Below the pieces are notes generated by a model that worked only from the letters and a program-made list of their open reading frames with translations, was not told the DNA's origin and searched no databases. The position numbers were made by a program, and so were the translations under genes. Below, in pieces: positions 1 to 64,000 of a stretch of 64,000 nt of DNA (the first letter of the stretch is position 1; each line of letters begins with the position of its first letter). Where the stretch lies: the NCBI GenBank assembly GCA_020831525.1, contig JAFIGH010000009.1, forward strand, positions 1-64,000. The letters run 5' to 3'. The stretch comes from Opitutales bacterium (lineage in GTDB: Bacteria; Verrucomicrobiota; Verrucomicrobiia; Opitutales; Oceanipulchritudinaceae).

Positions 1-184
1 TTCTGCCGCGCGCGGCAAGCACCGCCGCGGACGTGCTCGACCAGATCGAGGCGCGCCACCGGCAGCGCGCCGCCTCCATCGAATCGGCCCGGCGAAGACG
101 GAGTCCGGCGCCGCGAAGACCGCGCAATCCGCGCCGCGCCCGCCGCAGGCGCCGGACAAGCCCTCCGGAAATTTAACAAAGTAG
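1..184 (+). other. Possible 3' end of an unidentified coding region
   Basis: Two plus-strand frames are open from the window edge, ending at 176 (frame 3) and 184 (frame 2). The first third reads best in frame 3 as a helix-like stretch (ADVLDQIEARHRQRAAS). The last third reads best in frame 2 as a Pro/Ala/Lys-rich tail ending PSGNLTK. This could be the end of a frameshifted gene or simply open GC-rich sequence. No family is recognised. Confidence 0.2.
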
Positions 185-199
185 AAATAGTCAGCAGAC

Positions 200-343
200 A
201 TGGGGTGGGCCTACCATGCGGGTGATGACGGAAACTCCGTCTTGCTCTACCGGTTTCAACCGCCGGGTTGGCTCGACGTTTTTCATGCGGCTCCACAATG
301 GACCTACGACCACCCAGAAGGGCACTGGCAGTTGATCCGTTAG
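200..343 (+). CDS. Small Trp-rich protein or detached C-terminal fragment
   Basis: A 47-codon ATG-TAG frame encodes a peptide starting MGWAYHAGDDGNSVLLYRFQ, with a GWLDVF motif and an aromatic-rich end (QWTYDHPEGHWQLIR). The alternation of Gly-Trp and aromatic residues resembles the C-terminal tail of the exported protein at 2350-3192. It may therefore be the severed tail of a larger secreted protein. There is no clear ribosome binding site, and the surroundings are gene relics. Function unknown. Confidence 0.35.
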   Translation: MGWAYHAGDDGNSVLLYRFQPPGWLDVFHAAPQWTYDHPEGHWQLIR

Positions 344-347
344 CCCC

Positions 348-505
348 GTGGAACAGCGCTTTGAGCGTGATGTCCTCGAAGACATGCCGGAAACCTCCCC
401 GGGGGCAAAGCAAGAGGAAATCCTTAAGGACTACCCTTTCCTAGAGCCTGATGACATTGTTCCGGCATTGACCTGTTCCGCTCGGCAATCCGATTATCTG
501 GTTAT
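348..505 (+). pseudogene. DUF433 antitoxin relic
   Basis: The frame opened at GTG 348 contains EEILKDYPFLEPDDI followed by a short Ala/Leu stretch and ARQSDYL. This is the C-terminal signature of DUF433 antitoxin-like DNA-binding proteins, where a helix 'EEIL.DYP.L...DI' precedes the end. The N-terminal half is missing, and the frame runs on into unrelated sequence instead of stopping. The next 130 bp hold a DUF5615 fragment, the usual toxin partner, which supports reading this as a decayed toxin-antitoxin pair. Confidence 0.6.
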
Positions 506-517
506 CGTCGGCGCGGC

Positions 518-646
518 ATCAAGTTTTTCGTCGACGTGCAACTTCCGGGGACGCTCGCCCGGTGGCTTCGAGAGCGCGGGTGGGACGCGGTTCATGCGCT
601 TGAGCAGGCCTTTGGCGAAGGCCAGCAAGTAGTCGAGAGACGGTAG
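518..646 (+). pseudogene. DUF5615 PIN-like toxin relic (N-terminal part)
   Basis: In one frame the sequence reads IKFFVDVQLPGTLARWLRER followed by GWDAVHALEQAFGEGQQ and a stop at 644-646. This matches the N-terminus of DUF5615 (Mut7-C-like PIN-fold) toxins: 'KFFVD.QLP..LA.WL...G.DAVH'. Only about 42 residues remain of a normal ~110-120, and the first codon is ATC with no good start nearby. Together with the DUF433 relic just upstream it marks an inactivated toxin-antitoxin locus. Confidence 0.65.
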
Positions 647-695
647 CCATCCGAAGCGCAGCTCGGAGTCAGCGGGTCGTCCGGCCCCCTTTCGG

Positions 696-936
696 TCAGC
701 GAAAGCGTTTGTTGGCAGAGGCTTTACCGGATGCGGTTTTCAAATACTTCTCGAGGGCATGGGCGGTCTCTTTGCCGCGCACGGCATGGTAGTTGAGAAT
801 TCGCCATGGCCGGAGGGGACGGGTGGCAATGCAATTGCCCGCGTTGTGGGCGGCCAGACGTGCGCGGAGGTCTTCCGTGAACCCGACATAGGTTGCGGCC
901 GGGCTTTTGTTCACTTTCGAGAATGTAGACGTAGAA
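696..936 (-). pseudogene. GIY-YIG endonuclease, frameshifted, abutting tRNA-Ser
   Basis: Minus-strand coding starts with FYVYILES in one frame immediately after the CCA of the tRNA. It then continues in a second frame with ATYVGFTEDLRARLAAHNAG, RPWRILNYHA and EKYLKTASGKA to a TGA at 696. These are the ordered motifs of short GIY-YIG nucleases (YVYIL..., YVG.T.DL..R...HN.G, PW.L.Y, E..LK..SG). A single-base indel near 915-920 separates the halves. No ATG precedes FYVYILES, so translation would need either a non-standard start at the tRNA end or entry through the tRNA sequence. It could be a pseudogene, or a sequencing error in an intact gene. Confidence 0.7.
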
Positions 937-1026
937 TGGCGGAGAGGGAGGGATTCGAACCCCCGGAACCGTTGCCGGCTCACCTGATTTCGAGTCAGGC
1001 ACAATCGTCCACTCTGTCACCTCTCC
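937..1026 (-). tRNA. tRNA-Ser (anticodon CGA)
   Basis: On the minus strand the 90-nt sequence begins GGAGAGG and ends CCTCTCC-G-CCA, so the 7-bp acceptor stem closes perfectly, the discriminator is G and CCA is encoded. The anticodon arm CTGACTCGAAATCAG places CGA in the loop. A long variable arm (GAGCCGGCAACGGTTC) fits the serine class, and the T loop GGTTCGAATCC is canonical. It reads UCG codons. Confidence 0.95.
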
Positions 1027-1129
1027 GCGGAAAAACGGGAGACTCTGTGGAGGCTGTAGCGTTTGGCAACCCGAAACGGGGGCGCTCTTTGCGGTTGCCC
1101 TTTCGGCGGGTTTGGCGAGATTGGAGGGC

Positions 1130-2227
1130 ATGTCCAAAAGTAAAGAGCGATTTGTTGTGATCATGGCCGGGGGGCGCGGGGAGCGCTTCTGGCCGCAGAG
1201 TCGGCTGGCGCGGCCGAAGCACCTGCTGCCCATCGTGGGCGCCAAGCCGATGCTGACGCAGACGATCGATCGTCTGGGGGATCTGGTGCCGCCGGATAAC
1301 GTGTTTATCATCACGAACGTGGAGCAGCGCGACGCGGTGATCGACTGCTGTCCCTCGGTGCCGCCGGAGAATGTGGTGGCCGAGCCGGTGGGGCGCGACA
1401 CGGCGGCGGCGGTGGGACTGGCCGCCATCCTTGTCGCGGACAAGAACGCGGAGGCGGCTTTCGCGATGCTGCCGGCGGACCATGTGATCCACGACCACGA
1501 GGCCTTTCAGCGCGACTTGGATGCGGCGTTCGCCGCCGCCGAGGGGTCGGAAGCGCTCGTGACTGTAGGCATCCAGCCGACCTATCCGGCGACCGGCTAC
1601 GGTTACATCCGCCGGGGAGACGAGGCGGACCGCGCGGGCGGCAAGCCGGTCTACACGGTGGACGCCTTCAAGGAGAAGCCGGACGAGGCGACGGCCCGCG
1701 AATACGTGGAGGCGGGCGGCTACTACTGGAACGCGGGAATGTTTTTCTGGCGCGTGCCGGTGATTTCGGATTGTTTCGCGCGCTTTACCCCGGACCTGTG
1801 GAAGGCGCTCCAAGCCGTTGCCGACGGGCTCCGTGCGGGCGAAGACCTCGGGCTTCTGCTCGATAAGCACTACCCGGGCCTTGAGAAGATCTCCGTCGAC
1901 TACGCCATCATGGAGAAGGCGGAGGCGGTGCGGGTGCTGGAGTCGTCCTTCGACTGGGACGATGTCGGCGAGTGGCCGGCGGTGGCCCGCCACAGCGACC
2001 TCGACGACGACGGCAACGCGGTGAAAGGCGGGGCAATGGTGCACAAGGGCTCGGGCAACATCGTCATCGGCAGCGGCAAACGCCTCCTCGCTGTGCTCGG
2101 GACGGAGGACCTCATCGTCATCGAGACGGACGACGCGACCCTCGTCTGCCCCAAGGACAAGGCGCAGGAGATCAAGGCACTGGTCAAGCGGGTGGGTGAA
2201 CACCCGGACTGGAAGGGGCTTGTTTGA
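1130..2227 (+). CDS. manC: Mannose-1-phosphate guanylyltransferase
   Basis: Makes GDP-mannose from mannose-1-phosphate and GTP, feeding cell-surface polysaccharide synthesis in the cytoplasm. The N-terminal nucleotidyltransferase signature MAGGRGERFWPQSR and the following RPKHLLPIVG are the pyrophosphorylase loop and conserved Pro-Lys segment. Further support comes from AMLPADHVI, GYIRRGD, AFKEKPD, YYWNAGMFFW, SVDYAIMEKA and FDWDDVGEW. At 365 aa it is the short monofunctional type, without the C-terminal isomerase domain of bifunctional ManC/AlgA. ATG 1130 is preferred over TTG 1112 because GGAGG sits just before it and homologues begin close to the glycine-rich loop. It stands alone, downstream of and divergent from the tRNA. 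Confidence 0.93.
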   Translation: MSKSKERFVVIMAGGRGERFWPQSRLARPKHLLPIVGAKPMLTQTIDRLGDLVPPDNVFIITNVEQRDAVIDCCPSVPPENVVAEPVGRDTAAAVGLAAILVADKNAEAAFAMLPADHVIHDHEAFQRDLDAAFAAAEGSEALVTVGIQPTYPATGYGYIRRGDEADRAGGKPVYTVDAFKEKPDEATAREYVEAGGYYWNAGMFFWRVPVISDCFARFTPDLWKALQAVADGLRAGEDLGLLLDKHYPGLEKISVDYAIMEKAEAVRVLESSFDWDDVGEWPAVARHSDLDDDGNAVKGGAMVHKGSGNIVIGSGKRLLAVLGTEDLIVIETDDATLVCPKDKAQEIKALVKRVGEHPDWKGLV

Positions 2228-2349
2228 CGGGATTGTGACCGAATCCGGTGTCCTGGGCGCAGCCTGCGATAGTGGTGCCCGCATAGGCCGGGCAGGGGCC
2301 TATACGCCTGCCGCGGTCCGGTCTGAGCGGCGCAGATGCTGAGCGGTGC

Positions 2350-3192
2350 CTACCACTCGGGGAACCACCCTTCTTCCGCCCAACGGTAGTGAAGCCCCGT
2401 CTTCGTTGATAGGTGGAACCATCCGTGGGTGCTGTGAAAGAGCGAAAAACCGGAATCGGTGATGACGCCTGGGGCATGGATCTCGCCGACGTGGACCCAC
2501 CCGGCGCGGCGGGGAACAAAATGGCCGTGCCATCCATCCCCGAGTTGCCGTAGCAGGCCGAGCCTGGAAACATGAAACCAACCCTCGGTGCCGTATCCAT
2601 GGACCTCTCCGAACTCCGGGTGCCAGTGTTCGCCCTCGCCGGGGCCGAGCGGTTGGTAGTGCCTTTGTAATGTAGCCACCCGCTCGTCGAGTTGACCGTG
2701 CGCGAATTGAAGCTTCTCCGCCGCAAGGTAGTAACCTAATGCCCGCGCCCTGTCGTTCGCCATGTAGTCGTAGTATCGTCCTGTTTGCAACAGCAACAGG
2801 TAGCGGAGCTCCGGCGGGTCGTCCCGTGTTGCTATTTCCAGTTCCTCGATGCGTCGGCGGAAGGGCAGGGACACTTCAACCAAACGCTCGAAACGCCGGG
2901 CCTGCGCAAGGTGGTTCGTCACCGTGAAAATGATCCGCGCTTCAAGGACGGGATCGCCGTCCGCCTCCGCCCGCAGCAACGCGTAGGCGAGGCAGTCGTC
3001 GCCTTCGCGGAAGGCCGCCAAAAGCTCGGGGGAAGGAATCTGGGCGCTCCGCACAGGCGGTGCCTCCTGCTCCCTCGACAACGACTCGGCAACATCGGTC
3101 GGCGCGGCGGGATCGGGTGCCACCGTGTCCGCGCGAACGACGGACGCGGTGAGAAAAAGGGGCAGCAGAAGGCAAAGCAGTCGGCGTGTCAT
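2350..3192 (-). CDS. Exported protein with aromatic (Gly-Trp) repeat tail
   Basis: The protein starts MTRRLLCLLLPLFLTASVVRA, a typical signal peptide with a short basic n-region and a cleavage site after VRA. The middle (about residues 40-170) is charged and helical with no recognised domain. The last ~85 residues contain repeated aromatic units: GWFHVSRLG, GWVHVGEIH, GWFHLSTKTG and a final EEGWFPEW. Such tails recur on secreted proteins of Opitutia-like bacteria (recalled family knowledge), but their role is unknown. GAAGG lies directly against the chosen ATG. Upstream ATGs at 3234 and 3249 are possible but would place an unlikely Cys/Arg-rich stretch before the signal peptide. Confidence 0.7.
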   Translation of the reverse strand: MTRRLLCLLLPLFLTASVVRADTVAPDPAAPTDVAESLSREQEAPPVRSAQIPSPELLAAFREGDDCLAYALLRAEADGDPVLEARIIFTVTNHLAQARRFERLVEVSLPFRRRIEELEIATRDDPPELRYLLLLQTGRYYDYMANDRARALGYYLAAEKLQFAHGQLDERVATLQRHYQPLGPGEGEHWHPEFGEVHGYGTEGWFHVSRLGLLRQLGDGWHGHFVPRRAGWVHVGEIHAPGVITDSGFSLFHSTHGWFHLSTKTGLHYRWAEEGWFPEW

Positions 3193-3523
3193 CCTTCGGC
3201 GGCACGGACAGAACGCGTTCTGGATACGGTCCATAGGTGCAGCTTTCATGGAGGTGATGGACCGGTAACCGGGCAGGAGTGTCAACCACTTCAGAAAAAA
3301 ACCATTAACAATCGTTACGTCATTGACTGGCCCGCCGTCTGCCCCGCCGCGCGGCGGCGTTCAGGGCTTAATGGCGGCGTTTTCACGAAATAGAGTGGTG
3401 TGCCGGTGCCTCTCACGGGCAACAAAGCACGGAAAATCCGCGGAAGGGTGCATCCGGAGGCGGTTTTCCGGCGTATAGTAAATGTTTTCACTCCAGCCCC
3501 GTAACCTTAACCGATATTATGCT

Positions 3524-4030
3524 ATGAAATGGAAATACCTCACAGCCGCATTGGCCTTCGTCCCGGCGCTTGCCGCCGCCGCTTCGCTTGAAGTTTCCTT
3601 TGTCGATCCCAAGTCGTTCCGCGACTTTTCGGTGAACGGCATGAGTGAGGAGCGCACGCAGCCGGTTTTTGAGCGCGAACTCGCGCGCAACCTTGCACCG
3701 CGCCTTGAGTCGCTCCTCGGCGACCGCACGCTTGTGATCGAGTTCACGGATATCGATATGGCGGGCGACATCCAGCCGTGGCGCAACCGCCACAATCAGG
3801 ATATCCGCTACGTCGAGCATATCTATCCGCCCCGCCTTGAGTTCAACTACACGGTGAAAGTCGCCGAGGGCGAAGTGATCCTCGAAGGAAGTGAAAATCT
3901 GCGCGACATGTCGTTCATGTACCGTGTGCGCTCTCCGCGCATGTCCGATACCTTCTTCTACGAGACGGAACTCCTGCGCGACTGGGTGCGCCGCGACCTC
4001 ATGCGCAAGCTCGAGGAAGTGGGGGAATAA
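3524..4030 (+). CDS. DUF3016-family exported protein
   Basis: A 168-aa protein beginning MKWKYLTAALAFVPALAAAA, a clear signal peptide with an AAA/S cleavage region. The mature part has the DUF3016 layout: VSFVDPKSFRDF, an acidic TDIDMAGDIQPW segment, YPPRLEFNYTV, and a C-terminal ELLRDWVRRDL helix. The family is periplasmic or surface-associated and has no defined biochemical role. ATG 3524 is chosen over 3482 because the signal peptide begins there. A strong intrinsic terminator follows 37 bp after the stop, so it is probably a single-gene unit. Confidence 0.8.
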   Translation: MKWKYLTAALAFVPALAAAASLEVSFVDPKSFRDFSVNGMSEERTQPVFERELARNLAPRLESLLGDRTLVIEFTDIDMAGDIQPWRNRHNQDIRYVEHIYPPRLEFNYTVKVAEGEVILEGSENLRDMSFMYRVRSPRMSDTFFYETELLRDWVRRDLMRKLEEVGE

Positions 4031-4066
4031 ACCTAATCTCCGCAGCGCAGTCGAATTTTGCACACC

Positions 4067-4099
4067 GGCCTCCGCTTTTACCGCGGGGGCCGTTTTTTT
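4067..4099 (+). terminator. Rho-independent terminator after the DUF3016 gene
   Basis: The stem GGCCTCCGC (4067-4075) pairs with GCGGGGGCC (4083-4091) with one G-T wobble around a 7-nt loop. It is followed by G and seven T residues (4093-4099). Confidence 0.85.
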
Positions 4100-4139
4100 G
4101 GGGCCGCGTGCGGCGCGTCGACCGCGCCTGCCGCCCGGC

Positions 4140-4919
4140 TCAGGAAAATCCGCGCGTTGAGGCTTCGGCGGCGGCGACAACGGTGTCGATGAGGGGGTCT
4201 TGGCCGAGGGCGCCGGATTTGAGGTCTTCGAGGGACTGGCCGTGATTGCGTCCGGAGCGGAAGAGAAGTTTGAAGACGCGGGAGGCGAGTTGGATGCGCT
4301 CGGGCGGAAATCCGCGGCGCTGCATGCCGATTTTGTTGATGGTGCGGTGGACGGCGGGGTGGCCGTCCGCGGTCATATAGGGGAGAACGTCCTGCACCAC
4401 TTTGGCGCAGCCCGCGAGCATGGCGCTTTCGCCGACGCGGCAGAACTGGTGCACGGCGGTGAGCCCGCCGATGACGGCGTAGTCGCCGACGGCGACATGG
4501 CCGCCGAGGGTGGCGTTGTTGGAGAAGACGCAGTGGTTGCCCACGGTGCTCTCGTGCCCGATATGGGCGTAGGAGCAGAAGAGGTTGTCGTCGCCGATGC
4601 GGGTGGCGCTGTCGGCGAAGGTGGAGGGGTGGACCGTGCAGAATTCACGGAAAATGTTGCGGTCGCCGATGATGATCGGGGCCTCGTCGCCTGTCCATTT
4701 TTTGTCCTGCGTGCGCCCGCCGATGAAGGCGTAGGGGAAGACCTCGCAGTTGTCGCCGAGGGTGGTGTTGCCCTCCACGGTGGCGTGGTGGTGGATGCGG
4801 CAGCCCGCGCCGGTGACGACGCGCGGCCCGATGTAGGCGAAGGGTCCGATCTCCGTGCCGGGGCCGATGCGCGCGCCGGGCTCAATGTGGGCGGAGGGAT
4901 GGATGCGGGCGGCTTCCAT
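4140..4919 (-). CDS. lpxA: Acyl-ACP--UDP-N-acetylglucosamine O-acyltransferase
   Basis: First step of lipid A synthesis: transfers a 3-hydroxyacyl chain from ACP to O-3 of UDP-GlcNAc. The 259-aa protein opens with hexapeptide repeats of the left-handed beta helix (IHPSAHIEPGARIGPGTEIG). It keeps the conserved FREFCTVHPST and NNATLGGHVAVGDYAVIGG strands and the loop GLTAVHQFCRVG; the catalytic histidine should be in the CSYAHIGHE region. The C-terminal helical part has NKIGMQRRGFP. The start MEAARIHP lies 5 nt after the lpxC-fabZ stop, indicating translational coupling. Longer upstream frames overlap fabZ and are unlikely. Confidence 0.95.
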   Translation of the reverse strand: MEAARIHPSAHIEPGARIGPGTEIGPFAYIGPRVVTGAGCRIHHHATVEGNTTLGDNCEVFPYAFIGGRTQDKKWTGDEAPIIIGDRNIFREFCTVHPSTFADSATRIGDDNLFCSYAHIGHESTVGNHCVFSNNATLGGHVAVGDYAVIGGLTAVHQFCRVGESAMLAGCAKVVQDVLPYMTADGHPAVHRTINKIGMQRRGFPPERIQLASRVFKLLFRSGRNHGQSLEDLKSGALGQDPLIDTVVAAAEASTRGFS

Positions 4920-4924
4920 GGCGC

Positions 4925-6283
4925 TCAAAGGCCTTCCTCGGGGATGTCCATGATCGTGAACATGAGTTCGCCGGAGCAGGCGAGCTGCCCCTCGACCGTG
5001 CACACGCCCTCGCACACGGCGATGCGCTTGCCGCGGACTTTGGTAAGTTTGACGTGGATATCGAGGCGGTCGCCGGGGACGACGGCACGGCGGAATTTGA
5101 CGCGGTCGGCGCTCATGAAGAGGGCGACTTTGCCCTCGGCGTCGACTTGCCGGAGCATGAGGATGCCGGCGGCTTGCGCGATGGACTCTATCTGGAGCAC
5201 GCCGGGCATGACGGGATTGCCCGGGTAGTGGCCGACGAAAAAGGGTTCGTTGATCGTGACGTTCTTGATAGCGAACAGCTCGGTGTCGCTGACGATCTTC
5301 GTCACGCGGTCGATCATGACGAAGGGGTAGGCGTGCGGCAGCATGTCAAGGATGCGCCGGATCATGACCTCGGTCTCGTCGGGGCCGATGATGCGCGGGC
5401 CCTTGCGGCGGCGGTCGCGCCGGATGGGCTCGAGGGCTTTGGGCTCGGGCTTGGCGCGCATGCGCCCGTAGATGGCTTTGCACAGGTCGGCGTTGAGCTT
5501 GTGCCCCGTGCGCACGGCGACGATGTGCGCCTTGAGGCGGGTGCCGAGGAGGGCGAGGTCGCCGACGATATCGAGGATCTTGTGCCGCACGAACTCGTCT
5601 TCGAAGCGCAGAGGCTCCTTGGAGAGGATTTGGTTGCCCTTGATGACGATGGCGGAGTCAAGGCTGCCGCCCTGGATCTTGCCCATCTTGAGGAGGGGCT
5701 CGATGTCCTCGTAGACGGTGAAGGTGCGCGCCGCCGCGATCTCCGCGATGTAGGTCTCGGGATCGATGTCGAGGGAGAGGTGCTGCGTGTGGATGCCGCG
5801 GTCGTCCGCGCTTGTGCAGGTGACCTTGAAGCCGTCGTAGGGCAGGGCGATGACGGAGCGGTTGCCGTCGGTGACGGAAATGGGGTCCTGGAGGACAAAG
5901 ACTTCGCGCTCGGTCTCCTGCTCGACGGGCTCGGCGCGCTGGATGAGGTTGACAAAGTGCTTCGCGGAGCCGTCGAGGATGGGGGGCTCGGAAGCGTTCA
6001 GCTCCACGACGACGTTGTCGACCCCGCAGCCGACGAGGGCGCTGAGGACGTGCTCGATGGTGTGGAGCTTGGTGTGCCCGGCGGTGATGTCGGTGCTGCG
6101 CACGAGCTGATCGTTGACCAGTTCTATGGCGGGCTTGACCTCGGGTTTGCCGTAGAGGTCGACCCGCCGGAAGACGATGCCGTGGTTCTCCGGGGCCGGC
6201 TTGAGGGTGAGGGTGACCTCTTGGCCGGTGTGCAGGGCTTTGCCGTGGGTGCTGGCTTCGCGAAGGATCGTGCGTTGTTTCAT
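4925..6283 (-). CDS. lpxC-fabZ: Bifunctional UDP-3-O-acyl-GlcNAc deacetylase / 3-hydroxyacyl-ACP dehydratase
   Basis: A 452-aa fusion. Residues ~1-295 are LpxC, the zinc deacetylase that commits UDP-GlcNAc to lipid A. Visible are the zinc-site [10 protein letters not shown], the substrate loop [25 protein letters not shown] with the other metal ligands, and the general-acid RTGHKLN. Residues ~305-452 are FabZ, the hot-dog dehydratase of fatty acid elongation, with [13 protein letters not shown] and the active-site [16 protein letters not shown]. The same fusion is known in Bacteroidota and some related Gram-negative lineages. The order lpxC-fabZ, lpxA is the usual one. It is the first lipid A gene here and is followed 5 nt later by lpxA. 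Confidence 0.96.
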
Positions 6284-6310
6284 CCGGTGTGGGGCGGTGG
6301 GCTCGCGCGC

Positions 6311-6832
6311 TCAGGCACCGGTGGCGTCGACCACGTAATCGCCCTCGAAGGTGCCGGTGCGCCGGTCGTCGGCGGTGTGGATGGCCACCCGCAGGCGGAT
6401 GCGCCCCTTGCCGTAGCGTTCGACGCCCTCAAGGAAGCGCGCCATGGCTGCGGGCGTGGGGCCTTCGCAGACGGCGCGGAAGGCCTCCGCCACGGGCTCG
6501 GCGAAGTGCTGGCGGCTGCGCTGGATGACGATGCTTCCGGCGATGTCGCGCGCCCGCAGGACGCAGTTGACGACGGTCCATCCGGCGAGGATGGCGAGGG
6601 CGGAGAGGCTGCCGCCGAAGGCGGTGGCGCGGTGGTTGCGGTTGGGTTCGAGAGGGGCTTCGAGGACGGTGGACCCGATGCCCGCCTCCCGCACGCGCAC
6701 GCCCATCGCGGCGGCGAGGGGGATGTGGGCGTGCAGGTAGGCTTCCATCGCTTCGGCGTTGCCGATGATGTTGGAGTCGTTGTCGTCTCCGGAGTTCTCG
6801 GCCGGTAGTGGGCTGGACGCGTCGTGCATCAT
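6311..6832 (-). CDS. YiiD C-terminal-type thioesterase
   Basis: A 173-aa protein whose core, from about residue 27, reads AMEAYLHAHIPLAAAMGVRV, LEAPLEPNRNHRATAFGGSL, ALAILAGWTVVN and IVIQRSRQHFAEPV. These are the motifs of the YiiD_C hot-dog thioesterase domain, predicted to hydrolyse acyl-CoA or acyl-ACP. No GNAT domain is attached, unlike E. coli YiiD. It lies between transketolase (18 bp upstream) and lpxC-fabZ (27 bp downstream) on the same strand, so co-transcription with lipid A and fatty acid genes is likely. The substrate is not known. Confidence 0.8.
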   Translation of the reverse strand: MMHDASSPLPAENSGDDNDSNIIGNAEAMEAYLHAHIPLAAAMGVRVREAGIGSTVLEAPLEPNRNHRATAFGGSLSALAILAGWTVVNCVLRARDIAGSIVIQRSRQHFAEPVAEAFRAVCEGPTPAAMARFLEGVERYGKGRIRLRVAIHTADDRRTGTFEGDYVVDATGA

Positions 6833-6850
6833 GAGGAGGGGAGGGCGTTC

Positions 6851-8836
6851 TCAGAGCGCTTTGGCGGCTTCGACAACGGCTTTGGTGTGGATGCCGAGGT
6901 GTTCAAGGACCTGTGCGCCGGGCGCGCTCAGACCGAAGCGGTCGATGCCGACGACAGCGCCGTCGAGCCCCGTGTACTTGTTCCAAAGGCCCGTGACACC
7001 CGCTTCCACGGCGACGCGCTTGCGGCACGCCTTGGGAAGGACGGATTCGCGGTAAGCGGCGTCCTGGCGTTCGAAGCGCTCAAAGGAGGGCATGGAGACG
7101 ACGCGCGCGCCGGCGCCGAGTTCCTTGGCGGCGGCAAGGGCGAGTTGCAGCTCGCTGCCGGTGGCGAGAAGGATGTAGTCGAGGTTGCCGCTCTCCTTCT
7201 TCGCGATGTAGCCACCCTTGAGAACGCCTGCGCGGCGGTCGGCGACGGGGATTTCCGGCAGATTCGGGACGTTCTGGCGGGTGAGGATGAGTGCCGTGGG
7301 GCCGTCCGCCCGCGAGACGGCGGCGGCGAAGGCGGCGGCAGTTTCCTCGGCGTCGGCGGGGCGGATGACATCGAGGCCGGGAATCGTGCGCAGGGCGCTG
7401 ACCGTCTCGACGGGCTGGTGGGTGGGGCCGTCCTCGCCGACGCCCACGGAGTCGTGGGTGAAGATTTGGAAGACGGGCAGCTTGGAGAGCGCGGCGAGGC
7501 GGAGGCTAGGCCGCATGTAGTCCGAGAAGGTGAGGAACGTCGCGCCCGAGGGGATGAAGAGCCCGTCGTAGCCGATGCCGTTGACGATGGCCCCCATGGC
7601 GTGCTCGCGGATACCGAAGCGGAAGTTGCGGCCGGCGCGGTCTTCGCGCGTGAAGTCGCCGCCCTTCTTCATGTAATTTTTTGTCGAGCCGAAGAGGTCG
7701 GCGCTGCCGGAGACGAGCGTGGGCACGGCATCGGCAAGGTGTTGGAGCACCTCTCCGCCCGTGGCGCGGGTCGCTCCCTTGGTGTCGGCGGCGAACTCGG
7801 GCACGGCGGTGAGGAGGTCTTCGGCGGCGGGGCGTCCGCTCTTCGCGGCGGTTTCCAGCTCGGCGGCTTTCTCCGGGTTGGCCTGCTTCCATGCCTCGAA
7901 GGTCTTGGTCCAGTCGGCGTGGGCCGCTTCGAGGCATTTGAGGTGCTCGGCGAAGTAGGCGCGCACCTCGTCGCTCACGAAAAAGGTCTCCTCCGGGAGG
8001 CCGAGGCCTTTGCGGGCAGTGTCGGCGAACTTTGCGCCGCCCTCGCCGTGGGCCTTCCACGTGCCTTCGACTTCGGGGATGCCGCGGCCCACGACGGTCT
8101 TGGCGATGATGAGCTTGGGTTTGCCGTTGTCGTTGGCGCGGGCGTCTTCGAGCGCCTTCAGGAAGGCCGCCATGTCGTGGCCGTCAACTTCCGTGACGTC
8201 GTAGCCGAGGGCGTCGTAGAGCTTGGGTACGTCTTCGCTCTGTGTCTCCTCGGCCTGCGCGTCGAGCGTGACCTTGTTGTCGTCGAAGACGAGGATGAGG
8301 TTGTCGAGGCCGAAGTGGCCCGCAAAGGCCGTCGCCTCGCGCGCGACGCCTTCCTGGAGACAGCCGTCGCCCGCGAGGCAGACGACATGGCTGTCGAAAA
8401 TGGTGTGTTCGGGGGTGTTGTAGCGCGCCTCCGCCATCTTCAGTGAGACGGCCATGCCCACGGCGTTGCCCACGCCCTGCCCGAGTGGGCCGGTGGTGGA
8501 TTCGACACCCGGGGTCTCACCGAACTCGGGGTGGCCGGGGGTGGCGGAGTGGAGCTGGCGGAAGTTCTTGATCTCGTCCATGGACAGGTCGAAGCCCGCC
8601 ATGTGCAGCCAGGCGTAGAGGAACATGCTGCCGTGGCCGGCCGAGAGGACAAACCGGTCGCGGTTGAGCCAGCGCGGGTGGTTCGGGCACACGCGCAGGG
8701 CGTGACCGTAGAGGACGGCGCCGATTTCGGCGCAGCCGAGCGGAAGGCCGAGGTGGCCGATGCCCGCCTTGTGAACGGCGTCAATGGCCAGACCGCGCGC
8801 TTGGGTGGCGGCTTGTGAGAGGATTTCCTTGTTCAT
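6851..8836 (-). CDS. tkt: Transketolase
   Basis: A 661-aa thiamine-diphosphate enzyme of the pentose phosphate pathway that moves two-carbon ketol units between sugar phosphates. Seen in order: [12 protein letters not shown] near residue 25 (usual form GHPG; here Leu replaces Pro), [26 protein letters not shown], the ThDP-binding GDGCLQEG, then [17 protein letters not shown] of the pyrimidine domain and the C-terminal [20 protein letters not shown] at 8836 is the start; the longer open frame upstream has no signal or homology-like sequence. A 233-bp divergent region separates it from the symporter gene. Confidence 0.95.
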
Positions 8837-9069
8837 ATTCGCTTGTCTTTGTGTTCGGGAACAAAACGCAACAGCGGCGGAGGTTCGGTCAAAGCCCCGC
8901 CCTTGACAACCCGAATCCTTTCCGTCCTTCCCGATTCGTAAACTACAAAATCCGCACTGGCGTGCTCCGGGTGTCGGTCCTACGCCGCCGAATGCCACGG
9001 ATTGACGAGCGGAATGCCCGCCGCCGCCGGGCTTGCCTCCCCGGCGGCGGGATGTGGTAGGCTGTGGCC

Positions 9070-10794
9070 ATGGTTTTTGTGGATTACGCCATCCTCGCGT
9101 TCTATCTGGCGGGGTTGTTCGGGATCGCGGCGTGGCTGGCGCGGCGCGCGGCGCAGGGCAGCGACCACTACTTTCTGGGCGGGCGGCGGCTGCCGTGGTG
9201 GGCGCTGGGCTCGTCGGGGATGTCGAGCAATCTCGACGCCGCCGGGACGATGACGATCCTCACGCTCATCTACCTCTACGGGCTGCACGGGTTTTTCATT
9301 GAGATGCGCGGCGGGGTGGTGCTGCCGATCGCAGTGTTTCTCGCCTTTATGGGCAAGTGGCATCAGCGTAGCGGGGTGGTGACGACGGCGGAGTGGATGC
9401 GGCTGCGCTTCGGGCCGGGCGCGCAGGGCACGGCGGCGCGCGTCACGGCTGCCTTCACCTACCTCGTCATCACGGTGGCGATGGTTGTGTTTTTTCTCGC
9501 CGCGGCAGGGACGTTTCTCGCCGTCTTTCTGCCGTGGGACCCGGTCACCTGCGCTGTCGCCATGGCACTCATCGGGCTGGCCTACACGCTCGTGAGCGGA
9601 CTCTACGGAGTGGTGTGGACGGATGTCTTCCAGTCGTTCCTCATCGCGGCGGCGGCGGCTTATGTCGCGGTAACGGCCTCCGGCCTTGTGAGCCCCGAGC
9701 TGGTCGCGGCGTGGCCGGGGGCCGCCTTCAACGATCCCCTGCCGCGCCTCGCCGACGGCGGGCTGGCCCCTTACGAGCTGTTTTGGGTGTTCCTCGTCTT
9801 CTGGGTGGGCAAGGGGGTGCTCGAGGGGCTGGGCGGCAGCGGAGGCTCGGCCTATATGGCGCAGCGCTTTTACGCGGCCCCTTCCGCCGCCGCGACGCGC
9901 AAGGTGGCTATGCTGTGGTGCGTGCTCTTTGCCGTCCGCTGGCCCATGGTGCTGGGCTTTGCGGTCATCGCCATCCATCTCGGGGTAGGACGGGAGGATC
10001 CCGAGCAGATTCTGCCGCTCGTGCTCCAGTCGGAGTTTTTTCCCGCCGGAGTGCGCGGGCTGATTGTGGCCGCGATCTTCGCCGCCTCCATGTCGACCTT
10101 CGACAGCACGATCAACGCGGGGGCTTCCTATGTCGTGAAAGACATTTTCCAGCCGCTGCGCCCGCGCGCTTCGGAGCGGATCCTCGTCGTGGCGGGCTAC
10201 GCGGCTTCGGTCCTCATCGTCGCGCTCGGGCTGTTCCTTGCCCTGACCTTCGCGGACTCGGTGCTCGGGGTGTGGACGATGATTGTCATCCAGCTCTTTC
10301 CCGCCTTTCTCGTGCCGTTTGCCCTGCGGTGGTTCTGGGCGCGGTTCAACGGGGCGGGGTTCACGGCGGGCATCGTGGCGGGTTTCGCCGCCTCCAGCGC
10401 GGTGAGTTTCGGCTGGGGCGGCCTCGACCTCAACGAGGCGCAGACGCTCGCCTTTGTCGGGCTGGTCTCCCTCGCCGGTTCGCTTGCGGGCACTTTTGCG
10501 GCGGCGCCGACCGACCGCGCCACGCTGGAAGAATTCTATGAGCGGGTGCGGCCTTTCGGTTTCTGGCCCGCCGCCTGGAAGGCACCGCACCGGCGCGAGC
10601 TGCGCGGAGACCTGCTGCGCCTGCCCGTCGCCCTCGTCTGGCAGGTGAGCACGTTTCTGCTGCCCATGCTCGCCGTCCTGCGCATGTGGGGCGCGTTTGC
10701 CGCTGTCCTCATGATCTTCGCCGCCACCGGCGGCTACCTGCTCCTCGAACTCCGTCGCGGCGACGGCGGCGTGGACGGCAGTGCGCGCAAATAG
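9070..10794 (+). CDS. Sodium:solute symporter (SSS family)
   Basis: A 574-aa integral membrane transporter of the SSS family with about 13 hydrophobic segments. The N-terminus ([15 protein letters not shown], then [18 protein letters not shown]) is diagnostic, as are [11 protein letters not shown] in TM2 and [21 protein letters not shown] in the TM8 region that carries the second sodium site. Unusually, the long tail (residues ~470-574) adds two further membrane segments. The substrate cannot be read from sequence; sugars or organic acids are typical in such genomes. The ATG at 9070 is preferred over GTG 9064. Confidence 0.9.
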
Positions 10795-11051
10795 GCACCC
10801 CCCGGCGCGATCAATGGCATCCGGAACGATCCCCGGCGCGTCAAATAATTTTTTTGTGGGACATTTATATTCGTCAAGTATATATAACTCGGCTTCAAAT
10901 ATTTTTGGTTCGGCAGCCCGCCGCGGCGGGCTCGTCCGCGGCGGAAAAACAGTGCGCCGCGCCCCGCGCGGATTTTCGACGTCCCGGTCGGTTCGCTGCG
11001 GGAGAAGCTTGCCACGACACATTGCCTTCCATGGAATCGGAGCCTGATCGG
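10795..11051 (+). other. Intergenic region with an AT-rich tract and a GC palindrome
   Basis: No gene seen. Positions 10846-10910 are strikingly AT-rich against a very GC-rich background and contain TATATTC and TATATAACT, a plausible promoter for panE. They are followed by the perfect palindrome GCCCGCCGCGGCGGGC at 10916-10931, which could form a stem but has no T-run. Confidence 0.4.
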
Positions 11052-12008
11052 ATGAGTTTGAAAGCAATGTTTCCCACCAATCCCACGATCGCGATTGTCG
11101 GCGCGGGCGCGCTCGGCGGCTACTTCGGCGTGCGTCTTGCGCTGGCCGGATTGCGCGTGCGCTTTCTCATGCGCGGCGACCTGTCCGCCGTGCGCTACGG
11201 CGGGCTGCGGCTGGAACTGGAGGACGGAACCGTACACAAGGTGACCCGCCCCGACGCGCACGGCTCGACGGCGGCCATCGGCCCGTCCGACCTCGTCCTC
11301 ATCGCCTTGAAGACGACGCAGAACGCCTGCCTGCCCGCGACGCTCGGCCCGCTCATGCGTCCGCACACGGTTTTGCTCACCCTGCAGAACGGGCTCGGCA
11401 ATGCGGAATTTCTCCGCCGCCACTTTCCGGATAATCCCGTGATCGGGGGGCTCTGCCAGATCGGGGTCAACCGTGTCGCGCCCGGCGTCATCCGCAACTT
11501 CATCCCCGGGGGAGGCTCCGTGCAACTGGCGGCGCTCGATCCCGAGCACGGCGAATTGGCTGAGACCGTGGCGGCTCTCTTCGACCGCGCCAGCATCCGT
11601 GCGAAGACGCTTCCCTCGCTTGGAGAGGCGACGTGGCGCAAACTCATGTGGAACGTGCCCTTCAACGGGCTCACCATCCTCGCCGGCGGGGTGTCGACGG
11701 ATTGTGTCGTCAATACCCCCGCGCTCCGCACCTATGCGCGCGAACTGATGGAAGAGCTGCGCGCGGCGGCGGGAAAGCTCGGCCATTCCATCGAGGCGGA
11801 ATACACCGACAAACTGCTCGAATTCACCGACCGCATGAAGCCGTACCGCCCGTCGTCCCTCGTCGACTTCCTCGAAGGCAAGGAGATCGAGGTGGAGGCC
11901 ATTTTCGGCGAACCGCTGCGCCAGGGCGAGGCGGCGGGCGTGCCCATGCCGCGCCTCTCCGCTCTTGATCTCCTCCTGCGGGGCGTGAAGTCGCCGGCTG
12001 CGGAGTGA
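11052..12008 (+). CDS. panE: 2-dehydropantoate 2-reductase (ketopantoate reductase)
   Basis: NADPH-dependent reduction of ketopantoate to pantoate in pantothenate/CoA synthesis. The Rossmann motif [18 protein letters not shown] is at residues ~12-29. The family pattern LIALKTTQ..., LTLQNGLGN and the C-terminal ApbA signature [19 protein letters not shown] with the catalytic Lys are present, followed by [21 protein letters not shown], which includes the substrate-contacting Ser. Length 318 aa is normal. A second in-frame ATG lies at 11067. Paralogues of this fold reduce other 2-oxoacids, so the exact substrate is probable rather than certain. Confidence 0.88.
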
Positions 12009-12057
12009 CGTGCGAGCGCGCTTGCGCTTACGGAATGGCGGACTTTCCTTGCGCATC

Positions 12058-13443
<1,386 letters not shown>

Positions 13444-13524
13444 CCTTTGCAGGTTGACGGATCAGCCGTTTCGGGCGTTCGCTATGGGACTGATTCCAAT
13501 CCCTCTTCCCCTTTTTCTGTGCCA

Positions 13525-14589
13525 ATGAGCAAAATCAAGATAGCTATCGTCGGCCTCGGCATGGGCCGGTTCCATGTGCGGGGCTACCTCAAGCACCCGT
13601 CCGCCGATGTCGCCGCGGTCGTCGACCTCGACGAAAGCCGCTTCGTCGAGATCAAAGAGATGGTGCCGGACGTGCGGACCTACACGGACTTCCGTGAAAT
13701 GCTGCGCGCGGAAAAGCCCGACCTCGTCTCCGTGGCCGTACCCAACTTTCTCCACGAGGAGATCACCTGTGCGGCGCTTGAGGCGGGGGCGGATGTCCTC
13801 TGCGAGAAGCCGATGAGTCTCAACGTCGAATCAGCCCTGCGCATGCGCGACAATGCGGAGAGCACGGGACGCCGCCTCTACATCAATTTTTCCCAGCGGT
13901 TCAGCGAGTTTGCCCGCACCGCGCGCGACCTTGTCGACGAAGGGCGGCTCGGCGACATCTACCACGCCTACTGCCAGTGGACGCGCCGCGACGGCATCCC
14001 GCGCTTCGGGGGATGGTTCGGGCAGAAAAAGATGTCGGGCGGAGGCCCCCTCATCGACCTCGGGGTGCACCGGCTGGACTTCGTGCTCTGGCTCATGGGC
14101 GCCGTCAAACCGCTTACGGTCAGCGGCACGACGCACCACCGCCTCGGCACCGCGCTCGGCAAGGCACAAGGCAAGGCCTTTGACGTGGAGGACCTCGCCT
14201 CCGGCTTTATCCGCACCGATACCGGCGCCTCCATCCTCTTCGAGGTGTCATGGACGGGCTTCCAGGTGCGCAAGGAGCAGCAGGCGCTGCGCCTCCTCGG
14301 CGAGAAGGGGAGCATCGAGGGCGGTCCCGGCCCCCACGGGGACTACACCCTGCACTACTGCCACGACATCGCGGGACATGCCTTCAACTCCGCTCTCGTC
14401 CAGCCCGGGCGCGAGACGTCCTCCTACGAAGCGCTGATCGAGAGCCTCGTCACGGGTAAGCCCTATCCCTCCTCGGCGGAGGACGGAATCCGGCTGCAAA
14501 TCGTCCTTGATTGCCTCTACGAGAGCGCGCGCCTCGGCCGCGAGGTTGTCGTCGAGGAATTCGCGGGCACGGCTCTGCAATATCTTTAA
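13525..14589 (+). CDS. Gfo/Idh/MocA family oxidoreductase
   Basis: A 354-aa NAD(P)-dependent sugar dehydrogenase-type protein. The N-terminus KIKIAIVGLGMGRFHVRGYL is the dinucleotide fold. The VLCEKPMSLN motif contains the conserved EKP that contacts cofactor and substrate, and the C-terminal domain has GGGPLIDLGVHRLDFVLWLMG with the usual His of the active site. It is followed 43 bp later by a DUF1080 gene, a pairing common in glycan-degrading Verrucomicrobiota and Planctomycetota. The substrate is probably a sugar or cyclitol derivative but cannot be specified. Confidence 0.88.
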   Translation: MSKIKIAIVGLGMGRFHVRGYLKHPSADVAAVVDLDESRFVEIKEMVPDVRTYTDFREMLRAEKPDLVSVAVPNFLHEEITCAALEAGADVLCEKPMSLNVESALRMRDNAESTGRRLYINFSQRFSEFARTARDLVDEGRLGDIYHAYCQWTRRDGIPRFGGWFGQKKMSGGGPLIDLGVHRLDFVLWLMGAVKPLTVSGTTHHRLGTALGKAQGKAFDVEDLASGFIRTDTGASILFEVSWTGFQVRKEQQALRLLGEKGSIEGGPGPHGDYTLHYCHDIAGHAFNSALVQPGRETSSYEALIESLVTGKPYPSSAEDGIRLQIVLDCLYESARLGREVVVEEFAGTALQYL

Positions 14590-14632
14590 AGAGAATATCC
14601 GATCATCCCGAACACCCGAACACCCGAAATCA

Positions 14633-15367
14633 ATGAAACGTCAGGAAGAAAACGCCCATCTCGGTTCCAGTGATACCCCGGTCCTCCCGGACTCCGGTTA
14701 CCATGTGCACGACGGCACCCGCCCCCAGCCTCCGGTTGTCCGCTTCGAGGGCGATCCGCCTGTTCCCTCGGATGCTGTCCGCCTTTTCAGCGGAGGCTCG
14801 CTCGACGGCTGGGTAAACAAAAAGACCGGCGAGCCCGCGCAGTGGAAGGTCGAAGGCGGCATCATGACGGTTGTGCCTGGAACGGGCGACATCCGCACGG
14901 CCTGCGAACTCGGCGACGGTCAGCTGCACCTCGAATTCCGCAGCCCGCAAGAGGTCAAAGGCAAGAGCCAGGGACGCGGGAACAGCGGTGTCTTTCTCAT
15001 GGGTCTCTACGAGATCCAGGTATTGGATAACTACGACAACCCGACCTATGCCGACGGCACGGTGGGCGCGGTCTACGGCCAATACCCGCCGCTCGCCAAC
15101 CCCATCCTCCCGCCCGGCGAATGGAACGCCTTCGACATCATCTGGAAGGGACCCGTCTTCGAAGGTGAAAAGCTGGTCTCGCCCGCGGTTGTCACCGTGC
15201 TCCTCAACGGCGTCGTGCAGCAGCACGCCCGCGTCCTGCAAGGGCCCACGCAGCACAAGATTCTTGCCGCCTACAAACCGCATCCGCCGAAACTGCCGCT
15301 TGCCCTCCAGGACCACGGCGACCTCGTCAGCTTCCGCAATATTTGGTTCCGCGAGATCGAATTGTAG
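14633..15367 (+). CDS. DUF1080 (3-keto-disaccharide hydrolase-type) protein
   Basis: A 244-aa concanavalin-like beta-sandwich protein of the DUF1080 family. Hallmarks are LFSGGSLDGWVNKKTGEPAQW, the GGIMTVVPGTGDI strand, FRSPQEVKGKSQGRGNSGVFLMG, YEIQVLDNYDN and PGEWNAFDIIWKGP. Some members hydrolyse 3-keto-glycosides made by a preceding Gfo/Idh dehydrogenase, and such a gene lies just upstream, so a two-step oxidation-hydrolysis of a glycoside is plausible. No signal peptide is visible: the N-terminus is polar (MKRQEENAHLG). This is unusual, since many relatives are exported. Confidence 0.85.
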   Translation: MKRQEENAHLGSSDTPVLPDSGYHVHDGTRPQPPVVRFEGDPPVPSDAVRLFSGGSLDGWVNKKTGEPAQWKVEGGIMTVVPGTGDIRTACELGDGQLHLEFRSPQEVKGKSQGRGNSGVFLMGLYEIQVLDNYDNPTYADGTVGAVYGQYPPLANPILPPGEWNAFDIIWKGPVFEGEKLVSPAVVTVLLNGVVQQHARVLQGPTQHKILAAYKPHPPKLPLALQDHGDLVSFRNIWFREIEL

Positions 15368-15456
15368 GCGGACCGGAGCCGTGGTTGGCGCGCCCGCTTC
15401 CGGTGCACGCAGACGCGCGCTGCCCTTGCGGTGGAACGGCGCGGGCCGGGTTTTCC

Positions 15457-15486
15457 TTGACGGCCAGGCATTTGAGCGGCTAATCT
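15457..15486 (+). promoter_or_regulatory. Candidate sigma-70 promoter for the first Hcp-domain gene
   Basis: TTGACG (15457-15462) and TAATCT (15481-15486) are separated by 18 bp. The expected transcription start would fall at about 15493, only a few bases before the ATG at 15496, so the mRNA may be leaderless. No ribosome binding site precedes that ATG. Confidence 0.45.
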
Positions 15487-15495
15487 GGTTTCGTC

Positions 15496-16083
15496 ATGAA
15501 GCTAATAACTGCGTTTCTCCATTCCGGTCGGCGCGTGCATATTGTTCCCCTTTGCGCTATGGCCGCGGTCTTCGCGCTCTCCGCCCCGCTGCACGGCAGC
15601 CTCGCCGCATTTCTGAAAATTGATGGGATCGACGGCGAGGCCGCTGACGAGGCCCACCGCGATGAGATTGAGGTTTTGGGATGGTCATGGGGCCTGCAAA
15701 ACTCCGGCACGACACACACCGCCACCGGTGGCGGCGCGGGCAAGGCGAGCGTCTCGGATCTGAAGATTACGAAAAAAACGGACAGGTCTTCGCCGAGACT
15801 GGCACTGCGCACCGCTTCGGGAATGCATGTTCCCTCGGCGCAGTTGACGGCGTACCGTCCGGATAGAAATGGTGAGCCGGTGGCCTATCTTGTCTTCCAG
15901 ATGGAGGACGTTATCATCACCTCCTATTCAATGGAGGGTTCGGTGTCGGAGGATGCCCGCGAAACCGTTTCGCTGAATTTCGCGCGCTTTGAATACACCT
16001 ATACGCCGCCGAGCGGTTCCGACGGTAGTTCCGGAACGCCCGTATCCATCGGCTGGGATATTGCCAAAAACGAAGAGATGTAA
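15496..16083 (+). CDS. Secreted Hcp-domain protein 1
   Basis: A 195-aa protein. Residues ~1-38 look like a long signal peptide (hydrophobic VPLCAMAAVFALSAPLHGSLA). The rest is an Hcp (type VI secretion tube) fold: AAFLKIDGIDGEAADEAHRD, IEVLGWSWGLQN, DLKITKKTDRSSPRL, YLVFQMEDVIITSYSMEGS and ETVSLNFARFEYTYTP. Classical Hcp has no signal peptide and is encoded with tss genes, none of which are here. Signal-bearing Hcp-like proteins occur in non-T6SS bacteria with unknown role. A second copy follows 8 bp later, so they form an operon. Confidence 0.82.
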   Translation: MKLITAFLHSGRRVHIVPLCAMAAVFALSAPLHGSLAAFLKIDGIDGEAADEAHRDEIEVLGWSWGLQNSGTTHTATGGGAGKASVSDLKITKKTDRSSPRLALRTASGMHVPSAQLTAYRPDRNGEPVAYLVFQMEDVIITSYSMEGSVSEDARETVSLNFARFEYTYTPPSGSDGSSGTPVSIGWDIAKNEEM

Positions 16084-16091
16084 GGCGGGCG

Positions 16092-17372
16092 ATGTCGACC
16101 CGGTTCCATATGCGGGTGTGTGCGGCGTTCCTGTGCGCGGTTGCGGCATCGGCCTCGCCGGTGTCGGTGTTTCTGTGGATCGATTCCATCGAGGGTGAAT
16201 CAACCGACGAGCGCATGAAAGGCTGGATCGATGTGACTTCGGTCGGCTCCGGCCTCATGCGGGAAAGTTTTGTCGATCTGCCGAATTTTTCCGACGTGGT
16301 TATCGAAAAGGAGGTGGACTCCGCTTCGCCGCTTCTCGTTCTCGCCGCCGCCAAGGGCGAGGTGATCCCGTCCGCCGTATTGGAACTGCACAAGGCCGGG
16401 CCGGAGGACACCTATGCCTACTTTGAATACCGCCTGCGCGATGTCATGGTGCGGCGGGTGGATTCCGCGGGGACGTCCACCCGCGACACGACGGAATCCG
16501 TGCACCTTCATTTTGCGCGCGTGGACTGGCTCTACCGCTCTCTGGACCCCGCGGACTCCCCGCAGCTTGCGGCCGGGGCCTACTGGGATATTCCCAAGCG
16601 CGCCGGGGGCAAACTGGATGCTGATCCGCCGGTCGATCCTCTGCCAAGGGTCAGCCAAGTGGCGCAACAGTCCGTCGAGCCCGGTGAGCAGCGCTCCGTC
16701 GCGCTTTCCGTTGTCGATCTTCCTTCGGGCGACCATCCGTTTTCGCTTTCCGTAGAGGCCGATCCGGAGCGCTTTACCGATGTTTCGCTCGAGGGCGGCG
16801 GCGCGGACTGGACCCTGCACTTCACGGTGTCGCCGTTGCATTCGCAGGTGTCCGCTCCCGTCCGCGTCGACCTCACGGACGAAGACGGGACGCGGTCGAT
16901 GTCGTTTCTTGTCGTCGTCGGCGGGGAACGCACACCGTATGAAGGCTTTGTCGGGGCCTACTACACGGAGACGGAACTTGCGGAAGATCCCGCGTTGTAT
17001 TCGCCTCTTCACGACGAATCCGGTGACGGGCTGCCTCTCGTGATGGCCTTCTACTTCGGCCTGAATCCACGGGAGTTCAATCCGCCGCCTGTCCGTCACT
17101 CCGGTATGGAAAGCGGGTCCGGCCCCGGGGGCGGGCCTGTGCTTCAGCTCAGCTACGAGCGCCGTGTGGACGAACCGAACGTCACGGGCCGGCTCCTCGG
17201 TTCCCACGATATGCAATCATGGTTTCCGCTCGGTCCCGGTAGCCCACACTACGAGGAGTCGGTGCAAACAGCGGACAATCCGCTCTTCGAACGCGTCGGG
17301 GCGACGGTCACGGTGCCGGGGCCGGACCCGCTCTTTCTCCGCTTCGAAGTGCGCATTTCCGGCGGCGAGTGA
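16092..17372 (+). CDS. Secreted Hcp-domain protein 2 with C-terminal extension
   Basis: A 426-aa protein with a signal peptide (MRVCAAFLCAVAASASP, beginning at residue 7). A diverged Hcp domain occupies roughly residues 22-160 (VFLWIDSIEGESTDERMKGW, VVIEKEVDSASPLL, YAYFEYRLRDVMVRR, ESVHLHFARVDWLY). It is followed by a beta-rich stretch and a C-terminal domain with LQLSYERRVDEPNVTGRLLG and SHDMQSWFPLG. That tail resembles the 'L.Y.RR.....' end domain found on many exported Verrucomicrobia proteins. The two Hcp proteins may assemble together at or outside the outer membrane; this is inference. Confidence 0.75.
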   Translation: MSTRFHMRVCAAFLCAVAASASPVSVFLWIDSIEGESTDERMKGWIDVTSVGSGLMRESFVDLPNFSDVVIEKEVDSASPLLVLAAAKGEVIPSAVLELHKAGPEDTYAYFEYRLRDVMVRRVDSAGTSTRDTTESVHLHFARVDWLYRSLDPADSPQLAAGAYWDIPKRAGGKLDADPPVDPLPRVSQVAQQSVEPGEQRSVALSVVDLPSGDHPFSLSVEADPERFTDVSLEGGGADWTLHFTVSPLHSQVSAPVRVDLTDEDGTRSMSFLVVVGGERTPYEGFVGAYYTETELAEDPALYSPLHDESGDGLPLVMAFYFGLNPREFNPPPVRHSGMESGSGPGGGPVLQLSYERRVDEPNVTGRLLGSHDMQSWFPLGPGSPHYEESVQTADNPLFERVGATVTVPGPDPLFLRFEVRISGGE

Positions 17373-17667
17373 GTTCGCCCTCTCCCCGCGGGAATCCGCA
17401 TGCCGCCGACGGAACGGCGAAGCAGCCCCCTTCGCCGCGGCCCCCGTGCTTTTCCGCTGCATCACCGCGACGAATATTTCTTGCAAATGTGAGGATTGTT
17501 GTCGCGACAGAAAAATGGGCACTTGGGAGGAATTTCGTGCGGCGTTCCTCCCCGCGTTGGCCGGGGCGGGGATTGTTTCATTGCCTTGGCGGGGAAGAGG
17601 GGATGGTTTCGGTGGTGACGCTGGGCCGGTTGATTAACTCCGGGCCGGAAAGCGGGAGGCAGCGACG
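17373..17667 (+). other. Intergenic region between the Hcp pair and the DUF4126 gene
   Basis: No convincing gene. GGGAGG near 17650 is the ribosome binding site for the downstream gene. The short AT-richer patch around 17470-17520 could hold its promoter. Confidence 0.3.
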
Positions 17668-18885
17668 ATGGAATGGGAACTCAACGCGATTCTTTATGCC
17701 CTCGGCGCGGCGGGGCTGTTCAGTGCGCGGGCGTTTCTGCCGGCGTTTCTCACGGCGCTGATGATGCGCTACGGCGACCGCCTGCCGTTCCTCGGCGACG
17801 TTGAGTTTCTGCAGGCGACCGGGCGCGAGCCGTCGTGGTTTACGAGCAACTGGACGATCCTCGCGCTGGGAGTGCTTGCTCTCGCCGAAGTTGCCGCGAG
17901 CAAGTCGCCCGACCTCGAGGAGTGGATGGCGGCGGGCTACAAGTGGGCGAAGAGCGGCGTGGCGGCGCTTACCATGCTGGGGGTGCTCCAGTCAGGCGAC
18001 GCGGAGTTCATCGAAGACATCATTCCGGTGGCGCAGGCGGGCTTTGTCGACACGGCGCTGAGTGTGTGTCTAGCGGCGGCGGTTTGGATGCTCGCCTCCT
18101 TGCGCAACGGGTTCATGAGCCTTGTTGCCATGGCCGATCCCGACGGGGTGCTCGGTATCCGCACACTCCTGAGTTGGTTTGAGGATATTTGGGCGGGTAT
18201 CGGGATGATATTTCTCTTTCTGTATCCGGTGGGGATGGCGATCCTCATCGTCGCTGTGATGGCGGCGCTGTGGGCAACGGCGAAGTGGCACGAACTCCGG
18301 GATGAGAAGTCGAAGCGTCCGTGCGCGGCGTGCGGCGAGCCTGTCTTTCCGAGTGCGCTGCATTGTCCGGAATGTGACGCCCGCCATGAGGAGGCTTGCG
18401 CCATCGGCTTCTTCGGACAGGCGCTCGACCGGCCCGCCGGTGACCGCGGGGCGACGGCCCTGCGGTTGGCGGAGAAGAAGCGCTGCCCGCGGTGCGCGAC
18501 GCGCTTGACTCGGCGCGCGACCGACCAGGAGTGCCCCGCCTGCGGACGGCGGCCTTTCGCCGGGGCCGCCTTTGTCTCGGACTACGACAAGGGAATCGTC
18601 GCGCGCCTGCCCAAGGTGCTCGGTATCTCCGCGCTCTTCAGTCTCGTGCCTGTGCTGGGCTTGATTCCCGGCGTGATCTACTACCGTATCGCACTGGTGG
18701 CACCGTTTATCGGCTACCTGCCGGCGGGGCGCAGTCTTCTTCTCAAAATCCTCCTCAAGATCACGCTGCTCCTCCTTATTGCTCTGCAGATCGTGCCCGG
18801 CGCGGGTATAGTCGCCGTGCCCCTCATGGCCCTGCTCAGCTACGGGCTTTACCGCAGCGCATGGCGGGCGTCGGTGTCCGGATGA
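17668..18885 (+). CDS. DUF4126-type membrane protein with zinc ribbons
   Basis: A 405-aa membrane protein. The N-terminal ~190 residues (FSARAFLPAFLTALMMRYGD, then FTSNWTILALGVLALAEVAA) match the DUF4126 multi-pass domain. A cytoplasmic segment follows with two CxxC-CxxC zinc ribbons (CAACGEPV...CPEC, then CPRCATRL...CPACG). Three further hydrophobic segments close the protein (ALFSLVPVLGLIPGVIYYRI, LLLKITLLLLIALQIVPGAG). Joining DUF4126 to paired zinc ribbons in one polypeptide looks unusual. GGGAGG precedes the ATG by about 10 bp. Function unknown; no enzymatic motif is visible. Confidence 0.75.
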   Translation: MEWELNAILYALGAAGLFSARAFLPAFLTALMMRYGDRLPFLGDVEFLQATGREPSWFTSNWTILALGVLALAEVAASKSPDLEEWMAAGYKWAKSGVAALTMLGVLQSGDAEFIEDIIPVAQAGFVDTALSVCLAAAVWMLASLRNGFMSLVAMADPDGVLGIRTLLSWFEDIWAGIGMIFLFLYPVGMAILIVAVMAALWATAKWHELRDEKSKRPCAACGEPVFPSALHCPECDARHEEACAIGFFGQALDRPAGDRGATALRLAEKKRCPRCATRLTRRATDQECPACGRRPFAGAAFVSDYDKGIVARLPKVLGISALFSLVPVLGLIPGVIYYRIALVAPFIGYLPAGRSLLLKILLKITLLLLIALQIVPGAGIVAVPLMALLSYGLYRSAWRASVSG

Positions 18886-18895
18886 CGGCACTTCC

Positions 18896-19306
18896 TCACC
18901 GCTTCCACCATGTGTAGGCGAGGGCGGCGAGGAGGGCGGTATTGAAGGCGATGTGGGCGGCGGGGTTGGGAAAGACGAACCAGTCGCCGAAGCAGCCGCA
19001 GTCGGCGTCGAGCCCGAGGGCGGCGGCGGTGCCGATGAAGAGGATGAAAACGACCGTCATGGCGGCGAGAACGGCGGCGCCCCCGCGCCGGAAGGGAGGC
19101 GACCAGAGCGCGCCGGCGGCGACAACTTCGAGCCATGGAAGGAAGAAGGCGGTGAGGTAGGCGAGCGGGTAGGGGATAAATCCGAAGGCCTGGAGGTCGA
19201 AGAGAAACCGGTCGGGCGCGGCGAGCTTGAGCACGCCGGAGAGGATGAACACTGCCGTGAGCGTGACGCGCAGGACGGTGCGGAGGAAGGCGTGGGCTCC
19301 GCTCAC
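18896..19306 (-). CDS. MauE/DoxX-like membrane protein
   Basis: A 136-aa protein with four predicted membrane segments (VLRVTLTAVFILSGVLKLAA, YPLAYLTAFFLPWLEVVAAG, AVLAAMTVVFILFIGTAAAL, AAHIAFNTALLAALAYTWW). It carries the paired cysteines of DCGCFGDW that characterise MauE-type proteins, which are linked to thiol/disulfide handling. The GTG start at 19306 overlaps the stop of the rhodanese gene as GTGA, so the two are translationally coupled, which fits a shared sulfur/redox role. Confidence 0.75.
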   Translation of the reverse strand: MSGAHAFLRTVLRVTLTAVFILSGVLKLAAPDRFLFDLQAFGFIPYPLAYLTAFFLPWLEVVAAGALWSPPFRRGGAAVLAAMTVVFILFIGTAAALGLDADCGCFGDWFVFPNPAAHIAFNTALLAALAYTWWKR

Positions 19307-19761
19307 GGTGTGCCCTCCGCTTCGGTCCACGCGGCCCAGCCGCCCTGGAGGTGGTAGACTTGTTCGAGCCCGGCCTCGCGGCGCAGGCGCGCGGCCACGG
19401 CCTTGCTCGACTGGCAGCCCTCTTGTCCGCAATAGACGACGATGAGCGCGTCGGGGTCGTCCGCGTAGGCGTCGAAGAAGCGGAAGAGGCTTTCGTCCCA
19501 GTCGTCTTCATTGAGGAGGACGGCGCCGGGGATGTGCCCCGCCTCGTACTCGTAGGCGGCGCGGGCGTCGATCCAGAGCACGTTGCCCTCGAAACGGTGC
19601 GCCATGGAAAGGGTGATTTCGCCCGCTTCGAGGCGTCCCTCGCTGTAGGTGGGCGCACGCGGGTGCATCCACGCGGTAACTACGGCGAGGATGGCGCTGA
19701 GGAAAAGAATTCCGGCAGCGCCGCGGGTGGTTTCACGCAGGGCTTTTCGGAATTGCGGCAT
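19303..19761 (-). CDS. Membrane-anchored rhodanese-like protein
   Basis: A 152-aa protein with an N-terminal membrane anchor (GAAGILFLSAILAVVTAWM) and a single rhodanese domain: LWIDARAAYEYEAGHIPGAV is the CH2A motif and VVYCGQEGCQSSKAVAARLR the active-site loop with its catalytic cysteine, closing with LEQVYHLQGGWAAW. Probably a periplasmic sulfurtransferase or thiol carrier. Its start overlaps the end of the LOG-family gene by 29 bp, and its stop overlaps the MauE-like gene by 4 bp, forming a three-gene operon. Confidence 0.85.
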   Translation of the reverse strand: MPQFRKALRETTRGAAGILFLSAILAVVTAWMHPRAPTYSEGRLEAGEITLSMAHRFEGNVLWIDARAAYEYEAGHIPGAVLLNEDDWDESLFRFFDAYADDPDALIVVYCGQEGCQSSKAVAARLRREAGLEQVYHLQGGWAAWTEAEGTP

Positions 19762-20602
19762 TGTTCAGGTAGCGCTCGGTAAGCGCGGTGGTAATGTGTT
19801 CCTTCGCTTCCTCCACTGTGTCGCAGATCTTGAAGAGATCAAGGTCCTCGGGCGAGATGACGCCCCATTCGACGAACTTGTCGAAGTTGAGGATATCGTT
19901 CCAGAACTCGCTGCCGAAGAGGACGACGGGCATGGCTTTCTTGATCTTGCGCGTTTGCACGAGGGTGAGCGTCTCGAAGAGTTCGTCCATCGTGCCGAAG
20001 CCGCCGGGGAAGACGACGAGTGCCTTGGCGAGGTAGACAAACCAGTACTTTCGGACGAAGAAGTAGTGGAACTCGAACGAGAGGTTGCGCGTGACGTAGT
20101 CGTTGAGCCCCTGCTCGAATGGAAGGCTGATGCCGAGGCCGATGGAGCAGCCTCCGGCTTGGCGCGCCCCGCGGTTGGCGGCCTCCATGATGCCGGGGCC
20201 GCCGCCCGAGCACACGATGAAGCGGCGGCGGCGGCCTTTGAGGCTCATGGACCAGCGGGTCAGCGCTTCGGAGAGTTCGACGCAGGCAGCGTAGTAGGGA
20301 GCGGCCTTGACGCCGGCCTTGGCCCGGCGCAGCGCGTCGCGCTCCAGCCTCGTGGGCTCCGGATTGCCCGCGACGCGCTCTTCCGCGGCCTTGAGGAGTT
20401 TTGCCGCGTCTTCCTCCGGCCGGATGCGGGCCGACCCGAACATGACGATGGTGTCCTCCACGTTCTCCGCGCGGAAGCGCGACTCGGGCTCGGTCATTTC
20501 GCAGAGGACGCGGACCTTGCGGGCTTCGGAGCTGTTAAGAAAATCGGCGTTCTTGTAGGCCTTAGGCGGCCAGTCGGATTCGGCGTAGGATTGAGGTTCC
20601 AT
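19733..20602 (-). CDS. LOG-family protein (TIGR00730 type)
   Basis: A 289-aa Rossmann-like protein. The family motif PGGFGTMDELFETLTLVQT is complete, with the upstream VCSGGGPGIMEAANRGA nucleotide-binding loop and IVMFGSARI near residue 55. LOG proteins are cytokinin-activating phosphoribohydrolases acting on nucleoside 5'-monophosphates; bacterial members are often misnamed lysine decarboxylases. This long form has an N-terminal extension of ~50 residues. First gene of the operon with rhodanese and MauE-like proteins. Confidence 0.88.
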   Translation of the reverse strand: MEPQSYAESDWPPKAYKNADFLNSSEARKVRVLCEMTEPESRFRAENVEDTIVMFGSARIRPEEDAAKLLKAAEERVAGNPEPTRLERDALRRAKAGVKAAPYYAACVELSEALTRWSMSLKGRRRRFIVCSGGGPGIMEAANRGARQAGGCSIGLGISLPFEQGLNDYVTRNLSFEFHYFFVRKYWFVYLAKALVVFPGGFGTMDELFETLTLVQTRKIKKAMPVVLFGSEFWNDILNFDKFVEWGVISPEDLDLFKICDTVEEAKEHITTALTERYLNNAAIPKSPA

Positions 20603-20621
20603 CGACGGGGATGCAAACGGG

Positions 20622-22526
20622 TCACGGCTTCTTTTTCAAACCGGTAAATCCTAAAAACGAGCGCGCGGCGGATTTGCCGTCTTTGCCTGTGCTTTTGGCC
20701 TTGAGGGGAAGCTCGACCCGGATGGAACCGGCGTCTTCGCCCGGTTTCTCCCGGATCTCGAACTTGCGGAAGAGCGCGAGCATGGGGGTGTTGGAACGGT
20801 CGACCTGGGCCCAGAGAGACTTGAGCCCGCGCGATGAAGCGATTTCGATCATGCGTTCGAGGAGGTGCCGCGTCATGCCGAGGCGGCGCTTCTGCTCGCT
20901 GACGACAAAGGCCATTTCCGCGCTCTTGCCGTCCCGGTCGAGGTAGTAGCGGCCCACGGCGTGGATGATCTGGCGGGGGCCGTGCAGTTCGATGACGGCG
21001 AGGGCGAGGTCGCGGTTTTGGTCCACGCCGACGAGTTCGAAGGCGCGCTCCCGGCTCATGCGCGTGACGGTGAAGCCGTAGCGGCGGATGATCGTCTCCT
21101 CGGTGTGGCTGTAGAAAAACTCCTGGAGGCGGCGGTCGTCCGAGGGATTGAGCGGCCGGAGGATGTAGTCGCTCTCGTCGCGCAGACGGATTTTGCGGAT
21201 TTGGATCGACTCGGCGGCTTCTTCGTGGGGCGGGGGGAGCTGCACGTAGACCGGCACGAGGTGGTGTGCCCGGGCGGATTCGAGGAGTTCGGCGCGGAAT
21301 TCGGGATGGGCCACCTGGATGAGTTCGAGGACGCGCTCCTGCACGGTGCGCCCGCGGAGAGAGGCGACACCGTGTTCCGTGACGATATAGTAGACGTCGG
21401 CGCGGTTGAGGCCCACCCCCGAGCCCGCCGGCAGCTCCGCGACGATGCGCGAATACCGGGTTCCCTCGCCGTCCACGCCGGTCGAAGGCATGGCCACGAT
21501 GGCACGGCCGCCCCGGCTCATGCCCGCCCCGCGCGCGAAGTCTACCTGGCTTCCCAGACCGCGGCGCGCGTGCCCGTGCAGGGAGTCGATGACCACTTGT
21601 CCGGAGAGGTCGACACGCAGCGCGCTGCCCACCGCGACCATGTTCTCATTGCGCGCGATGGTGATGGGATTGCTCGTGAATTCGGAGGGCCGTAGGTCGA
21701 TGTGCGGATTTCGGTCGAGAAAGCTGTAGAGTTCGCCGGATCCGAGCGCGGTGGAGGCGATGGCGCGCCCGGGAAGGAGGCTCTTGCGCGAGTTGTCGAC
21801 GACCCCGCAGCGGAAGAGGTCGAGGAGCGCGTCACCGAAAGTTTCGCTGTGGATGCCGAGCTGCCGGTGGTCGCGCAGCGCGCGGGCCGTGGCAATGGCC
21901 TCGGGGCCGGTGCCGAGCTGCACCGTGTCGCCGTCGTTGATGAGCTGCGCGCAATACCCGCCGATCTTTTCGAACTCAGCCGAAATGTCCGGAACCGGCA
22001 GCGTCGGCAGGTCCGTCTCCGCCTCGATGGCGTAGTGCAGCCGCGATACATGGATAAAGGCCGACGTGCGCGGGCACTTCGGATTGATCTGCGCCACGAC
22101 GAGCCGTGCCGCGCGCATGGCTGCGGGCGTGAGGTCGACGCTCGGTCCCAGCGAACAGTAGCCGTATTCGTCGGGCGGCGAAACCATGAGGAGCACCACG
22201 TTCACGCGGGTAATCTCCTCTGCGAAGAGGGCGGGAATGTCCGAGGTGTGGGCCGGCGTGTAGTCGTCGAACGTGCCTTCGGGCACATTCGTGTCCGGTC
22301 CGGAGGGATAAAAGGCGTTGACCCTCAGGTTGTCGCGGTAGCGGGCTTCCGTCCACGGCGTGGGGCCGAGAATGCGCCCGTGCAAGAGTTCGAGGTCGCT
22401 GAACCGCTTCTCCTCGCGCAGCATCGCCTCCACCAGTGCAAGCGGGCATGCCGCGCCCCCGCCGAGGTAGAGGTGGCTCCCGGGCCGAAGTATGGCCCGC
22501 CAGTCCGGCGCCGGTGGTGTCATCAT
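20622..22526 (-). CDS. Acetyl-CoA hydrolase/transferase fused to a GNAT domain
   Basis: A 634-aa two-domain protein. Residues ~1-435 are a CoA-transferase/acetyl-CoA hydrolase: LYLGGGAACPLALVEAML, PPDEYGYCSLGPSVDLT, and the C-terminal subdomain YIVTEHGVASLRGRTVQERV. Residues ~455-620 are a GNAT acyltransferase: YILRPLNPSDDRRLQEFFYS, AEMAFVVSEQKRRLGMTRHL (the acyl-CoA loop) and LWAQVDRSNTPMLALFRK. Similar fusions are known and suggest an enzyme that both handles acyl-CoA and acylates a protein or itself. Starts at MMTPPAP; monocistronic by spacing, 19 bp before the LOG-family gene on the same strand. Confidence 0.88.
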   Translation of the reverse strand: MMTPPAPDWRAILRPGSHLYLGGGAACPLALVEAMLREEKRFSDLELLHGRILGPTPWTEARYRDNLRVNAFYPSGPDTNVPEGTFDDYTPAHTSDIPALFAEEITRVNVVLLMVSPPDEYGYCSLGPSVDLTPAAMRAARLVVAQINPKCPRTSAFIHVSRLHYAIEAETDLPTLPVPDISAEFEKIGGYCAQLINDGDTVQLGTGPEAIATARALRDHRQLGIHSETFGDALLDLFRCGVVDNSRKSLLPGRAIASTALGSGELYSFLDRNPHIDLRPSEFTSNPITIARNENMVAVGSALRVDLSGQVVIDSLHGHARRGLGSQVDFARGAGMSRGGRAIVAMPSTGVDGEGTRYSRIVAELPAGSGVGLNRADVYYIVTEHGVASLRGRTVQERVLELIQVAHPEFRAELLESARAHHLVPVYVQLPPPHEEAAESIQIRKIRLRDESDYILRPLNPSDDRRLQEFFYSHTEETIIRRYGFTVTRMSRERAFELVGVDQNRDLALAVIELHGPRQIIHAVGRYYLDRDGKSAEMAFVVSEQKRRLGMTRHLLERMIEIASSRGLKSLWAQVDRSNTPMLALFRKFEIREKPGEDAGSIRVELPLKAKSTGKDGKSAARSFLGFTGLKKKP

Positions 22527-22594
22527 GCCTCCAGCCTACCCCTTCGATCCCATCCTGCAATGCCAACCGTCGGTCACTGTGGCATGCCTTACCG

Positions 22595-23848
22595 TCAGCC
22601 CTTGGTCAGCTCGGCGAGGTGGCGGCCGAGGTGTTTTTCGAGGACTTCGCAGTGGAGGTCGGCGTTCTTTTCGAGCGCTTCCATGAGGACTTCCTTGAAG
22701 GTGCGGCCGCTGCCGGCTTTACCTTTGGTGAGGACGGAGCCGAAGGTGACGTGGAGGACCTGGCGGCCGTGGTTTTCGTCGAGGAAGACGCGTTCGAGGT
22801 CGGTGTCGGCTGTCTTGAGGAGGCCGGGGATGTCGCCGTCGGTGACGGAAATGTGGTAGGTCTTGCGGTCTTCCGCGAAGCGGTCGCCGGAGTAGTCCAC
22901 GATCTCACGGAAGGCGGGGCCGTCAACACGGGCGAGGACTCGGAGGGCCTCGAGGTAGGAGGTGCCGGCTGTCTTGACGTGGAGGAGGTCGCCGCACACC
23001 CGCCCGATGATCGGGTAGACGGAGAATTTGTCCGATCCGCTGTGAACGCTGATCTTGTAGGGACCAAAGGCGGTGGCGATGGCGACGTGTTCGGCGAGGG
23101 CGTCTTCGAAAGCCTTGTGATCGCCTTTGTAGTCGATGCCCTTTTCGAACTCGCCGATGAAGCGCGGGGCAAGGCTGACGACGGTGACGCCGCGGCGGCG
23201 CAGCTCGTTGGCGAAGAAGACGTGTTCGAGCGGGAGGGTGGGCGAGTCGGTTTCGTCGACGGAGACTTCGATCTCGTAGTTGCGGCCTTTGTTGGCTTCG
23301 GCAATGTGCCCCGCCATTTCTTCGCAGTAGGCCACGGCGCGCCCGTACTTCACGGCGGCGCGCAGGAGGCTCTCGCGGTCGAAATTGTAGGCGGCCTTTT
23401 CGGTTTCAAAGGCGCGGGAGAGGTAGAGGCTTTCGAGGGACTCGCCGCCGTAGATGCCCTCCTTCTCTTGCTTTGAGGCCTCGGCTTCGAGGTCGGCGGG
23501 AGCCATCGTGTCAGCGGCGTTGTTGACGTACTCCGAGGGATCGATGGTGAAGAAGCAGAAACCCGCCCGCGTTGTGGCGAAGACGTCGTCGCGCGTCTTG
23601 AGGTGGTCGGCGTCGGCACCCCACGGCTTGTCGTAGGCGGCAGCGGCGAGAGCGTCGGTGGCGGCCTTCATAACCTCCTCCGGCGTGCGGTTGGTGCGCG
23701 CCATTTCGCGGATGCTTTGCTGGGCGAAGATGCCCGCGAAGTCATAGGGCTTGGCGGCGGCGAGGTGGCCGGGCGTGGCGAGGCCGAGGCGGTCGCCGAA
23801 GCCGAAGGATTTGCGGAGTCCGAGAGGGATGGGTGCGGGTGTATTCAT
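22595..23848 (-). CDS. uxaE: Tagaturonate epimerase
   Basis: A 417-aa protein matching the UxaE family, which interconverts D-tagaturonate and D-fructuronate and so links galacturonate to glucuronate catabolism. Recognised by the overall pattern: SFGFGDRLGLATPGHLAAAK, FFTIDPSEYVNNAADTM, NYEIEVSVDETDSPTLPLEH, YKISVHSGSDKFSVYP and VHVTFGSVLTKG-like closing segments. His and Asp/Glu residues in those motifs are the likely metal ligands. It is divergent from the LacI regulator, and the palindromic operator at 23868 lies 20 bp upstream of its ATG. uxaC, also present in the cluster, would supply its substrate. Confidence 0.85.
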   Translation of the reverse strand: MNTPAPIPLGLRKSFGFGDRLGLATPGHLAAAKPYDFAGIFAQQSIREMARTNRTPEEVMKAATDALAAAAYDKPWGADADHLKTRDDVFATTRAGFCFFTIDPSEYVNNAADTMAPADLEAEASKQEKEGIYGGESLESLYLSRAFETEKAAYNFDRESLLRAAVKYGRAVAYCEEMAGHIAEANKGRNYEIEVSVDETDSPTLPLEHVFFANELRRRGVTVVSLAPRFIGEFEKGIDYKGDHKAFEDALAEHVAIATAFGPYKISVHSGSDKFSVYPIIGRVCGDLLHVKTAGTSYLEALRVLARVDGPAFREIVDYSGDRFAEDRKTYHISVTDGDIPGLLKTADTDLERVFLDENHGRQVLHVTFGSVLTKGKAGSGRTFKEVLMEALEKNADLHCEVLEKHLGRHLAELTKG

Positions 23849-23867
23849 GTTGACAATCGAGGTTTCT

Positions 23868-23883
23868 CCCAACACGTGTTGGG
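23868..23883. promoter_or_regulatory. LacI-family operator, copy 1 (perfect palindrome)
   Basis: CCCAACACGTGTTGGG is a perfect 16-bp inverted repeat with the central CG step typical of LacI-family sites. It lies between divergent uxaE and lacI, 8 bp before the lacI GTG, so it can repress both genes. Confidence 0.8.
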
Positions 23884-23890
23884 TAATTCA

Positions 23891-25039
23891 GTGAGTGAGT
23901 CAACGCAAAATTCCTCTGTCCCCGTCGATTCCACGGCGGCGCTCGCCGAGACCCTCGGGCTCTCCCGTTGGACGGTCTCGCGCGTGCTCAACGGGCACCC
24001 CGGCGTGAAGGAGGCGACACGGCGGCGTGTGGTCGAGGCGATGGCCCGCCTCGGCTTTCAGCCCAACGCCATGGCGCGGGGATTGCGCGGCTCGCAGACG
24101 CGGCTGATCGGGGTGTGTTTTCAGGAGATCGAGACGCCGGTGCTCGCGCGCAAGGTGGCGACCCTGCAGAATCAACTGCGGCAAGAAAACTACCGGGCCA
24201 TCATTGAGCTGACGGCGGGCGACCCGGTGCTGGAGGAGGAGGTCATCCGCCACTTTCTCGCCATGCGGGTGGACGGCATCGTGCTCGCTGGTTCGACACT
24301 GGCCGCCGCTCATCCGCTCGTTGCGCAACTGCGCGCCGGGGCCGCCGCGGCGGTGGCGATCGATCCGGCGAACAACCTTCCGCTGCCGCAAGTCAACCTC
24401 GACCGCGAGTATGCCATGGAACTGAAGATCCGCCATCTCACGGAGCTGGGGCACCGGCATTTCGCCGTCCTCGGCGTGGAGAGCGACCCCATCTACGGCA
24501 GCCGCCGCATGCAGGGCCTGCGCAAGGCGGCACGCCGCCACGGGCTCGGCTTCCGCGAGAACTTTCAGTCGCTCAGCCTGCCGGGCTACGATTTGCAGGC
24601 CTACAACTACGGCTACCAGCTCGGGCGCGAATACCTCGCTCTGGAGCGCCGGCCCACGGCCCTCATCTGCCTCAATGACCGCATCGCCCTTGGCGCGAGC
24701 AAGGTTATCCAGGAGGCGGGCGTGCCCATCCCCGGCGCCTGTTCTGTGATCGGCTTCGACAACCTCGAGGTGACGGCATGGGCGCGGCCTTCGCTGACGA
24801 CTATCGACCAGCAAATCGAGCTGATGATTGCGACGGCGGTTTCCATGCTCATGCAGTCCATCCGTGTGCGCGAGACCCCGGCAGAGCGCCAGTCCATCCG
24901 GCCGTCGCTGCGCGTGCGCGAGTCCACCGGCCCGGCCCCCGACGCCCCGCCGCGCCACGGCACCGCGCTGGCGAAGGACCGTCCCCCTGCCGCGACGATT
25001 GCGCGAAAAAAAGCTCGCCTTGGACCGAAGGTTTCCTAA
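23891..25039 (+). CDS. LacI-family transcriptional regulator of the hexuronate locus
   Basis: A 382-aa repressor. The N-terminal helix-turn-helix ALAETLGLSRWTVSRVLNGH and hinge EAMARLGFQPNAMARGLRG are clear. The periplasmic-binding-like effector domain follows (RLIGVCFQEIETPVLARKVA, DGIVLAGSTLAAAHPLVAQL, HFAVLGVESDPIYGSRRMQG, LICLNDRIALGASKVIQEAG, SVIGFDNLEVTAWARPSLTT). It lacks the usual N-terminal 'TI.DVA..AGVS' wording and has a basic Pro/Ala-rich tail of ~35 residues. Start GTG 23891 is chosen because it follows the operator and precedes the HTH by a short spacer. Its stop codon lies inside operator copy 2. The effector is probably a uronate intermediate. Confidence 0.88.
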   Translation: MSESTQNSSVPVDSTAALAETLGLSRWTVSRVLNGHPGVKEATRRRVVEAMARLGFQPNAMARGLRGSQTRLIGVCFQEIETPVLARKVATLQNQLRQENYRAIIELTAGDPVLEEEVIRHFLAMRVDGIVLAGSTLAAAHPLVAQLRAGAAAAVAIDPANNLPLPQVNLDREYAMELKIRHLTELGHRHFAVLGVESDPIYGSRRMQGLRKAARRHGLGFRENFQSLSLPGYDLQAYNYGYQLGREYLALERRPTALICLNDRIALGASKVIQEAGVPIPGACSVIGFDNLEVTAWARPSLTTIDQQIELMIATAVSMLMQSIRVRETPAERQSIRPSLRVRESTGPAPDAPPRHGTALAKDRPPAATIARKKARLGPKVS

Positions 25040-25050
25040 CACGTGTTGGG
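25035..25050. promoter_or_regulatory. LacI-family operator, copy 2
   Basis: CCTAACACGTGTTGGG differs from copy 1 by one base, and the symmetry extends to TTTCC...GGAAA (25032-25053). It overlaps the lacI stop codon and lies 42 bp upstream of the next gene, placing the downstream catabolic genes under the same regulator. Confidence 0.8.
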
Positions 25051-25092
25051 AAATTCACGGAAAACCCATTTTCACAACCCGATCCACCCACC

Positions 25093-26070
25093 ATGAAACG
25101 CATTCTACTGACGACCACCTCGTTCCAGGACACGCCCGGCGCGCACCACAAAATGCTCGAAGAGACGGGCTGGGAAATCGTGACGGCGCGCGGTCCGCTG
25201 CCGGAGGATGAAGTCCTGAAGCTCGTCGGCGACATCGACGGCTTTATCTGCGGCGACGACGCCATCACGCGCAAGGTGCTGGACAAGGCGTTGCCGCGCC
25301 TGAAGGTGCTGAGCAAGTACGGGATCGGCGTGGACAAGATCGACGTCGCGGCGGCGACGGACCTCGGCATCCCGGTGTGCTACACGCCGGGCGTCAACCA
25401 CACGACCGTGGCGGAGCACTGCTTCGCGCTGCTTCTCGCCCTCGTGAAGAACCTTGTGCCGGAGGTGGACATCACCCGCGCGGGCAAATGGAAGCGGCTC
25501 ATCGGCCATGAGATCATGGGGCAGAAAATCGGGATCGTCGGCCTCGGGCGCATCGGCAAAGAAGTAGCGGTGCGCGCCCGCGCCTTCGGCCTCGAACTCC
25601 AGGCCTTCGACATTTACTGGGACGAAGCCTTCGCGCGGGAACACAACATCACGCGCTGTGACTCCGTGGAGGAACTCTTCGCCACGTCCGACATCATCTC
25701 GCTCCACACCAACCTTTCGGAAGAGACGCGCGGTATGATCAACCTGAAGAGCCTTTCAACGATGAAGGACGGGGTCATCATCATCAACTGCGCGCGCGGC
25801 GAGTTGGTGGAGACCGACGCCATGGTCCACGCCCTCAAGATGGGTAAGGTGGGCGGTTACGGCACGGACGTGCTCGAAGAAGAGCCGCCGCACCCCGACC
25901 ATCCACTCCTCAAGGCGGAGAACTGCCTCGTCACCCCGCACATCGGTTCGCGCACCTACGAGAGCGTCGTGCGGCAGGCGAGCGCGGCGGTAACGAATCT
26001 CGTGCGTGTCCTCAACGGCGAGGCACCCGTTGCCCAGGTGAACAAAGTGCCCGTGCCCAAGCCGGACTGA
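25093..26070 (+). CDS. D-isomer-specific 2-hydroxyacid dehydrogenase
   Basis: A 325-aa NAD-dependent dehydrogenase of the D-3-phosphoglycerate dehydrogenase-like group. Seen: LPRLKVLSKYGIGVDKIDV, the NAD motif KIGIVGLGRIGKEVA, substrate Arg in IIINCARGELVETDAM, catalytic Glu in GTDVLEEEPP and His in VTPHIGSRTYESV. It has no ACT domain, so it is unlikely to be the serine-pathway SerA. As the first gene after operator copy 2 it probably acts on a hydroxyacid made during uronate or related sugar-acid breakdown; the substrate is not determinable here. Confidence 0.85.
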   Translation: MKRILLTTTSFQDTPGAHHKMLEETGWEIVTARGPLPEDEVLKLVGDIDGFICGDDAITRKVLDKALPRLKVLSKYGIGVDKIDVAAATDLGIPVCYTPGVNHTTVAEHCFALLLALVKNLVPEVDITRAGKWKRLIGHEIMGQKIGIVGLGRIGKEVAVRARAFGLELQAFDIYWDEAFAREHNITRCDSVEELFATSDIISLHTNLSEETRGMINLKSLSTMKDGVIIINCARGELVETDAMVHALKMGKVGGYGTDVLEEEPPHPDHPLLKAENCLVTPHIGSRTYESVVRQASAAVTNLVRVLNGEAPVAQVNKVPVPKPD

Positions 26071-26119
26071 TCCGGCCGCACCGCCCGATCTCACTGCCAA
26101 CCCAAACCGCATTTCTCCC

Positions 26120-27217
26120 ATGAGCCAGAGCGAAACTTTCCATATCGTGCCGGAAGAACGGCACAACGCCCTTGTCCACGCCGCCTACAGCCACCGCGGC
26201 TTCGACGAGACCGAATCCGCCATGGCGGCGCGCTTCTCCGCGCACGCCTCGCGCCACGGCATCCGCACGCACAACGCCCTCAAAGCGCTGCACCTCGACC
26301 ACCTCTTCGGGAGCGGTTCGCAGGGATGCGTGCCGGGTGCGTCCATCGAGCGGTTGCCCTCGCGCTTTGGTGCCTCCGAAGTGTGGAACGCCAACCGCAA
26401 GCTCGGCCAGGCCGTCGCCTACGAGGCGATGGAGCGGTGCATGTCGTTGGCCGATGAATACGGCGTCGGCATGGTGAGTGTGGACAACGCCTTCCACTAC
26501 CTGTGGGGCGGGGGCTATGTCATGGAGGCTGCCAAGCGTGGCTACATCGCCTATACCAACTGCACGGCGGCGCTCGCCGAAATGGTTCCGTTTATGGGCA
26601 AGTATCCTACGCTCGGCACCAACCCGCATAGCTGGGGCTTTCCCACCGTCGACGCTGTCGGCTTTCCCGTGGTCATCGACTGGGCGACCTCCGTTGTGGC
26701 CATGGGCCGCGTGCAGCAGCTCGCCCGCGAGGGGAAGCCGCTGCCGCCCAACGCCGCCGTGGATGAGGACGGCAACCCCACGACCGACGCCGCCAAGGCA
26801 AAGCACGTCCTGCCCTTTGGGGCGCACAAGGGCTACGGACTTGCACTTGTCAATGAGATCGTCGGTGCCTTTATCGGCGGCTCGCTCCCGACGGTGCGCA
26901 GCCGCTGGACCGACGACGGCGACAAACACGCGCCCTGTTTCTTCTTTCAGGTCATCCACCCCGAGGCGATCAGCGCGGGGGCCTTCGCGGGCGGTCGCTC
27001 GCAGGCGGACAACGTCAAGACCGTCATCGAGGACATCCTCGGCCACGGCAACGAAAACTGCATCCTGCCCGGCCAGTTGGAGGCGGAGTTCGCCAAGCGC
27101 TGTGACGCGGTGGGCGGCCTGCTCTTCTCCGCCAAAGAGATCGCCGCCTTCTCTGAACTCGCCGCCGAGTGCGGCGAAAAACCGTGGAATGTCGACGATT
27201 TTGAAGTGGCGGGGTAG
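26120..27217 (+). CDS. Ldh-family (malate/L-sulfolactate-type) oxidoreductase
   Basis: A 365-aa protein of the Ldh2/malate-lactate dehydrogenase family (unrelated to classical Rossmann LDH). Motifs include RFSAHASRHGIRTHN with the catalytic His, GQAVAYEAMERCMSLADEYG, YTNCTAALAEMVPF, GTNPHSWGFPT and LPFGAHKGYGLALVNEIVGA. The family reduces or oxidises 2-oxo/2-hydroxy acids with NAD(P). It lies 50 bp after the D-hydroxyacid dehydrogenase, so the pair could interconvert stereoisomers of one hydroxyacid through the keto acid; this is inference. Confidence 0.85.
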   Translation: MSQSETFHIVPEERHNALVHAAYSHRGFDETESAMAARFSAHASRHGIRTHNALKALHLDHLFGSGSQGCVPGASIERLPSRFGASEVWNANRKLGQAVAYEAMERCMSLADEYGVGMVSVDNAFHYLWGGGYVMEAAKRGYIAYTNCTAALAEMVPFMGKYPTLGTNPHSWGFPTVDAVGFPVVIDWATSVVAMGRVQQLAREGKPLPPNAAVDEDGNPTTDAAKAKHVLPFGAHKGYGLALVNEIVGAFIGGSLPTVRSRWTDDGDKHAPCFFFQVIHPEAISAGAFAGGRSQADNVKTVIEDILGHGNENCILPGQLEAEFAKRCDAVGGLLFSAKEIAAFSELAAECGEKPWNVDDFEVAG

Positions 27218-27230
27218 GTTGAAATGATAG

Positions 27231-27258
27231 TTGTCACGCTGGCGGGAGGAACTATGCT
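27231..27258 (+). promoter_or_regulatory. Candidate promoter of the antitoxin gene
   Basis: TTGTCA (27231-27236) and TATGCT (27253-27258) with a 16-bp spacer. The expected start site coincides with the ATG at 27265, suggesting a leaderless message. Confidence 0.4.
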
Positions 27259-27264
27259 ATATTC

Positions 27265-27486
27265 ATGACTTCGTTGAACACAGTTGAAAAACTCGCGCTC
27301 GAACTGCCTGAGTCGCAGCGGGCTTCCCTTGCCATGCATATTCTCAAGTCATTGCCCGCGCTGCATTCCGAGAGGGACGGCGGCGTCGCGGAGGCTCTGC
27401 GGCGTGATGCCGAAATGGAGGCGAATCCTTCGGTGGGGCTTTCGCTGGAACTGGATCAGAAGGTCCGTGAACGATCAAAACGATAA
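27265..27486 (+). CDS. Addiction-module antitoxin (TIGR02574 type)
   Basis: A 73-aa protein: LNTVEKLALELPESQRASLA, MHILKSLPAL, a variable linker, then EALRRDAEMEANPSVGLSLE and a basic end KVRERSKR. This is the 'putative addiction module component' pattern: an alpha-helical N-part and a 'R..E...P..G.S.E......R' tail that neutralises a ParE/RelE-like toxin. The tail is intact, but the toxin that should follow is reduced to its last ~30 codons, so the antitoxin is probably an orphan. It interrupts the otherwise co-directional uronate operon. Confidence 0.75.
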   Translation: MTSLNTVEKLALELPESQRASLAMHILKSLPALHSERDGGVAEALRRDAEMEANPSVGLSLELDQKVRERSKR

Positions 27487-27577
27487 CTTTCTTTTTCGGG
27501 CGCGTCATGATAGCGTGCGAATCTTGGTTTTACGCCATCACGCGCGCGATCCGTCTTATGGGGAGGACCGGGTGTGA
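27485..27577 (+). pseudogene. ParE/RelE-type toxin relic (C-terminus only)
   Basis: The frame reads NFLFRARHDSVRILVLRHHA then RDPSYGEDRV and TGA. 'RVRIL.VRHH.RDP.YG..R' is the C-terminal strand and tail of toxins paired with TIGR02574 antitoxins. About 65 N-terminal residues are missing, and the remnant overlaps the antitoxin end by 2 bp, indicating an internal deletion. Confidence 0.65.
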
Positions 27578-27631
27578 TTGCGTTCCGGCCTGATTATTTT
27601 TCAAAATTCAAAAATCCCAATCCTAAACACC

Positions 27632-28729
27632 ATGACCCTAAAGATCCGATCCGCTGAATCCTGTGAATACGATTGCCTCTCGCTCGGCGAGGTGATGCTG
27701 CGCCTCGACCCCGGGGAGGGACGCGTGCGCACAACGCGCCACTTCACCGCATGGGAGGGCGGGGGCGAATACAACGTTACCCGCGGCCTGCGTCGCTGCT
27801 TTGGCATGCGCACCGCCGTCGTGACGGCCTTCGCCGACAACGACGTCGGCCGCCTCATCGAGGACTTCATCCTGCAGGGCGGGGTCGACACCCGCTTCAT
27901 CCAGTGGAAGCCCTACGACGGCATCGGCCGCACGGTGCGCAACGGACTCAACTTTACAGAGCGCGGTTTCGGCATCCGCGGCGCGGTGGGCGTGCCCGAC
28001 CGGGGACTCAGCGCCGCCTCGCAGATCAAGCCGGGCGATATCGACTGGGACGACATTTTCGGCAAGCGCGGCGCGCGCTGGTTTCACACCGGCGGCATAT
28101 ACGCTGCCCTCTCCGAGTCCGCCGCGGAGGTGACGATTGAGGCCGTGAAGGCCGCCAATAAACACGGCACCATCGTCAGTTACGACCTCAACTACCGGCC
28201 CTCGCTCTGGAAGTCCATCGGCGGCCAGGCCAAGGCGCAGGAGGTTAACCGCGAGATCGCCCGCTTTGTCGACGTCATGATCGGCAATGAAGAGGATTTC
28301 ACCGCTTCGCTCGGTTTTGAGGTCGAGGGCGTCGATGAGAATCTGGAGGAACTGCCCATCGAAAGCTTCCGGAACATGATCAACCGCGCTGTCTCGGAGT
28401 TTCCGAATTTCAAGGCCACCGCCACGACCCTGCGTTCTGTCAAGACGGCCACTGTCAACGACTGGGGTGCGATGGCGTGGATGGACGGCGAATTCCACCA
28501 GAGCCGCGACTACCCGGCCCTCGAGATCCTCGACCGCGTGGGCGGGGGCGACAGCTTCGCGAGCGGCTTCATCTACGGCCTCATGACCACCGGCGACGCG
28601 CAGAAGGCCGTCGAATACGGCGCGGCACACGGTGCCCTTGCCATGACCACCCCCGGCGACACCACTATGGCCAACGTCAAGGAAGTCGAGAAGGTCATGG
28701 GCGGCGGCGGCGCGCGTGTCGTGCGCTGA
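27632..28729 (+). CDS. kdgK: PfkB-family sugar kinase, probably 2-keto-3-deoxygluconate kinase
   Basis: A 365-aa ribokinase-fold kinase. N-terminal YDCLSLGEVMLRLDPGEGRV, EGGGEYNVTRGLRRCFG (substrate-binding), SYDLNYRPSLW and the C-terminal anion-hole motif ILDRVGGGDSFASGFIYGL with the catalytic Asp. Within a uronate locus the expected substrate is 2-keto-3-deoxygluconate, giving KDPG for the Entner-Doudoroff split. The insertion LEELPIESFRNMINRAVSEF makes it longer than E. coli KdgK, as in many Bacteroidota and Verrucomicrobia enzymes. The substrate is inferred from context. Confidence 0.83.
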   Translation: MTLKIRSAESCEYDCLSLGEVMLRLDPGEGRVRTTRHFTAWEGGGEYNVTRGLRRCFGMRTAVVTAFADNDVGRLIEDFILQGGVDTRFIQWKPYDGIGRTVRNGLNFTERGFGIRGAVGVPDRGLSAASQIKPGDIDWDDIFGKRGARWFHTGGIYAALSESAAEVTIEAVKAANKHGTIVSYDLNYRPSLWKSIGGQAKAQEVNREIARFVDVMIGNEEDFTASLGFEVEGVDENLEELPIESFRNMINRAVSEFPNFKATATTLRSVKTATVNDWGAMAWMDGEFHQSRDYPALEILDRVGGGDSFASGFIYGLMTTGDAQKAVEYGAAHGALAMTTPGDTTMANVKEVEKVMGGGGARVVR

Positions 28730-28752
28730 GGGGCACGCGATGCGCCCGCGGC

Positions 28753-28840
28753 GGAGCGGGGACATTCCTGTCCCCGTTGTGCGGTTGGGCTGTGTCCGGG
28801 CGTGTCCTCCGCAACCAGCGGACAGGAATGTCCGCGCTCC
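28753..28840. repeat. Inverted-repeat (REP-like) element
   Basis: Two 21-bp arms (28753-28773 and 28820-28840) are inverted copies differing at one base and share the core GGACATTCCTGTCC / GGACAGGAATGTCC, itself a near palindrome. A 46-bp spacer lies between. It sits in the gap between two catabolic genes and resembles dispersed REP/BIME-type elements. A diverged copy is at 58656-58676. Confidence 0.7.
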
Positions 28841-28915
28841 GGGGTGCCCGTCGACCGGAAAAAGCGCCGCATTGATACTATCTGAAACCAACAATATCCT
28901 CCGAAAAACATCATT

Positions 28916-29695
28916 ATGAGTTATCTTGAAGAACTGTATGGGCTGAAAGGCAAAGTAGCGGTCGTCATCGGCGGCACGGGCGAACTCTGCGGCGCGATGG
29001 CCGAGGGGTTGGCGGGCGCGGGCGCGGAGGTCGTCCTCGTCGGCCGCAACGAGGAGAAAGCGAAGGTGCGTCTGGAGAAGATTGCCGCCGCCGGCGGCGA
29101 GGCGTGGTTCCAACACGCCGACGTGAGCGCGCGGGAGGGCATCGAGACCCTGCGCGACGCCGTTCTCAAGCGTGCGGGCCGTGTCGATATCGTCGTCAAC
29201 GGCGCGGGGATCAATTCGCCCACGCCGTTCTTCGAGATCAGCGACGAGGAGGCCGACCGCATCCTCGCCGTCAATTACAAGGCTGTCTTCCAGTCCTGCC
29301 AGGTCTTCGGAAAATACCTCGTCGAGCGCGGGGAGGGCGGCAACATCATCAATCTCGGCTCCATCAGCGGGCTCAAGCCGCTCTCGCGCGTCTTCACCTA
29401 CTCCGCTTCGAAGGCGGCGGTGCACAATCTCTCGGCCAACCTTGCCCGCGAGTGGGCGGCGCAGGGTGTGCGCGTGAACACGCTCGTGCCGGGTTTCTTC
29501 CCCGCCGAGCAGAACCGCAAGGTCCTCACGGAGGAGCGCGTCGGGCAAATCATGGGCCACACGCCCATAAAACGCTTCGGCAAATCGGAGGAACTCGCGG
29601 GGGCGACACTCCTGCTCGCCAGCGACAAGGCGGGCGGTTTCATCACGGGACACGAGATGATCGTCGACGGCGGATTCGCGTGCATGTTCATTTGA
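28916..29695 (+). CDS. SDR oxidoreductase, probable D-mannonate oxidoreductase (fructuronate reductase)
   Basis: A 259-aa short-chain dehydrogenase. Cofactor loop [20 protein letters not shown] motif [10 protein letters not shown], catalytic Ser in NLGSISG (~149), Tyr162 and Lys166 in [11 protein letters not shown], and [14 protein letters not shown] near the C-terminus. The N-terminal [14 protein letters not shown] form is that of SDRs in hexuronate clusters that reduce D-fructuronate to D-mannonate, replacing the classical UxuB. Placed directly between the kinase and uxaC, which supports this role; the substrate remains an inference. Confidence 0.82.
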
Positions 29696-29768
29696 CCTTG
29701 GCGGCGGGGGAACAGAGGATGTCCCTTGAATTATTGGTCTTTTACCCTACCCGAAACCGCAAGCGAGC

Positions 29769-31187
29769 ATGACATTCATCAACGACGACTTCCTTCTGCG
29801 CACCAAGACGGCGCGCGAACTGTACCACAAGCACGCCGCTGATCTCCCGATCATCGACTATCACTGCCACCTCCCGCCGGGGGATGTCGCCGCCAACCGT
29901 CGCTTCAACGACCTCTTCGAGATCTGGCTGGAGGGCGACCATTACAAGTGGCGCGCGATGCGGGCCAACGGCGAGGACGAGCGCGTGTGCACGGGCGACG
30001 CCCCGCCCAAGGAAAAGTTTCTCGCCTTTGCGCGCACCGTCCCGCAGACGCTGCGCAACCCCCTCTACCATTGGTGCCACCTCGAGCTGAAGCGCTACTT
30101 CGGCATCGACACTCTCCTCGGCCCCGACACCGCCGAGGCGATCTGGGAAGAGGCCAGCGCCAAACTCGCCGCCGCCGACATGGACGCGCGGGGCATCCTG
30201 AAGAAATTCAAGGTCTCGGTCGTCTGTACAACCGACGATCCAGTGGATTCACTGGAGGACCACAAAAAGATCGCGGAGGCCGGCATCGGCACCCGCGTCT
30301 ACCCGACCTTCCGACCGGACAAATCCCTCAACGTCGACCACGCCAAGACGTGGAATGCGTGGACCGACAAACTGGAAGCCGCCAGCGGCGTTTCCTGCGT
30401 GGAGTTCAAAGGCTTCCTCGACGCCCTGCGCCAGCGCCACGACTTCTTCCATTCCGTCGGCGGGCGGCTCTCCGACCACGGCCTCGAGCGCTGCTACGCG
30501 GACTTCCCCGACGAAGAGACGGCCACGCGCATCTTCGACAAAGCGCGTGCCGGGCGCGACGCCAACATGCACGAGAAGGAGCAGTTCGCCTCCTACCTCA
30601 TGGAATTCTTCGGCACCCTCGATGCGGAAAAGAATTGGACCAAGCAGTTGCACCTCGGTGCCATGCGCAACAACAACGAGGCCCTCTTCCGCAAACTCGG
30701 GCCGGACATCGGGTGCGACTCCATCGGCGACTACCCGCAGGGCGTGCCCCTCGCGCGCTACCTCGGCCGCCTCTCCGGTATCGGCAAACTGCCCAAGACC
30801 ATCCTCTACAACCTCAATCCGGCGGACAATTACCTCATGGCCACCATGATCGGTAATTATCAAGGCGACGGGGTGCCGGGCAAAATGCAGTTCGGCAGCG
30901 GCTGGTGGTTTCTCGACCAGAAGGAGGCTATGACATGGCAGATCAACGCCCTTTCCAACCTCGGGCTTCTCGGTCGTTTCGTCGGCATGCTCACCGATTC
31001 GCGCAGCTTCATGAGCTACACCCGCCACGAATATTTCCGCCGCCTCCTCTGCGACCTCATCGGCGAGGATGTGGAAAACGGCGAACTTCCCCGCGACATG
31101 AAGCTCCTCGGCGAACTCGTCGAGAACGTCTGCTACCGCAACGCCGCGCGATATTTCGGTTTCGAACTCGGCGAATACAAGGCCTGA
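29769..31187 (+). CDS. uxaC: Glucuronate (uronate) isomerase
   Basis: A 472-aa amidohydrolase-fold enzyme that isomerises D-glucuronate to D-fructuronate and D-galacturonate to D-tagaturonate, the entry step of this pathway. N-terminal FINDDFLLRTKTARELYHKH, metal-binding DYHCHLPP (His32, His34), WLEGDHYKWRAMRANG, TTDDPVDSL, and LHLGAMRNNN plus TDSRSFMSYTRHEYFRRLLC near the end are typical. Full length. Feeds tagaturonate to UxaE and fructuronate to the SDR upstream. Confidence 0.96.
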   Translation: MTFINDDFLLRTKTARELYHKHAADLPIIDYHCHLPPGDVAANRRFNDLFEIWLEGDHYKWRAMRANGEDERVCTGDAPPKEKFLAFARTVPQTLRNPLYHWCHLELKRYFGIDTLLGPDTAEAIWEEASAKLAAADMDARGILKKFKVSVVCTTDDPVDSLEDHKKIAEAGIGTRVYPTFRPDKSLNVDHAKTWNAWTDKLEAASGVSCVEFKGFLDALRQRHDFFHSVGGRLSDHGLERCYADFPDEETATRIFDKARAGRDANMHEKEQFASYLMEFFGTLDAEKNWTKQLHLGAMRNNNEALFRKLGPDIGCDSIGDYPQGVPLARYLGRLSGIGKLPKTILYNLNPADNYLMATMIGNYQGDGVPGKMQFGSGWWFLDQKEAMTWQINALSNLGLLGRFVGMLTDSRSFMSYTRHEYFRRLLCDLIGEDVENGELPRDMKLLGELVENVCYRNAARYFGFELGEYKA

Positions 31188-31252
31188 TAAGGTCGTTCGC
31201 GACAACCCGGCCTGCGGCGCGGCGCAATCGCTTTTCAAATCATCCCTAAGCT

Positions 31253-32401
31253 ATGAATACAGTAAGAATCGGCATCATCGGTGTGGGCAACATGGGATCG
31301 TCCCATGCCCGCAACATCCTCGACGGCAAGATCCCCGGCATGGAACTCACGGCGGTCTGCGACCACAATCCCGGGCGCCTCAAACCGTTCGACAAGATCA
31401 AGGCCTTCGCCAATGCGGAAGAACTGATTGCCAGCGACGCTCTGGACGCCGTGCTCGTAGCGACGCCCCACTACGACCATACCACGCTGGGCATTGCGAC
31501 CCTCGAAGCGGGCAAGCACCTGCTCGTGGAGAAGCCCATTTCCGTGCACAAGGCGGATTGTGAGCGCCTCATCGCGGCGCACACGGATCCCAAGGTGATC
31601 TTCGCGGCGATGTTCAACCAGCGCACGGATCCCCACTACATAAAACTGCGTTCGCTTATCCAAGAGGGTGAACTGGGCGAGATCCGCCGCGTCGTGTGGA
31701 CGATAACTAATTGGTTCCGCACCTACAGCTACTACGCTTCGGGCGGATGGCGTGCCACATGGAAAGGCGAGGGCGGCGGTGTCCTCCTCAACCAGTGCCC
31801 GCACCAGCTCGACCTCTGGCAGTGGCTCTTCGGCATGCCCAAGAGCCTGCGCGCCTTCTGCGGCATCGGCCGCTACCATGAGATCGAGGTCGAGGACGAT
31901 GTCACCTGCTACATGGAGTACGAGAACGGCTGCAAAGGCGTTTTCATCACCACGACGGGCGAGGCTCCCGGCACCAACCGCCTTGAGATCACAGGCGAAC
32001 GCGGCAAGGTCGTCGTCGAGCCGTCCGAACACGCGGGTATCCGCTTCACCCGCAACGAAGTTCCCATGACAGAGTGGAGCAAGCAGACCGAAGGCGGCTT
32101 CACAAGACCGCCGACATGGAACGTCGAAATTCCCGTTTCGGGCGGCCACGGCCCGCAGCACGTCGGTATCCTCAAGAATTTCGCCAATGCCATACTCAAG
32201 GGCGAGGAACTCATCGCTCCTGCCTCCGAGGGCATTCGCTCTGTTGAACTGGGTAACGCCATGCTCCACAGCGGGTTCACCGACGCCACCGTGGAGTTCC
32301 CTCTCGACGGTGCCGCCTACGAGAAAAGGCTCAAGGAACTCATCGCCAATTCAAAGTTTGAGAAAAAGGTCGAAGAGAAGATCGCTTCCGATTTTCAGTA
32401 A
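31253..32401 (+). CDS. Gfo/Idh/MocA family oxidoreductase
   Basis: A 382-aa NAD(P)-dependent oxidoreductase: RIGIIGVGNMGSSHARNILD, then HLLVEKPISVHKADCERLI with the EKP motif, and GEGGGVLLNQCPHQLDLWQW with the active-site His. It follows uxaC by 65 bp and precedes a second member of the family by 39 bp. It probably processes a sugar released from pectin-, alginate- or glycosaminoglycan-like polymers; the substrate is unknown. Confidence 0.87.
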   Translation: MNTVRIGIIGVGNMGSSHARNILDGKIPGMELTAVCDHNPGRLKPFDKIKAFANAEELIASDALDAVLVATPHYDHTTLGIATLEAGKHLLVEKPISVHKADCERLIAAHTDPKVIFAAMFNQRTDPHYIKLRSLIQEGELGEIRRVVWTITNWFRTYSYYASGGWRATWKGEGGGVLLNQCPHQLDLWQWLFGMPKSLRAFCGIGRYHEIEVEDDVTCYMEYENGCKGVFITTTGEAPGTNRLEITGERGKVVVEPSEHAGIRFTRNEVPMTEWSKQTEGGFTRPPTWNVEIPVSGGHGPQHVGILKNFANAILKGEELIAPASEGIRSVELGNAMLHSGFTDATVEFPLDGAAYEKRLKELIANSKFEKKVEEKIASDFQ

Positions 32402-32440
32402 ACGATTCGCACCCGAGCAAACCCGAACACCCTGTAAGCC

Positions 32441-33529
32441 ATGCCCGACAACCAACGTGACGGAATGAACTACGCGCCGACGGCGGCGAAACCGAAGCCC
32501 GTCGTCAAGCCCGGCGAATTCAAGTTTGCCGCCGCCTTCTTCGACCACGGTCATATCTTCGGACAGACCAACGGTCTCGCCGAGGCCGGCGGGGAGTGCA
32601 AGTGGGCGTGGGATCCCGACCCGAAACGGCTCAAGGACTTCTGCGGCAAGTATCCCGGGGTAAAGGCGGCGCGCTCCTACGACGAGATTCTCGACGATCC
32701 GGAGATCAAGCTCGTCACCGCCGCCGCCGTGCCTTGCGAGCGCGCCGAGGTCGGCTTCCGCTGCCTGCGGGCGGGTAAGGAATACTTCACCGACAAATCG
32801 CCTTTCACCACCCTTGGACAGCTCGACGAGGCGCGGAAGGTCGTGAAAGAGACCGGGCGCAAATACATGTGCGATTATTCCGAGCGGGTCCACACCGAGG
32901 CTGCGTGGCATGCCGGCGAACTCATCAAACAGGGTGCCATCGGGCGGGTCCTGCAGGTCCTCATCATGGCCCCGCACAACCTTAACAAGCCCTCACGCCC
33001 CGATTGGTTTTTTGAGAAAGAGAAATACGGCGGCATTCTCACCGACATTGGCTCGCACCAGTTCGACCAGTTTCTTGCCTTCACCGGATCGACGGACGGC
33101 AAGGTGAATTTTGCCCGCGTCGAGAATTTCTCCAACGCTGACACCCCTGGCCTCGAGGACTTCGGCGAGGCCTCCGTCACAACCGACAGCGGCGCCTCCT
33201 GCTACTGCCGCCTCGACTGGTTCAATCCGCGCGGCCTCCGCACATGGGGTGACGGGCGCACATTCATCCTCGGGACGGACGGATACATGGAGATCCGCAA
33301 ATACATCGAGATCACTTCCGATCCAAAGGAGCAGCAGGTCATCTATCTTGTCGACCACGAGGGCGAAAAGCGCATCCCCTGCGACGGCAAGATCGGCTAC
33401 CCTTTCTTCGGGATTCTCATCCTCGACATCCTCAACGGTACCGACAAAGCCATGACGCAGGAACACTGCTTCAAGGCCGCCGAGCTCTCCATGAAAGCAC
33501 AGGCCGTGGCCGACGGGCTGCGCGCGTAG
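32441..33529 (+). CDS. Gfo/Idh/MocA family oxidoreductase, second copy
   Basis: A 362-aa relative of the preceding gene but strongly diverged. The N-terminal fold begins only near residue 25 (EFKFAAAFFDHGHIFGQTNG), with a YFTDKSPFTTLGQLDEA segment where DKSP replaces the usual EKP. GGILTDIGSHQFDQFLAFTG carries the catalytic-domain His, and the C-terminus is TQEHCFKAAELSMKAQAVAD. The FFDHGHIFGQT start resembles members seen in Planctomycetota and Verrucomicrobiota sugar clusters. Last gene of the probable operon. Confidence 0.82.
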   Translation: MPDNQRDGMNYAPTAAKPKPVVKPGEFKFAAAFFDHGHIFGQTNGLAEAGGECKWAWDPDPKRLKDFCGKYPGVKAARSYDEILDDPEIKLVTAAAVPCERAEVGFRCLRAGKEYFTDKSPFTTLGQLDEARKVVKETGRKYMCDYSERVHTEAAWHAGELIKQGAIGRVLQVLIMAPHNLNKPSRPDWFFEKEKYGGILTDIGSHQFDQFLAFTGSTDGKVNFARVENFSNADTPGLEDFGEASVTTDSGASCYCRLDWFNPRGLRTWGDGRTFILGTDGYMEIRKYIEITSDPKEQQVIYLVDHEGEKRIPCDGKIGYPFFGILILDILNGTDKAMTQEHCFKAAELSMKAQAVADGLRA

Positions 33530-33558
33530 TCGAACCACCCATACCGCAGACCGGACCC

Positions 33559-33981
33559 ATGCACCTATCCACCGACCCTCTCCTCAAGAGCGGCAAGCCA
33601 TCGAACAACCGCGGCGTCATGCGCGTGATCCGCGCCACCGGTTACTCGCTTGAGGGGATCGGCTCCGCCCTCAAGCATGAAGCCGCCTTCCGCCAGGAAT
33701 TCCTCCTCGCCTGCCTTCTTGTCCCCGTCGCGCTCCTCCTCCCCGTCGGTCTCCTCGGCAAAGCCCTCTTGGTCGCGGCGGTCTTCCTCGTCCTCATCGT
33801 CGAGCTGCTCAACAGCGCCGTCGAGTGGGTGGTCGACTACATCTCCACCGAGCGCCACCCCTTCGCCAAACGCGCCAAAGACATGGGCAGCGCCGCCGTC
33901 CTCCTCAGCCTCGTCCACTGCGGCATTGTCTGGGGCCTCGTCATCGCCCACGACTGGGAGCGCGTCGCGGCAATGTGGTAG
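33559..33981 (+). CDS. dgkA: Diacylglycerol kinase
   Basis: A 140-aa integral membrane kinase that phosphorylates diacylglycerol for phospholipid recycling. After a polar lead it has ATGYSLEGIGSALKHEAAFRQ, three membrane helices and the signature VELLNSAVEWVVDYIS with the catalytic Glu and Asn. RAKDMGSAAVLLSL matches the family's cytoplasmic turn. The ATG at 33559 adds ~20 residues; an internal ATG (VMRVIRATGYS, 33619) is the alternative. Confidence 0.93.
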   Translation: MHLSTDPLLKSGKPSNNRGVMRVIRATGYSLEGIGSALKHEAAFRQEFLLACLLVPVALLLPVGLLGKALLVAAVFLVLIVELLNSAVEWVVDYISTERHPFAKRAKDMGSAAVLLSLVHCGIVWGLVIAHDWERVAAMW

Positions 33982-34098
33982 CGCCGGCGGACTCGGGGCG
34001 CGGTGCTAACAAGTATAGGGGCGGGCGTGGCGATGCGATGCGATGCGGATCGACACCTCCCCCGTAGCGGTTGGAGAGATAGGCCGGCTCGGTCGGGT

Positions 34099-35259
34099 TC
34101 AATCACTCCACTCGTCATTCCACAGCCGCTCGAGGAAGTCTTGCCACGGAATGATATTGATTCCTTCGCGTGTCTTCCGCGGCTTCGGTGCGCGGCAGAC
34201 TAGTAGAGCCCTGCTCTTCGGGTTGTCCTCCAGCCATGCCCGAAGGCCTTTGGTGTGCGTCGAGGCCGGATCTTCGGCGGACTTCACTTCAATGGCGGTG
34301 GCTCCGTGGCCGAGAATGAAATCGACCTCAAACCCTGAGGATGTCCGCCAGTACGATAGTTGGCCCCGGTATCGGCGGTAGGCCATCCATGCGCGTAACT
34401 CCATGAAAATGAAGTGTTCGAAAGCGGCCCCGAAATCCGACGAGCCCGGGACTAGAGGTCCCCTCCCGGTGAGATCGTTGACGAGGCAGATGTCAAAGAA
34501 GTAGAAACGCGGGGCCGCGACGATGCGCCGCTTCTGGCGCTTTTGGTAGGCAGGAACCCAATACCCAAGGAGGGTATCGGTAAGGATTTCGAAGTATCCG
34601 CGGACGCCCGGTGCGGAGAGGCCGACTTCGCGCGCCAATGCGGCGAATTGAATCGGCTTTCCGCTGGAAAGGGCGGCCACTTCGAGAAATCGTTGAAATA
34701 CAGGTAGACTGCGCACAAGTGACTCCGCGAGTATCTCCTCCCGGAGGTAGTCACCAACGTATGCGGCAACGGCGTCAAACGGGTCTTCGTCAAGATAGTG
34801 TGAAGGCAGCAGTCCGTGATTGAGTGCGCGTTCGAGCGAAAAGGAAGGAATCTCCCGATAGGTCAGAGGAAGCAGTTCGCGCCGGACTGCGCGGCCTCCA
34901 AGCAAGTTTCCTCCCCCGCGGCGTAATTTGCGGGAACTCGAACCACTCAAAATGAAGCGGAAACCGTTATCGGCGTGCAGGCGGTGGACCTCGTCCAATA
35001 GATCCGGAAGCTTTTGCACTTCGTCGATGATTACCGGTTGGGATCGCGTGTTTTCTGGCGGGTTCATTGCAGCCAACTCCTCGGCCATCCGTTCGGGACG
35101 CGCGCTCAATCGGCGGAACAACGCGGAGTTGAGCAGATCGAAGTAGGGAGCATCCGGAAACAATGTGCGCAGCAGCGTGCTCTTCCCCGATTGCCGCGGT
35201 CCCCACAGAAAACAGGTACGTTGCTCCAAATCCCGTCGGCTAAGTGTCCGTTCGATCAT
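34099..35259 (-). CDS. AAA ATPase with DUF4143 domain
   Basis: A 386-aa ATPase: Walker A FLWGPRQSGKSTLLRTLF at ~18-35, Walker B QPVIIDEVQKLPDLLDEVHR at ~90, sensor-like RFILSGSSSRKLRRGG, then a winged-helix-like middle and the C-terminal DUF4143 nuclease-like fold (FEHFIFMELRAW, SYWRTSSGFEVDFIL, AIEVKSAEDP with an E-x-K). These genes are widespread and mobile, of uncertain role; DNA handling or toxin-like function has been suggested. A perfect 14-bp hairpin lies 15 bp upstream of the ATG. Confidence 0.88.
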   Translation of the reverse strand: MIERTLSRRDLEQRTCFLWGPRQSGKSTLLRTLFPDAPYFDLLNSALFRRLSARPERMAEELAAMNPPENTRSQPVIIDEVQKLPDLLDEVHRLHADNGFRFILSGSSSRKLRRGGGNLLGGRAVRRELLPLTYREIPSFSLERALNHGLLPSHYLDEDPFDAVAAYVGDYLREEILAESLVRSLPVFQRFLEVAALSSGKPIQFAALAREVGLSAPGVRGYFEILTDTLLGYWVPAYQKRQKRRIVAAPRFYFFDICLVNDLTGRGPLVPGSSDFGAAFEHFIFMELRAWMAYRRYRGQLSYWRTSSGFEVDFILGHGATAIEVKSAEDPASTHTKGLRAWLEDNPKSRALLVCRAPKPRKTREGINIIPWQDFLERLWNDEWSD

Positions 35260-35273
35260 GTAGAAACGAATGG

Positions 35274-35307
35274 ACTACTTTCGATTTACATGCAAATCGA
35301 AAGTAGT
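35274..35307. promoter_or_regulatory. Perfect 14-bp inverted repeat upstream of the DUF4143 ATPase
   Basis: ACTACTTTCGATTT (35274-35287) and AAATCGAAAGTAGT (35294-35307) are exact reverse complements around the 6-nt loop ACATGC. It lies 15-48 bp upstream of the ATPase start and is AT-rich compared with its surroundings. It could be an operator for a dimeric protein, possibly the ATPase itself, or a leader RNA hairpin. Confidence 0.75.
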
Positions 35308-35362
35308 TGTTTCGCTTAAATCGGCTTTCGGCGCCGGTTGACACTGCGGATGACCGGACCGC

Positions 35363-36160
35363 TCATTCCCCGCGGACGATCCGCAGGCCTTCGGCCACGT
35401 CCCCTGTCCGGACACGCCCCCGTCTGTCCATTTCGACCTGGAGCACTTGGAATGCATGGAGGTCGGGTTGGGCGGTCGTTTCTGCGTCCGTTCCGGTAAG
35501 TTCGCGCACGATGAAGCTCAACGTGTAGGGAGAGGTCCGGCGGTTCCTGTCGCGGGCGTCGTGCAGCACCGCGGAAAGCGAAACCAAATCCTCCGGGTCC
35601 ACCGGCCGGGGTATCGGGAAACGCTCCACGGCTTGAGAAGCGGCGGCCGCACGGGCGAAGGCGGCCGGGTCGGGTGTCTCCAAACGCTCATCCGGAGGCA
35701 GTGCCTCCAGACCGGCGAAGGGAACCGGTCTCCTGCGGTCGATTGCGGATTCCGCCTGCCCTTCGCGCATGGTTACCCGTCTGACAAGCCGCTCAATCCC
35801 GTCCGGCGCAACGGATCCGTCCGGCGTGACGTGGACGCGGTAAACGGTGTAGGCACGCCCGACTTCGTAGGGCTCGGCATCCGGGGAACCCGCTTCCGGC
35901 ATCGGCTCCGCAAGGACGGAAAACCGGCCGTCCGCCCCCGTATCGAACCGGTCCCACTCATAGACCACTTGGCTGACGGTGAACAAAGTCCCGTCAGCTC
36001 CGTTCTCCAGCGATTCGAGGGCCATGAGCGCCCGTTCGCCGACCGCCTCCGGCGTGGGCATGGACAATCGCGCCACGGAACCAGTGCGGCTGCCGGCGCA
36101 CCCGGCGAATAGCAGCGCCAGTGCCGCAGTCAGAAACGTAGCGCAATGTCCGCAATGCAT
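35363..36160 (-). CDS. Lipoprotein of unknown function
   Basis: A 265-aa protein with a lipoprotein signal peptide: hydrophobic FLTAALALLFAGC, lipobox LFAGC with the lipidated Cys at 21, then Ala-Gly-Ser-rich linker. The mature part is acidic with no recognised domain; FTVSQVVYEWDRFDTG and AYTVYRVHVTPDG look like beta strands. Isolated between the ATPase and the restriction island. Its GC-rich codon use matches the core genome, so it is probably a native gene rather than part of the island. Confidence 0.65.
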   Translation of the reverse strand: MHCGHCATFLTAALALLFAGCAGSRTGSVARLSMPTPEAVGERALMALESLENGADGTLFTVSQVVYEWDRFDTGADGRFSVLAEPMPEAGSPDAEPYEVGRAYTVYRVHVTPDGSVAPDGIERLVRRVTMREGQAESAIDRRRPVPFAGLEALPPDERLETPDPAAFARAAAASQAVERFPIPRPVDPEDLVSLSAVLHDARDRNRRTSPYTLSFIVRELTGTDAETTAQPDLHAFQVLQVEMDRRGRVRTGDVAEGLRIVRGE

Positions 36161-36332
36161 GCGGCGATTCCATCGCCTTGCTCCCCGGAGTCAAACCCCA
36201 ATGGTGCACCTTTGGGGGTTCCGCACCGGGTGCGCCCCTCTGGCACCGGCTCTGGAGAATTTCTTCCGGCGCTGCGGCCCGGTCTGTCGGGCGGGATGAA
36301 GCGGAGGTGCTGTGGTCTGCTCCGGACCGGGC

Positions 36333-39300
36333 TCAGGCGACATCGGATTCGTAAACGCTCGTTCCTTGGTCGGGATATTTTTCGAGGACGTGCTGAAAGA
36401 GGGCACCGCATTTTTCTTCAAAGAGGTCGGCGGTGTAGTTTTCGGGCAACCCTTCATCGAGCATCTTTTCGATCTCGACGCGGACCGCCGCGCGGGTGGT
36501 GCGCTTCGTGCGCCATGCAAGGACGAGGAGTTCGGTTTTGAGCTTGGCGAGGAGGTCTTTGCAGATGCGTTTGATGGCTTCGGTCTCCTGAGGCGTCAAA
36601 TCGGGGCCGGGCCGGGTGAGGATGTCGAAGACGGCCAGTTCCTCTTCACTCACGTTTTCGCGCAGGTGGCGTTGCTCCTCTTCGCTGAGGTCTTTCGTCA
36701 GGTGGACCAGTCGGCTGAAGAATTCTTCAATGCTGAGGGCACCGCTGTTGTATGCCTCGATCATTTTCTGGAAGCGGTCGAGAAAGTCATAACGGCTCGC
36801 ATTCAAGCGGATGAGGTTGTTGAGCTTTCGCTCAATCAGTGCCCGAAGCCGCTGTGCTTCAATATTCCGCGTTGGGCTGCGCGCGAATCGCTTTTCCAGC
36901 ACCTCGAAATCGATCTTGCTGAGGTCAAGGGTTGCCGATTCCGCGCCCGGTTTGACGTGGGGCTCTGCGACGATGGCGTCGTCCAGTACCTTGGAAATGT
37001 CGCCGAGCACCCCGGTGATGTCCACGGGGTCCTTGGTTGCCCGCACGGCCTTGGCCAATTCCGCGATCAACTGCGCTTTCGGGGCGAGTTCGGGGATGAC
37101 CGGATCGGGCATGACGGCCTTGTAGAGGCGGGCCACGTCGTTCGTCATGCCGAGGAAGGTTTCCCGCACGTCATCATTGCGCGCCAGTTGGTTCACCGCC
37201 GGGACAAAGCGCCTCGCCGGGGCGCCCGGTATCGCGGCGAGGTCGACGTTTTCTTTCCGGCAAAACTCCGCTGTTTGTGCGAGGGCGATTCGCAGCGCCT
37301 CGACCAGCTCCGCCTTGTTTTTGACCGGCATCTCGCCGCCGGTTTTGCCGGAGCCGTAGATGGCCAGTGCTTTCTCCAGCTCCCCGAATACATTGGCGTA
37401 GTCCACAATGAGGCCGTTGACCTTCTCGCCGTGAACACGGTTGGCGCGGGCAATGGTCTGCATGAGGGTGTGCCCGCGCATCGGCTTGTCGAGGTAGAGG
37501 GTTGAGCAAGCGGGGGCGTCGAATCCGGTCAGCCACATGGCGCAGACAAAAACGAGGCGGAAAGGATCGTCGGGACTCTTGAATTTTTCGTCGAGGTCTT
37601 CCTTGACCATGCGCCCGCGGTGCGGGGCGATGTCGATACCGTTGGCCTTCATCTCCGCGACCTCGTTCTGCCCGGGCGACACCACCACCGCCATGTCGGT
37701 CTCGACGAGATTTTTCAGGCGAGCGTTGAGCAACGCAAAATCCGGATGGCCCGGCGACATGCCCTCAAGGGCCGCCCCCACGCGCACCGTCTCGGCCTCC
37801 CATTCGGCGCGGACCTTATCGTACATCCGGAGGGTCGTCAGCTTGTCGATGGAAACGACCATGGCTTTGCCTTGGTAGCCGCGGTTGAGGAAATGGAGCA
37901 CAATGTCTTTCGCCACCGCGTCAAGCCGGTCGTCGCGCGTGATCAGGTGATAGCGCTTCCCGAGAATCTTTTGCAGCTTCTCCTCTTGGTCGTCATCGAG
38001 CCCGGCAGCCTCAATGGCCTCGTAAATCTCCTCGTTGAGTGCCGGATTTGTGATCTGCAACTCGGGTGTTCGGTTCTCGTAAAAAAGCGGCACCGTCGCC
38101 CCGTCCTCGACCGACTGCCGGAAGTTGTAGATGCTTACGTAGTCGCCAAAGACCTCGCGCGTCCGCTCCTCTCCGGCAATGAGCGGCGTCCCCGTGAAGG
38201 CGATAAATTTTGCCTTGGGCAGCGCCGTCCGCATGTTCATCGCCAGCGTGTCGTACTGGCTGCGGTGCGCCTCGTCGGTCAGGACGATGATGTCGTCCCG
38301 CTCCGACAAAACCGGGTGCACGGTTCCCGGCGCCGTGCGAAATTTGTGGATCAAGGTAAAGACGTATCGGTGATCCTCCGTCAGCAGTTTGCGCAGGTGG
38401 GCCGTGCTCGTCGCCTGGCAATGCTCGCTCGCCGCGCCGCAGGCCGAGAAGGTGCGGTAGATCTGTGTGTCGAGCTCCTTCCGGTCGGTGATGATGACGA
38501 ACGTCCAGTTGCCCTTGAGCTTCCGGAAAACCTTTTCGGCAAAGAAGACCATCGAGTAGCTCTTCCCGCTCCCCTGCGTATGCCAGAAGACTCCGATGCC
38601 GTTTCCCGGCATCGGCGTCTTCCCCTCACCCCCCCGGTAATGCGGAGTCTTCTCACTAGTCGGCTCCCTCTCCCCCTTGGAGAGGGTTGGGGTGAGGGTT
38701 TCCTTGGAACCCGCAGATGCGCTGGCTTCCCCCTTGGCGTCGCAAATCCTTACGAGCGCTTCAACGGTGCGGTTAACCCCAAGGAATTGATGGTTACGGG
38801 CGAGGAGCTTTTGCGTTCCTCCTTTGTGATCCACGAATCTGCAGAAATTCTCCACCAGATCGAGCAGGCGGTTCTTTTCGCAGGTTCCACGCAGGAGGGT
38901 TTCGAGCGAAACCGCCGGCGTCTCGTCCTCGCTCGTCACCTTCTTCCAGTCGCCGAAGTGTTCCCATTCGGCCGTCACGCTGCCGACCTTGCTCTGCACG
39001 CCGTTGGAAACGAGAAGCAGGGCGTTGTAATGAAAAAGCTGCGGAATCGTCTCTTTGTAGTCGCGCAGGTTTTTGTCGAAGGCCTCCCGCACATTCACCC
39101 CCGGCTGCTTCAGCTCGATGAGCACGAGGGGCAGCCCGTTGACGAAGCCGACCAGATCCGGTCGCTTGAGGTATAGCTCACCCGCCACCCAGAACTGGGA
39201 GGCGACGAGGAAATGATTATTCGCCGGCTCCGCCCAATCGATCACACGCACAAGCTCCATTCGCTGACCCCCGCGCTCGCGGTCGGGGAAGGCAACTTTC

Positions 39301-39605
39301 ACGCCCTCCTTGACGAGCCGGTCAATCTCCCGGTTCGCTTCCGCCACGCTCAGGGCGGTGCGGTCCCGGGTCAGCTCCTCAACCGCACCTTCAATGGCCT
39401 CCGCCGGAAGATCCGGATTCAGCCGCTCCAGCGCCGGGCGAAGCTTGGAAACCAGCACAACATCCCGCTTTCCCTCCCGACCCAGGCTACTTTTCCCGCC
39501 GCTCCACTCGTCATAGCAGACCGCCGCATCCCAGCCCAGGGCATGCTGCAGGAGCTGGATCGCCGGCTGCTCGACGAGGTGGTCTTCGGTGTAGGCGTTG
39601 GACAC
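36333..39605 (-). CDS. hsdR: Type I restriction enzyme, R subunit
   Basis: A 1090-aa motor-nuclease. N-terminal HSDR_N nuclease domain with RPDLVGFVNGLPLVLIELKQ (Asp150, Glu164-x-Lys166). The SF2 translocase has Walker A HTQGSGKSYSM (~342-352), DEAH-type VLTDEAHRSQYD and FIAFTGTPLIAGEE, and the C-terminal helical domain follows. Start is GTG 39605, 3 bp after the HipA_N-HIRAN gene. Residues ~291-335 (GEASASAGSKETLTPTLSKG and on) are foreign: a palindromic repeat inserted in frame just before Walker A. It needs HsdM and HsdS for activity; those lie 13 kb away at the other end of the island, and hsdM is broken. Confidence 0.93.
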   Translation of the reverse strand: MSNAYTEDHLVEQPAIQLLQHALGWDAAVCYDEWSGGKSSLGREGKRDVVLVSKLRPALERLNPDLPAEAIEGAVEELTRDRTALSVAEANREIDRLVKEGVKVAFPDRERGGQRMELVRVIDWAEPANNHFLVASQFWVAGELYLKRPDLVGFVNGLPLVLIELKQPGVNVREAFDKNLRDYKETIPQLFHYNALLLVSNGVQSKVGSVTAEWEHFGDWKKVTSEDETPAVSLETLLRGTCEKNRLLDLVENFCRFVDHKGGTQKLLARNHQFLGVNRTVEALVRICDAKGEASASAGSKETLTPTLSKGEREPTSEKTPHYRGGEGKTPMPGNGIGVFWHTQGSGKSYSMVFFAEKVFRKLKGNWTFVIITDRKELDTQIYRTFSACGAASEHCQATSTAHLRKLLTEDHRYVFTLIHKFRTAPGTVHPVLSERDDIIVLTDEAHRSQYDTLAMNMRTALPKAKFIAFTGTPLIAGEERTREVFGDYVSIYNFRQSVEDGATVPLFYENRTPELQITNPALNEEIYEAIEAAGLDDDQEEKLQKILGKRYHLITRDDRLDAVAKDIVLHFLNRGYQGKAMVVSIDKLTTLRMYDKVRAEWEAETVRVGAALEGMSPGHPDFALLNARLKNLVETDMAVVVSPGQNEVAEMKANGIDIAPHRGRMVKEDLDEKFKSPDDPFRLVFVCAMWLTGFDAPACSTLYLDKPMRGHTLMQTIARANRVHGEKVNGLIVDYANVFGELEKALAIYGSGKTGGEMPVKNKAELVEALRIALAQTAEFCRKENVDLAAIPGAPARRFVPAVNQLARNDDVRETFLGMTNDVARLYKAVMPDPVIPELAPKAQLIAELAKAVRATKDPVDITGVLGDISKVLDDAIVAEPHVKPGAESATLDLSKIDFEVLEKRFARSPTRNIEAQRLRALIERKLNNLIRLNASRYDFLDRFQKMIEAYNSGALSIEEFFSRLVHLTKDLSEEEQRHLRENVSEEELAVFDILTRPGPDLTPQETEAIKRICKDLLAKLKTELLVLAWRTKRTTRAAVRVEIEKMLDEGLPENYTADLFEEKCGALFQHVLEKYPDQGTSVYESDVA
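38665..38699. repeat. Palindromic CCCTCTCC element inside hsdR
   Basis: TCCCTCTCCCCCTTGGAGAG then GGTTGGGGTGAGGGT. The arms CCCTCTCC / GGAGAGGG form a hairpin followed by GGGGTGAGGG. The element is read through in frame as LTPTLSKGERE. It is the same family as the three copies in hsdM. Confidence 0.8.
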
Positions 39606-39608
39606 GGA

Positions 39609-40379
39609 TCAACGGATGAGGCTCACCTCATTGGCATGGATGAGTTCGAAGTCAGTCCCTTCCATCGGCGAATAATCCTTGGGCCATTGTCCGCAAAGTT
39701 CGATCAACACCCGTTGCTTAGAAGGCGCGGGCATGGGATTGAACCTCACTACCTTGCACTTGAGGACCCCTGGTGAGTGGGCCATTGCATGGACCAAATC
39801 GTGCACCAGGTAGCGGGGTGCCCAGCCGATCATCTGGTAGTCCTCGGTCTGGATTTGCACGGCCGTGTTCGTTTTCGGATTGGTCAGCTCCACCGTCACG
39901 TAGAGATTTTCTCCCGCGACCAGCTTCTCCAGTCTGGCGCGGGCCGCTTCATTCGTGTGCCGCCAGCCATGCAGGAAGAACCGGGATTGGAAACATCCGT
40001 TCGCGTCCTTCGAGATTTTCGGAAACACCTGATAAGCGTCCGTCGCCCGATAGCCGCCGTCCACCGCGAGGATCTCAAGCGGGTCCGGCTTCATTCCTTC
40101 AAAATCCAGAAGCTTCAGATATTCCTGAAATCCATGCCGCCCCGGGGTCATGATCCGGTTCTTGAAGAGCGGAAACAGCTCTTCCGAATGATAGCGTCGA
40201 TCCATGTCGGGAAAATCGTAGAGCGGCTCGAAGCCATGGTTCCGGGCAGCTTTGAGCGCGCCGCGCGTATAGCCGAATTCGTAGCTGCCGCCCCCCATGG
40301 CGGCGTCCAATCTACCAATGGGGAACCACGCTCTCGATGCACGGGACTGCCAACCGAGAAAGAAGATACGGTCATTCAT
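39609..40379 (-). CDS. HipA_N-HIRAN fusion protein
   Basis: A 256-aa protein. Residues 1-~75 resemble the N-terminal subdomain of HipA kinases (FFLGWQSRASRAWFPIGRLD, GSYEFGYTRGAL, EPLYDFPDMDRRYHSEELFP). Residues ~131-200 are a HIRAN domain (SRFFLHGWRHTNEAARARLE, GENLYVTVELTNPKTNTAVQ, YQMIGWAPRYL), a DNA-end/lesion-binding fold. Its ATG overlaps the stop of the HipA kinase gene by 4 bp, so the two make one split HipA unit. hsdR starts 3 bp downstream. The HIRAN domain may direct the kinase to damaged or foreign DNA; this is inference. Confidence 0.75.
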   Translation of the reverse strand: MNDRIFFLGWQSRASRAWFPIGRLDAAMGGGSYEFGYTRGALKAARNHGFEPLYDFPDMDRRYHSEELFPLFKNRIMTPGRHGFQEYLKLLDFEGMKPDPLEILAVDGGYRATDAYQVFPKISKDANGCFQSRFFLHGWRHTNEAARARLEKLVAGENLYVTVELTNPKTNTAVQIQTEDYQMIGWAPRYLVHDLVHAMAHSPGVLKCKVVRFNPMPAPSKQRVLIELCGQWPKDYSPMEGTDFELIHANEVSLIR

Positions 40380-41290
40380 CGCTGGAGATCATTAAGTTGC
40401 TGAAGAGATTCAATCAACAAGGAAAGTGTGAATTCTCGGGCCAGAGGCGACATCCAGTCATGAGGCACCCGATCAATGATCGCTGCAAAATGAGCGGGAT
40501 TCAGATTGGAGAGCTTGGCCAATCCATGTCGGAAATGCGGCGCGAACCGGTCGATTTCCAGGCAGCGCTGAACAAGGCGAAATGGCGAAGGCCCATGATT
40601 GCCGGTCCCGTCCACAAAGATCGGGCAACGCCCCCGCTCGATGTATTTGGCGACGCCAAGTTCATGCAGGTAGCGCTCACGATTGTTCTTTGAGCCGGAA
40701 TCCCTCAACTCACGGCCCAACGATGAGGCGTGATCATAGCTCGGGGCCAAGCGCCCACGCATCCCATCCGGAGTGCTCTTGCGAAGGATCCCCCAGTTTT
40801 CGTGGTGCCGGTCCACATTGCAGATCAGCGCATCGAGCACCAGATAGGCCCCCATCTGATCTGCGGCCTTCTTCGCGGCGTTTGAGGCCACGAAGATCGA
40901 ATCAATCGCATCGAAAATCCGCCCGATGGTGTGATCATTTTGGTGCCACCGCCTTTCCGTCTGATAGGCTGGCGTAAGCCCGGCGAGAATCTGGTTTCCG
41001 TGGAAAAGCTCATATCCGTCCTTCGTGAAATTCTCGGTGGCCGTGCCTCGTGCGCCTTCAAAGACCGCCAACTCCACCCGGGGGGTCAAAATCTTCATTT
41101 GCTTGGCGATTTCGCAAGCAATTTTCTCCGCCCAATGCTGGCCGGTGTTTTCGGTCGGAAACTTGAAGAGCCACTCCGATTTACCCAAATACCCGTCGTC
41201 TGTGATGAACCAGAACTTGTCCTTCGTTCCGAGTTGCTCGCTTTCCAGAACCGATTCCGGGGCGATGGGGACTACGGGATACTCATTCAC
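40376..41290 (-). CDS. HipA-like Ser/Thr kinase (catalytic half)
   Basis: A 304-aa kinase-fold protein. WLFKFPTENTGQHWAEKIAC holds the ATP-binding Lys43 and Glu56. VLDALICNVDRHHENWGILR contains the HipA catalytic loop (Asp160) and LAPSYDHASSLG the metal-binding Asp186. The classical HipA N-terminal domain is absent and appears as the next gene. HipA toxins phosphorylate aminoacyl-tRNA synthetases and cause dormancy; no hipB-type antitoxin is adjacent, so the activity may be controlled by the partner protein or by the restriction complex. Confidence 0.82.
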   Translation of the reverse strand: MNEYPVVPIAPESVLESEQLGTKDKFWFITDDGYLGKSEWLFKFPTENTGQHWAEKIACEIAKQMKILTPRVELAVFEGARGTATENFTKDGYELFHGNQILAGLTPAYQTERRWHQNDHTIGRIFDAIDSIFVASNAAKKAADQMGAYLVLDALICNVDRHHENWGILRKSTPDGMRGRLAPSYDHASSLGRELRDSGSKNNRERYLHELGVAKYIERGRCPIFVDGTGNHGPSPFRLVQRCLEIDRFAPHFRHGLAKLSNLNPAHFAAIIDRVPHDWMSPLAREFTLSLLIESLQQLNDLQR

Positions 41291-41371
41291 TCAAAAACCT
41301 CCCCTTGAAATGCACCGCCCAAATCTTCAGTCCCAATGGCTTTGCCGGTTTGATTCATGTTTCTTTCCAAT

Positions 41372-42481
41372 TTAGAGAGTCTGCGCTGTGGAACGCTCAG
41401 AAAGCTCCGCCGTAAACCGCATTCCAAGCTTGGTATTCTGTTCGCCCAGCATTCGGAGCAACTTCTTTATCGACCCGTGGCCCGGGGGCCTCAATACGAG
41501 GCGATTCACCTCCGCTCTCATGCCAAATCTGTTCTTGATCGAATTGACGGGTGGGCCGCCTTTCGTTGACAGCTTCAGCCAACTGACGCCGATCTGCATC
41601 GTCGTTTCTCCCTGCGGACTTACAACTGATGAGTACGAGTTCAGATGCCGGGAAATTTCTTGTAGCCTCTTTTCATGAGCCAGTACCTCTTTGATGCTTT
41701 CATTGCTTAGATCACGCTGCAATTGCCCCAGCCACTTCCGCACCTTCTGGTAACTGTCCCGCAATTGAAGGGCCGTTCTCACAAGATCCGAGAGATCGGT
41801 GGATGCCTCGATCACCTCTACAGCAATCGGAGGCAAATGGACGGTTCCCATAAAACCCGCTTTGCCAAGTTGCCGGAAAATCTTCAAGCGTTCCGAAGAA
41901 ATAAACTCCGATAGCTTTACTTGCGCGTCCGGCCCATTCAAACAGGTTGCGCGTTTCACAATCTTCTCCCTGAGAGGATGCGGAGAATAGGGCAGCTTGA
42001 AACAGTCCGCCCGGGCCAGCATTCCAGAGCCACCCCAAATCAACTGGGATAGCATTGGATCAGGCGTCGTCTTATCCTTCGCCCACTGTCGCTTGTTTTT
42101 GCGATGTGCCTTCCGCACGGCCTTATTAACGCAGAGTTGATCTCCCATCGCTTCCCTCGCTCGAATCCAGTTTCCTTTGAATTCCTTGAACGGCTTCGGC
42201 ACCACAACCCGCGCTATTTTGGCTTTAGCCAATGGTTCGAATTCCTCCCATGTATCAGAGAACGCCTCATCCACCCAGACCTCGTCCGAAAGCACCAAAT
42301 GATTCAGAACCTGACATAAGGCGTCGAACCGTAACAAATCATACGACACTTCCTGGTAGTGAAAGGAGTTCTCATTCTGAGGAATCACCAATTCGCGGGC
42401 GTCGTCTCCCTTCAGTCCCTCACAGGTAAACTCTCCAGCGTTCTGAAACGTCCAGTTATCGGCGAGAATTCGCGTGGCCAT
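41372..42481 (-). CDS. Island protein of unknown function (369 aa)
   Basis: Not recognised. Starts MATRILADNWTFQNAGEFTC; the longer open frame upstream is Arg/Pro-rich and overlaps the DUF488 gene. The sequence is soluble and mixed alpha/beta, with LRFDALCQVLNHLVLSDEVW near residue 60, a basic segment AVRKAHRKNKRQWAKDKTTP at ~120, and LREKIVKRATCLNGPDAQVK. A Gln/Leu-rich helical stretch with coiled-coil character (YQKVRKWLGQLQRDLSNES) lies at ~245-290, and the C-terminus is polar. It lies 23 bp after the DUF488 gene and 81 bp before the HipA kinase, all co-directional. GC content looks lower than the chromosome background, consistent with transfer. Confidence 0.7.
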   Translation of the reverse strand: MATRILADNWTFQNAGEFTCEGLKGDDARELVIPQNENSFHYQEVSYDLLRFDALCQVLNHLVLSDEVWVDEAFSDTWEEFEPLAKAKIARVVVPKPFKEFKGNWIRAREAMGDQLCVNKAVRKAHRKNKRQWAKDKTTPDPMLSQLIWGGSGMLARADCFKLPYSPHPLREKIVKRATCLNGPDAQVKLSEFISSERLKIFRQLGKAGFMGTVHLPPIAVEVIEASTDLSDLVRTALQLRDSYQKVRKWLGQLQRDLSNESIKEVLAHEKRLQEISRHLNSYSSVVSPQGETTMQIGVSWLKLSTKGGPPVNSIKNRFGMRAEVNRLVLRPPGHGSIKKLLRMLGEQNTKLGMRFTAELSERSTAQTL

Positions 42482-42504
42482 GGGTTCGCGGGGGGTGGGG
42501 GCGG

Positions 42505-43395
42505 TCAGAGGTGCACGGTTGCCATGTCGTTCCCGGCGAGATGCTCCACCGCTTCGGCCACACAATGGCGATGGCACTGGTGGGGATGGTGCTCAAAGCA
42601 GGTCAAGGCGACCCGCTCACCCGCCTTTACCCATGCACGGATCCGCCCGAGGGGCTCCTTTTGCCGGGGCAGGCTCTCGCGCTCGTAGTCCGCAAAAATG
42701 GCATCGTAGTCCGCCTGGGTTTTCAACTCCCGGCGCTCGCTCGACGGAATGCCCAGCTCCGGAAGGTGCTCGTAACGGATGCCGAGGGCTTCGCACGCTC
42801 CCCGCAGGGTTGTTTTGGAAAAGCCGTATTTCCGGCTGAGCGGGTTTCGCCGCACGTCGCAAAGGACCGTTACGGAGGCGCGCAGGAGCTGATTCAGGTA
42901 GGTTTCGAGGCACTTCCCTTCGTAACCAATGGTCAGGAGCCCTCCGGGCATCTTGGGCGGCACCTCCGCCCGCACCCGTGCGCGGTCGTCCTCCCCGGGC
43001 AAAACCTTCCCGAGGATCTCGCTGCGGGTGGCGTAATACGGATAACGGCGGTAGACCTCCGCCACCAGCGCATTCCCCCGCAGGCTGCCGGCGTTCGTCG
43101 AAAACCAGTGCGCCGACCTCGACGCTGCCGGGCGCTCGCGCCCCGCCTCCCGCCCCGCCTCGGTCAGCCGCCAATGATCCGCGTCGTCGTCGAGCAAACC
43201 CCGCTCGATTAGCCGCCGCTTGTCAGCATAGGAAGAAAACGAAAAACACCCGAAGCGGTAGGGCACAAACTCATAGCTCGGCCTTTCCTCCCGGCGGGTG
43301 TAGAGGAAAAGGAGTTTCTGGAAATCCGTCGCCCCCATCGCGCCCCCGAGGGCATCGAGGAGCGTGAGCAAGACGCGTTGTCGTTCAAAAAGCAT
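42505..43395 (-). CDS. DUF488 protein with N-terminal winged-helix-like domain
   Basis: A 296-aa protein. The C-terminal ~145 residues are DUF488: LLTIGYEGKCLETYLNQLLR, VLCDVRRNPLSRKYGFSKTT, IRYEHLPELGIPSSERRELK, and VALTCFEHHPHQCHRHCVAE with the conserved Cys/His cluster. The N-terminal ~100 residues (MGATDFQKLLFLYTRREERP, FGCFSFSSYADKRRLIERGL) look like the winged-helix fold found on antitoxin-like and phage-associated proteins. DUF488 proteins of this kind are common in defence islands; no enzymatic activity is established. Confidence 0.8.
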   Translation of the reverse strand: MLFERQRVLLTLLDALGGAMGATDFQKLLFLYTRREERPSYEFVPYRFGCFSFSSYADKRRLIERGLLDDDADHWRLTEAGREAGRERPAASRSAHWFSTNAGSLRGNALVAEVYRRYPYYATRSEILGKVLPGEDDRARVRAEVPPKMPGGLLTIGYEGKCLETYLNQLLRASVTVLCDVRRNPLSRKYGFSKTTLRGACEALGIRYEHLPELGIPSSERRELKTQADYDAIFADYERESLPRQKEPLGRIRAWVKAGERVALTCFEHHPHQCHRHCVAEAVEHLAGNDMATVHL

Positions 43396-43491
43396 AGGGT
43401 CCGGTCTGATTCGGAACCGACTGTAGCAAACGGGCTTTCGGCATGGAAAGAATTAAAAAAAAGGCCGCCGGGACCTCAAACTTGGAAGCCC

Positions 43492-43764
43492 TCAAGCCGA
43501 TGGAGGGGCCTCGCCGACGTTATCGGCCGCCCGCCGCTCACGCGTAAACGCCTTTTCCATCGCCGCTGTAAACCTCGCCCGCTCGGCTTCGGTCGAGTAA
43601 CACTCCGCTATCGTCCCGGCAATGTCCGAAAGGAGGGTGCCCCACACATCCGGATCCTTCCACTTCTCTGAATTGACTTCGATTTCAGCGGCTCCGGCAG
43701 CGGATACGTTGACCCGGATGACCAAGTCCGCGCGCGCATTTCTACGGCTGCTCTTCTTTTTCAT
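43492..43764 (-). CDS. Small unknown protein (90 aa)
   Basis: Starts MKKKSSRRNARADLVIRVNV, then EIEVNSEKWKDPDVWGTLLS, DIAGTIAECYSTEAERARFT and a charged end. One beta hairpin plus helices are predicted. Its start overlaps the preceding unknown gene by 23 bp, so it is translationally coupled to it. No family recognised; possibly a cognate partner or inhibitor of the 316-aa protein. Confidence 0.6.
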   Translation of the reverse strand: MKKKSSRRNARADLVIRVNVSAAGAAEIEVNSEKWKDPDVWGTLLSDIAGTIAECYSTEAERARFTAAMEKAFTRERRAADNVGEAPPSA

Positions 43765-44692
43765 TCTCTTTGTGTTCCTCGAGCCTCTGCAGGTCCTTCA
43801 GGACATAGGTGGTGCGCTCACGCCCATTCCGGAACAACACGACCGTTTTATCCAAAACGGCCACGCAACGGTCATTGAAAAATGTTCGGTTAAGCTCCAC
43901 CACTTGCTCGGGTGTCAGATTCTCATCAATTTTTCCGCTGATCTTGTGCCCGTTCTCGTTTACAAAATCGAAACGCCATGATTCGAGAAGTACTCCCTTG
44001 AAGGCTCCTCGGATCTTGACCTCCTTTGTGTCAGAGTGCGCTGCCGCCGCCCGATTGTAAGCTTCATTCGCCTGTAATGGGTCCAATGCACAGCGGTAAT
44101 CACCCGTTTCCATCCGCAGTCCGGCTTTCCCTTTGGACACGACTTCAAGGAAGGAGCGTAGGTTCTGGATGACTCTTGGAGCCGTCTCGTTCAGCTCCGC
44201 CGCAAAATCCTCGTCACTCCGTGCTGCGGACTCCACAAGTTTCGTCACATGCGCCAAGGTGTCGGCTAGCTGATCTTCTTCAAAAAGCTCGTCACTGTCC
44301 GCCCTGGTCAGTTCGAGACCAAATGAACCTCGTGGCAGCGCGGTTAATAGAAGACGGGAATTCGCTTGGCCCGCTCTCGGGCCCCGGGTGCCGACGACGC
44401 CGTGGTAGCGGTCGGCGTAATCCGCCATGACCATACTCTGATAAGGATCCAAAACTCTACTGGCGAAACTAGCGTCGATTCCCATGGAGCCTTGAACCGG
44501 TTCCCCGGAAAAATACAGGACCGCCTTTGCTTCCTTATCTCCCAATGGGAGAGCCTCGATCTGCGTGTGCAAATCCTTTTCCCGCGCCTCAAACGAGCGC
44601 GCCATTAATGGATGACCAGCGGCCAGTTCCTTCATCCGGCGCGTCTCGAGAAGCTGGACCTTAAGAGCATCTCTCTTTGAGCGGGTAGTCAT
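43742..44692 (-). CDS. Unknown protein of the ImmA/IrrE-linked module (316 aa)
   Basis: A soluble protein. The N-terminal helix (LKVQLLETRRMKELAAGHPL, ~10-29) is followed by an alpha/beta part with AVLYFSGEPVQGSMGIDASF, ASRVLDPYQSMVMADYADRY, and a DNA/RNA-neutral C-terminal part with ISGKIDENLTPEQVVELNRT and RTTYVLKDLQRLEE. The KISGKIDE...L.P..V..LN segment resembles a small beta domain. No catalytic motif is evident. Its ATG overlaps the stop of a 69-aa gene as ATGA, and the next small gene overlaps its end, so these three make a tightly coupled unit downstream of an XRE/ImmA pair. Confidence 0.7.
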   Translation of the reverse strand: MTTRSKRDALKVQLLETRRMKELAAGHPLMARSFEAREKDLHTQIEALPLGDKEAKAVLYFSGEPVQGSMGIDASFASRVLDPYQSMVMADYADRYHGVVGTRGPRAGQANSRLLLTALPRGSFGLELTRADSDELFEEDQLADTLAHVTKLVESAARSDEDFAAELNETAPRVIQNLRSFLEVVSKGKAGLRMETGDYRCALDPLQANEAYNRAAAAHSDTKEVKIRGAFKGVLLESWRFDFVNENGHKISGKIDENLTPEQVVELNRTFFNDRCVAVLDKTVVLFRNGRERTTYVLKDLQRLEEHKENEKEEQP

Positions 44693-44898
44693 GGCGCGAT
44701 TGTCGTGAGTTCCGTTCGGGCCGCAATGTCATCGGTCTGGGTGTCCAAGTCAATTCTGAGCATTCCCTTCCAGACCCCCAGCCGGTTATGGGAAAAGAGT
44801 TGTGCCCAGTAGCGGGTCCACTCAAATCTCCGCCCGCTCGGGACTCGTGGCAAACTTGCGGCACAGATCCACTGTAGTGCATGGGTAAGGCGAAACAT
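44689..44898 (-). CDS. Small unknown protein (69 aa)
   Basis: ATG at 44898 has a good ribosome binding site (GAAGGA, ~6 bp spacing), and its stop overlaps the next start as ATGA; both support a real gene. The sequence has a Trp-rich N-part (LTHALQWICAASL, FEWTRYWAQLFSH) and an acidic-polar end (IDLDTQTDDIAARTELTT). No family recognised. A frame further upstream in the same region is a shadow. Confidence 0.5.
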   Translation of the reverse strand: MFRLTHALQWICAASLPRVPSGRRFEWTRYWAQLFSHNRLGVWKGMLRIDLDTQTDDIAARTELTTIAP

Positions 44899-45046
44899 CG
44901 CTCATCCTTCGCGGATCGCCGGCGTGCGGGGGAAGCACCAGATTATGGTCGAATTCTGGAATGGGGGACAGCATAAATCAAGAATGGAGCGGAAGTTTTA
45001 TTTGATCCGGCCAGTCTCATTCAAACCTTTTCACTCTCCTCTGGAC

Positions 45047-46033
45047 TCAGGCTTCCGACTGCGCAGGCACCGTTTCAGAACCACGGGAACCGATATCCAG
45101 AAGCGCGTCAAAATACGCGCGGGCATCCATCGGGTTTACACTGAGGATGCTGGCAATGCCCCCCGGGCTGGGACGCTTCTCCCGGACGTATCGGGCCAAT
45201 GCCTTGAAAAAACCGGTGCCGAACTCTTCCTGGGCCACGCGCATGAATTGATCGGCGCTCGGCTCCTCGCCGTCAAAGAGCGCTTCGGCGAGGGAGGGAA
45301 AGCGCTGATTGAAGCGCGTGAACGCCGCATGCAGGGTCTTTTCCTCGATTTCCGCAAAAGCCTCCCCGTGCGCATGGGCGTAATTCTGCACCTGCCGGTA
45401 GACCGTATTCGGCGAGATCGTGTGCCGCTCGGCCCAATCGCAGAGCAGCTCAAGGCGGCCCGCATCGGTTCGGCGGCGACGGTATTCGCCGACCGCCTTC
45501 TCCGCGACCGCTTCGGGAAAGAGAAATGCGCCCGCGAAGGCATCGGCAAAGTTTTCCGCCTCCTCGATCCGGTCCTCGCGGATCAGGTCCACCGTCAGGA
45601 CATGGGCCAGTTCATGCACCATCCAGAACTTGAAGTCGTGCAGTTCGACATCGAGGTTCAGGTAGATCCAGGTCGTCCGGGAGTCCGGCAGGTGGAGGTG
45701 GAGGGCGTTTTCGTGCTTTGCCTTGCGCCCCCAGAGCGTCGGAATGATGACCGCCTGGTAGCGGTGGAAAAAGCCGATCAGCTTCTCGAATTCGACCGGA
45801 GCATCCTCCGCCACGTCGATCTCGCGACGCAGCTTAGCGACCAGATCCCGCAGGTAGCGATACTCTGTCGATGGATTCTTCAGGGACGGCGGACCGACGA
45901 AGGGGTCGAAGTCCAAATACGGCACCAGGGGCCGGAGGAGATTCCCCATCTCCCGAGCCCGCGCCACATGGCGGTCAGTTAGTCTTGCAACTCGCGCGCT
46001 TGCGAAAAGCGACGATCGGTTCCTCCACGGCAT
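45047..46033 (-). CDS. ImmA/IrrE-family metallopeptidase
   Basis: A 328-aa protein with the zinc-peptidase motif FWMVHELAHVLT (HEXXH at ~140-144) and the downstream Glu of RIEEAENFADAFAGAFLFPE. ImmA/IrrE proteins cleave or inactivate a partner repressor, here probably the XRE protein encoded just upstream. The long form starts at ATG 46033 and overlaps that gene by 59 bp. Shorter starts at GTG 45967 or ATG 45949 would leave an 8-25 bp gap and cannot be excluded. The remainder is helical with no second domain. Confidence 0.85.
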   Translation of the reverse strand: MPWRNRSSLFASARVARLTDRHVARAREMGNLLRPLVPYLDFDPFVGPPSLKNPSTEYRYLRDLVAKLRREIDVAEDAPVEFEKLIGFFHRYQAVIIPTLWGRKAKHENALHLHLPDSRTTWIYLNLDVELHDFKFWMVHELAHVLTVDLIREDRIEEAENFADAFAGAFLFPEAVAEKAVGEYRRRRTDAGRLELLCDWAERHTISPNTVYRQVQNYAHAHGEAFAEIEEKTLHAAFTRFNQRFPSLAEALFDGEEPSADQFMRVAQEEFGTGFFKALARYVREKRPSPGGIASILSVNPMDARAYFDALLDIGSRGSETVPAQSEA

Positions 46034-46226
46034 TAACCTGCTCGACCAATTCCGTGTAGCGCAGACCCAGCAACCTGCCCAGCTTGAGTAACTCAGCGGG
46101 CCGCGGAAGAGATTTCCCCGTAAACCACTTGGAAACCGCCGCCCGGGTCAACCCCAGCGCGGCAGCCACGTCGCTCTGGCTGAGTCCGCGCTCCTCACAC
46201 CTTTCCTCATTTAGCTGTTTTTCCAT
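45975..46226 (-). CDS. XRE-family transcriptional regulator
   Basis: An 83-aa Cro/C1-type DNA-binding protein: ERGLSQSDVAAALGLTRAAV and SKWFTGKSLPRPAELLKLGR form the HTH, and LLGLRYTELVEQV closes it. ATG 46226 is preferred to TTG 46259. Coupled to the ImmA/IrrE gene, the classic repressor-protease switch of mobile elements and defence modules; it probably controls the genes downstream, at 43492-45967. Confidence 0.85.
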   Translation of the reverse strand: MEKQLNEERCEERGLSQSDVAAALGLTRAAVSKWFTGKSLPRPAELLKLGRLLGLRYTELVEQVNAVEEPIVAFRKRASCKTN

Positions 46227-46282
46227 AAACGAGACCAATGAGAAGACAAAGATCGTCAACTTTTGTCAACCAGATTACTTGC

Positions 46283-46504
46283 TCAACCTTCGAAGCCCAG
46301 CTCCATCTGTTGCTCATAGGGCGGAGCGAAGACTCCGATGATGATCCATGGATTGGGGGAGAAGCCGTGAAATTGCTGCATCGTCCCGAGAAACAGATAC
46401 AGGTTCCGTCGCCCGAATTCCTCCAGATACTTGGCCCTTACCTTTTCGAGCGCCACATCCTCTCTCCCGTGGCGGCGAAGGCAGTTCCAGTATAGCTGTC
46501 ATCG
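46283..46504 (-). pseudogene. C-terminal gene remnant
   Basis: A 73-codon open stretch preceded immediately by a stop. It reads QLYWNCLRRHGREDVALEKV, RAKYLEEFGRRNLYLFLGTM, QQFHGFSPNPWIIIGVFAPP and a short end. The compositional quality and 'YLFLGT...FH....NPW.IIGVF.PP' pattern look like the C-terminus of a conserved protein, but no start codon or N-terminus exists. Other frames here are shadows. It separates the STAND gene from the XRE gene and probably records an earlier insertion or deletion within the island. Confidence 0.5.
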
Positions 46505-46535
46505 GATATTCGTTGCATGTGCGAGATTCATGGGA

Positions 46536-49500
46536 TCAGCCGCCGCTATCCAAAGCCTTCACCGTGTGGAACACCTTGAAGGTCTCACCGAATTCCTCTC
46601 GGCTCCGGCGGGCTTCGTCCACCAGATGGTGTGAAATCCCACGTTCTCCCCATGAAACCCAAATCAGAGCCTCCTTTCTTTGGCGCAGATACTTCATGAG
46701 TAAGTCCTCCTGGACATAGAACCCTTCTTGGCGATCGGCACGCGACTCTCGCCCATAGGTGGTGTTGATCGTCGCCCTGCGCCCACGGGAATCCGCGACA
46801 TCATGAGTCCCAGGAAGCCAGCGCAGCTGTAGCGCCTGCGCAATGTGCCTAGCAAGTAATACGCCGCCGCCGCGTTCGTCGCCAATGGTCGGTCCCGCCC
46901 AACTGAAATCACATACGGGAATGGTGACACTGAAATCCGTCGTCTTCTCCTGCACCTCTTGGACCGGAACGAGTTTCGTTCTGACATTTTCAGCAAAAAA
47001 TACTTTCAACTCCGCAGGAAGTTCCTTCCCGTCCCGAAGAAGGTCGAGCGCGTGCTTTGCATGTTCAAAAGCATTGGGCCCTGTCACAACCGTCTGGGGG
47101 CGTTCTACCGTAACAACTTTTCGTTCAGTTACGAAACGAAGTGCCTCCTTTTGATAGATCCCGAATGTCGAGCACCAAGGGAACTCCCCAGCGAAAGCGT
47201 ACATCTCCTCAGGCTTCTCCGGGGGCCAGCGACCTCGCATGGACTGTTTCTGAAGTGCCCTCATTAGTGCGGATTTTCTCTTCACCGAGACGAGGAACGT
47301 CCGTACGAAGCAAAAGAGGTCGCGACCACTAATCTTGTCTTGGCGCGTAAAGACACCGTCGAGCATCACCCACGGCCCTGTTTCCGCAAGTATGGTTTCG
47401 CGACGCAGGAGCGGCGTTGTGTCCGGCACGGGTCCCCGTGCGATCCATGCCTGCAATGTTCTGTGGCGACCCGCGAGCCAGTCCTTGGTGTTGAGCCGTT
47501 CCTCGCGGGGCGGTTGTGGGAAACTCGGATCGACATCAACCTCTGATGTGCGTTCAGAACCGAAAGAATAGGATTCCGTCAAGAGCCCTAGATCTGCTCG
47601 CATGCCTGCCTGCTCAAGATACGCGATCCGTGAGTATTTCTTGCCGTAACGATCGATGCGTCGACTGGAATCCTCGGTTCTGCTTCGGAAACTCGCAGAA
47701 CTTATGTCGTCGTCTATCTTACCAAATGCTTCAGCCGACCAGCCTAGTTCATGGGTCCGCCAGAGGACCTGAGCCACAACCCGACGATATTCCTTATGGT
47801 TATAATCGTAGTTGCCACGGTCGGGAACCAAGCGTCCAAGAGTGTAATTTTCAAAATCCATCCCAAGAGGAGATGGTCGTGGAATGCGCTCATCCTCCTT
47901 CAGCTCAATTTCGGACCAGTTACTGTGCAAGTCTTCGGGGAAAGGCGGTTGAACTCGCTCCACCTGACGGTCCGTGAGCAACCCCTTGTTTGTGCTTTGG
48001 GCAACCTCGATGATCCTACGGGCGTACTCGCGCATCAGGATGTGGGTAGTCGCATTCGGCGCTTCCGGTGCGAACATTCGCTCAAAAAGGCGAAGCGCAA
48101 AATCTTTGAGTGTTGTGGTTTCGTAGACTTGATCCCGATTAAGGCCATGGCGATCCATCACGACACCATACGAAGCCGCGAGCATTCGCTCCGGCACGTA
48201 GGGATCGCTGATCGAGAGCGATTCAAGAGTAAGCGCGAACAACGCCTTTGGATCACTACGACCGAACCAATATAGAGCGCGGGTGACCTTCAGCCGCATC
48301 TCGTGCGAGGTCGAGGTGAGACACCACATCCTCCAACGGGCCAGAAGAATATCCGCCTCCGATCTGGACCTCCGATCAATCTCCCAGTCTTCACCGACAC
48401 GGGGCAATCCTCGATACGCGCGCTCATAAGCATTTCGGATCATTTCCGTCCAGCGCAGATCGCGCGCAGTATTCGTCATTTGTCGAAGCTGCGCATCGAG
48501 GAATTGCGAATTGAACGGATGTTTCGGAATGGCCCGTGCGCTAAACAGCCTGTCGAAAACCGCAGTTGACGCGGTCGGGTCACGAACGATCTTCGCAATC
48601 TCTTCTACGGTGGCTTGGTCGATTAAGTCGCCTTCTAGCTCGGTAGCCTCGAAGAGGGCCGCGTCTTTCAAGGAACCTGGTACAAGATTCCATAACTGCT
48701 CCCGCTGGTAGCGACGAGGGGTAGTCGCTGCCAGAGCTTTGAATATGTCACCGGCCATTGGGTGCAATTCCTGCCACTGATTGCTGGAGAATCGGACAAC
48801 GATGTCTTGCCGCCGGATCCAAGCAGCGAACTCAGAGCGCCCCATCTCGGCTAAGAGCGCGTTTGCGATCATGTAACCGCCGATCGCATCATAGACAGGG
48901 ATTACACCATAATTGCCATTTCCCAGGGCCACCCGTAGGATAAGGCCTTCCTGCTCCATCATTTTAACCAAGCTCCGATCCCATACTCTGTTGGCGTCGC
49001 CGATCAAGTTGCGGTAAACATCCTGCTCAACCTCGCGGCTGTTCTGATTCCACAGCTGAAGGGCGAGTTTGTTCAGGGCGCGCCGCACGTCTTGGCCGCT
49101 GTATGGGAATTCCTTTGGCGAAAGAGAGCCAATCCGCTCAATAGCACGCGACAGATAACGCTCGAATAGCCCAATTAGAGATCGCGGTAATGCCTCTGGT
49201 CCCACCTCATGCTCGTGAGGCGGCGGGTTGGTCACCTCGCAAAAGATGCGGAGCGTCAATGGGTGGTCGAGCAAGTCGGCAGGGACTTCATTCACTCGCG
49301 CGTTGATTCGAAAATGCTTTAAGTAGCGGGCAATAACCACGGCGTTGTGTGGTCCAAAGCCATTCATCTCAACCAACGGCGTCCCTTCCGGGAGAGCCGC
49401 TCGTACAAAGACAGTTTGGGCCTCGTCTTCCTCATTCGCCGTTGGTGGACGGGAATGCCACTGATCGTCCGACGGCCGCCAGGCTCCCGTCCGGAGGGTG

Positions 49501-50816
49501 ACGACCAAGAGGACGGCGTGGTATTTCTTGAGCAAGGTGTCTGCCGCGCAGAGGGGGACCTTCCAATCCCGCGGGTCTTGAGCCTCATTGAGCCCATCAA
49601 TCACTATCGGTAGTCGGCGGCGAGACCGCTGTCCTGCGGCGTCCAAGGCTGCAACCAATGCCTCAAAGCTAGGCATCGGCTTTCCATTGAGGACAAAAGT
49701 CTTTGCCAAGTCATCAAGGCTATCGCCCGATTTCAGAGCTCTGCCGTGCAAAAGCACCCCTGCCGGACGGTCATTTCTCGGTGCGGTCAATTCAGCAGCG
49801 AGTTGCGTCTTTCCTCCACCAGCATTCGCCATCACCGCTTGAATTCTGATGCTCAGACAGCGATGCATTTCATCAAGCAGACGGCGACCACGATGATGAT
49901 ATTCCAGCCCATTTGTCGCATCAAAATTGATCGACAAGCGGAGCGCTCTCAAACGACGTGGCAGCGAAGACAGTTCCGGAGATAATTGCTGTGGTCGGTA
50001 CTCAAGTGTCTGATGGAGAAGATCGAAATCTCCCTTAGTCAAGAGTTGCGGGACATCTCGCAGCGTGACGGCCAAGGTCTCCAATTCGTCAACAAAAGCC
50101 TTCGTTTCCGCTGCAAGCTTCGCCGGTGGTTGGGGACCGCGTCGCATAACCCGGGATGAGGTTTCGAGTTGTTCAGCGACTTCTAGTAGGGCGTTCCACG
50201 CGACGGCTTCGCCCAGCACGCGACGGCAGGTCCGCTCAGCTTCCACCTCCTGATGGACTTCAGGAAGCCACCGCGTGTGAATGCTGGAGACTGACTCTTG
50301 ACGACGGTCTGCGAGGGTCTCCGGACGGAGCACCCATTCTCCAAAATACGTCTCCCGGAGGATAAGAGCATCGCCAGAGAGAAGATCCTCGGCGTGAGAC
50401 GCGTCCATCGTGTGGAGTCGGAATTTTGACTTGATTCCGTGAAACCACTTGTCATCGCCCGCCGTTAGCGGATGACGCGTCCATAAAACCCAATCGGTAA
50501 GTTCAGGAAACGATTTCTCCGTGGTCCGAATCGCTTTGGCAATCTTCTCCTGTCGCGCCTTACCGAGAGATTTTCCCCGGTCGATTGTATACCAGCGGCA
50601 CTGCCATCCAAACCACGCGCCAGCTTTGCCGAGGTGACAGTCGCTGTGAAGTCTGAGATGGAACTCAATTCCCGGCATCTGTGCCGTCGCTCGAAATGTT
50701 CCAAAGCGGCTATAGTGCAAGCGCACCAAGGCACGACCAAGCGCCTCAAAATTCTCGGTCGCCGCGCCTGGGAGATCTTCGAACCTGGTCCAGTCAACTC
50801 GGGTGGCGGAGGCCAT
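46536..50816 (-). CDS. Nuclease-STAND NTPase (Avs-like) defence protein
   Basis: A 1426-aa protein. Residues ~1-165 look like a PD-(D/E)XK nuclease of the Mrr/Cap4 kind: FEALGRALVRLHYSRFG, PGIEFHLRLHSDC (Glu51) and FGWQCRWY (Gln72, Arg74 where Lys is usual), then TDWVLWTRHPLTAGDDKWF. The central STAND/NACHT ATPase has Walker A MANAGGGKTQLAAEL (Lys336) and Walker B RLPIVIDGLNEAQD (Asp407), with GFGPHNAVVIARYL and VPADLLDHPLTLRIFCEVTN following. The remaining ~850 residues are a helical sensor-like region with no clear repeats. This is the architecture of AVAST-type phage sensors. The C-terminus has its own Trp-rich part (KEALIWVSWGERGISHH). Third gene of the radical SAM operon, 5 bp after the 124-aa gene. 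Confidence 0.8.
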   Translation of the reverse strand: MASATRVDWTRFEDLPGAATENFEALGRALVRLHYSRFGTFRATAQMPGIEFHLRLHSDCHLGKAGAWFGWQCRWYTIDRGKSLGKARQEKIAKAIRTTEKSFPELTDWVLWTRHPLTAGDDKWFHGIKSKFRLHTMDASHAEDLLSGDALILRETYFGEWVLRPETLADRRQESVSSIHTRWLPEVHQEVEAERTCRRVLGEAVAWNALLEVAEQLETSSRVMRRGPQPPAKLAAETKAFVDELETLAVTLRDVPQLLTKGDFDLLHQTLEYRPQQLSPELSSLPRRLRALRLSINFDATNGLEYHHRGRRLLDEMHRCLSIRIQAVMANAGGGKTQLAAELTAPRNDRPAGVLLHGRALKSGDSLDDLAKTFVLNGKPMPSFEALVAALDAAGQRSRRRLPIVIDGLNEAQDPRDWKVPLCAADTLLKKYHAVLLVVTLRTGAWRPSDDQWHSRPPTANEEDEAQTVFVRAALPEGTPLVEMNGFGPHNAVVIARYLKHFRINARVNEVPADLLDHPLTLRIFCEVTNPPPHEHEVGPEALPRSLIGLFERYLSRAIERIGSLSPKEFPYSGQDVRRALNKLALQLWNQNSREVEQDVYRNLIGDANRVWDRSLVKMMEQEGLILRVALGNGNYGVIPVYDAIGGYMIANALLAEMGRSEFAAWIRRQDIVVRFSSNQWQELHPMAGDIFKALAATTPRRYQREQLWNLVPGSLKDAALFEATELEGDLIDQATVEEIAKIVRDPTASTAVFDRLFSARAIPKHPFNSQFLDAQLRQMTNTARDLRWTEMIRNAYERAYRGLPRVGEDWEIDRRSRSEADILLARWRMWCLTSTSHEMRLKVTRALYWFGRSDPKALFALTLESLSISDPYVPERMLAASYGVVMDRHGLNRDQVYETTTLKDFALRLFERMFAPEAPNATTHILMREYARRIIEVAQSTNKGLLTDRQVERVQPPFPEDLHSNWSEIELKEDERIPRPSPLGMDFENYTLGRLVPDRGNYDYNHKEYRRVVAQVLWRTHELGWSAEAFGKIDDDISSASFRSRTEDSSRRIDRYGKKYSRIAYLEQAGMRADLGLLTESYSFGSERTSEVDVDPSFPQPPREERLNTKDWLAGRHRTLQAWIARGPVPDTTPLLRRETILAETGPWVMLDGVFTRQDKISGRDLFCFVRTFLVSVKRKSALMRALQKQSMRGRWPPEKPEEMYAFAGEFPWCSTFGIYQKEALRFVTERKVVTVERPQTVVTGPNAFEHAKHALDLLRDGKELPAELKVFFAENVRTKLVPVQEVQEKTTDFSVTIPVCDFSWAGPTIGDERGGGVLLARHIAQALQLRWLPGTHDVADSRGRRATINTTYGRESRADRQEGFYVQEDLLMKYLRQRKEALIWVSWGERGISHHLVDEARRSREEFGETFKVFHTVKALDSGG

Positions 50817-50821
50817 TTAGT

Positions 50822-51196
50822 CTAGTCGTCTCCTTTTGGGTAATCGTGCGCGGAGAACATCTCCACACGTGCGCCCCGATCGATCAGGGCCTTCCAGAGC
50901 GCCGAAACATCGGATTCGTCCGTTTTAATAATCACCTTTTCCTGCGCAATATCGATACGGAAATCATAACGAAACTGATCCAGCTCGCTTGGACCGATGG
51001 TATGGATCTTGAGCTTCCTGAAAATTTCCATGAGCTCATCCGAATAGATACTTCCGTCAGGCTCGTTTTCCGTAAGGTAGCTCTGCAATTCTTCAATTGC
51101 GTCTTTGGCGGCTTCGGCCGCACCGGCGCTCTTGAAGCGGCCAATCATGACGAGATTCATCGAGTGCTCAGAGCCGTAGGCGTTCCAGATTTTCAT
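50822..51196 (-). CDS. Small conserved protein, possibly DUF6375
   Basis: A 124-aa protein starting MKIWNAYGSEHSMNLVMIGR, with AAKDAIEELQSYLTENEPDG, SDELMEIFRKLKIHTIGPSE, KVIIKTDESDVSALWKALID and a closing GARVEMFSAHDYPKG. The 'YGSEHSMNLVMIG.F' opening matches, as I recall, a small family called DUF6375. The fold looks ferredoxin-like alpha/beta. It is 9 bp downstream of the radical SAM gene and 5 bp upstream of the STAND gene, so stoichiometric co-expression is expected. Function unknown; a substrate carrier or regulatory subunit are both possible. Confidence 0.7.
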   Translation of the reverse strand: MKIWNAYGSEHSMNLVMIGRFKSAGAAEAAKDAIEELQSYLTENEPDGSIYSDELMEIFRKLKIHTIGPSELDQFRYDFRIDIAQEKVIIKTDESDVSALWKALIDRGARVEMFSAHDYPKGDD

Positions 51197-51205
51197 ACAT
51201 TGTGT

Positions 51206-52114
51206 TTATTTTATCAGTTCAAGTTCTTGGAGAGCGGCCATTACCCCTTCCTCGCGGATCTGCACGCCAGTGGATTCGAAAGAACTTCGCTGCAACCGAC
51301 TGGCCGCTGAGATGTGCGCAAACGCACGAAGTCCACTTTCGGCTCCGCATGGATCGCAAGCCCCAAGTTCCGCTGCGTCCGACTCGCTTACAGCCAGGCG
51401 GACTTGTCCACGGTAGCTTCTGACCCATTCCTTCAAACGATCCCGTTCTGCTTGACCCACGCCACACCTCCTAGGGGTCGACTGTTCAGGGAGGAGGAGA
51501 AACTCATGGGCACCTTCGCTATGCGCAAAGTCGATAGCAGCATCCAAGTCATCAATAGTATCTGCATTTACGACGAAGTTCAGTCCAAATGGAGCAACGG
51601 CCCGCACATCCCGCAGGCGCGCCTTGAAAGCGGAAAAGCTACGCCCGCGGAGCTGCTCGTATGTCGCCCCTATCCCGTCCATGCTCAACCGGATGAAATT
51701 CACTTTATCGACGAGTTTCGAAAGCAGTTTTGGTACTAAGTGGTGACCGTGACTTGTAAAAGTGACGGCCAAACTCGTCTGCCTTGCCGCGAACTCACAA
51801 AGATCAGCAAACCTCGGGTGAAGCGAGGGCTCTCCGCCACCGAAGCCGACACCGAGGGCGCCATGTTGGTCAAACTCGCTCAGCCAACCGCAAAGAATCT
51901 GATAATTCAGTGTCGAAGGAATCTTCGGGGCATAGCAATAAGCACACTCCAGATCGCAAGCATTGGTGAGGGCAATGGAGACTTGCCTGGGAGCTGCATG
52001 CCAGGATCCCTCCGGAGGGAGGACCTCGTCAAACAGTACATTAAGCCCAGATTCACGACTGAAATAGTGAACTCCGGCTGGTCCGATGCGAACTTTTGCT
52101 GTTGAAGATGACAT
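51206..52114 (-). CDS. Radical SAM protein of the defence island
   Basis: A 302-aa radical SAM enzyme. The [4Fe-4S] motif CDLECAYC (Cys53, Cys57, Cys60) sits in QVSIALTNACDLECAYCYAP, followed by VGFGGGEPSLHPRF (the SAM-binding GGE) and VNFIRLSMDGIGATYEQLRG. The C-terminal third has ELGACDPCGAE, two cysteines short of a full SPASM cluster. The residues after the third Cys are not those of viperins (CFH). Start ATG 52114 is preferred over 52141. It follows hsdS by 49 bp and opens the three-gene cluster with the 124-aa protein and the STAND NTPase. Likely a peptide- or nucleotide-modifying enzyme; the substrate is unknown. Confidence 0.85.
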   Translation of the reverse strand: MSSSTAKVRIGPAGVHYFSRESGLNVLFDEVLPPEGSWHAAPRQVSIALTNACDLECAYCYAPKIPSTLNYQILCGWLSEFDQHGALGVGFGGGEPSLHPRFADLCEFAARQTSLAVTFTSHGHHLVPKLLSKLVDKVNFIRLSMDGIGATYEQLRGRSFSAFKARLRDVRAVAPFGLNFVVNADTIDDLDAAIDFAHSEGAHEFLLLPEQSTPRRCGVGQAERDRLKEWVRSYRGQVRLAVSESDAAELGACDPCGAESGLRAFAHISAASRLQRSSFESTGVQIREEGVMAALQELELIK

Positions 52115-52163
52115 AAACGCAAACGTAGCCAAGGGCACCATTGTTAAGTGGTGGCATGGCTAG

Positions 52164-53285
<1,122 letters not shown>

Positions 53286-53897
53286 GCCTCCAAAATCTCC
53301 ACCACGTTCTCCGCGATGCGTTCCTCCAGCTCGCGCGCTTCGGCGTTGAGGACTTCGAGTTCCTCGTTGAGGGCGGCGAGCTTGGCCTTGAAATCCTCGT
53401 CGCTCACGTGCTCGCCCTTGGCCACGCCGACATAGCGACCGGGGTTGAGCGACCAGCCCTGGGCTTCGATTTCGGCGAGGGTGGCGGCTTTGCACAAGCC
53501 GGGCACATCGACGTAGGCCCCGGAGCCTCCGAAGACTTCGTCCCACTTCTTTTTCGAGCCCATGGCGAACTCGGGTTTTTGGCTGCGGTAGAGGCGGACG
53601 ATGTTGGCGAGGAACTCGAGTTGGGCGTCGGTGAAATCGCGGTGGGCGCGGTCGATTTGGCGGTAGATGTGACGGGCGTCGACAAAAAGAACTTTGTCCG
53701 CGCGGTCGGTGCCGGCTTTGCTTTTGTCGAAGAAGAAGAGCGTGCAGGGGAGGGTGACGGTGAAGAAGAAGTTGGGGCCGATGGCGACCATCACGTCCAC
53801 GTGACCCGAGCGGATGATTTTTTCGCGGATCTCCTGCTCGGAGGCGCGGGCGTCGGCGGCGGAGTTGGCCATGACAAAGCCCGCGCGGCCCGCCCCG

Positions 53898-53916
53898 GCC
53901 TGAGCCTGTCGAAGGC
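53898..53916. repeat. Short dispersed repeat CTGAGCCTGTCGAAGG at the hsdM frameshift
   Basis: The plus strand reads CCTGAGCCTGTCGAAGGC, the core of a REP-type word seen in many bacteria. It lies exactly between the AALKP and GRAGFVM codons of hsdM and accounts for the frame change. Confidence 0.7.
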
Positions 53917-54093
53917 TTCAGGGCCGCATAAAAGTGCTGAATCCAGAGGTAGTTTCCGTTGTCGGTGCGGGGTAGGCCGAAGGGATAGCGGGGATCACCG
54001 GCGAGGCGTTCCTTGTCGATCTTGCTGACGTTGAAGGGGGGATTGGCCATCACGAAATCAAAACGGCCAACGCCCGTTTTGATTTCGTGATCA

Positions 54094-54129
54094 CTCCCTC
54101 TCCCGGTGGGAGAGGGCTGGGGTGAGGGT
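54094..54129. repeat. Palindromic CCCTCTCC element in hsdM, copy 1
   Basis: TCCCTCTCCCGGTGGGAGAG then GGCTGGGGTGAGGGT. Hairpin arms flank GGTG, and the GGGGTGAGGG tail follows. Translated in frame as [13 protein letters not shown]. Confidence 0.8.
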
Positions 54130-54297
54130 AATTCGACCGAATTATGCAAATCCTCGTAATAGGTGTTCCCCTGGCGAATGTCGCCACTGAGGCCGTGCAC
54201 GGCGAGGTTGAGGCGGGCGAGGCGGGCCGTCTCGATGACGCGCTCCTGGCCGTGGAGGGAGATCTCATGTGTCGGATTCCCTGAATAGCCGGGCCCC

Positions 54298-54332
54298 TCC
54301 CTCTCCCCCTGGGAGAGGGCCGGGGTGAGGGT
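54298..54332. repeat. Palindromic CCCTCTCC element in hsdM, copy 2
   Basis: TCCCTCTCCCCCTGGGAGAG then GGCCGGGGTGAGGGT, nearly the same as copy 1 and the hsdR copy and in the same orientation. Translated as [11 protein letters not shown]. Confidence 0.8.
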
Positions 54333-54822
54333 GCCTTTGGCATGGGTGAGGGTTCGGTTCGATTTGTGGGCTTCGACAAAGCGGGCCGACTGGATGAACA
54401 TGCCGCCGGAGCCGCAGGCGGGGTCGAGGATGCGGCCGTGGTAGGGCTCGAGAATTTCCACGATGAGGCGGACGATGGAGGTGGGGGTGTAGAACTCGCC
54501 GCCTTTTTGCCCCTCGGACATGGCGAACTTGCCGAGGAAGTATTCGTAGATGAGCCCGAAGGTGTCGCCGTCTTTGTCCATGGGAATGGAGGCCATGGTC
54601 TTGAGGAGGGCGGCAAGGGTGCGGCTTTCGAGGACCTGGTAGCTCTTCGGGAGGACGTCGGCGAGGTCCGGGTTTTCCTTTTCGATGAGGCGCATGGCAT
54701 CGTTGATCGCCTGCCCGACGGCCGCGCCCTCGGGCAGGCTCAGGAGGTGGGAAAACCGCGCCTCCGCGGGCAGGTAGAGGACGCCCTTGGCGTGGTAGTC
54801 GTGGGGGCCGATTTTGCGCCGA

Positions 54823-54905
54823 CTATGCTGCGCACCCTCACCCCCGCCTCTCCTATGCTCCGCACCCTCACCCCCGCCTCTCCCAGAGGGAGAGGGGCTG
54901 GGAGA
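54823..54905. repeat. Inverted CCCTCTCC element with a 30-bp tandem duplication in hsdM
   Basis: Two 30-bp units (54823-54852 and 54853-54882) differ at one base and contain the tail word CACCCTCACCCCCGCCTCTC. The second unit continues into the hairpin CTCTCCCAGAGGGAGAGG. Orientation is opposite to the other copies. The element keeps the hsdM frame open (residues ~63-92). Confidence 0.75.
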
Positions 54906-55247
54906 GGGGTGGATTTCCTGCTCGACGGCGGTGAAGCGAACATCGGCGTAGCGGAGGAAGATAAGGCCGAGAACGATGGTCGAGTATTCGGAGGGCTTGA
55001 GGGCGGCGCTGGCCCAAAGCTGGTTGGCGGCGTCCCAAAGCTGCTTTTCAAGCGCGGCGTGGGAATCGTTGGTGGTAGCGGGTTCGGTCCAGATCATCGG
55101 GAAGGTGGAAAACCCTACCTTGCGGGGGAGGTCCGGGCGGACAAGTTAATTCGGGCGGAGAAGTGTGTAAAGGGAAAGGGAGGCGGAAAGCGGAACGGGA
55201 AAGAGGAAAGCGGAAAACCTGGCGGTGCGACCACCTCAGTGCCGCCC

Positions 55248-56126
55248 TTACGCGATGCGTTTTTCGAGGTGTTGGATGAGGGATTCGAGGAAGGCGGTGT
55301 CGGCGTCGAGTTTGGCGGTTTGGGCGAGGGCTTCTTTGGTGAGTTGGCGGACGCGTTTGCGGCTGGCGGGGATGCCGTGGAGGCGGGGGTAGGTGTTTTT
55401 GGCGCGTTCGGCGTCGCTGCGGAGGGGTTTGCCGACGACGGCTTCGTCGCCGGTGGCGTCGAGGAGGTCGTCGACGATCTGGAAGGCGAGGCCGAGGGCG
55501 CGGCCGATGCGGCGCATGGGTTCGTGGGAGGAGGCGGGGGCGTCGGTAAGGGCGAGGCCCATGGAGAGGGCGGCGCCGATGAGGGCGGCGGTTTTGTTGA
55601 GGTGGATGAAGTCGAGGTCTTCGGGTGTGATTTCGGTGTGTTCGGCGAGGGTGTCGGCGGCTTGTCCGCCGATGAGGTGGCGGCTGTTGGCGGCTTCGCC
55701 GAGATGGCGGGCGAGGACGGCGGCGATCTCCGGGCGGGTGGCGTAGGCGCGGGCGAGAACGAAGAAGGCTTCGGTGAGGAGGGCGTCGCCGGTGAGGACG
55801 GCGGTGGCCTCGTCGAAGGCGATGTGGACGGTGGGATTGCCGCGGCGCAGAGGGCTGTCGTCCATGGCGGGAAGGTCGTCGTGCACGAGGGAGTAGGTGT
55901 GGAGCATTTCCACGGCGGCGGCGGCGGGCGCGGGGTCGGCGGCGGGGGTGTAGAGGTCGGCGGCGGTGAAGAGGAGGACGGGGCGCAGGCGCTTGCCCCC
56001 GCTCTCGATGGCGTGGCGCATGGCCGCGTGGAGGCGGGCCGGGCGGGTGTCGGTGGCGGGCAGCCATGTGTCGAGGGCGCGCTCGGTGCGCTTGCGGTAG
56101 GCTTCCAGACGTTCGTTGAATTCCAT
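55248..56126 (-). CDS. ispA: Polyprenyl (farnesyl/geranyl-type) diphosphate synthase
   Basis: A 292-aa head-to-tail isoprenyl diphosphate synthase. ESGGKRLRPVLLFTAADLY, first Asp-rich motif VHDDLPAMDDSPLRRGNPTV (DDLPAMD), the NKTAALIGAALSMG helix, second Asp-rich motif AFQIVDDLLDATGDEAVVGK. Length and the two extra residues in the first motif (DDxxxxD) fit short-chain FPP/GPP synthases of the bacterial IspA type. ATG 56126 is chosen over an upstream frame with poor sequence. It lies 150 bp upstream of hsdM on the same strand and marks the boundary of the island. Confidence 0.92.
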   Translation of the reverse strand: MEFNERLEAYRKRTERALDTWLPATDTRPARLHAAMRHAIESGGKRLRPVLLFTAADLYTPAADPAPAAAAVEMLHTYSLVHDDLPAMDDSPLRRGNPTVHIAFDEATAVLTGDALLTEAFFVLARAYATRPEIAAVLARHLGEAANSRHLIGGQAADTLAEHTEITPEDLDFIHLNKTAALIGAALSMGLALTDAPASSHEPMRRIGRALGLAFQIVDDLLDATGDEAVVGKPLRSDAERAKNTYPRLHGIPASRKRVRQLTKEALAQTAKLDADTAFLESLIQHLEKRIA

Positions 56127-56297
56127 GGTGGGTGGGGGACTGTCGCGGGACGCTTCCGCTAAAATCTTTGAAAAGGTATAGAAAAACAGGAAGGAACGGT
56201 GCTTGGCCACAGATTTTTCTTGGCTTGGCGGCGGTCCTGCCTTACACCCAACGCTTTTCTAAATCTTTCCGTTTAACCTGTTTACACGTTTCCAACG

Positions 56298-56621
56298 ATG
56301 CCGACCTACGAATACCAATGCACTGACTGCGAACATGAGTTCGAGGCCTTCCAGCGCATGTCCGACGCACCGTTGTCGGACTGCCCCGAGTGTGCCCGCC
56401 CGGCCCTGAAGCGGAAGATCGGGCTTGGGGCCGGCTTTATTTTCAAGGGCAGCGGGTTTTACGAGACGGATTTCAAGGACCGCTCGGGCTATAACAAGAA
56501 GGATTCCGCCGCGAAAGAAGGGGGTAAGGGTGCGGACGCTGCGAAAGATTCGGGCGCATCGAAGTCCGCCGCCGAGGCGAAGCCCGCGAAGAAGGAGGCA
56601 CCGGTCTCGAACGCCGCCTGA
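56298..56621 (+). CDS. FmdB-family zinc-ribbon protein
   Basis: A 107-aa protein. The N-terminus MPTYEYQCTDCEHEFEAFQR with CPEC downstream is the FmdB/CxxC-CxxC zinc ribbon, followed by IGLGAGFIFKGSGFYETDF and a long Lys/Ala-rich disordered tail. FmdB proteins are small putative regulators with no settled function. It is followed 41 bp later by two exported-protein genes. Confidence 0.9.
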   Translation: MPTYEYQCTDCEHEFEAFQRMSDAPLSDCPECARPALKRKIGLGAGFIFKGSGFYETDFKDRSGYNKKDSAAKEGGKGADAAKDSGASKSAAEAKPAKKEAPVSNAA

Positions 56622-56662
56622 CGGCTCTCCGCCGCGGAAGCGGTCGCACGCCGCATACACCC

Positions 56663-57409
56663 ATGGCACCGAAGAAGAAAGAGGAGCGTCCCGTCGGCCT
56701 GACGGCTGTCATGGTCCTCGCTGCGCTCGCGGTGTTCCTTGGGGCCGCGCTCGCCTTTTCGAGCCTCGCGGTGGATGACGTGCGCGAGGTCAATGCGCCG
56801 CCGCCGCCGGATGAGCGCGAGCCGGGGCAGGCCTATTGGGTAAAGGGCGACCCGGGCACGGGGACACAGCGCTGGCGCACCGTCCGCTCGGGGATCCTGA
56901 CGGGTTTCGAGGGCGAGGTGGTTCTATCGGAGGGCGACGTCAACCAGTGGTCGCGTGCGCACCTTGTTCCGGGCACGGGCACCCCGGCGGGCGGCGACGG
57001 CGACGAGGTTCGCCCGCCGACGTTGTTCGGTCTGCGCGCTTCAGCGACGGCCCCGGATTTTCGTATCGAGGACGGGCGGCTGCATGTCGGCACGACATTG
57101 AATGTTGCTGTGCCAGGCGGGGACCGGCGCATGGTCTATCAGGTATCGGGAACCCTGCGGGAGACGGCGGACGGGTTGCGTTTCCGGCATGAGAACAGCC
57201 TGCTCGGGCGTGCGCCGCTCGGGTATGTGCCGGTCTTGTCTTCAGTTTTCGCGCGGGAGGTGCGCGGGCTGTTTGCCGCGCTGGAAGAGGCCGGGGAGAT
57301 CGGGCCGCACCTGCGCCGCATTGAATCGGCGTCGATCGAGGACGGCGAACTGGTCCTTGTCTTCGGGCCGGAGCCGCCGCCTGCCGCGGACGAAGCGGCG
57401 GAGCCGTGA
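56663..57409 (+). CDS. Single-pass membrane protein of unknown function
   Basis: A 248-aa protein with a short basic cytoplasmic start and one membrane segment (LTAVMVLAALAVFLGAALAF). The extracytoplasmic part of ~200 residues is beta-rich (ILTGFEGEVVLSEGDVNQWS, DFRIEDGRLHVGTTLNVAVP, VYQVSGTLRETADGLRF). The pattern 'EGDVNQW' plus 'F.I.DG.L.V....' looks like a lipid-binding or scaffold domain, but no family is recognised. Its end overlaps the next start as GTGA. Confidence 0.7.
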   Translation: MAPKKKEERPVGLTAVMVLAALAVFLGAALAFSSLAVDDVREVNAPPPPDEREPGQAYWVKGDPGTGTQRWRTVRSGILTGFEGEVVLSEGDVNQWSRAHLVPGTGTPAGGDGDEVRPPTLFGLRASATAPDFRIEDGRLHVGTTLNVAVPGGDRRMVYQVSGTLRETADGLRFRHENSLLGRAPLGYVPVLSSVFAREVRGLFAALEEAGEIGPHLRRIESASIEDGELVLVFGPEPPPAADEAAEP

Positions 57410-58560
57410 ACAGGCCCAGCCGCGCGGGTCGGCGCATCGCGGCGGTGTTGGGCTGGGCAGCGGTTTTGCTGGCCTGCGTCGGCGCAGCGTCCGCACGTGA
57501 AAGAACGGAGCCGCCGCTCTCCGCGGTGCGCGTTGTTCAAGTCGGTCCGGTGGGCGTGGTGTCCGCGGATGCCACGGCACTGTTGCACACGACGGGTATT
57601 CTGCGCGTGTGGCTGCCGCTGCTGGCGGCGGACGGCCTGTCATTCGTCGGGTACACCGAACGGGTGCGGGTGGTCTTGCCGCCGGAGGATGACGACGCAG
57701 CGTCGGGTTGGGGCGTGGAGGGCGGGGTTGCCGTCCTGCGCGTGCCGTGGGGGCCCTCTTTGCCGGAGGACGTTTTTTGGGATGCGCTCGCGGCGGCACT
57801 GACGCACGCGTGGCTGCTCGACCGCGGCATCGAAGGCGGCACGGTACCGCGCTGGATCCGCACGGGGCTCGTGGAGCAGTTGCGCGTGTACCTGAATCCG
57901 GCGCGCGGGGATTTTCTCGCCGATCATGCAGTTGTGCCGGGCACGGAGGATGCGGGGTTTGACGGTGTGTTTTCGGGCGGGGCGGAACTGGCGCCGGAGA
58001 GTTTCCGGGCGCGGGCCTACTGGCTCATGGAAATTGCGCTGGCGGCGGCGGAAGACGTGGATCGCTACGCCGCTTTTCTCGAGGAAGCCAGCCGCGCGGC
58101 GGACGGCGGACGGGGTGCGTACCAAAGGCTTTCCGCCCTTGGGGGCGGGGCGGAGCGGTTTGAGCTGTGGCTCGCCGTGTGCCTTGTGGAGTTCGGCTCC
58201 CGTGGGCGGGGACCGTTCCTCACCGCAGCAGAGTCGCGCGAGCGGATCGACGCGCTCGCGCGGACAGCGGTGCTCCGGCGGGGGGTGACGAAGTGGGCGC
58301 ACCCGCGCGGTCTGGCGGCGCTCGCGGACGACCCGGCGCTGTCCGCTTTGGCGGCAGAACGCGGGCGTGCCGTGCGGGCACTGCTCGGGCGTGTGCACCC
58401 CGTCTACCACAACGCGCTGCTCTCACTCGGGGTGGCCTACGAACGGTTTCCCGTGGCTGACTCCGGGGAACTTGAAGCCCTTGCCGAGCAGTTTGAAGAG
58501 GACCGCATGCAGGCCGAAGCGGTAGAGCGGACGATGGTGGAATTGCTCAGGGGGGAGTAG
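57406..58560 (+). CDS. Exported protein of unknown function
   Basis: A 384-aa protein beginning with GTG in a 4-bp overlap with the preceding gene. Signal peptide: RIAAVLGWAAVLLACVGAASA. The mature part has WGPSLPEDVFWDALAAALTH, AWLLDRGIEGGTVPRWIRTG, RAYWLMEIALAAAEDVDRYA and a helical C-terminus. The AALTHAWLLD...VPRWIRTGLVE stretch is reminiscent of peptidase-like 'gluzincin' remnants but lacks HEXXH. Probably works with the preceding membrane protein. Confidence 0.65.
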   Translation: MNRPSRAGRRIAAVLGWAAVLLACVGAASARERTEPPLSAVRVVQVGPVGVVSADATALLHTTGILRVWLPLLAADGLSFVGYTERVRVVLPPEDDDAASGWGVEGGVAVLRVPWGPSLPEDVFWDALAAALTHAWLLDRGIEGGTVPRWIRTGLVEQLRVYLNPARGDFLADHAVVPGTEDAGFDGVFSGGAELAPESFRARAYWLMEIALAAAEDVDRYAAFLEEASRAADGGRGAYQRLSALGGGAERFELWLAVCLVEFGSRGRGPFLTAAESRERIDALARTAVLRRGVTKWAHPRGLAALADDPALSALAAERGRAVRALLGRVHPVYHNALLSLGVAYERFPVADSGELEALAEQFEEDRMQAEAVERTMVELLRGE

Positions 58561-58655
58561 CGGATAGTGTCCAAACGCTTCCGCATTCGGCTATTTTTTG
58601 TAGCCGAAACCGTGAGGTGAGGTATTGGAGCATCGCGTGTGCCTCGCCCATACAC

Positions 58656-58676
58656 GGACAGGAAAGTCCGTGGTCC
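58656..58676. repeat. Diverged copy of the REP-like arm
   Basis: GGACAGGAAAGTCCG followed by TGGTCC matches the arm at 28820-28840 in 17 of 21 positions. It lies in the 198-bp gap downstream of rpmB, where no gene is seen. Confidence 0.45.
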
Positions 58677-58758
58677 GTTGGAGTCCATGCACCCTTCGCC
58701 CAGTGGAGAGGGTACATTCTTGTTCCCGGCCGCAAGGGGACGGTTCGGGGCCGGGCGC

Positions 58759-58992
58759 TCAGACGACTTTTTCGACCTTGCCCGCCTTGAGGGCTTTGGC
58801 CGAAACCCAGACGCGCTTCACTTGGCCTGAGGGAAGCTTGATGCGCACGCGCTGGAGGTTCGGGCGGAAGGTGCGCTTCGAAATCTTTGCGATGTGCGTG
58901 CCGATACCGCCGCTCTTCTTGCGGATACCGCGGCGGTGGATGACACTTCCTGTGGTCCGGCTCTTGCCGGTTACGTAGCAGATTCTGGCCAT
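58759..58992 (-). CDS. rpmB: 50S ribosomal protein L28
   Basis: A 77-aa ribosomal protein: MARICYVTGKSRTTGSVIHR then KISKRTFRPNLQRVRIKLPS and VKRVWVSAKALKAGKVEKVV. The opening 'R.C.VTGK....G' and 'KR.F.PNLQ.......G' are the L28 signature. Only one CxxC-type cysteine is left, so it is a zinc-free form. It lies on the minus strand between two oppositely oriented surface genes. Confidence 0.96.
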   Translation of the reverse strand: MARICYVTGKSRTTGSVIHRRGIRKKSGGIGTHIAKISKRTFRPNLQRVRIKLPSGQVKRVWVSAKALKAGKVEKVV

Positions 58993-59107
58993 GGGTCGAT
59001 AAATTGGAAAACCGCCCAGACAAAGCGTCGTCCGGTCGTTGGGCAAGGATAAAAGCGGCGAACGCCGGATATTTCCGCGGAGTGCGAAATCCGGCGCCGC
59101 GCTGGGC

Positions 59108-60487
59108 TCAATCTTCGGGGGGCAGCTCGAAGTCGTCGCCCGTCTTTTCGATCCACTGGCGGAGGAGTTCGCGGCAGCGAAGGCGCTGTTCGCGGTAGAC
59201 TTCGTTGTGGGCGAGGTTGTTCTGCTCGAAGGGGTCTTCGTTGAGGTTGTGGAGGAGCCAGTCGTGGCCGGGCTGGCAGATATACTTCCACTTGTCGCGG
59301 GTGACGACGCCGCGCCATGCCTTGTTGACGGAGTGGGCGTGGCGCTTGCGCGGGATCTGCTGGAGGAAGGCGGACTCCGGATCTTCCCCGGCGGTTTCTC
59401 CGCTGCGTGTGCGGAGGGGATCGTCGTCGTGCAGGCAGTGCCCGGCGTAGTTGCGCCCGCCCATCCATTCCGGAACGGGCAGCCCGCAGAGACCGAGGGT
59501 GGTGGGGGCAATATCGACGTGGTTGAGGACGGCGTCGCAGATGCCTGTGCGCATGCGCTCCTGGCCGCCGAGTTTGCCGACGATGAAGGGGATGCGGATA
59601 CTTTCCTCCCACGGGCTCGACTTTTCCCACTGTCCGTGGCTGCCGAGCATGTCGCCGTGGTCGGAGAAAAAGACGATCCATGTGTCTTCGTCGACGCCGA
59701 GGCGCTTGAGCCCGTCGCGGAGGCGGCCGAGGTTGTGGTCGAGGTTTTCAATCATACCGCAGTAGCCGTCGATATCGAGGGCGGCCTTTTCGCGCACCCA
59801 CGGGACGTCCGGCACGTTGGGGCGAAGCCGGATATTCGCGGGGTTGCGCGTCGGATGGCCGGGGTGGTCCGGGTTGGTGGGCGGCACGTAGGGGCTGTGC
59901 GGGGGCTGCACGGAGAGCACGGCGAAGAAGGGCTGGTAGTGCCGCTCGGTGGCGCCGCCGCCGAGATGGTGGTTCAGGTGCTCGAGGAGCAGATCGGTGA
60001 GGCTGTCCGTCTCGTAGCCGGGGAGGCGGCGGAGGGCGCCGCTGCGCCCGCCGGAGACGCGCACTTCGTTCTGGTTGTTGCAGTTTTCGTAGCCGACCCA
60101 GTGGTCGAATCCGCCGCGGTTGGAGGGCGGCACGACGTGCGCGCTGCTGTTGGAGCCGGAGAGGTGCCACTTGCCGATGTAGGCGGTGTGGTAGTCGGCT
60201 TGGCGGAAGGGCTTGACGATGGTGGGGATGGAGGGGTCGAGGGTGCCAGGGGTCTGTGTGACGCCGCACTGGTGCGGGTATTTGCCCGTGAGAAGCGCGC
60301 CGCGGAAAGGCGAGCACCACGGGCTGCCCGCGACGGCTTGGTCGAAGCGCATGCCGTTGCGCGCGAGGTTGTCGATGTTGGGCGTGCGGATGTTGGGGTC
60401 GCCGCGGTAGCCGACGGATTGGGCGCGGTGCTGGTCGCCGAAAATCCAGATGACATTTGGGCGCCGGTTGGCGGAAGAGGGTTTCAT
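59108..60487 (-). CDS. Sulfatase
   Basis: A 459-aa type I sulfatase. NVIWIFGDQHRAQSVGYRGD supplies the metal Asp/Gln, and the C-x-P-x-R core CSPFR (Cys58, Pro60, Arg62) in AGSPWCSPFRGALLTGKYP gives the formylglycine nucleophile. Further features are YHTAYIGKWHLSG, FFAVLSVQPPHSPY, TWIVFFSDHGDMLGSHGQWE and WKYICQPGHDWLLHNLNEDP. No signal peptide is visible, so it may be cytoplasmic or exported by another route. It probably desulfates a marine-type polysaccharide oligomer, which fits the uronate and oxidoreductase genes elsewhere in the window. Confidence 0.92.
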   Translation of the reverse strand: MKPSSANRRPNVIWIFGDQHRAQSVGYRGDPNIRTPNIDNLARNGMRFDQAVAGSPWCSPFRGALLTGKYPHQCGVTQTPGTLDPSIPTIVKPFRQADYHTAYIGKWHLSGSNSSAHVVPPSNRGGFDHWVGYENCNNQNEVRVSGGRSGALRRLPGYETDSLTDLLLEHLNHHLGGGATERHYQPFFAVLSVQPPHSPYVPPTNPDHPGHPTRNPANIRLRPNVPDVPWVREKAALDIDGYCGMIENLDHNLGRLRDGLKRLGVDEDTWIVFFSDHGDMLGSHGQWEKSSPWEESIRIPFIVGKLGGQERMRTGICDAVLNHVDIAPTTLGLCGLPVPEWMGGRNYAGHCLHDDDPLRTRSGETAGEDPESAFLQQIPRKRHAHSVNKAWRGVVTRDKWKYICQPGHDWLLHNLNEDPFEQNNLAHNEVYREQRLRCRELLRQWIEKTGDDFELPPED

Positions 60488-60546
60488 CGCGCTCGATCCA
60501 ATGGATTGACTGGCTGAGGACCAGCCGAAAATCCGTTACCGTGGCT

Positions 60547-62268
60547 TCAGCGGCGGCGGCGCTCCTTGAAATACGCCTGCAGGCGCTCGATTTCCGCGCG
60601 GGTCCAGTCCGGCGGGTCGGTGACGGCGACCCATGCCCCGATGTAGTGCCACGGCGCGTAGACATGGCCGTAACCCACGGGCGATGTGTCGGCCGCGGCC
60701 ATGTCGACGGCGAGCTGGAGCATCGTCACGACGGGATACCAGCGCAGGTCGGGCGAGACGTCGGGCCCGCGCGGCGCGCGCATCCAGTCCGGTCGCCGGT
60801 AGAGCGACTGCGGCTCGAAGAACGTGATGGGATCGCTCGCGTATTGCAGGAAGACGACGCGCATCGGCCCCCAGCGCTCGCCGGGGAGGTCGAGGACGTT
60901 TTCCTGGTTGGCGAAACGGACGATGCGGCCGTCGCGGAAGCGCGGCAGCCATGCGGGTGAATCCGGGCGGCGCATGGCCGTGACTGCCCGCCACGTCGAG
61001 GCGCGGAAGGGCGGGCCGCTCCACATCGCGCCGTGGAAGGGATCGCCGATGGTGTCGTAGATGTCCGCCGCGCGGTCGGAGTTGAGCGCGCCGAGGCTGA
61101 GCCCGTGCAGGTAGAGTTCGGGGCGGTCGTCGCGCGGGAGGCGCGTCCAGTGGCCGTAGATTTTGTTGAAGACGGCGCGGGCGGTTTCCACGCCGTATTC
61201 CGACTCGGAGAGAAGGGCGAGCCAACTGGGGAGGTAGGAATACTGTACCGCCACACTGGCGACGTCCCCGGCGTGGAGGTATTCGAGGGTGTCGGCCGCG
61301 CCGGGATCGACCCAGCCCGTGCCCGTCGGGGTCATGATGACAAGGGTGGACCGATCGAAGGCGCCGACGCGCTTGAGTTCTTCGAGGGCGAGCGCGGCGC
61401 GCTCTTCGATGGTTTCGGCGGAGTTGAGGCCCACGTAGACGCGGACGGGTCGCATGGCTTCGCGCTCGAGAAAGGCGGCGATCTCTTCGCGGGTCGGCCC
61501 CGAAGCGATGAAGGCGCGCCCGCGCCGCCCGAGGTCCTCCCATTCGAGAAGGGACGCCGCGCTGCCCGTCACGGCAGGGTCTTCCGGTTGGGCGATGTCG
61601 GCTTCGATGATAGCGTCGACCTGCTGGAAGGAGGAATCGGCGGCGCGAAGGGACCACTCGAAGAGGATGCCGTTGAAGACCGTCCAGAAGAGAAAGACGG
61701 CGGCGGCCCCGCCGACGACGTTGGCGACGCGCCGCGGGATGTGGAAGTGGAGGCGGCGCGTGATGAGCCGGTAGGTGAGGTGGAAGAGGCGGGCGAGGGC
61801 GAGAAGCACGACGAAAACGAGCACCGCGATCAGCCCGACGCGGTAGGGGTGCGCGGTGTCGGCAGGGTCGAGGTCCATGATGAGGCGGACGGAGTTCTGC
61901 CACTCGGCGGCCCGGCGCAGAAAGAGGAGGGCGGCGAGGGCACAGACGGTGCCCGCCGCGATGAGCCCGATGCGGTGCGCGCGTTCGGGCAACAGGGGCA
62001 TCTCCATGTATTGCCAGAGCCAGCGGGCGAACACTCCGATGCCGTACCCCGCCGCGAGGGAGACGCCCGAAAGGACGCCCTGCATGCCCATTGTGCGCGG
62101 CAGGAGGCTCGGCGTGAGCGAGGCGGCGAAGAACAGAGTGGCGAGCAGCACCCCCGTGGTGGAAAGCGAGGCGGTGAACCGCCGCAACCACGCCTGCACA
62201 TGGAGCGGCAAGCGGAGGGCCTCGGCGGCACGGTCGGTCGGTGTCTTCGTTTTTTCGTCTTTGTTCAC
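60547..62268 (-). CDS. Alpha/beta-hydrolase family membrane protein (Abhydrolase_9 type)
   Basis: A 573-aa protein. The N-terminal half has four to five membrane segments (LSTTGVLLATLFFAASLTPS, VSLAAGYGIGVFARWLW, IGLIAAGTVCALAALLFLRR, VGLIAVLVFVVLLALARLFH, VVGGAAAVFLFWTVFNGIL). The C-terminal ~330 residues are a hydrolase: VRVYVGLNSAETIEERAALA, LVIMTPTGTGWVDPGAADTL, ELYLHGLSLGALNSDRAADI (nucleophile Ser in HGLSLGA), and VYAPWHYIGAWVAVTDPPDW near the end. Start GTG 62268 or TTG 62322 are both possible. The lipid or ester substrate is unknown. Confidence 0.83.
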   Translation of the reverse strand: MNKDEKTKTPTDRAAEALRLPLHVQAWLRRFTASLSTTGVLLATLFFAASLTPSLLPRTMGMQGVLSGVSLAAGYGIGVFARWLWQYMEMPLLPERAHRIGLIAAGTVCALAALLFLRRAAEWQNSVRLIMDLDPADTAHPYRVGLIAVLVFVVLLALARLFHLTYRLITRRLHFHIPRRVANVVGGAAAVFLFWTVFNGILFEWSLRAADSSFQQVDAIIEADIAQPEDPAVTGSAASLLEWEDLGRRGRAFIASGPTREEIAAFLEREAMRPVRVYVGLNSAETIEERAALALEELKRVGAFDRSTLVIMTPTGTGWVDPGAADTLEYLHAGDVASVAVQYSYLPSWLALLSESEYGVETARAVFNKIYGHWTRLPRDDRPELYLHGLSLGALNSDRAADIYDTIGDPFHGAMWSGPPFRASTWRAVTAMRRPDSPAWLPRFRDGRIVRFANQENVLDLPGERWGPMRVVFLQYASDPITFFEPQSLYRRPDWMRAPRGPDVSPDLRWYPVVTMLQLAVDMAAADTSPVGYGHVYAPWHYIGAWVAVTDPPDWTRAEIERLQAYFKERRRR

Positions 62269-62509
62269 AGGATGGCGGCGGGACCTTCGCGGGGCCCGCC
62301 CGTCGGTGGAATAGGTCAGCAACCCGCACGCCCTGAGTCAAGGCCCGCGCCCGGTCGCGTGTCGGCGGGGGCGTCTCCGGAACGCACGGGTGATAGGGTG
62401 AATTCCCTCTGGGAAATGAGCACAACACAGCAAGGCTTGCCGTTTTACCTTGCTTCAGAATCATTTTGCATTGTCATCCGCAGCGGGCATAGCCCATAGT
62501 TCCGGGGCT

Positions 62510-64000
62510 ATGTCTCCGTTGTTCCGTCTCTGTCTCGCGGCATTGCCGATATTTGTCTCCACAGTCCACGGCCAGAGCCCGCCGATGCGCAGCACCGTCT
62601 ACGCGGGCACGGGCTCGACGCAGGTCCGATATGCGGGTGCCAATTACGCGGGCACGGGGAGTATGACGATCGAGGCATGGGTCTACCGGGAAAACGCGAG
62701 CCGGTGTGAGACGATCCTCTCGCAGGGGTTTACCCAGTCCTTCTGGTTCGGGTTCTGCGGAGGCAGCCTCCGCTTCTACCGTGCGGGCGGCGTCTTTCTC
62801 GACGCAGGGGTCAATGTGCCCGCACACCGCTGGACGCATGTCGCCGTGCGCTATGTCGGCGGCATCCTTGAGCGGGCCTACTTTTACATCGACGGAGAGT
62901 TGATCACATCCGGCCTCCTGGCCCCGCCCACATCCGCCTCCACCGCGCAGCTCTACATCGGGTCCGACCCTGCGGGCTTTCCTTTTCGCGGCGCACTCGA
63001 CGAGGTCCGCCTCTGGTCGGTGGCCCGCTCGGCGACACAGATCCGCGACAACCGCTTCCGCGAAATCACCTCGGGCTCGGGCCTGACGGCGGTGTTTTCC
63101 GAGGGCGGCTTGCGCAACGCCGTGAACGGGGCTACGCCCGTCCATGCCGCAGGCGTCACGGAGCAAATCGAGGGAATCCTTCCGCGCAACCTCGTTCTGC
63201 CGCAGGTGCCGCTCAACATCTCCGTCAACGGGAACCTGCCGCCCGAAATCGAGGCGGGGGCCGAACGCATGGTCCTGCGGTATTGGAATGGCACCCGGGA
63301 GATCGACACCGTGGCCTACCTCGCCTTTTACCGGCGCTCGGTTTCTCCCGCTTCCTACGCGCTCTACGTCGCCGTGCGCGATTGGGAAAGCATCGGCGGT
63401 GTGGAAAACCTCGTCCGCTTCACATGGGGACTCGACACGGAGGGCCGCGCGCTTGTGGGTTCGGAAGATTTCCGGACGACCTTCGCCTGGAGCACAGGCA
63501 ACTTCAGTTTCAGTCAGGGGAATCCGACCTTCGGCACGTTCGCCGGCGCATCCCAGGGAAGCAGTGAGGCGGCGATGGATTTTTGCCGGGGCGAGTTCCT
63601 TCCCCCCTGCCTCGAAATGACCTCGCGGTCGCTCTCTTTCAGTGAAATCGCCAACGCCGGACTGATGTTGCATGTTGAAACATGGGCTTCGGTTTCGCAC
63701 AGTGGATCGACCGTCCGGCCCGCGCCCTTCGATGCCGACCCCTTCAACCCCTCGACCTGGCCACGGGTCACGCAGGGGGGACTCATCGGTCAATCCGTCG
63801 GACATGTGGCGAGGGTCCGCGTGCTCGAATCCTTTTATGACGAGGCATCGCCCGTGCTGGTCGCTCCCTATGTGCTCAAGGCATCCAACGCCCAGACAAC
63901 GGAGGCACTGGGCTCCACCACCGTAACCTTGGGCAGCTACATCAATGAACTGGCCGCGCTCCAGTTTCATTCCTTTCCGAACACCTCGGTTTTTGTTGAA
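62510..64000 (+). CDS. Exported LamG-domain protein, 3' truncated by the window edge
   Basis: An open frame runs from ATG 62510 to the window end with no stop (497 codons). The start MSPLFRLCLAALPIFVSTVHG is a signal peptide. Residues ~40-200 form a LamG/concanavalin-like domain: MTIEAWVYRENASRCETILS, RWTHVAVRYVGGILERAYFY, IDGELITSGLL, LYIGSDPAGFPFRGALDEVR, LWSVARSATQIRDNRFREIT. The rest is beta-rich (YLAFYRRSVSPASYALYVAV). Likely a carbohydrate-binding or adhesion protein at the cell surface. Confidence 0.85.
   Translation, partial: MSPLFRLCLAALPIFVSTVHGQSPPMRSTVYAGTGSTQVRYAGANYAGTGSMTIEAWVYRENASRCETILSQGFTQSFWFGFCGGSLRFYRAGGVFLDAGVNVPAHRWTHVAVRYVGGILERAYFYIDGELITSGLLAPPTSASTAQLYIGSDPAGFPFRGALDEVRLWSVARSATQIRDNRFREITSGSGLTAVFSEGGLRNAVNGATPVHAAGVTEQIEGILPRNLVLPQVPLNISVNGNLPPEIEAGAERMVLRYWNGTREIDTVAYLAFYRRSVSPASYALYVAVRDWESIGGVENLVRFTWGLDTEGRALVGSEDFRTTFAWSTGNFSFSQGNPTFGTFAGASQGSSEAAMDFCRGEFLPPCLEMTSRSLSFSEIANAGLMLHVETWASVSHSGSTVRPAPFDADPFNPSTWPRVTQGGLIGQSVGHVARVRVLESFYDEASPVLVAPYVLKASNAQTTEALGSTTVTLGSYINELAALQFHSFPNTSVFVE

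What the first reader, a model, noticed from the sequence alone, without database searches (positions are those of the whole stretch)
46536..52114. Three-gene unit: radical SAM enzyme, 124-aa protein and 1426-aa nuclease-STAND NTPase
Seen: three co-directional genes with gaps of 9 and 5 bp inside a restriction island. The large protein has a PD-(D/E)XK-like N-terminus, Walker A (Lys336) and Walker B (Asp407), and a long helical region. Known: STAND NTPases with nuclease domains (AVAST) sense phage proteins; viperins show that radical SAM enzymes can be antiviral. Inference: this pairs a radical SAM enzyme that is not a viperin with an Avs-like sensor, possibly modifying a peptide, nucleotide or the NTPase itself. 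I do not know a described system with this composition. It is my best candidate for an undescribed system.
Basis: partly seen in the sequence, partly recalled or inferred. Interest (0 to 1): 0.88.

Follow-up and report, generated by a model that had tools for sequence, protein, structure and literature searches.

The report
Radical-SAM-coupled Avs2-like phage-defence unit
Three adjacent genes, found together in at least 17 bacterial phyla and in about 0.5% of complete E. coli genomes, look like an unnamed anti-phage system in which a sensor-nuclease of the Avs2 kind is tied to a radical SAM enzyme and a small protein that the enzyme probably modifies.

Summary
The minus strand holds a radical SAM enzyme (52114-51206), a 124-aa protein (51196-50822) and a 1426-aa STAND NTPase (50816-46536). 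The 124-aa protein is DUF6375 (PF19902, E 5e-42). The NTPase is a distant, collinear relative of Avs2 with an Avs2/Avs4-type nuclease end (GxE...QxK).

The unit is a conserved cassette. DUF6375 was found at 80 loci in 16 phyla. The radical SAM gene lies directly upstream in 78 of 79 testable cases and the NTPase directly downstream in 72 of 75. The first two genes overlap by 4 bp in most loci. In 249 Pseudomonadaceae genomes all three genes occur in the same three; in 194 cyanobacterial genomes DUF6375 and the NTPase occur in the same three. The whole unit is in 26 of 5,426 E. coli genomes. The NTPases form one clade apart from classical Avs2, which lacks both partners. Surroundings are defence islands.

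I found no name for it in PADLOC, NCBIfam or the open papers searched. The enzyme is not a viperin; its fold is nearest to peptide maturases. DUF6375's near-invariant N-terminal tail is predicted disordered, so it is the likeliest substrate. That step is inferred.

The parts
51206..52114 (-). radical SAM enzyme, 302 aa from the likely start (alternative start 52141, 311 aa); peptide-maturase-like fold, no conserved auxiliary-cluster cysteines
   Evidence: Pfam PF04055 E 2.3e-9; AF2 pLDDT 92.5; Foldseek SkfB E 3e-16, SuiB, viperins
51935..51958 (-). CxxxCxxC [4Fe-4S]/SAM motif (Cys62, 66, 69 of the 311-aa form)
   Evidence: invariant in 73 of 73 relatives
50822..51196 (-). DUF6375 protein, 124 aa, ferredoxin-like fold
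   Evidence: PF19902 E 4.7e-42, 144 bits against cut-off 27.5; AF2 mean pLDDT 86, beta-alpha-beta-beta-alpha-beta order with two inserted helices
51155..51196 (-). near-invariant N-terminal tail MKIWxxYGSEHSxN of DUF6375, mostly predicted disordered; candidate substrate of the radical SAM enzyme
   Evidence: W4, G8, E10, H11, S12, N14 invariant in 74 sequences; pLDDT 45 for residues 1-10; mean column identity 0.86 against 0.50 for residues 22-107
46536..50816 (-). 1426-aa Avs2-related STAND NTPase with N-terminal nuclease domain
   Evidence: NCBIfam Avs2 E 2.6e-69; PADLOC Avs2 1.5e-90; PDB 9o4e Avs2 E 1.1e-88 by family profile
50307..50816 (-). N-terminal PD-(D/E)XK-type nuclease domain, residues 1-170 (E24, E51, Q72-C-R74)
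   Evidence: most conserved part of the NTPase (0.65); related to the N-terminus of Avs4 8dgf E 1.4e-5 and Avs2 PDLC02164
48957..49856 (-). STAND NTPase domain, about residues 321-620; Walker A Lys336 codon 49809-49811, Walker B Asp407 codon 49596-49598
   Evidence: G333, G335, K336, D407, E411 invariant in 56 of 56
46539..48956 (-). helical sensor region, about residues 621-1426, collinear with the Avs2 C-terminal half
   Evidence: hmmsearch alignment to 9o4e, profile positions 161-966 and 977-1312

Best explanation
It is a dedicated three-gene anti-phage system. The large protein is the sensor and effector. Its helical C-terminal half recognises a phage protein (by analogy with Avs2 the large terminase or a similarly shaped protein); recognition lets the STAND domain bind ATP and assemble; the N-terminal nuclease domains then cut DNA and stop the infection. 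The radical SAM enzyme is a maturase. It most likely modifies the invariant, flexible N-terminal tail of the DUF6375 protein made by the next, translationally coupled gene. Modified DUF6375 then acts as an obligatory adaptor or licence for the sensor, by binding it to hold it off, to make it competent, or to extend what it recognises. Shown here: conserved composition, order and coupling; Avs2 homology across the NTPase and sensor; conservation of catalytic motifs; defence-island setting; peptide-maturase-like enzyme fold; conserved, predicted-disordered tail. Inferred: anti-phage activity, the trigger, DNA cutting, the tail as substrate, and the licensing role. That it is a real three-gene defence cassette built on an Avs2-like sensor I hold at about 0.9; the confidence given is for the whole statement, tail modification included.
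For: Cassette: radical SAM upstream in 78/79 and NTPase downstream in 72/75 testable DUF6375 loci, ATGA overlap of genes 1 and 2 in 64 loci. Co-occurrence: the same 3 of 249 Pseudomonadaceae genomes for all three genes and the same 3 of 194 cyanobacteria for DUF6375 and the NTPase, with a score gap of about 1800 against at most 269 bits to other Avs2 relatives. Matching pairwise distances of the three proteins, r 0.80-0.89 against at most 0.16 in shuffles. One NTPase clade, support 100. Avs2 homology across the protein. Nuclease and Walker residues conserved. Defence neighbours against few in control regions; plasmids and tRNA-linked islands. Enzyme fold nearest to SkfB and SuiB. DUF6375 tail conserved yet disordered.
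Against: No experiment exists. Low model confidence in the tail may only mean that it folds on a partner, so it could be a docking motif rather than a substrate. The enzyme lacks conserved auxiliary-cluster cysteines, unlike most known SPASM or Twitch peptide maturases. The window's nuclease has Arg where most relatives have Lys. Two loci keep enzyme and DUF6375 without an NTPase: L084, with an IS insertion, and L080.
Confidence: 0.5

Rival explanations
1. The radical SAM enzyme modifies the NTPase (or another protein or nucleic acid), and DUF6375 is the recognition or chaperone subunit that brings the substrate to it, with its conserved tail as a docking motif.
For: Strict linkage and matching distances of all three; several invariant NTPase stretches such as RYGKKY 1056-1061; the ferredoxin-like fold of DUF6375 is common in binding domains.
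Against: The RYGKKY-like motif is also present in stand-alone Avs2 (9o4e), so it does not need this enzyme. The tightest coupling is enzyme with DUF6375 (4-bp overlap). The most invariant unstructured segment is in DUF6375.
Confidence: 0.25
2. The enzyme makes a small antiviral or signalling molecule (a modified nucleotide, as viperin does) and DUF6375 handles it; the NTPase is a co-selected partner or its receptor.
For: Viperin-like folds are among the nearest structures and viperin profiles hit the core.
Against: The hits cover only the radical SAM core (residues 54-170, 58 bits; NCBIfam viperin 46 of 180 bits). The segment K-x-N-F before GGEP, which from memory binds CTP in viperin, is G-V-G-F here, with G99 invariant in 73 of 73. 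No kinase or nucleotide enzyme is part of the cassette.
Confidence: 0.12
3. It is simply an Avs2 system that carries two accessory genes of minor effect, so the NTPase works alone like classical Avs2.
For: Clear homology and collinearity with Avs2; classical Avs2 genes on the plasmids examined have neither partner.
Against: The NTPase clade keeps both partners across at least 17 phyla with single-copy linkage and forms its own branch. Dispensable accessories would be lost more often.
Confidence: 0.13

Closest known systems
AVAST type 2 (Avs2; PDB 9o4e, NCBIfam NF041813, PADLOC PDLC02161-02166)
   Same: STAND NTPase and helical sensor region collinear over most of the protein; N-terminal nuclease with a G-V-E ... 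Q-x-K motif
   Different: Scores 234 of the 1000 bits NCBIfam requires; separate clade; most full-length relatives within the clade are 28-44% identical to the window protein, classical Avs2 22-25%; almost always with radical SAM and DUF6375 genes, which Avs2 lacks
Avs4 (PDB 8dgf)
   Same: N-terminal nuclease domain related (E 1.4e-5 over residues 1-113)
   Different: No detected match of the rest to the Avs4 structure; Avs4 is a single gene
Prokaryotic viperins (pVip)
   Same: Antiviral radical SAM enzymes; same core fold
   Different: Different substrate-site residues, no C-terminal viperin region aligned, far below family cut-off
RiPP radical SAM maturases SkfB, SuiB, PqqE
   Same: SkfB and SuiB are the nearest solved structures; a small protein gene directly coupled to the enzyme gene
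   Different: No conserved auxiliary-cluster cysteines; the partner is a folded 124-175-aa protein, not a short peptide; sits beside an immune sensor
FtsH ternary conflict systems with a radical SAM effector (Kaur et al. 2020, PMC7159879)
   Same: Radical SAM enzyme in a conflict system, there too proposed to modify a peptide effector
   Different: vWA-MoxR-FtsH architecture, a different system from an Avs-type sensor with DUF6375
AVAST type 1 (Avs1; from memory)
   Same: A multi-gene Avs with accessory enzymes
   Different: Its accessory genes are of other kinds, and the sensor belongs to another Avs type

Membership tests
Avs2 (AVAST type 2) | Score above the curated NCBIfam Avs2 cut-off | tested here: not met
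   234.4 bits against 1000
Avs2 (AVAST type 2) | STAND NTPase and sensor region collinear with Avs2 | tested here: met
   Family profile against 9o4e, E 1.1e-88, positions 161-966 and 977-1312
Avs2 (AVAST type 2) | Stand-alone gene | tested here: not met
   Radical SAM and DUF6375 genes upstream in nearly all loci; classical Avs2 genes stand alone
Avs2 (AVAST type 2) | Falls inside the classical Avs2 clade | tested here: not met
   56 system NTPases on one side, 12 classical Avs2 on the other, support 100 (the root between them is assumed)
Avs2 (AVAST type 2) | Recognition of phage large terminase | not testable with these tools
   Needs a co-expression or infection assay
Viperin / pVip | Family score above cut-off over the full length | tested here: not met
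   46.4 of 180 bits, residues 54-170 only; PADLOC pVip 57.6 bits, same stretch
Viperin / pVip | Lys and Asn of the CTP site before GGEP (residue roles from memory) | tested here: not met
   Aligned segment is G-V-G-F in place of K-I-N-F; G99 invariant in 73 of 73
Viperin / pVip | ddhNTP production | not testable with these tools
   Needs biochemistry
RiPP radical SAM peptide maturase | CxxxCxxC core with nearest structures among peptide maturases | tested here: met
RiPP radical SAM peptide maturase | Auxiliary Fe-S cluster (SPASM or Twitch cysteines) | tested here: not met
   Outside the motif only C115 (71/73), within the barrel, and C262 (53/73) are common; no C-terminal cysteine set
RiPP radical SAM peptide maturase | A coupled precursor with a conserved, flexible segment | tested here: inconclusive
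   DUF6375 is coupled and has such a tail, but modification is unproven
DUF6375 (PF19902) | Score above the Pfam gathering cut-off | tested here: met
   144.2 against 27.5 bits
PADLOC candidate systems (PDC, HEC) | Gene 2 matches a listed component | tested here: not met
   No PADLOC match for the 124-aa protein

The most novel reading that the evidence does not exclude
A bacterial NLR-like immune sensor that is licensed by a radical-chemistry modification: the enzyme installs a carbon-centred change (a crosslink, epimer or oxidised residue) in the W-x-x-Y-G-S-E-H-S tail of DUF6375, and only the modified protein lets the Avs2-like sensor signal.
Probability: 0.37. Interest if true: 0.93.

Novelty: new variant of a known kind. 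Interest (0 to 1): 0.82.

Why it matters
Avs proteins are among the best studied bacterial counterparts of animal and plant NLR immune receptors and, as far as I know, are thought to act alone or with simple partners. A widespread branch that nearly always keeps a radical SAM enzyme and a small companion would show that post-translational radical chemistry can control an immune receptor, and would give a second antiviral use of radical SAM enzymes beside viperin. Intact copies in E. coli make it testable at once. Annotation pipelines now call the parts hypothetical, or could half-label them as Avs2 or viperin, so surveys miss the system.

Tried and rejected
Viperin identity was rejected on score, coverage and substrate-site residues. 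Chance neighbourhood was rejected. A biosynthetic cluster was rejected: the sensor, not a transporter or further maturase, follows in 72 of 75 loci. A phage or prophage home was not supported: no match in viral contigs, no DUF6375 in phages and only a weak NTPase fragment. DUF6375 has no informative relative among solved structures by sequence or fold (generic ferredoxin-like scaffolds only, E above 0.01). Pfam gave no convincing family for the N-terminal nuclease. I asked whether the tail's invariance is an artefact of the search pattern, which includes residues 7-15. W4, G19 and F21 lie outside the pattern and are invariant; all 14 sequences that also match the other, C-terminal pattern carry the tail motif; so do the five distinct plasmid copies found without the pattern. 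Choosing a genome group by locus id failed, as did laying out the whole genome. Flank screening counts families, not proteins, so the defence-island enrichment is qualitative. Only two structure predictions were allowed and no complex could be modelled.

Full report
Observation. Three co-directional ORFs on the minus strand were confirmed: a radical SAM enzyme, a 124-aa protein and a 1426-aa protein, separated by 9 and 5 bp. The long form of gene 1 starts at 52141, but the start at 52114 is more likely because the extra residues are unstructured.

Identity of the parts. Gene 1 is a radical SAM enzyme (PF04055 E 2.3e-9). Gene 2 is DUF6375 (PF19902 E 4.7e-42), a family on which the open literature searched holds no paper. 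Gene 3 has no Pfam match but hits Avs2 in NCBIfam (E 2.6e-69, 234 bits, cut-off 1000) and PADLOC (1.5e-90). A profile of 56 relatives aligns with solved Avs2 9o4e along two long collinear stretches (E 1.1e-88). Its first 170 residues are the most conserved part (0.65 mean column identity). They relate to the N-terminus of Avs4 (8dgf, E 1.4e-5) and of an Avs2 model. The motif E...GVE...GWQCK fits the GVE...GWQAK of classical Avs2, a PD-(D/E)XK-type nuclease. The window and 10 other relatives carry Arg for the last Lys, which leaves its activity open.

A conserved cassette. On plasmids, the 16 records with DUF6375 are the same 16 with a full-length enzyme homologue: Picosynechococcus, Synechococcus, two Deinococcus and 12 Vibrio. 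Four representatives show the same three genes in the same order. The second Deinococcus has an IS element in place of the NTPase. In one genome for each of about 85,000 species, a scan for DUF6375 gave 80 loci. The enzyme gene is upstream in 78 of 79 testable cases and the NTPase downstream in 72 of 75, the window included. Genes 1 and 2 overlap by 4 bp in 64 loci. Exceptions are explained or few: L084 has an IS insertion, L078 is a remnant behind a PglZ-like gene, and L080 has the pair alone. The loci span 16 named phyla, and the plasmids add Deinococcota.

Linkage in both directions. In 249 Pseudomonadaceae genomes DUF6375, the enzyme and the NTPase clade each occur in the same three. In 194 cyanobacteria DUF6375 and the NTPase occur in the same three. 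Other Avs2 relatives there score at most 193 and 269 bits against about 1800, and none of those genomes has DUF6375. Within 31 host genomes the enzyme is single-copy, and the next radical SAM paralogue is far off. Pairwise distances of the three proteins correlate at 0.80-0.89, against at most 0.16 in shuffles. The 56 NTPases form one side of a branch with support 100 against 12 classical Avs2. Five classical Avs2 genes examined lack both partners.

Setting and mobility. The window's neighbours are HsdR, PDC-M03AB, PDC-M19A, PDC-S01 and a type I methylase-specificity pair. Flanks of 25 other loci hold type I and IV restriction, MADS, Dsr1, Kiwa, SIR2-HerA and reverse-transcriptase defence genes. 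Control stretches of host genomes gave few, mainly one helicase and one type II restriction set. The unit is in 26 of 5,426 complete E. coli genomes at 81-82% identity to the Xenorhabdus copy. The three E. coli copies examined lie in islands near tRNA-Phe, tRNA-Asn and tRNA-Thr; in one of them the NTPase gene is split. Presence is sporadic: about 1 to 1.5% of species sampled in two groups that were chosen because they contain it, and 2 of 338 in the window's phylum. That pattern suits a defence system.

The enzyme. Its CxxxCxxC and GGEP motifs are invariant, and no C-terminal cysteine set is. The model is confident (pLDDT 92.5). By fold the nearest solved structures are SkfB (TM 0.72), SuiB (up to 0.74) and viperins (0.57-0.67 by query length). 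By sequence SkfB and PqqE lead. Viperin membership fails on score, coverage and the residues before GGEP.

The small protein. The model is a ferredoxin-like fold with no specific solved relative. The most conserved stretch, residues 1-14, is mostly predicted to be disordered: pLDDT 45 over residues 1-10, mean column identity 0.86 against 0.50 for residues 22-107. W4, G8, E10, H11, S12 and N14 are invariant in 74 sequences. The search pattern covered residues 7-15, so that part is partly selected. The sequences that also match the other pattern, and the plasmid copies, show the same tail.

Mechanism. The best-supported reading is a sensor-nuclease of the Avs2 kind whose action needs DUF6375 modified at its tail by the coupled enzyme. 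The sensor and nuclease steps rest on homology. The tail as substrate rests on coupling, fold and conservation. The licensing role is inference. Kaur et al. (PMC7159879) proposed a radical SAM effector that modifies a peptide in another conflict system, so the idea has a parallel, but the architecture there is different.

Novelty. No library, annotation or paper searched names this trio. RefSeq calls the parts radical SAM protein, DUF6375 family protein and hypothetical or ATP-binding protein. Subscription papers and preprints were mostly not searchable, and the PADLOC copy dates from 2023, so prior naming cannot be excluded. I class it as a new variant of the Avs kind. It would be more if the enzyme is shown to license the sensor.

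Noticed in passing
window 53282-55097 (-): The 977-aa ORF read as HsdM-HsdS is composite: the HsdM C-terminus lies in another frame (53282-53872), so hsdM is frameshifted. A repeat of the type CCTTCGACAGGCTCAGG lies at 53899-53915, next to the break.
   Followed up: partly
window 54094-54129, 54297-54332, 54874-54909: Three copies of a 36-nt palindromic repeat (CCCTCTCCC...GGGAGAGGG) lie in frame inside the hsdM coding sequence, giving proline/serine/glycine-rich inserts.
   Followed up: partly
window 46283-46480 (-): Just behind the NTPase is an open C-terminal fragment (...RNLYLFLGTMQQFHGFSPNPWIIIGVFAPPYEQQMELGFEG) of an unidentified protein, perhaps a remnant of a former neighbour.
   Followed up: no
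L078:8340-10561: A DUF6375 gene without its partners directly follows a PglZ-like gene with the same 4-bp overlap (Phycisphaerae); its C-terminus is replaced, so probably a rearranged remnant inside a BREX-like locus.
   Followed up: partly
L152:19392-21680: In E. coli MLI107 the NTPase gene overlaps by 4 bp a 762-aa TIR-like gene (PADLOC PDC-S73), a possible fourth partner in that lineage.
   Followed up: partly
L005:4646-15178: In Vibrio the unit rides on large, mostly conjugative plasmids; in the record examined it lies beside qnrVC6 and dfrA resistance genes. The same copy recurs in 12 records.
   Followed up: partly
window 51206-52114: PADLOC viperin models hit this enzyme at E 3e-16 over the core only, so automated scans without a score cut-off may miscall it as a viperin.
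   Followed up: yes
L089:6001-10523: Paraburkholderia plasmid copy of the NTPase C-terminal half, split by an IS66 element; no DUF6375 in that record.
   Followed up: no
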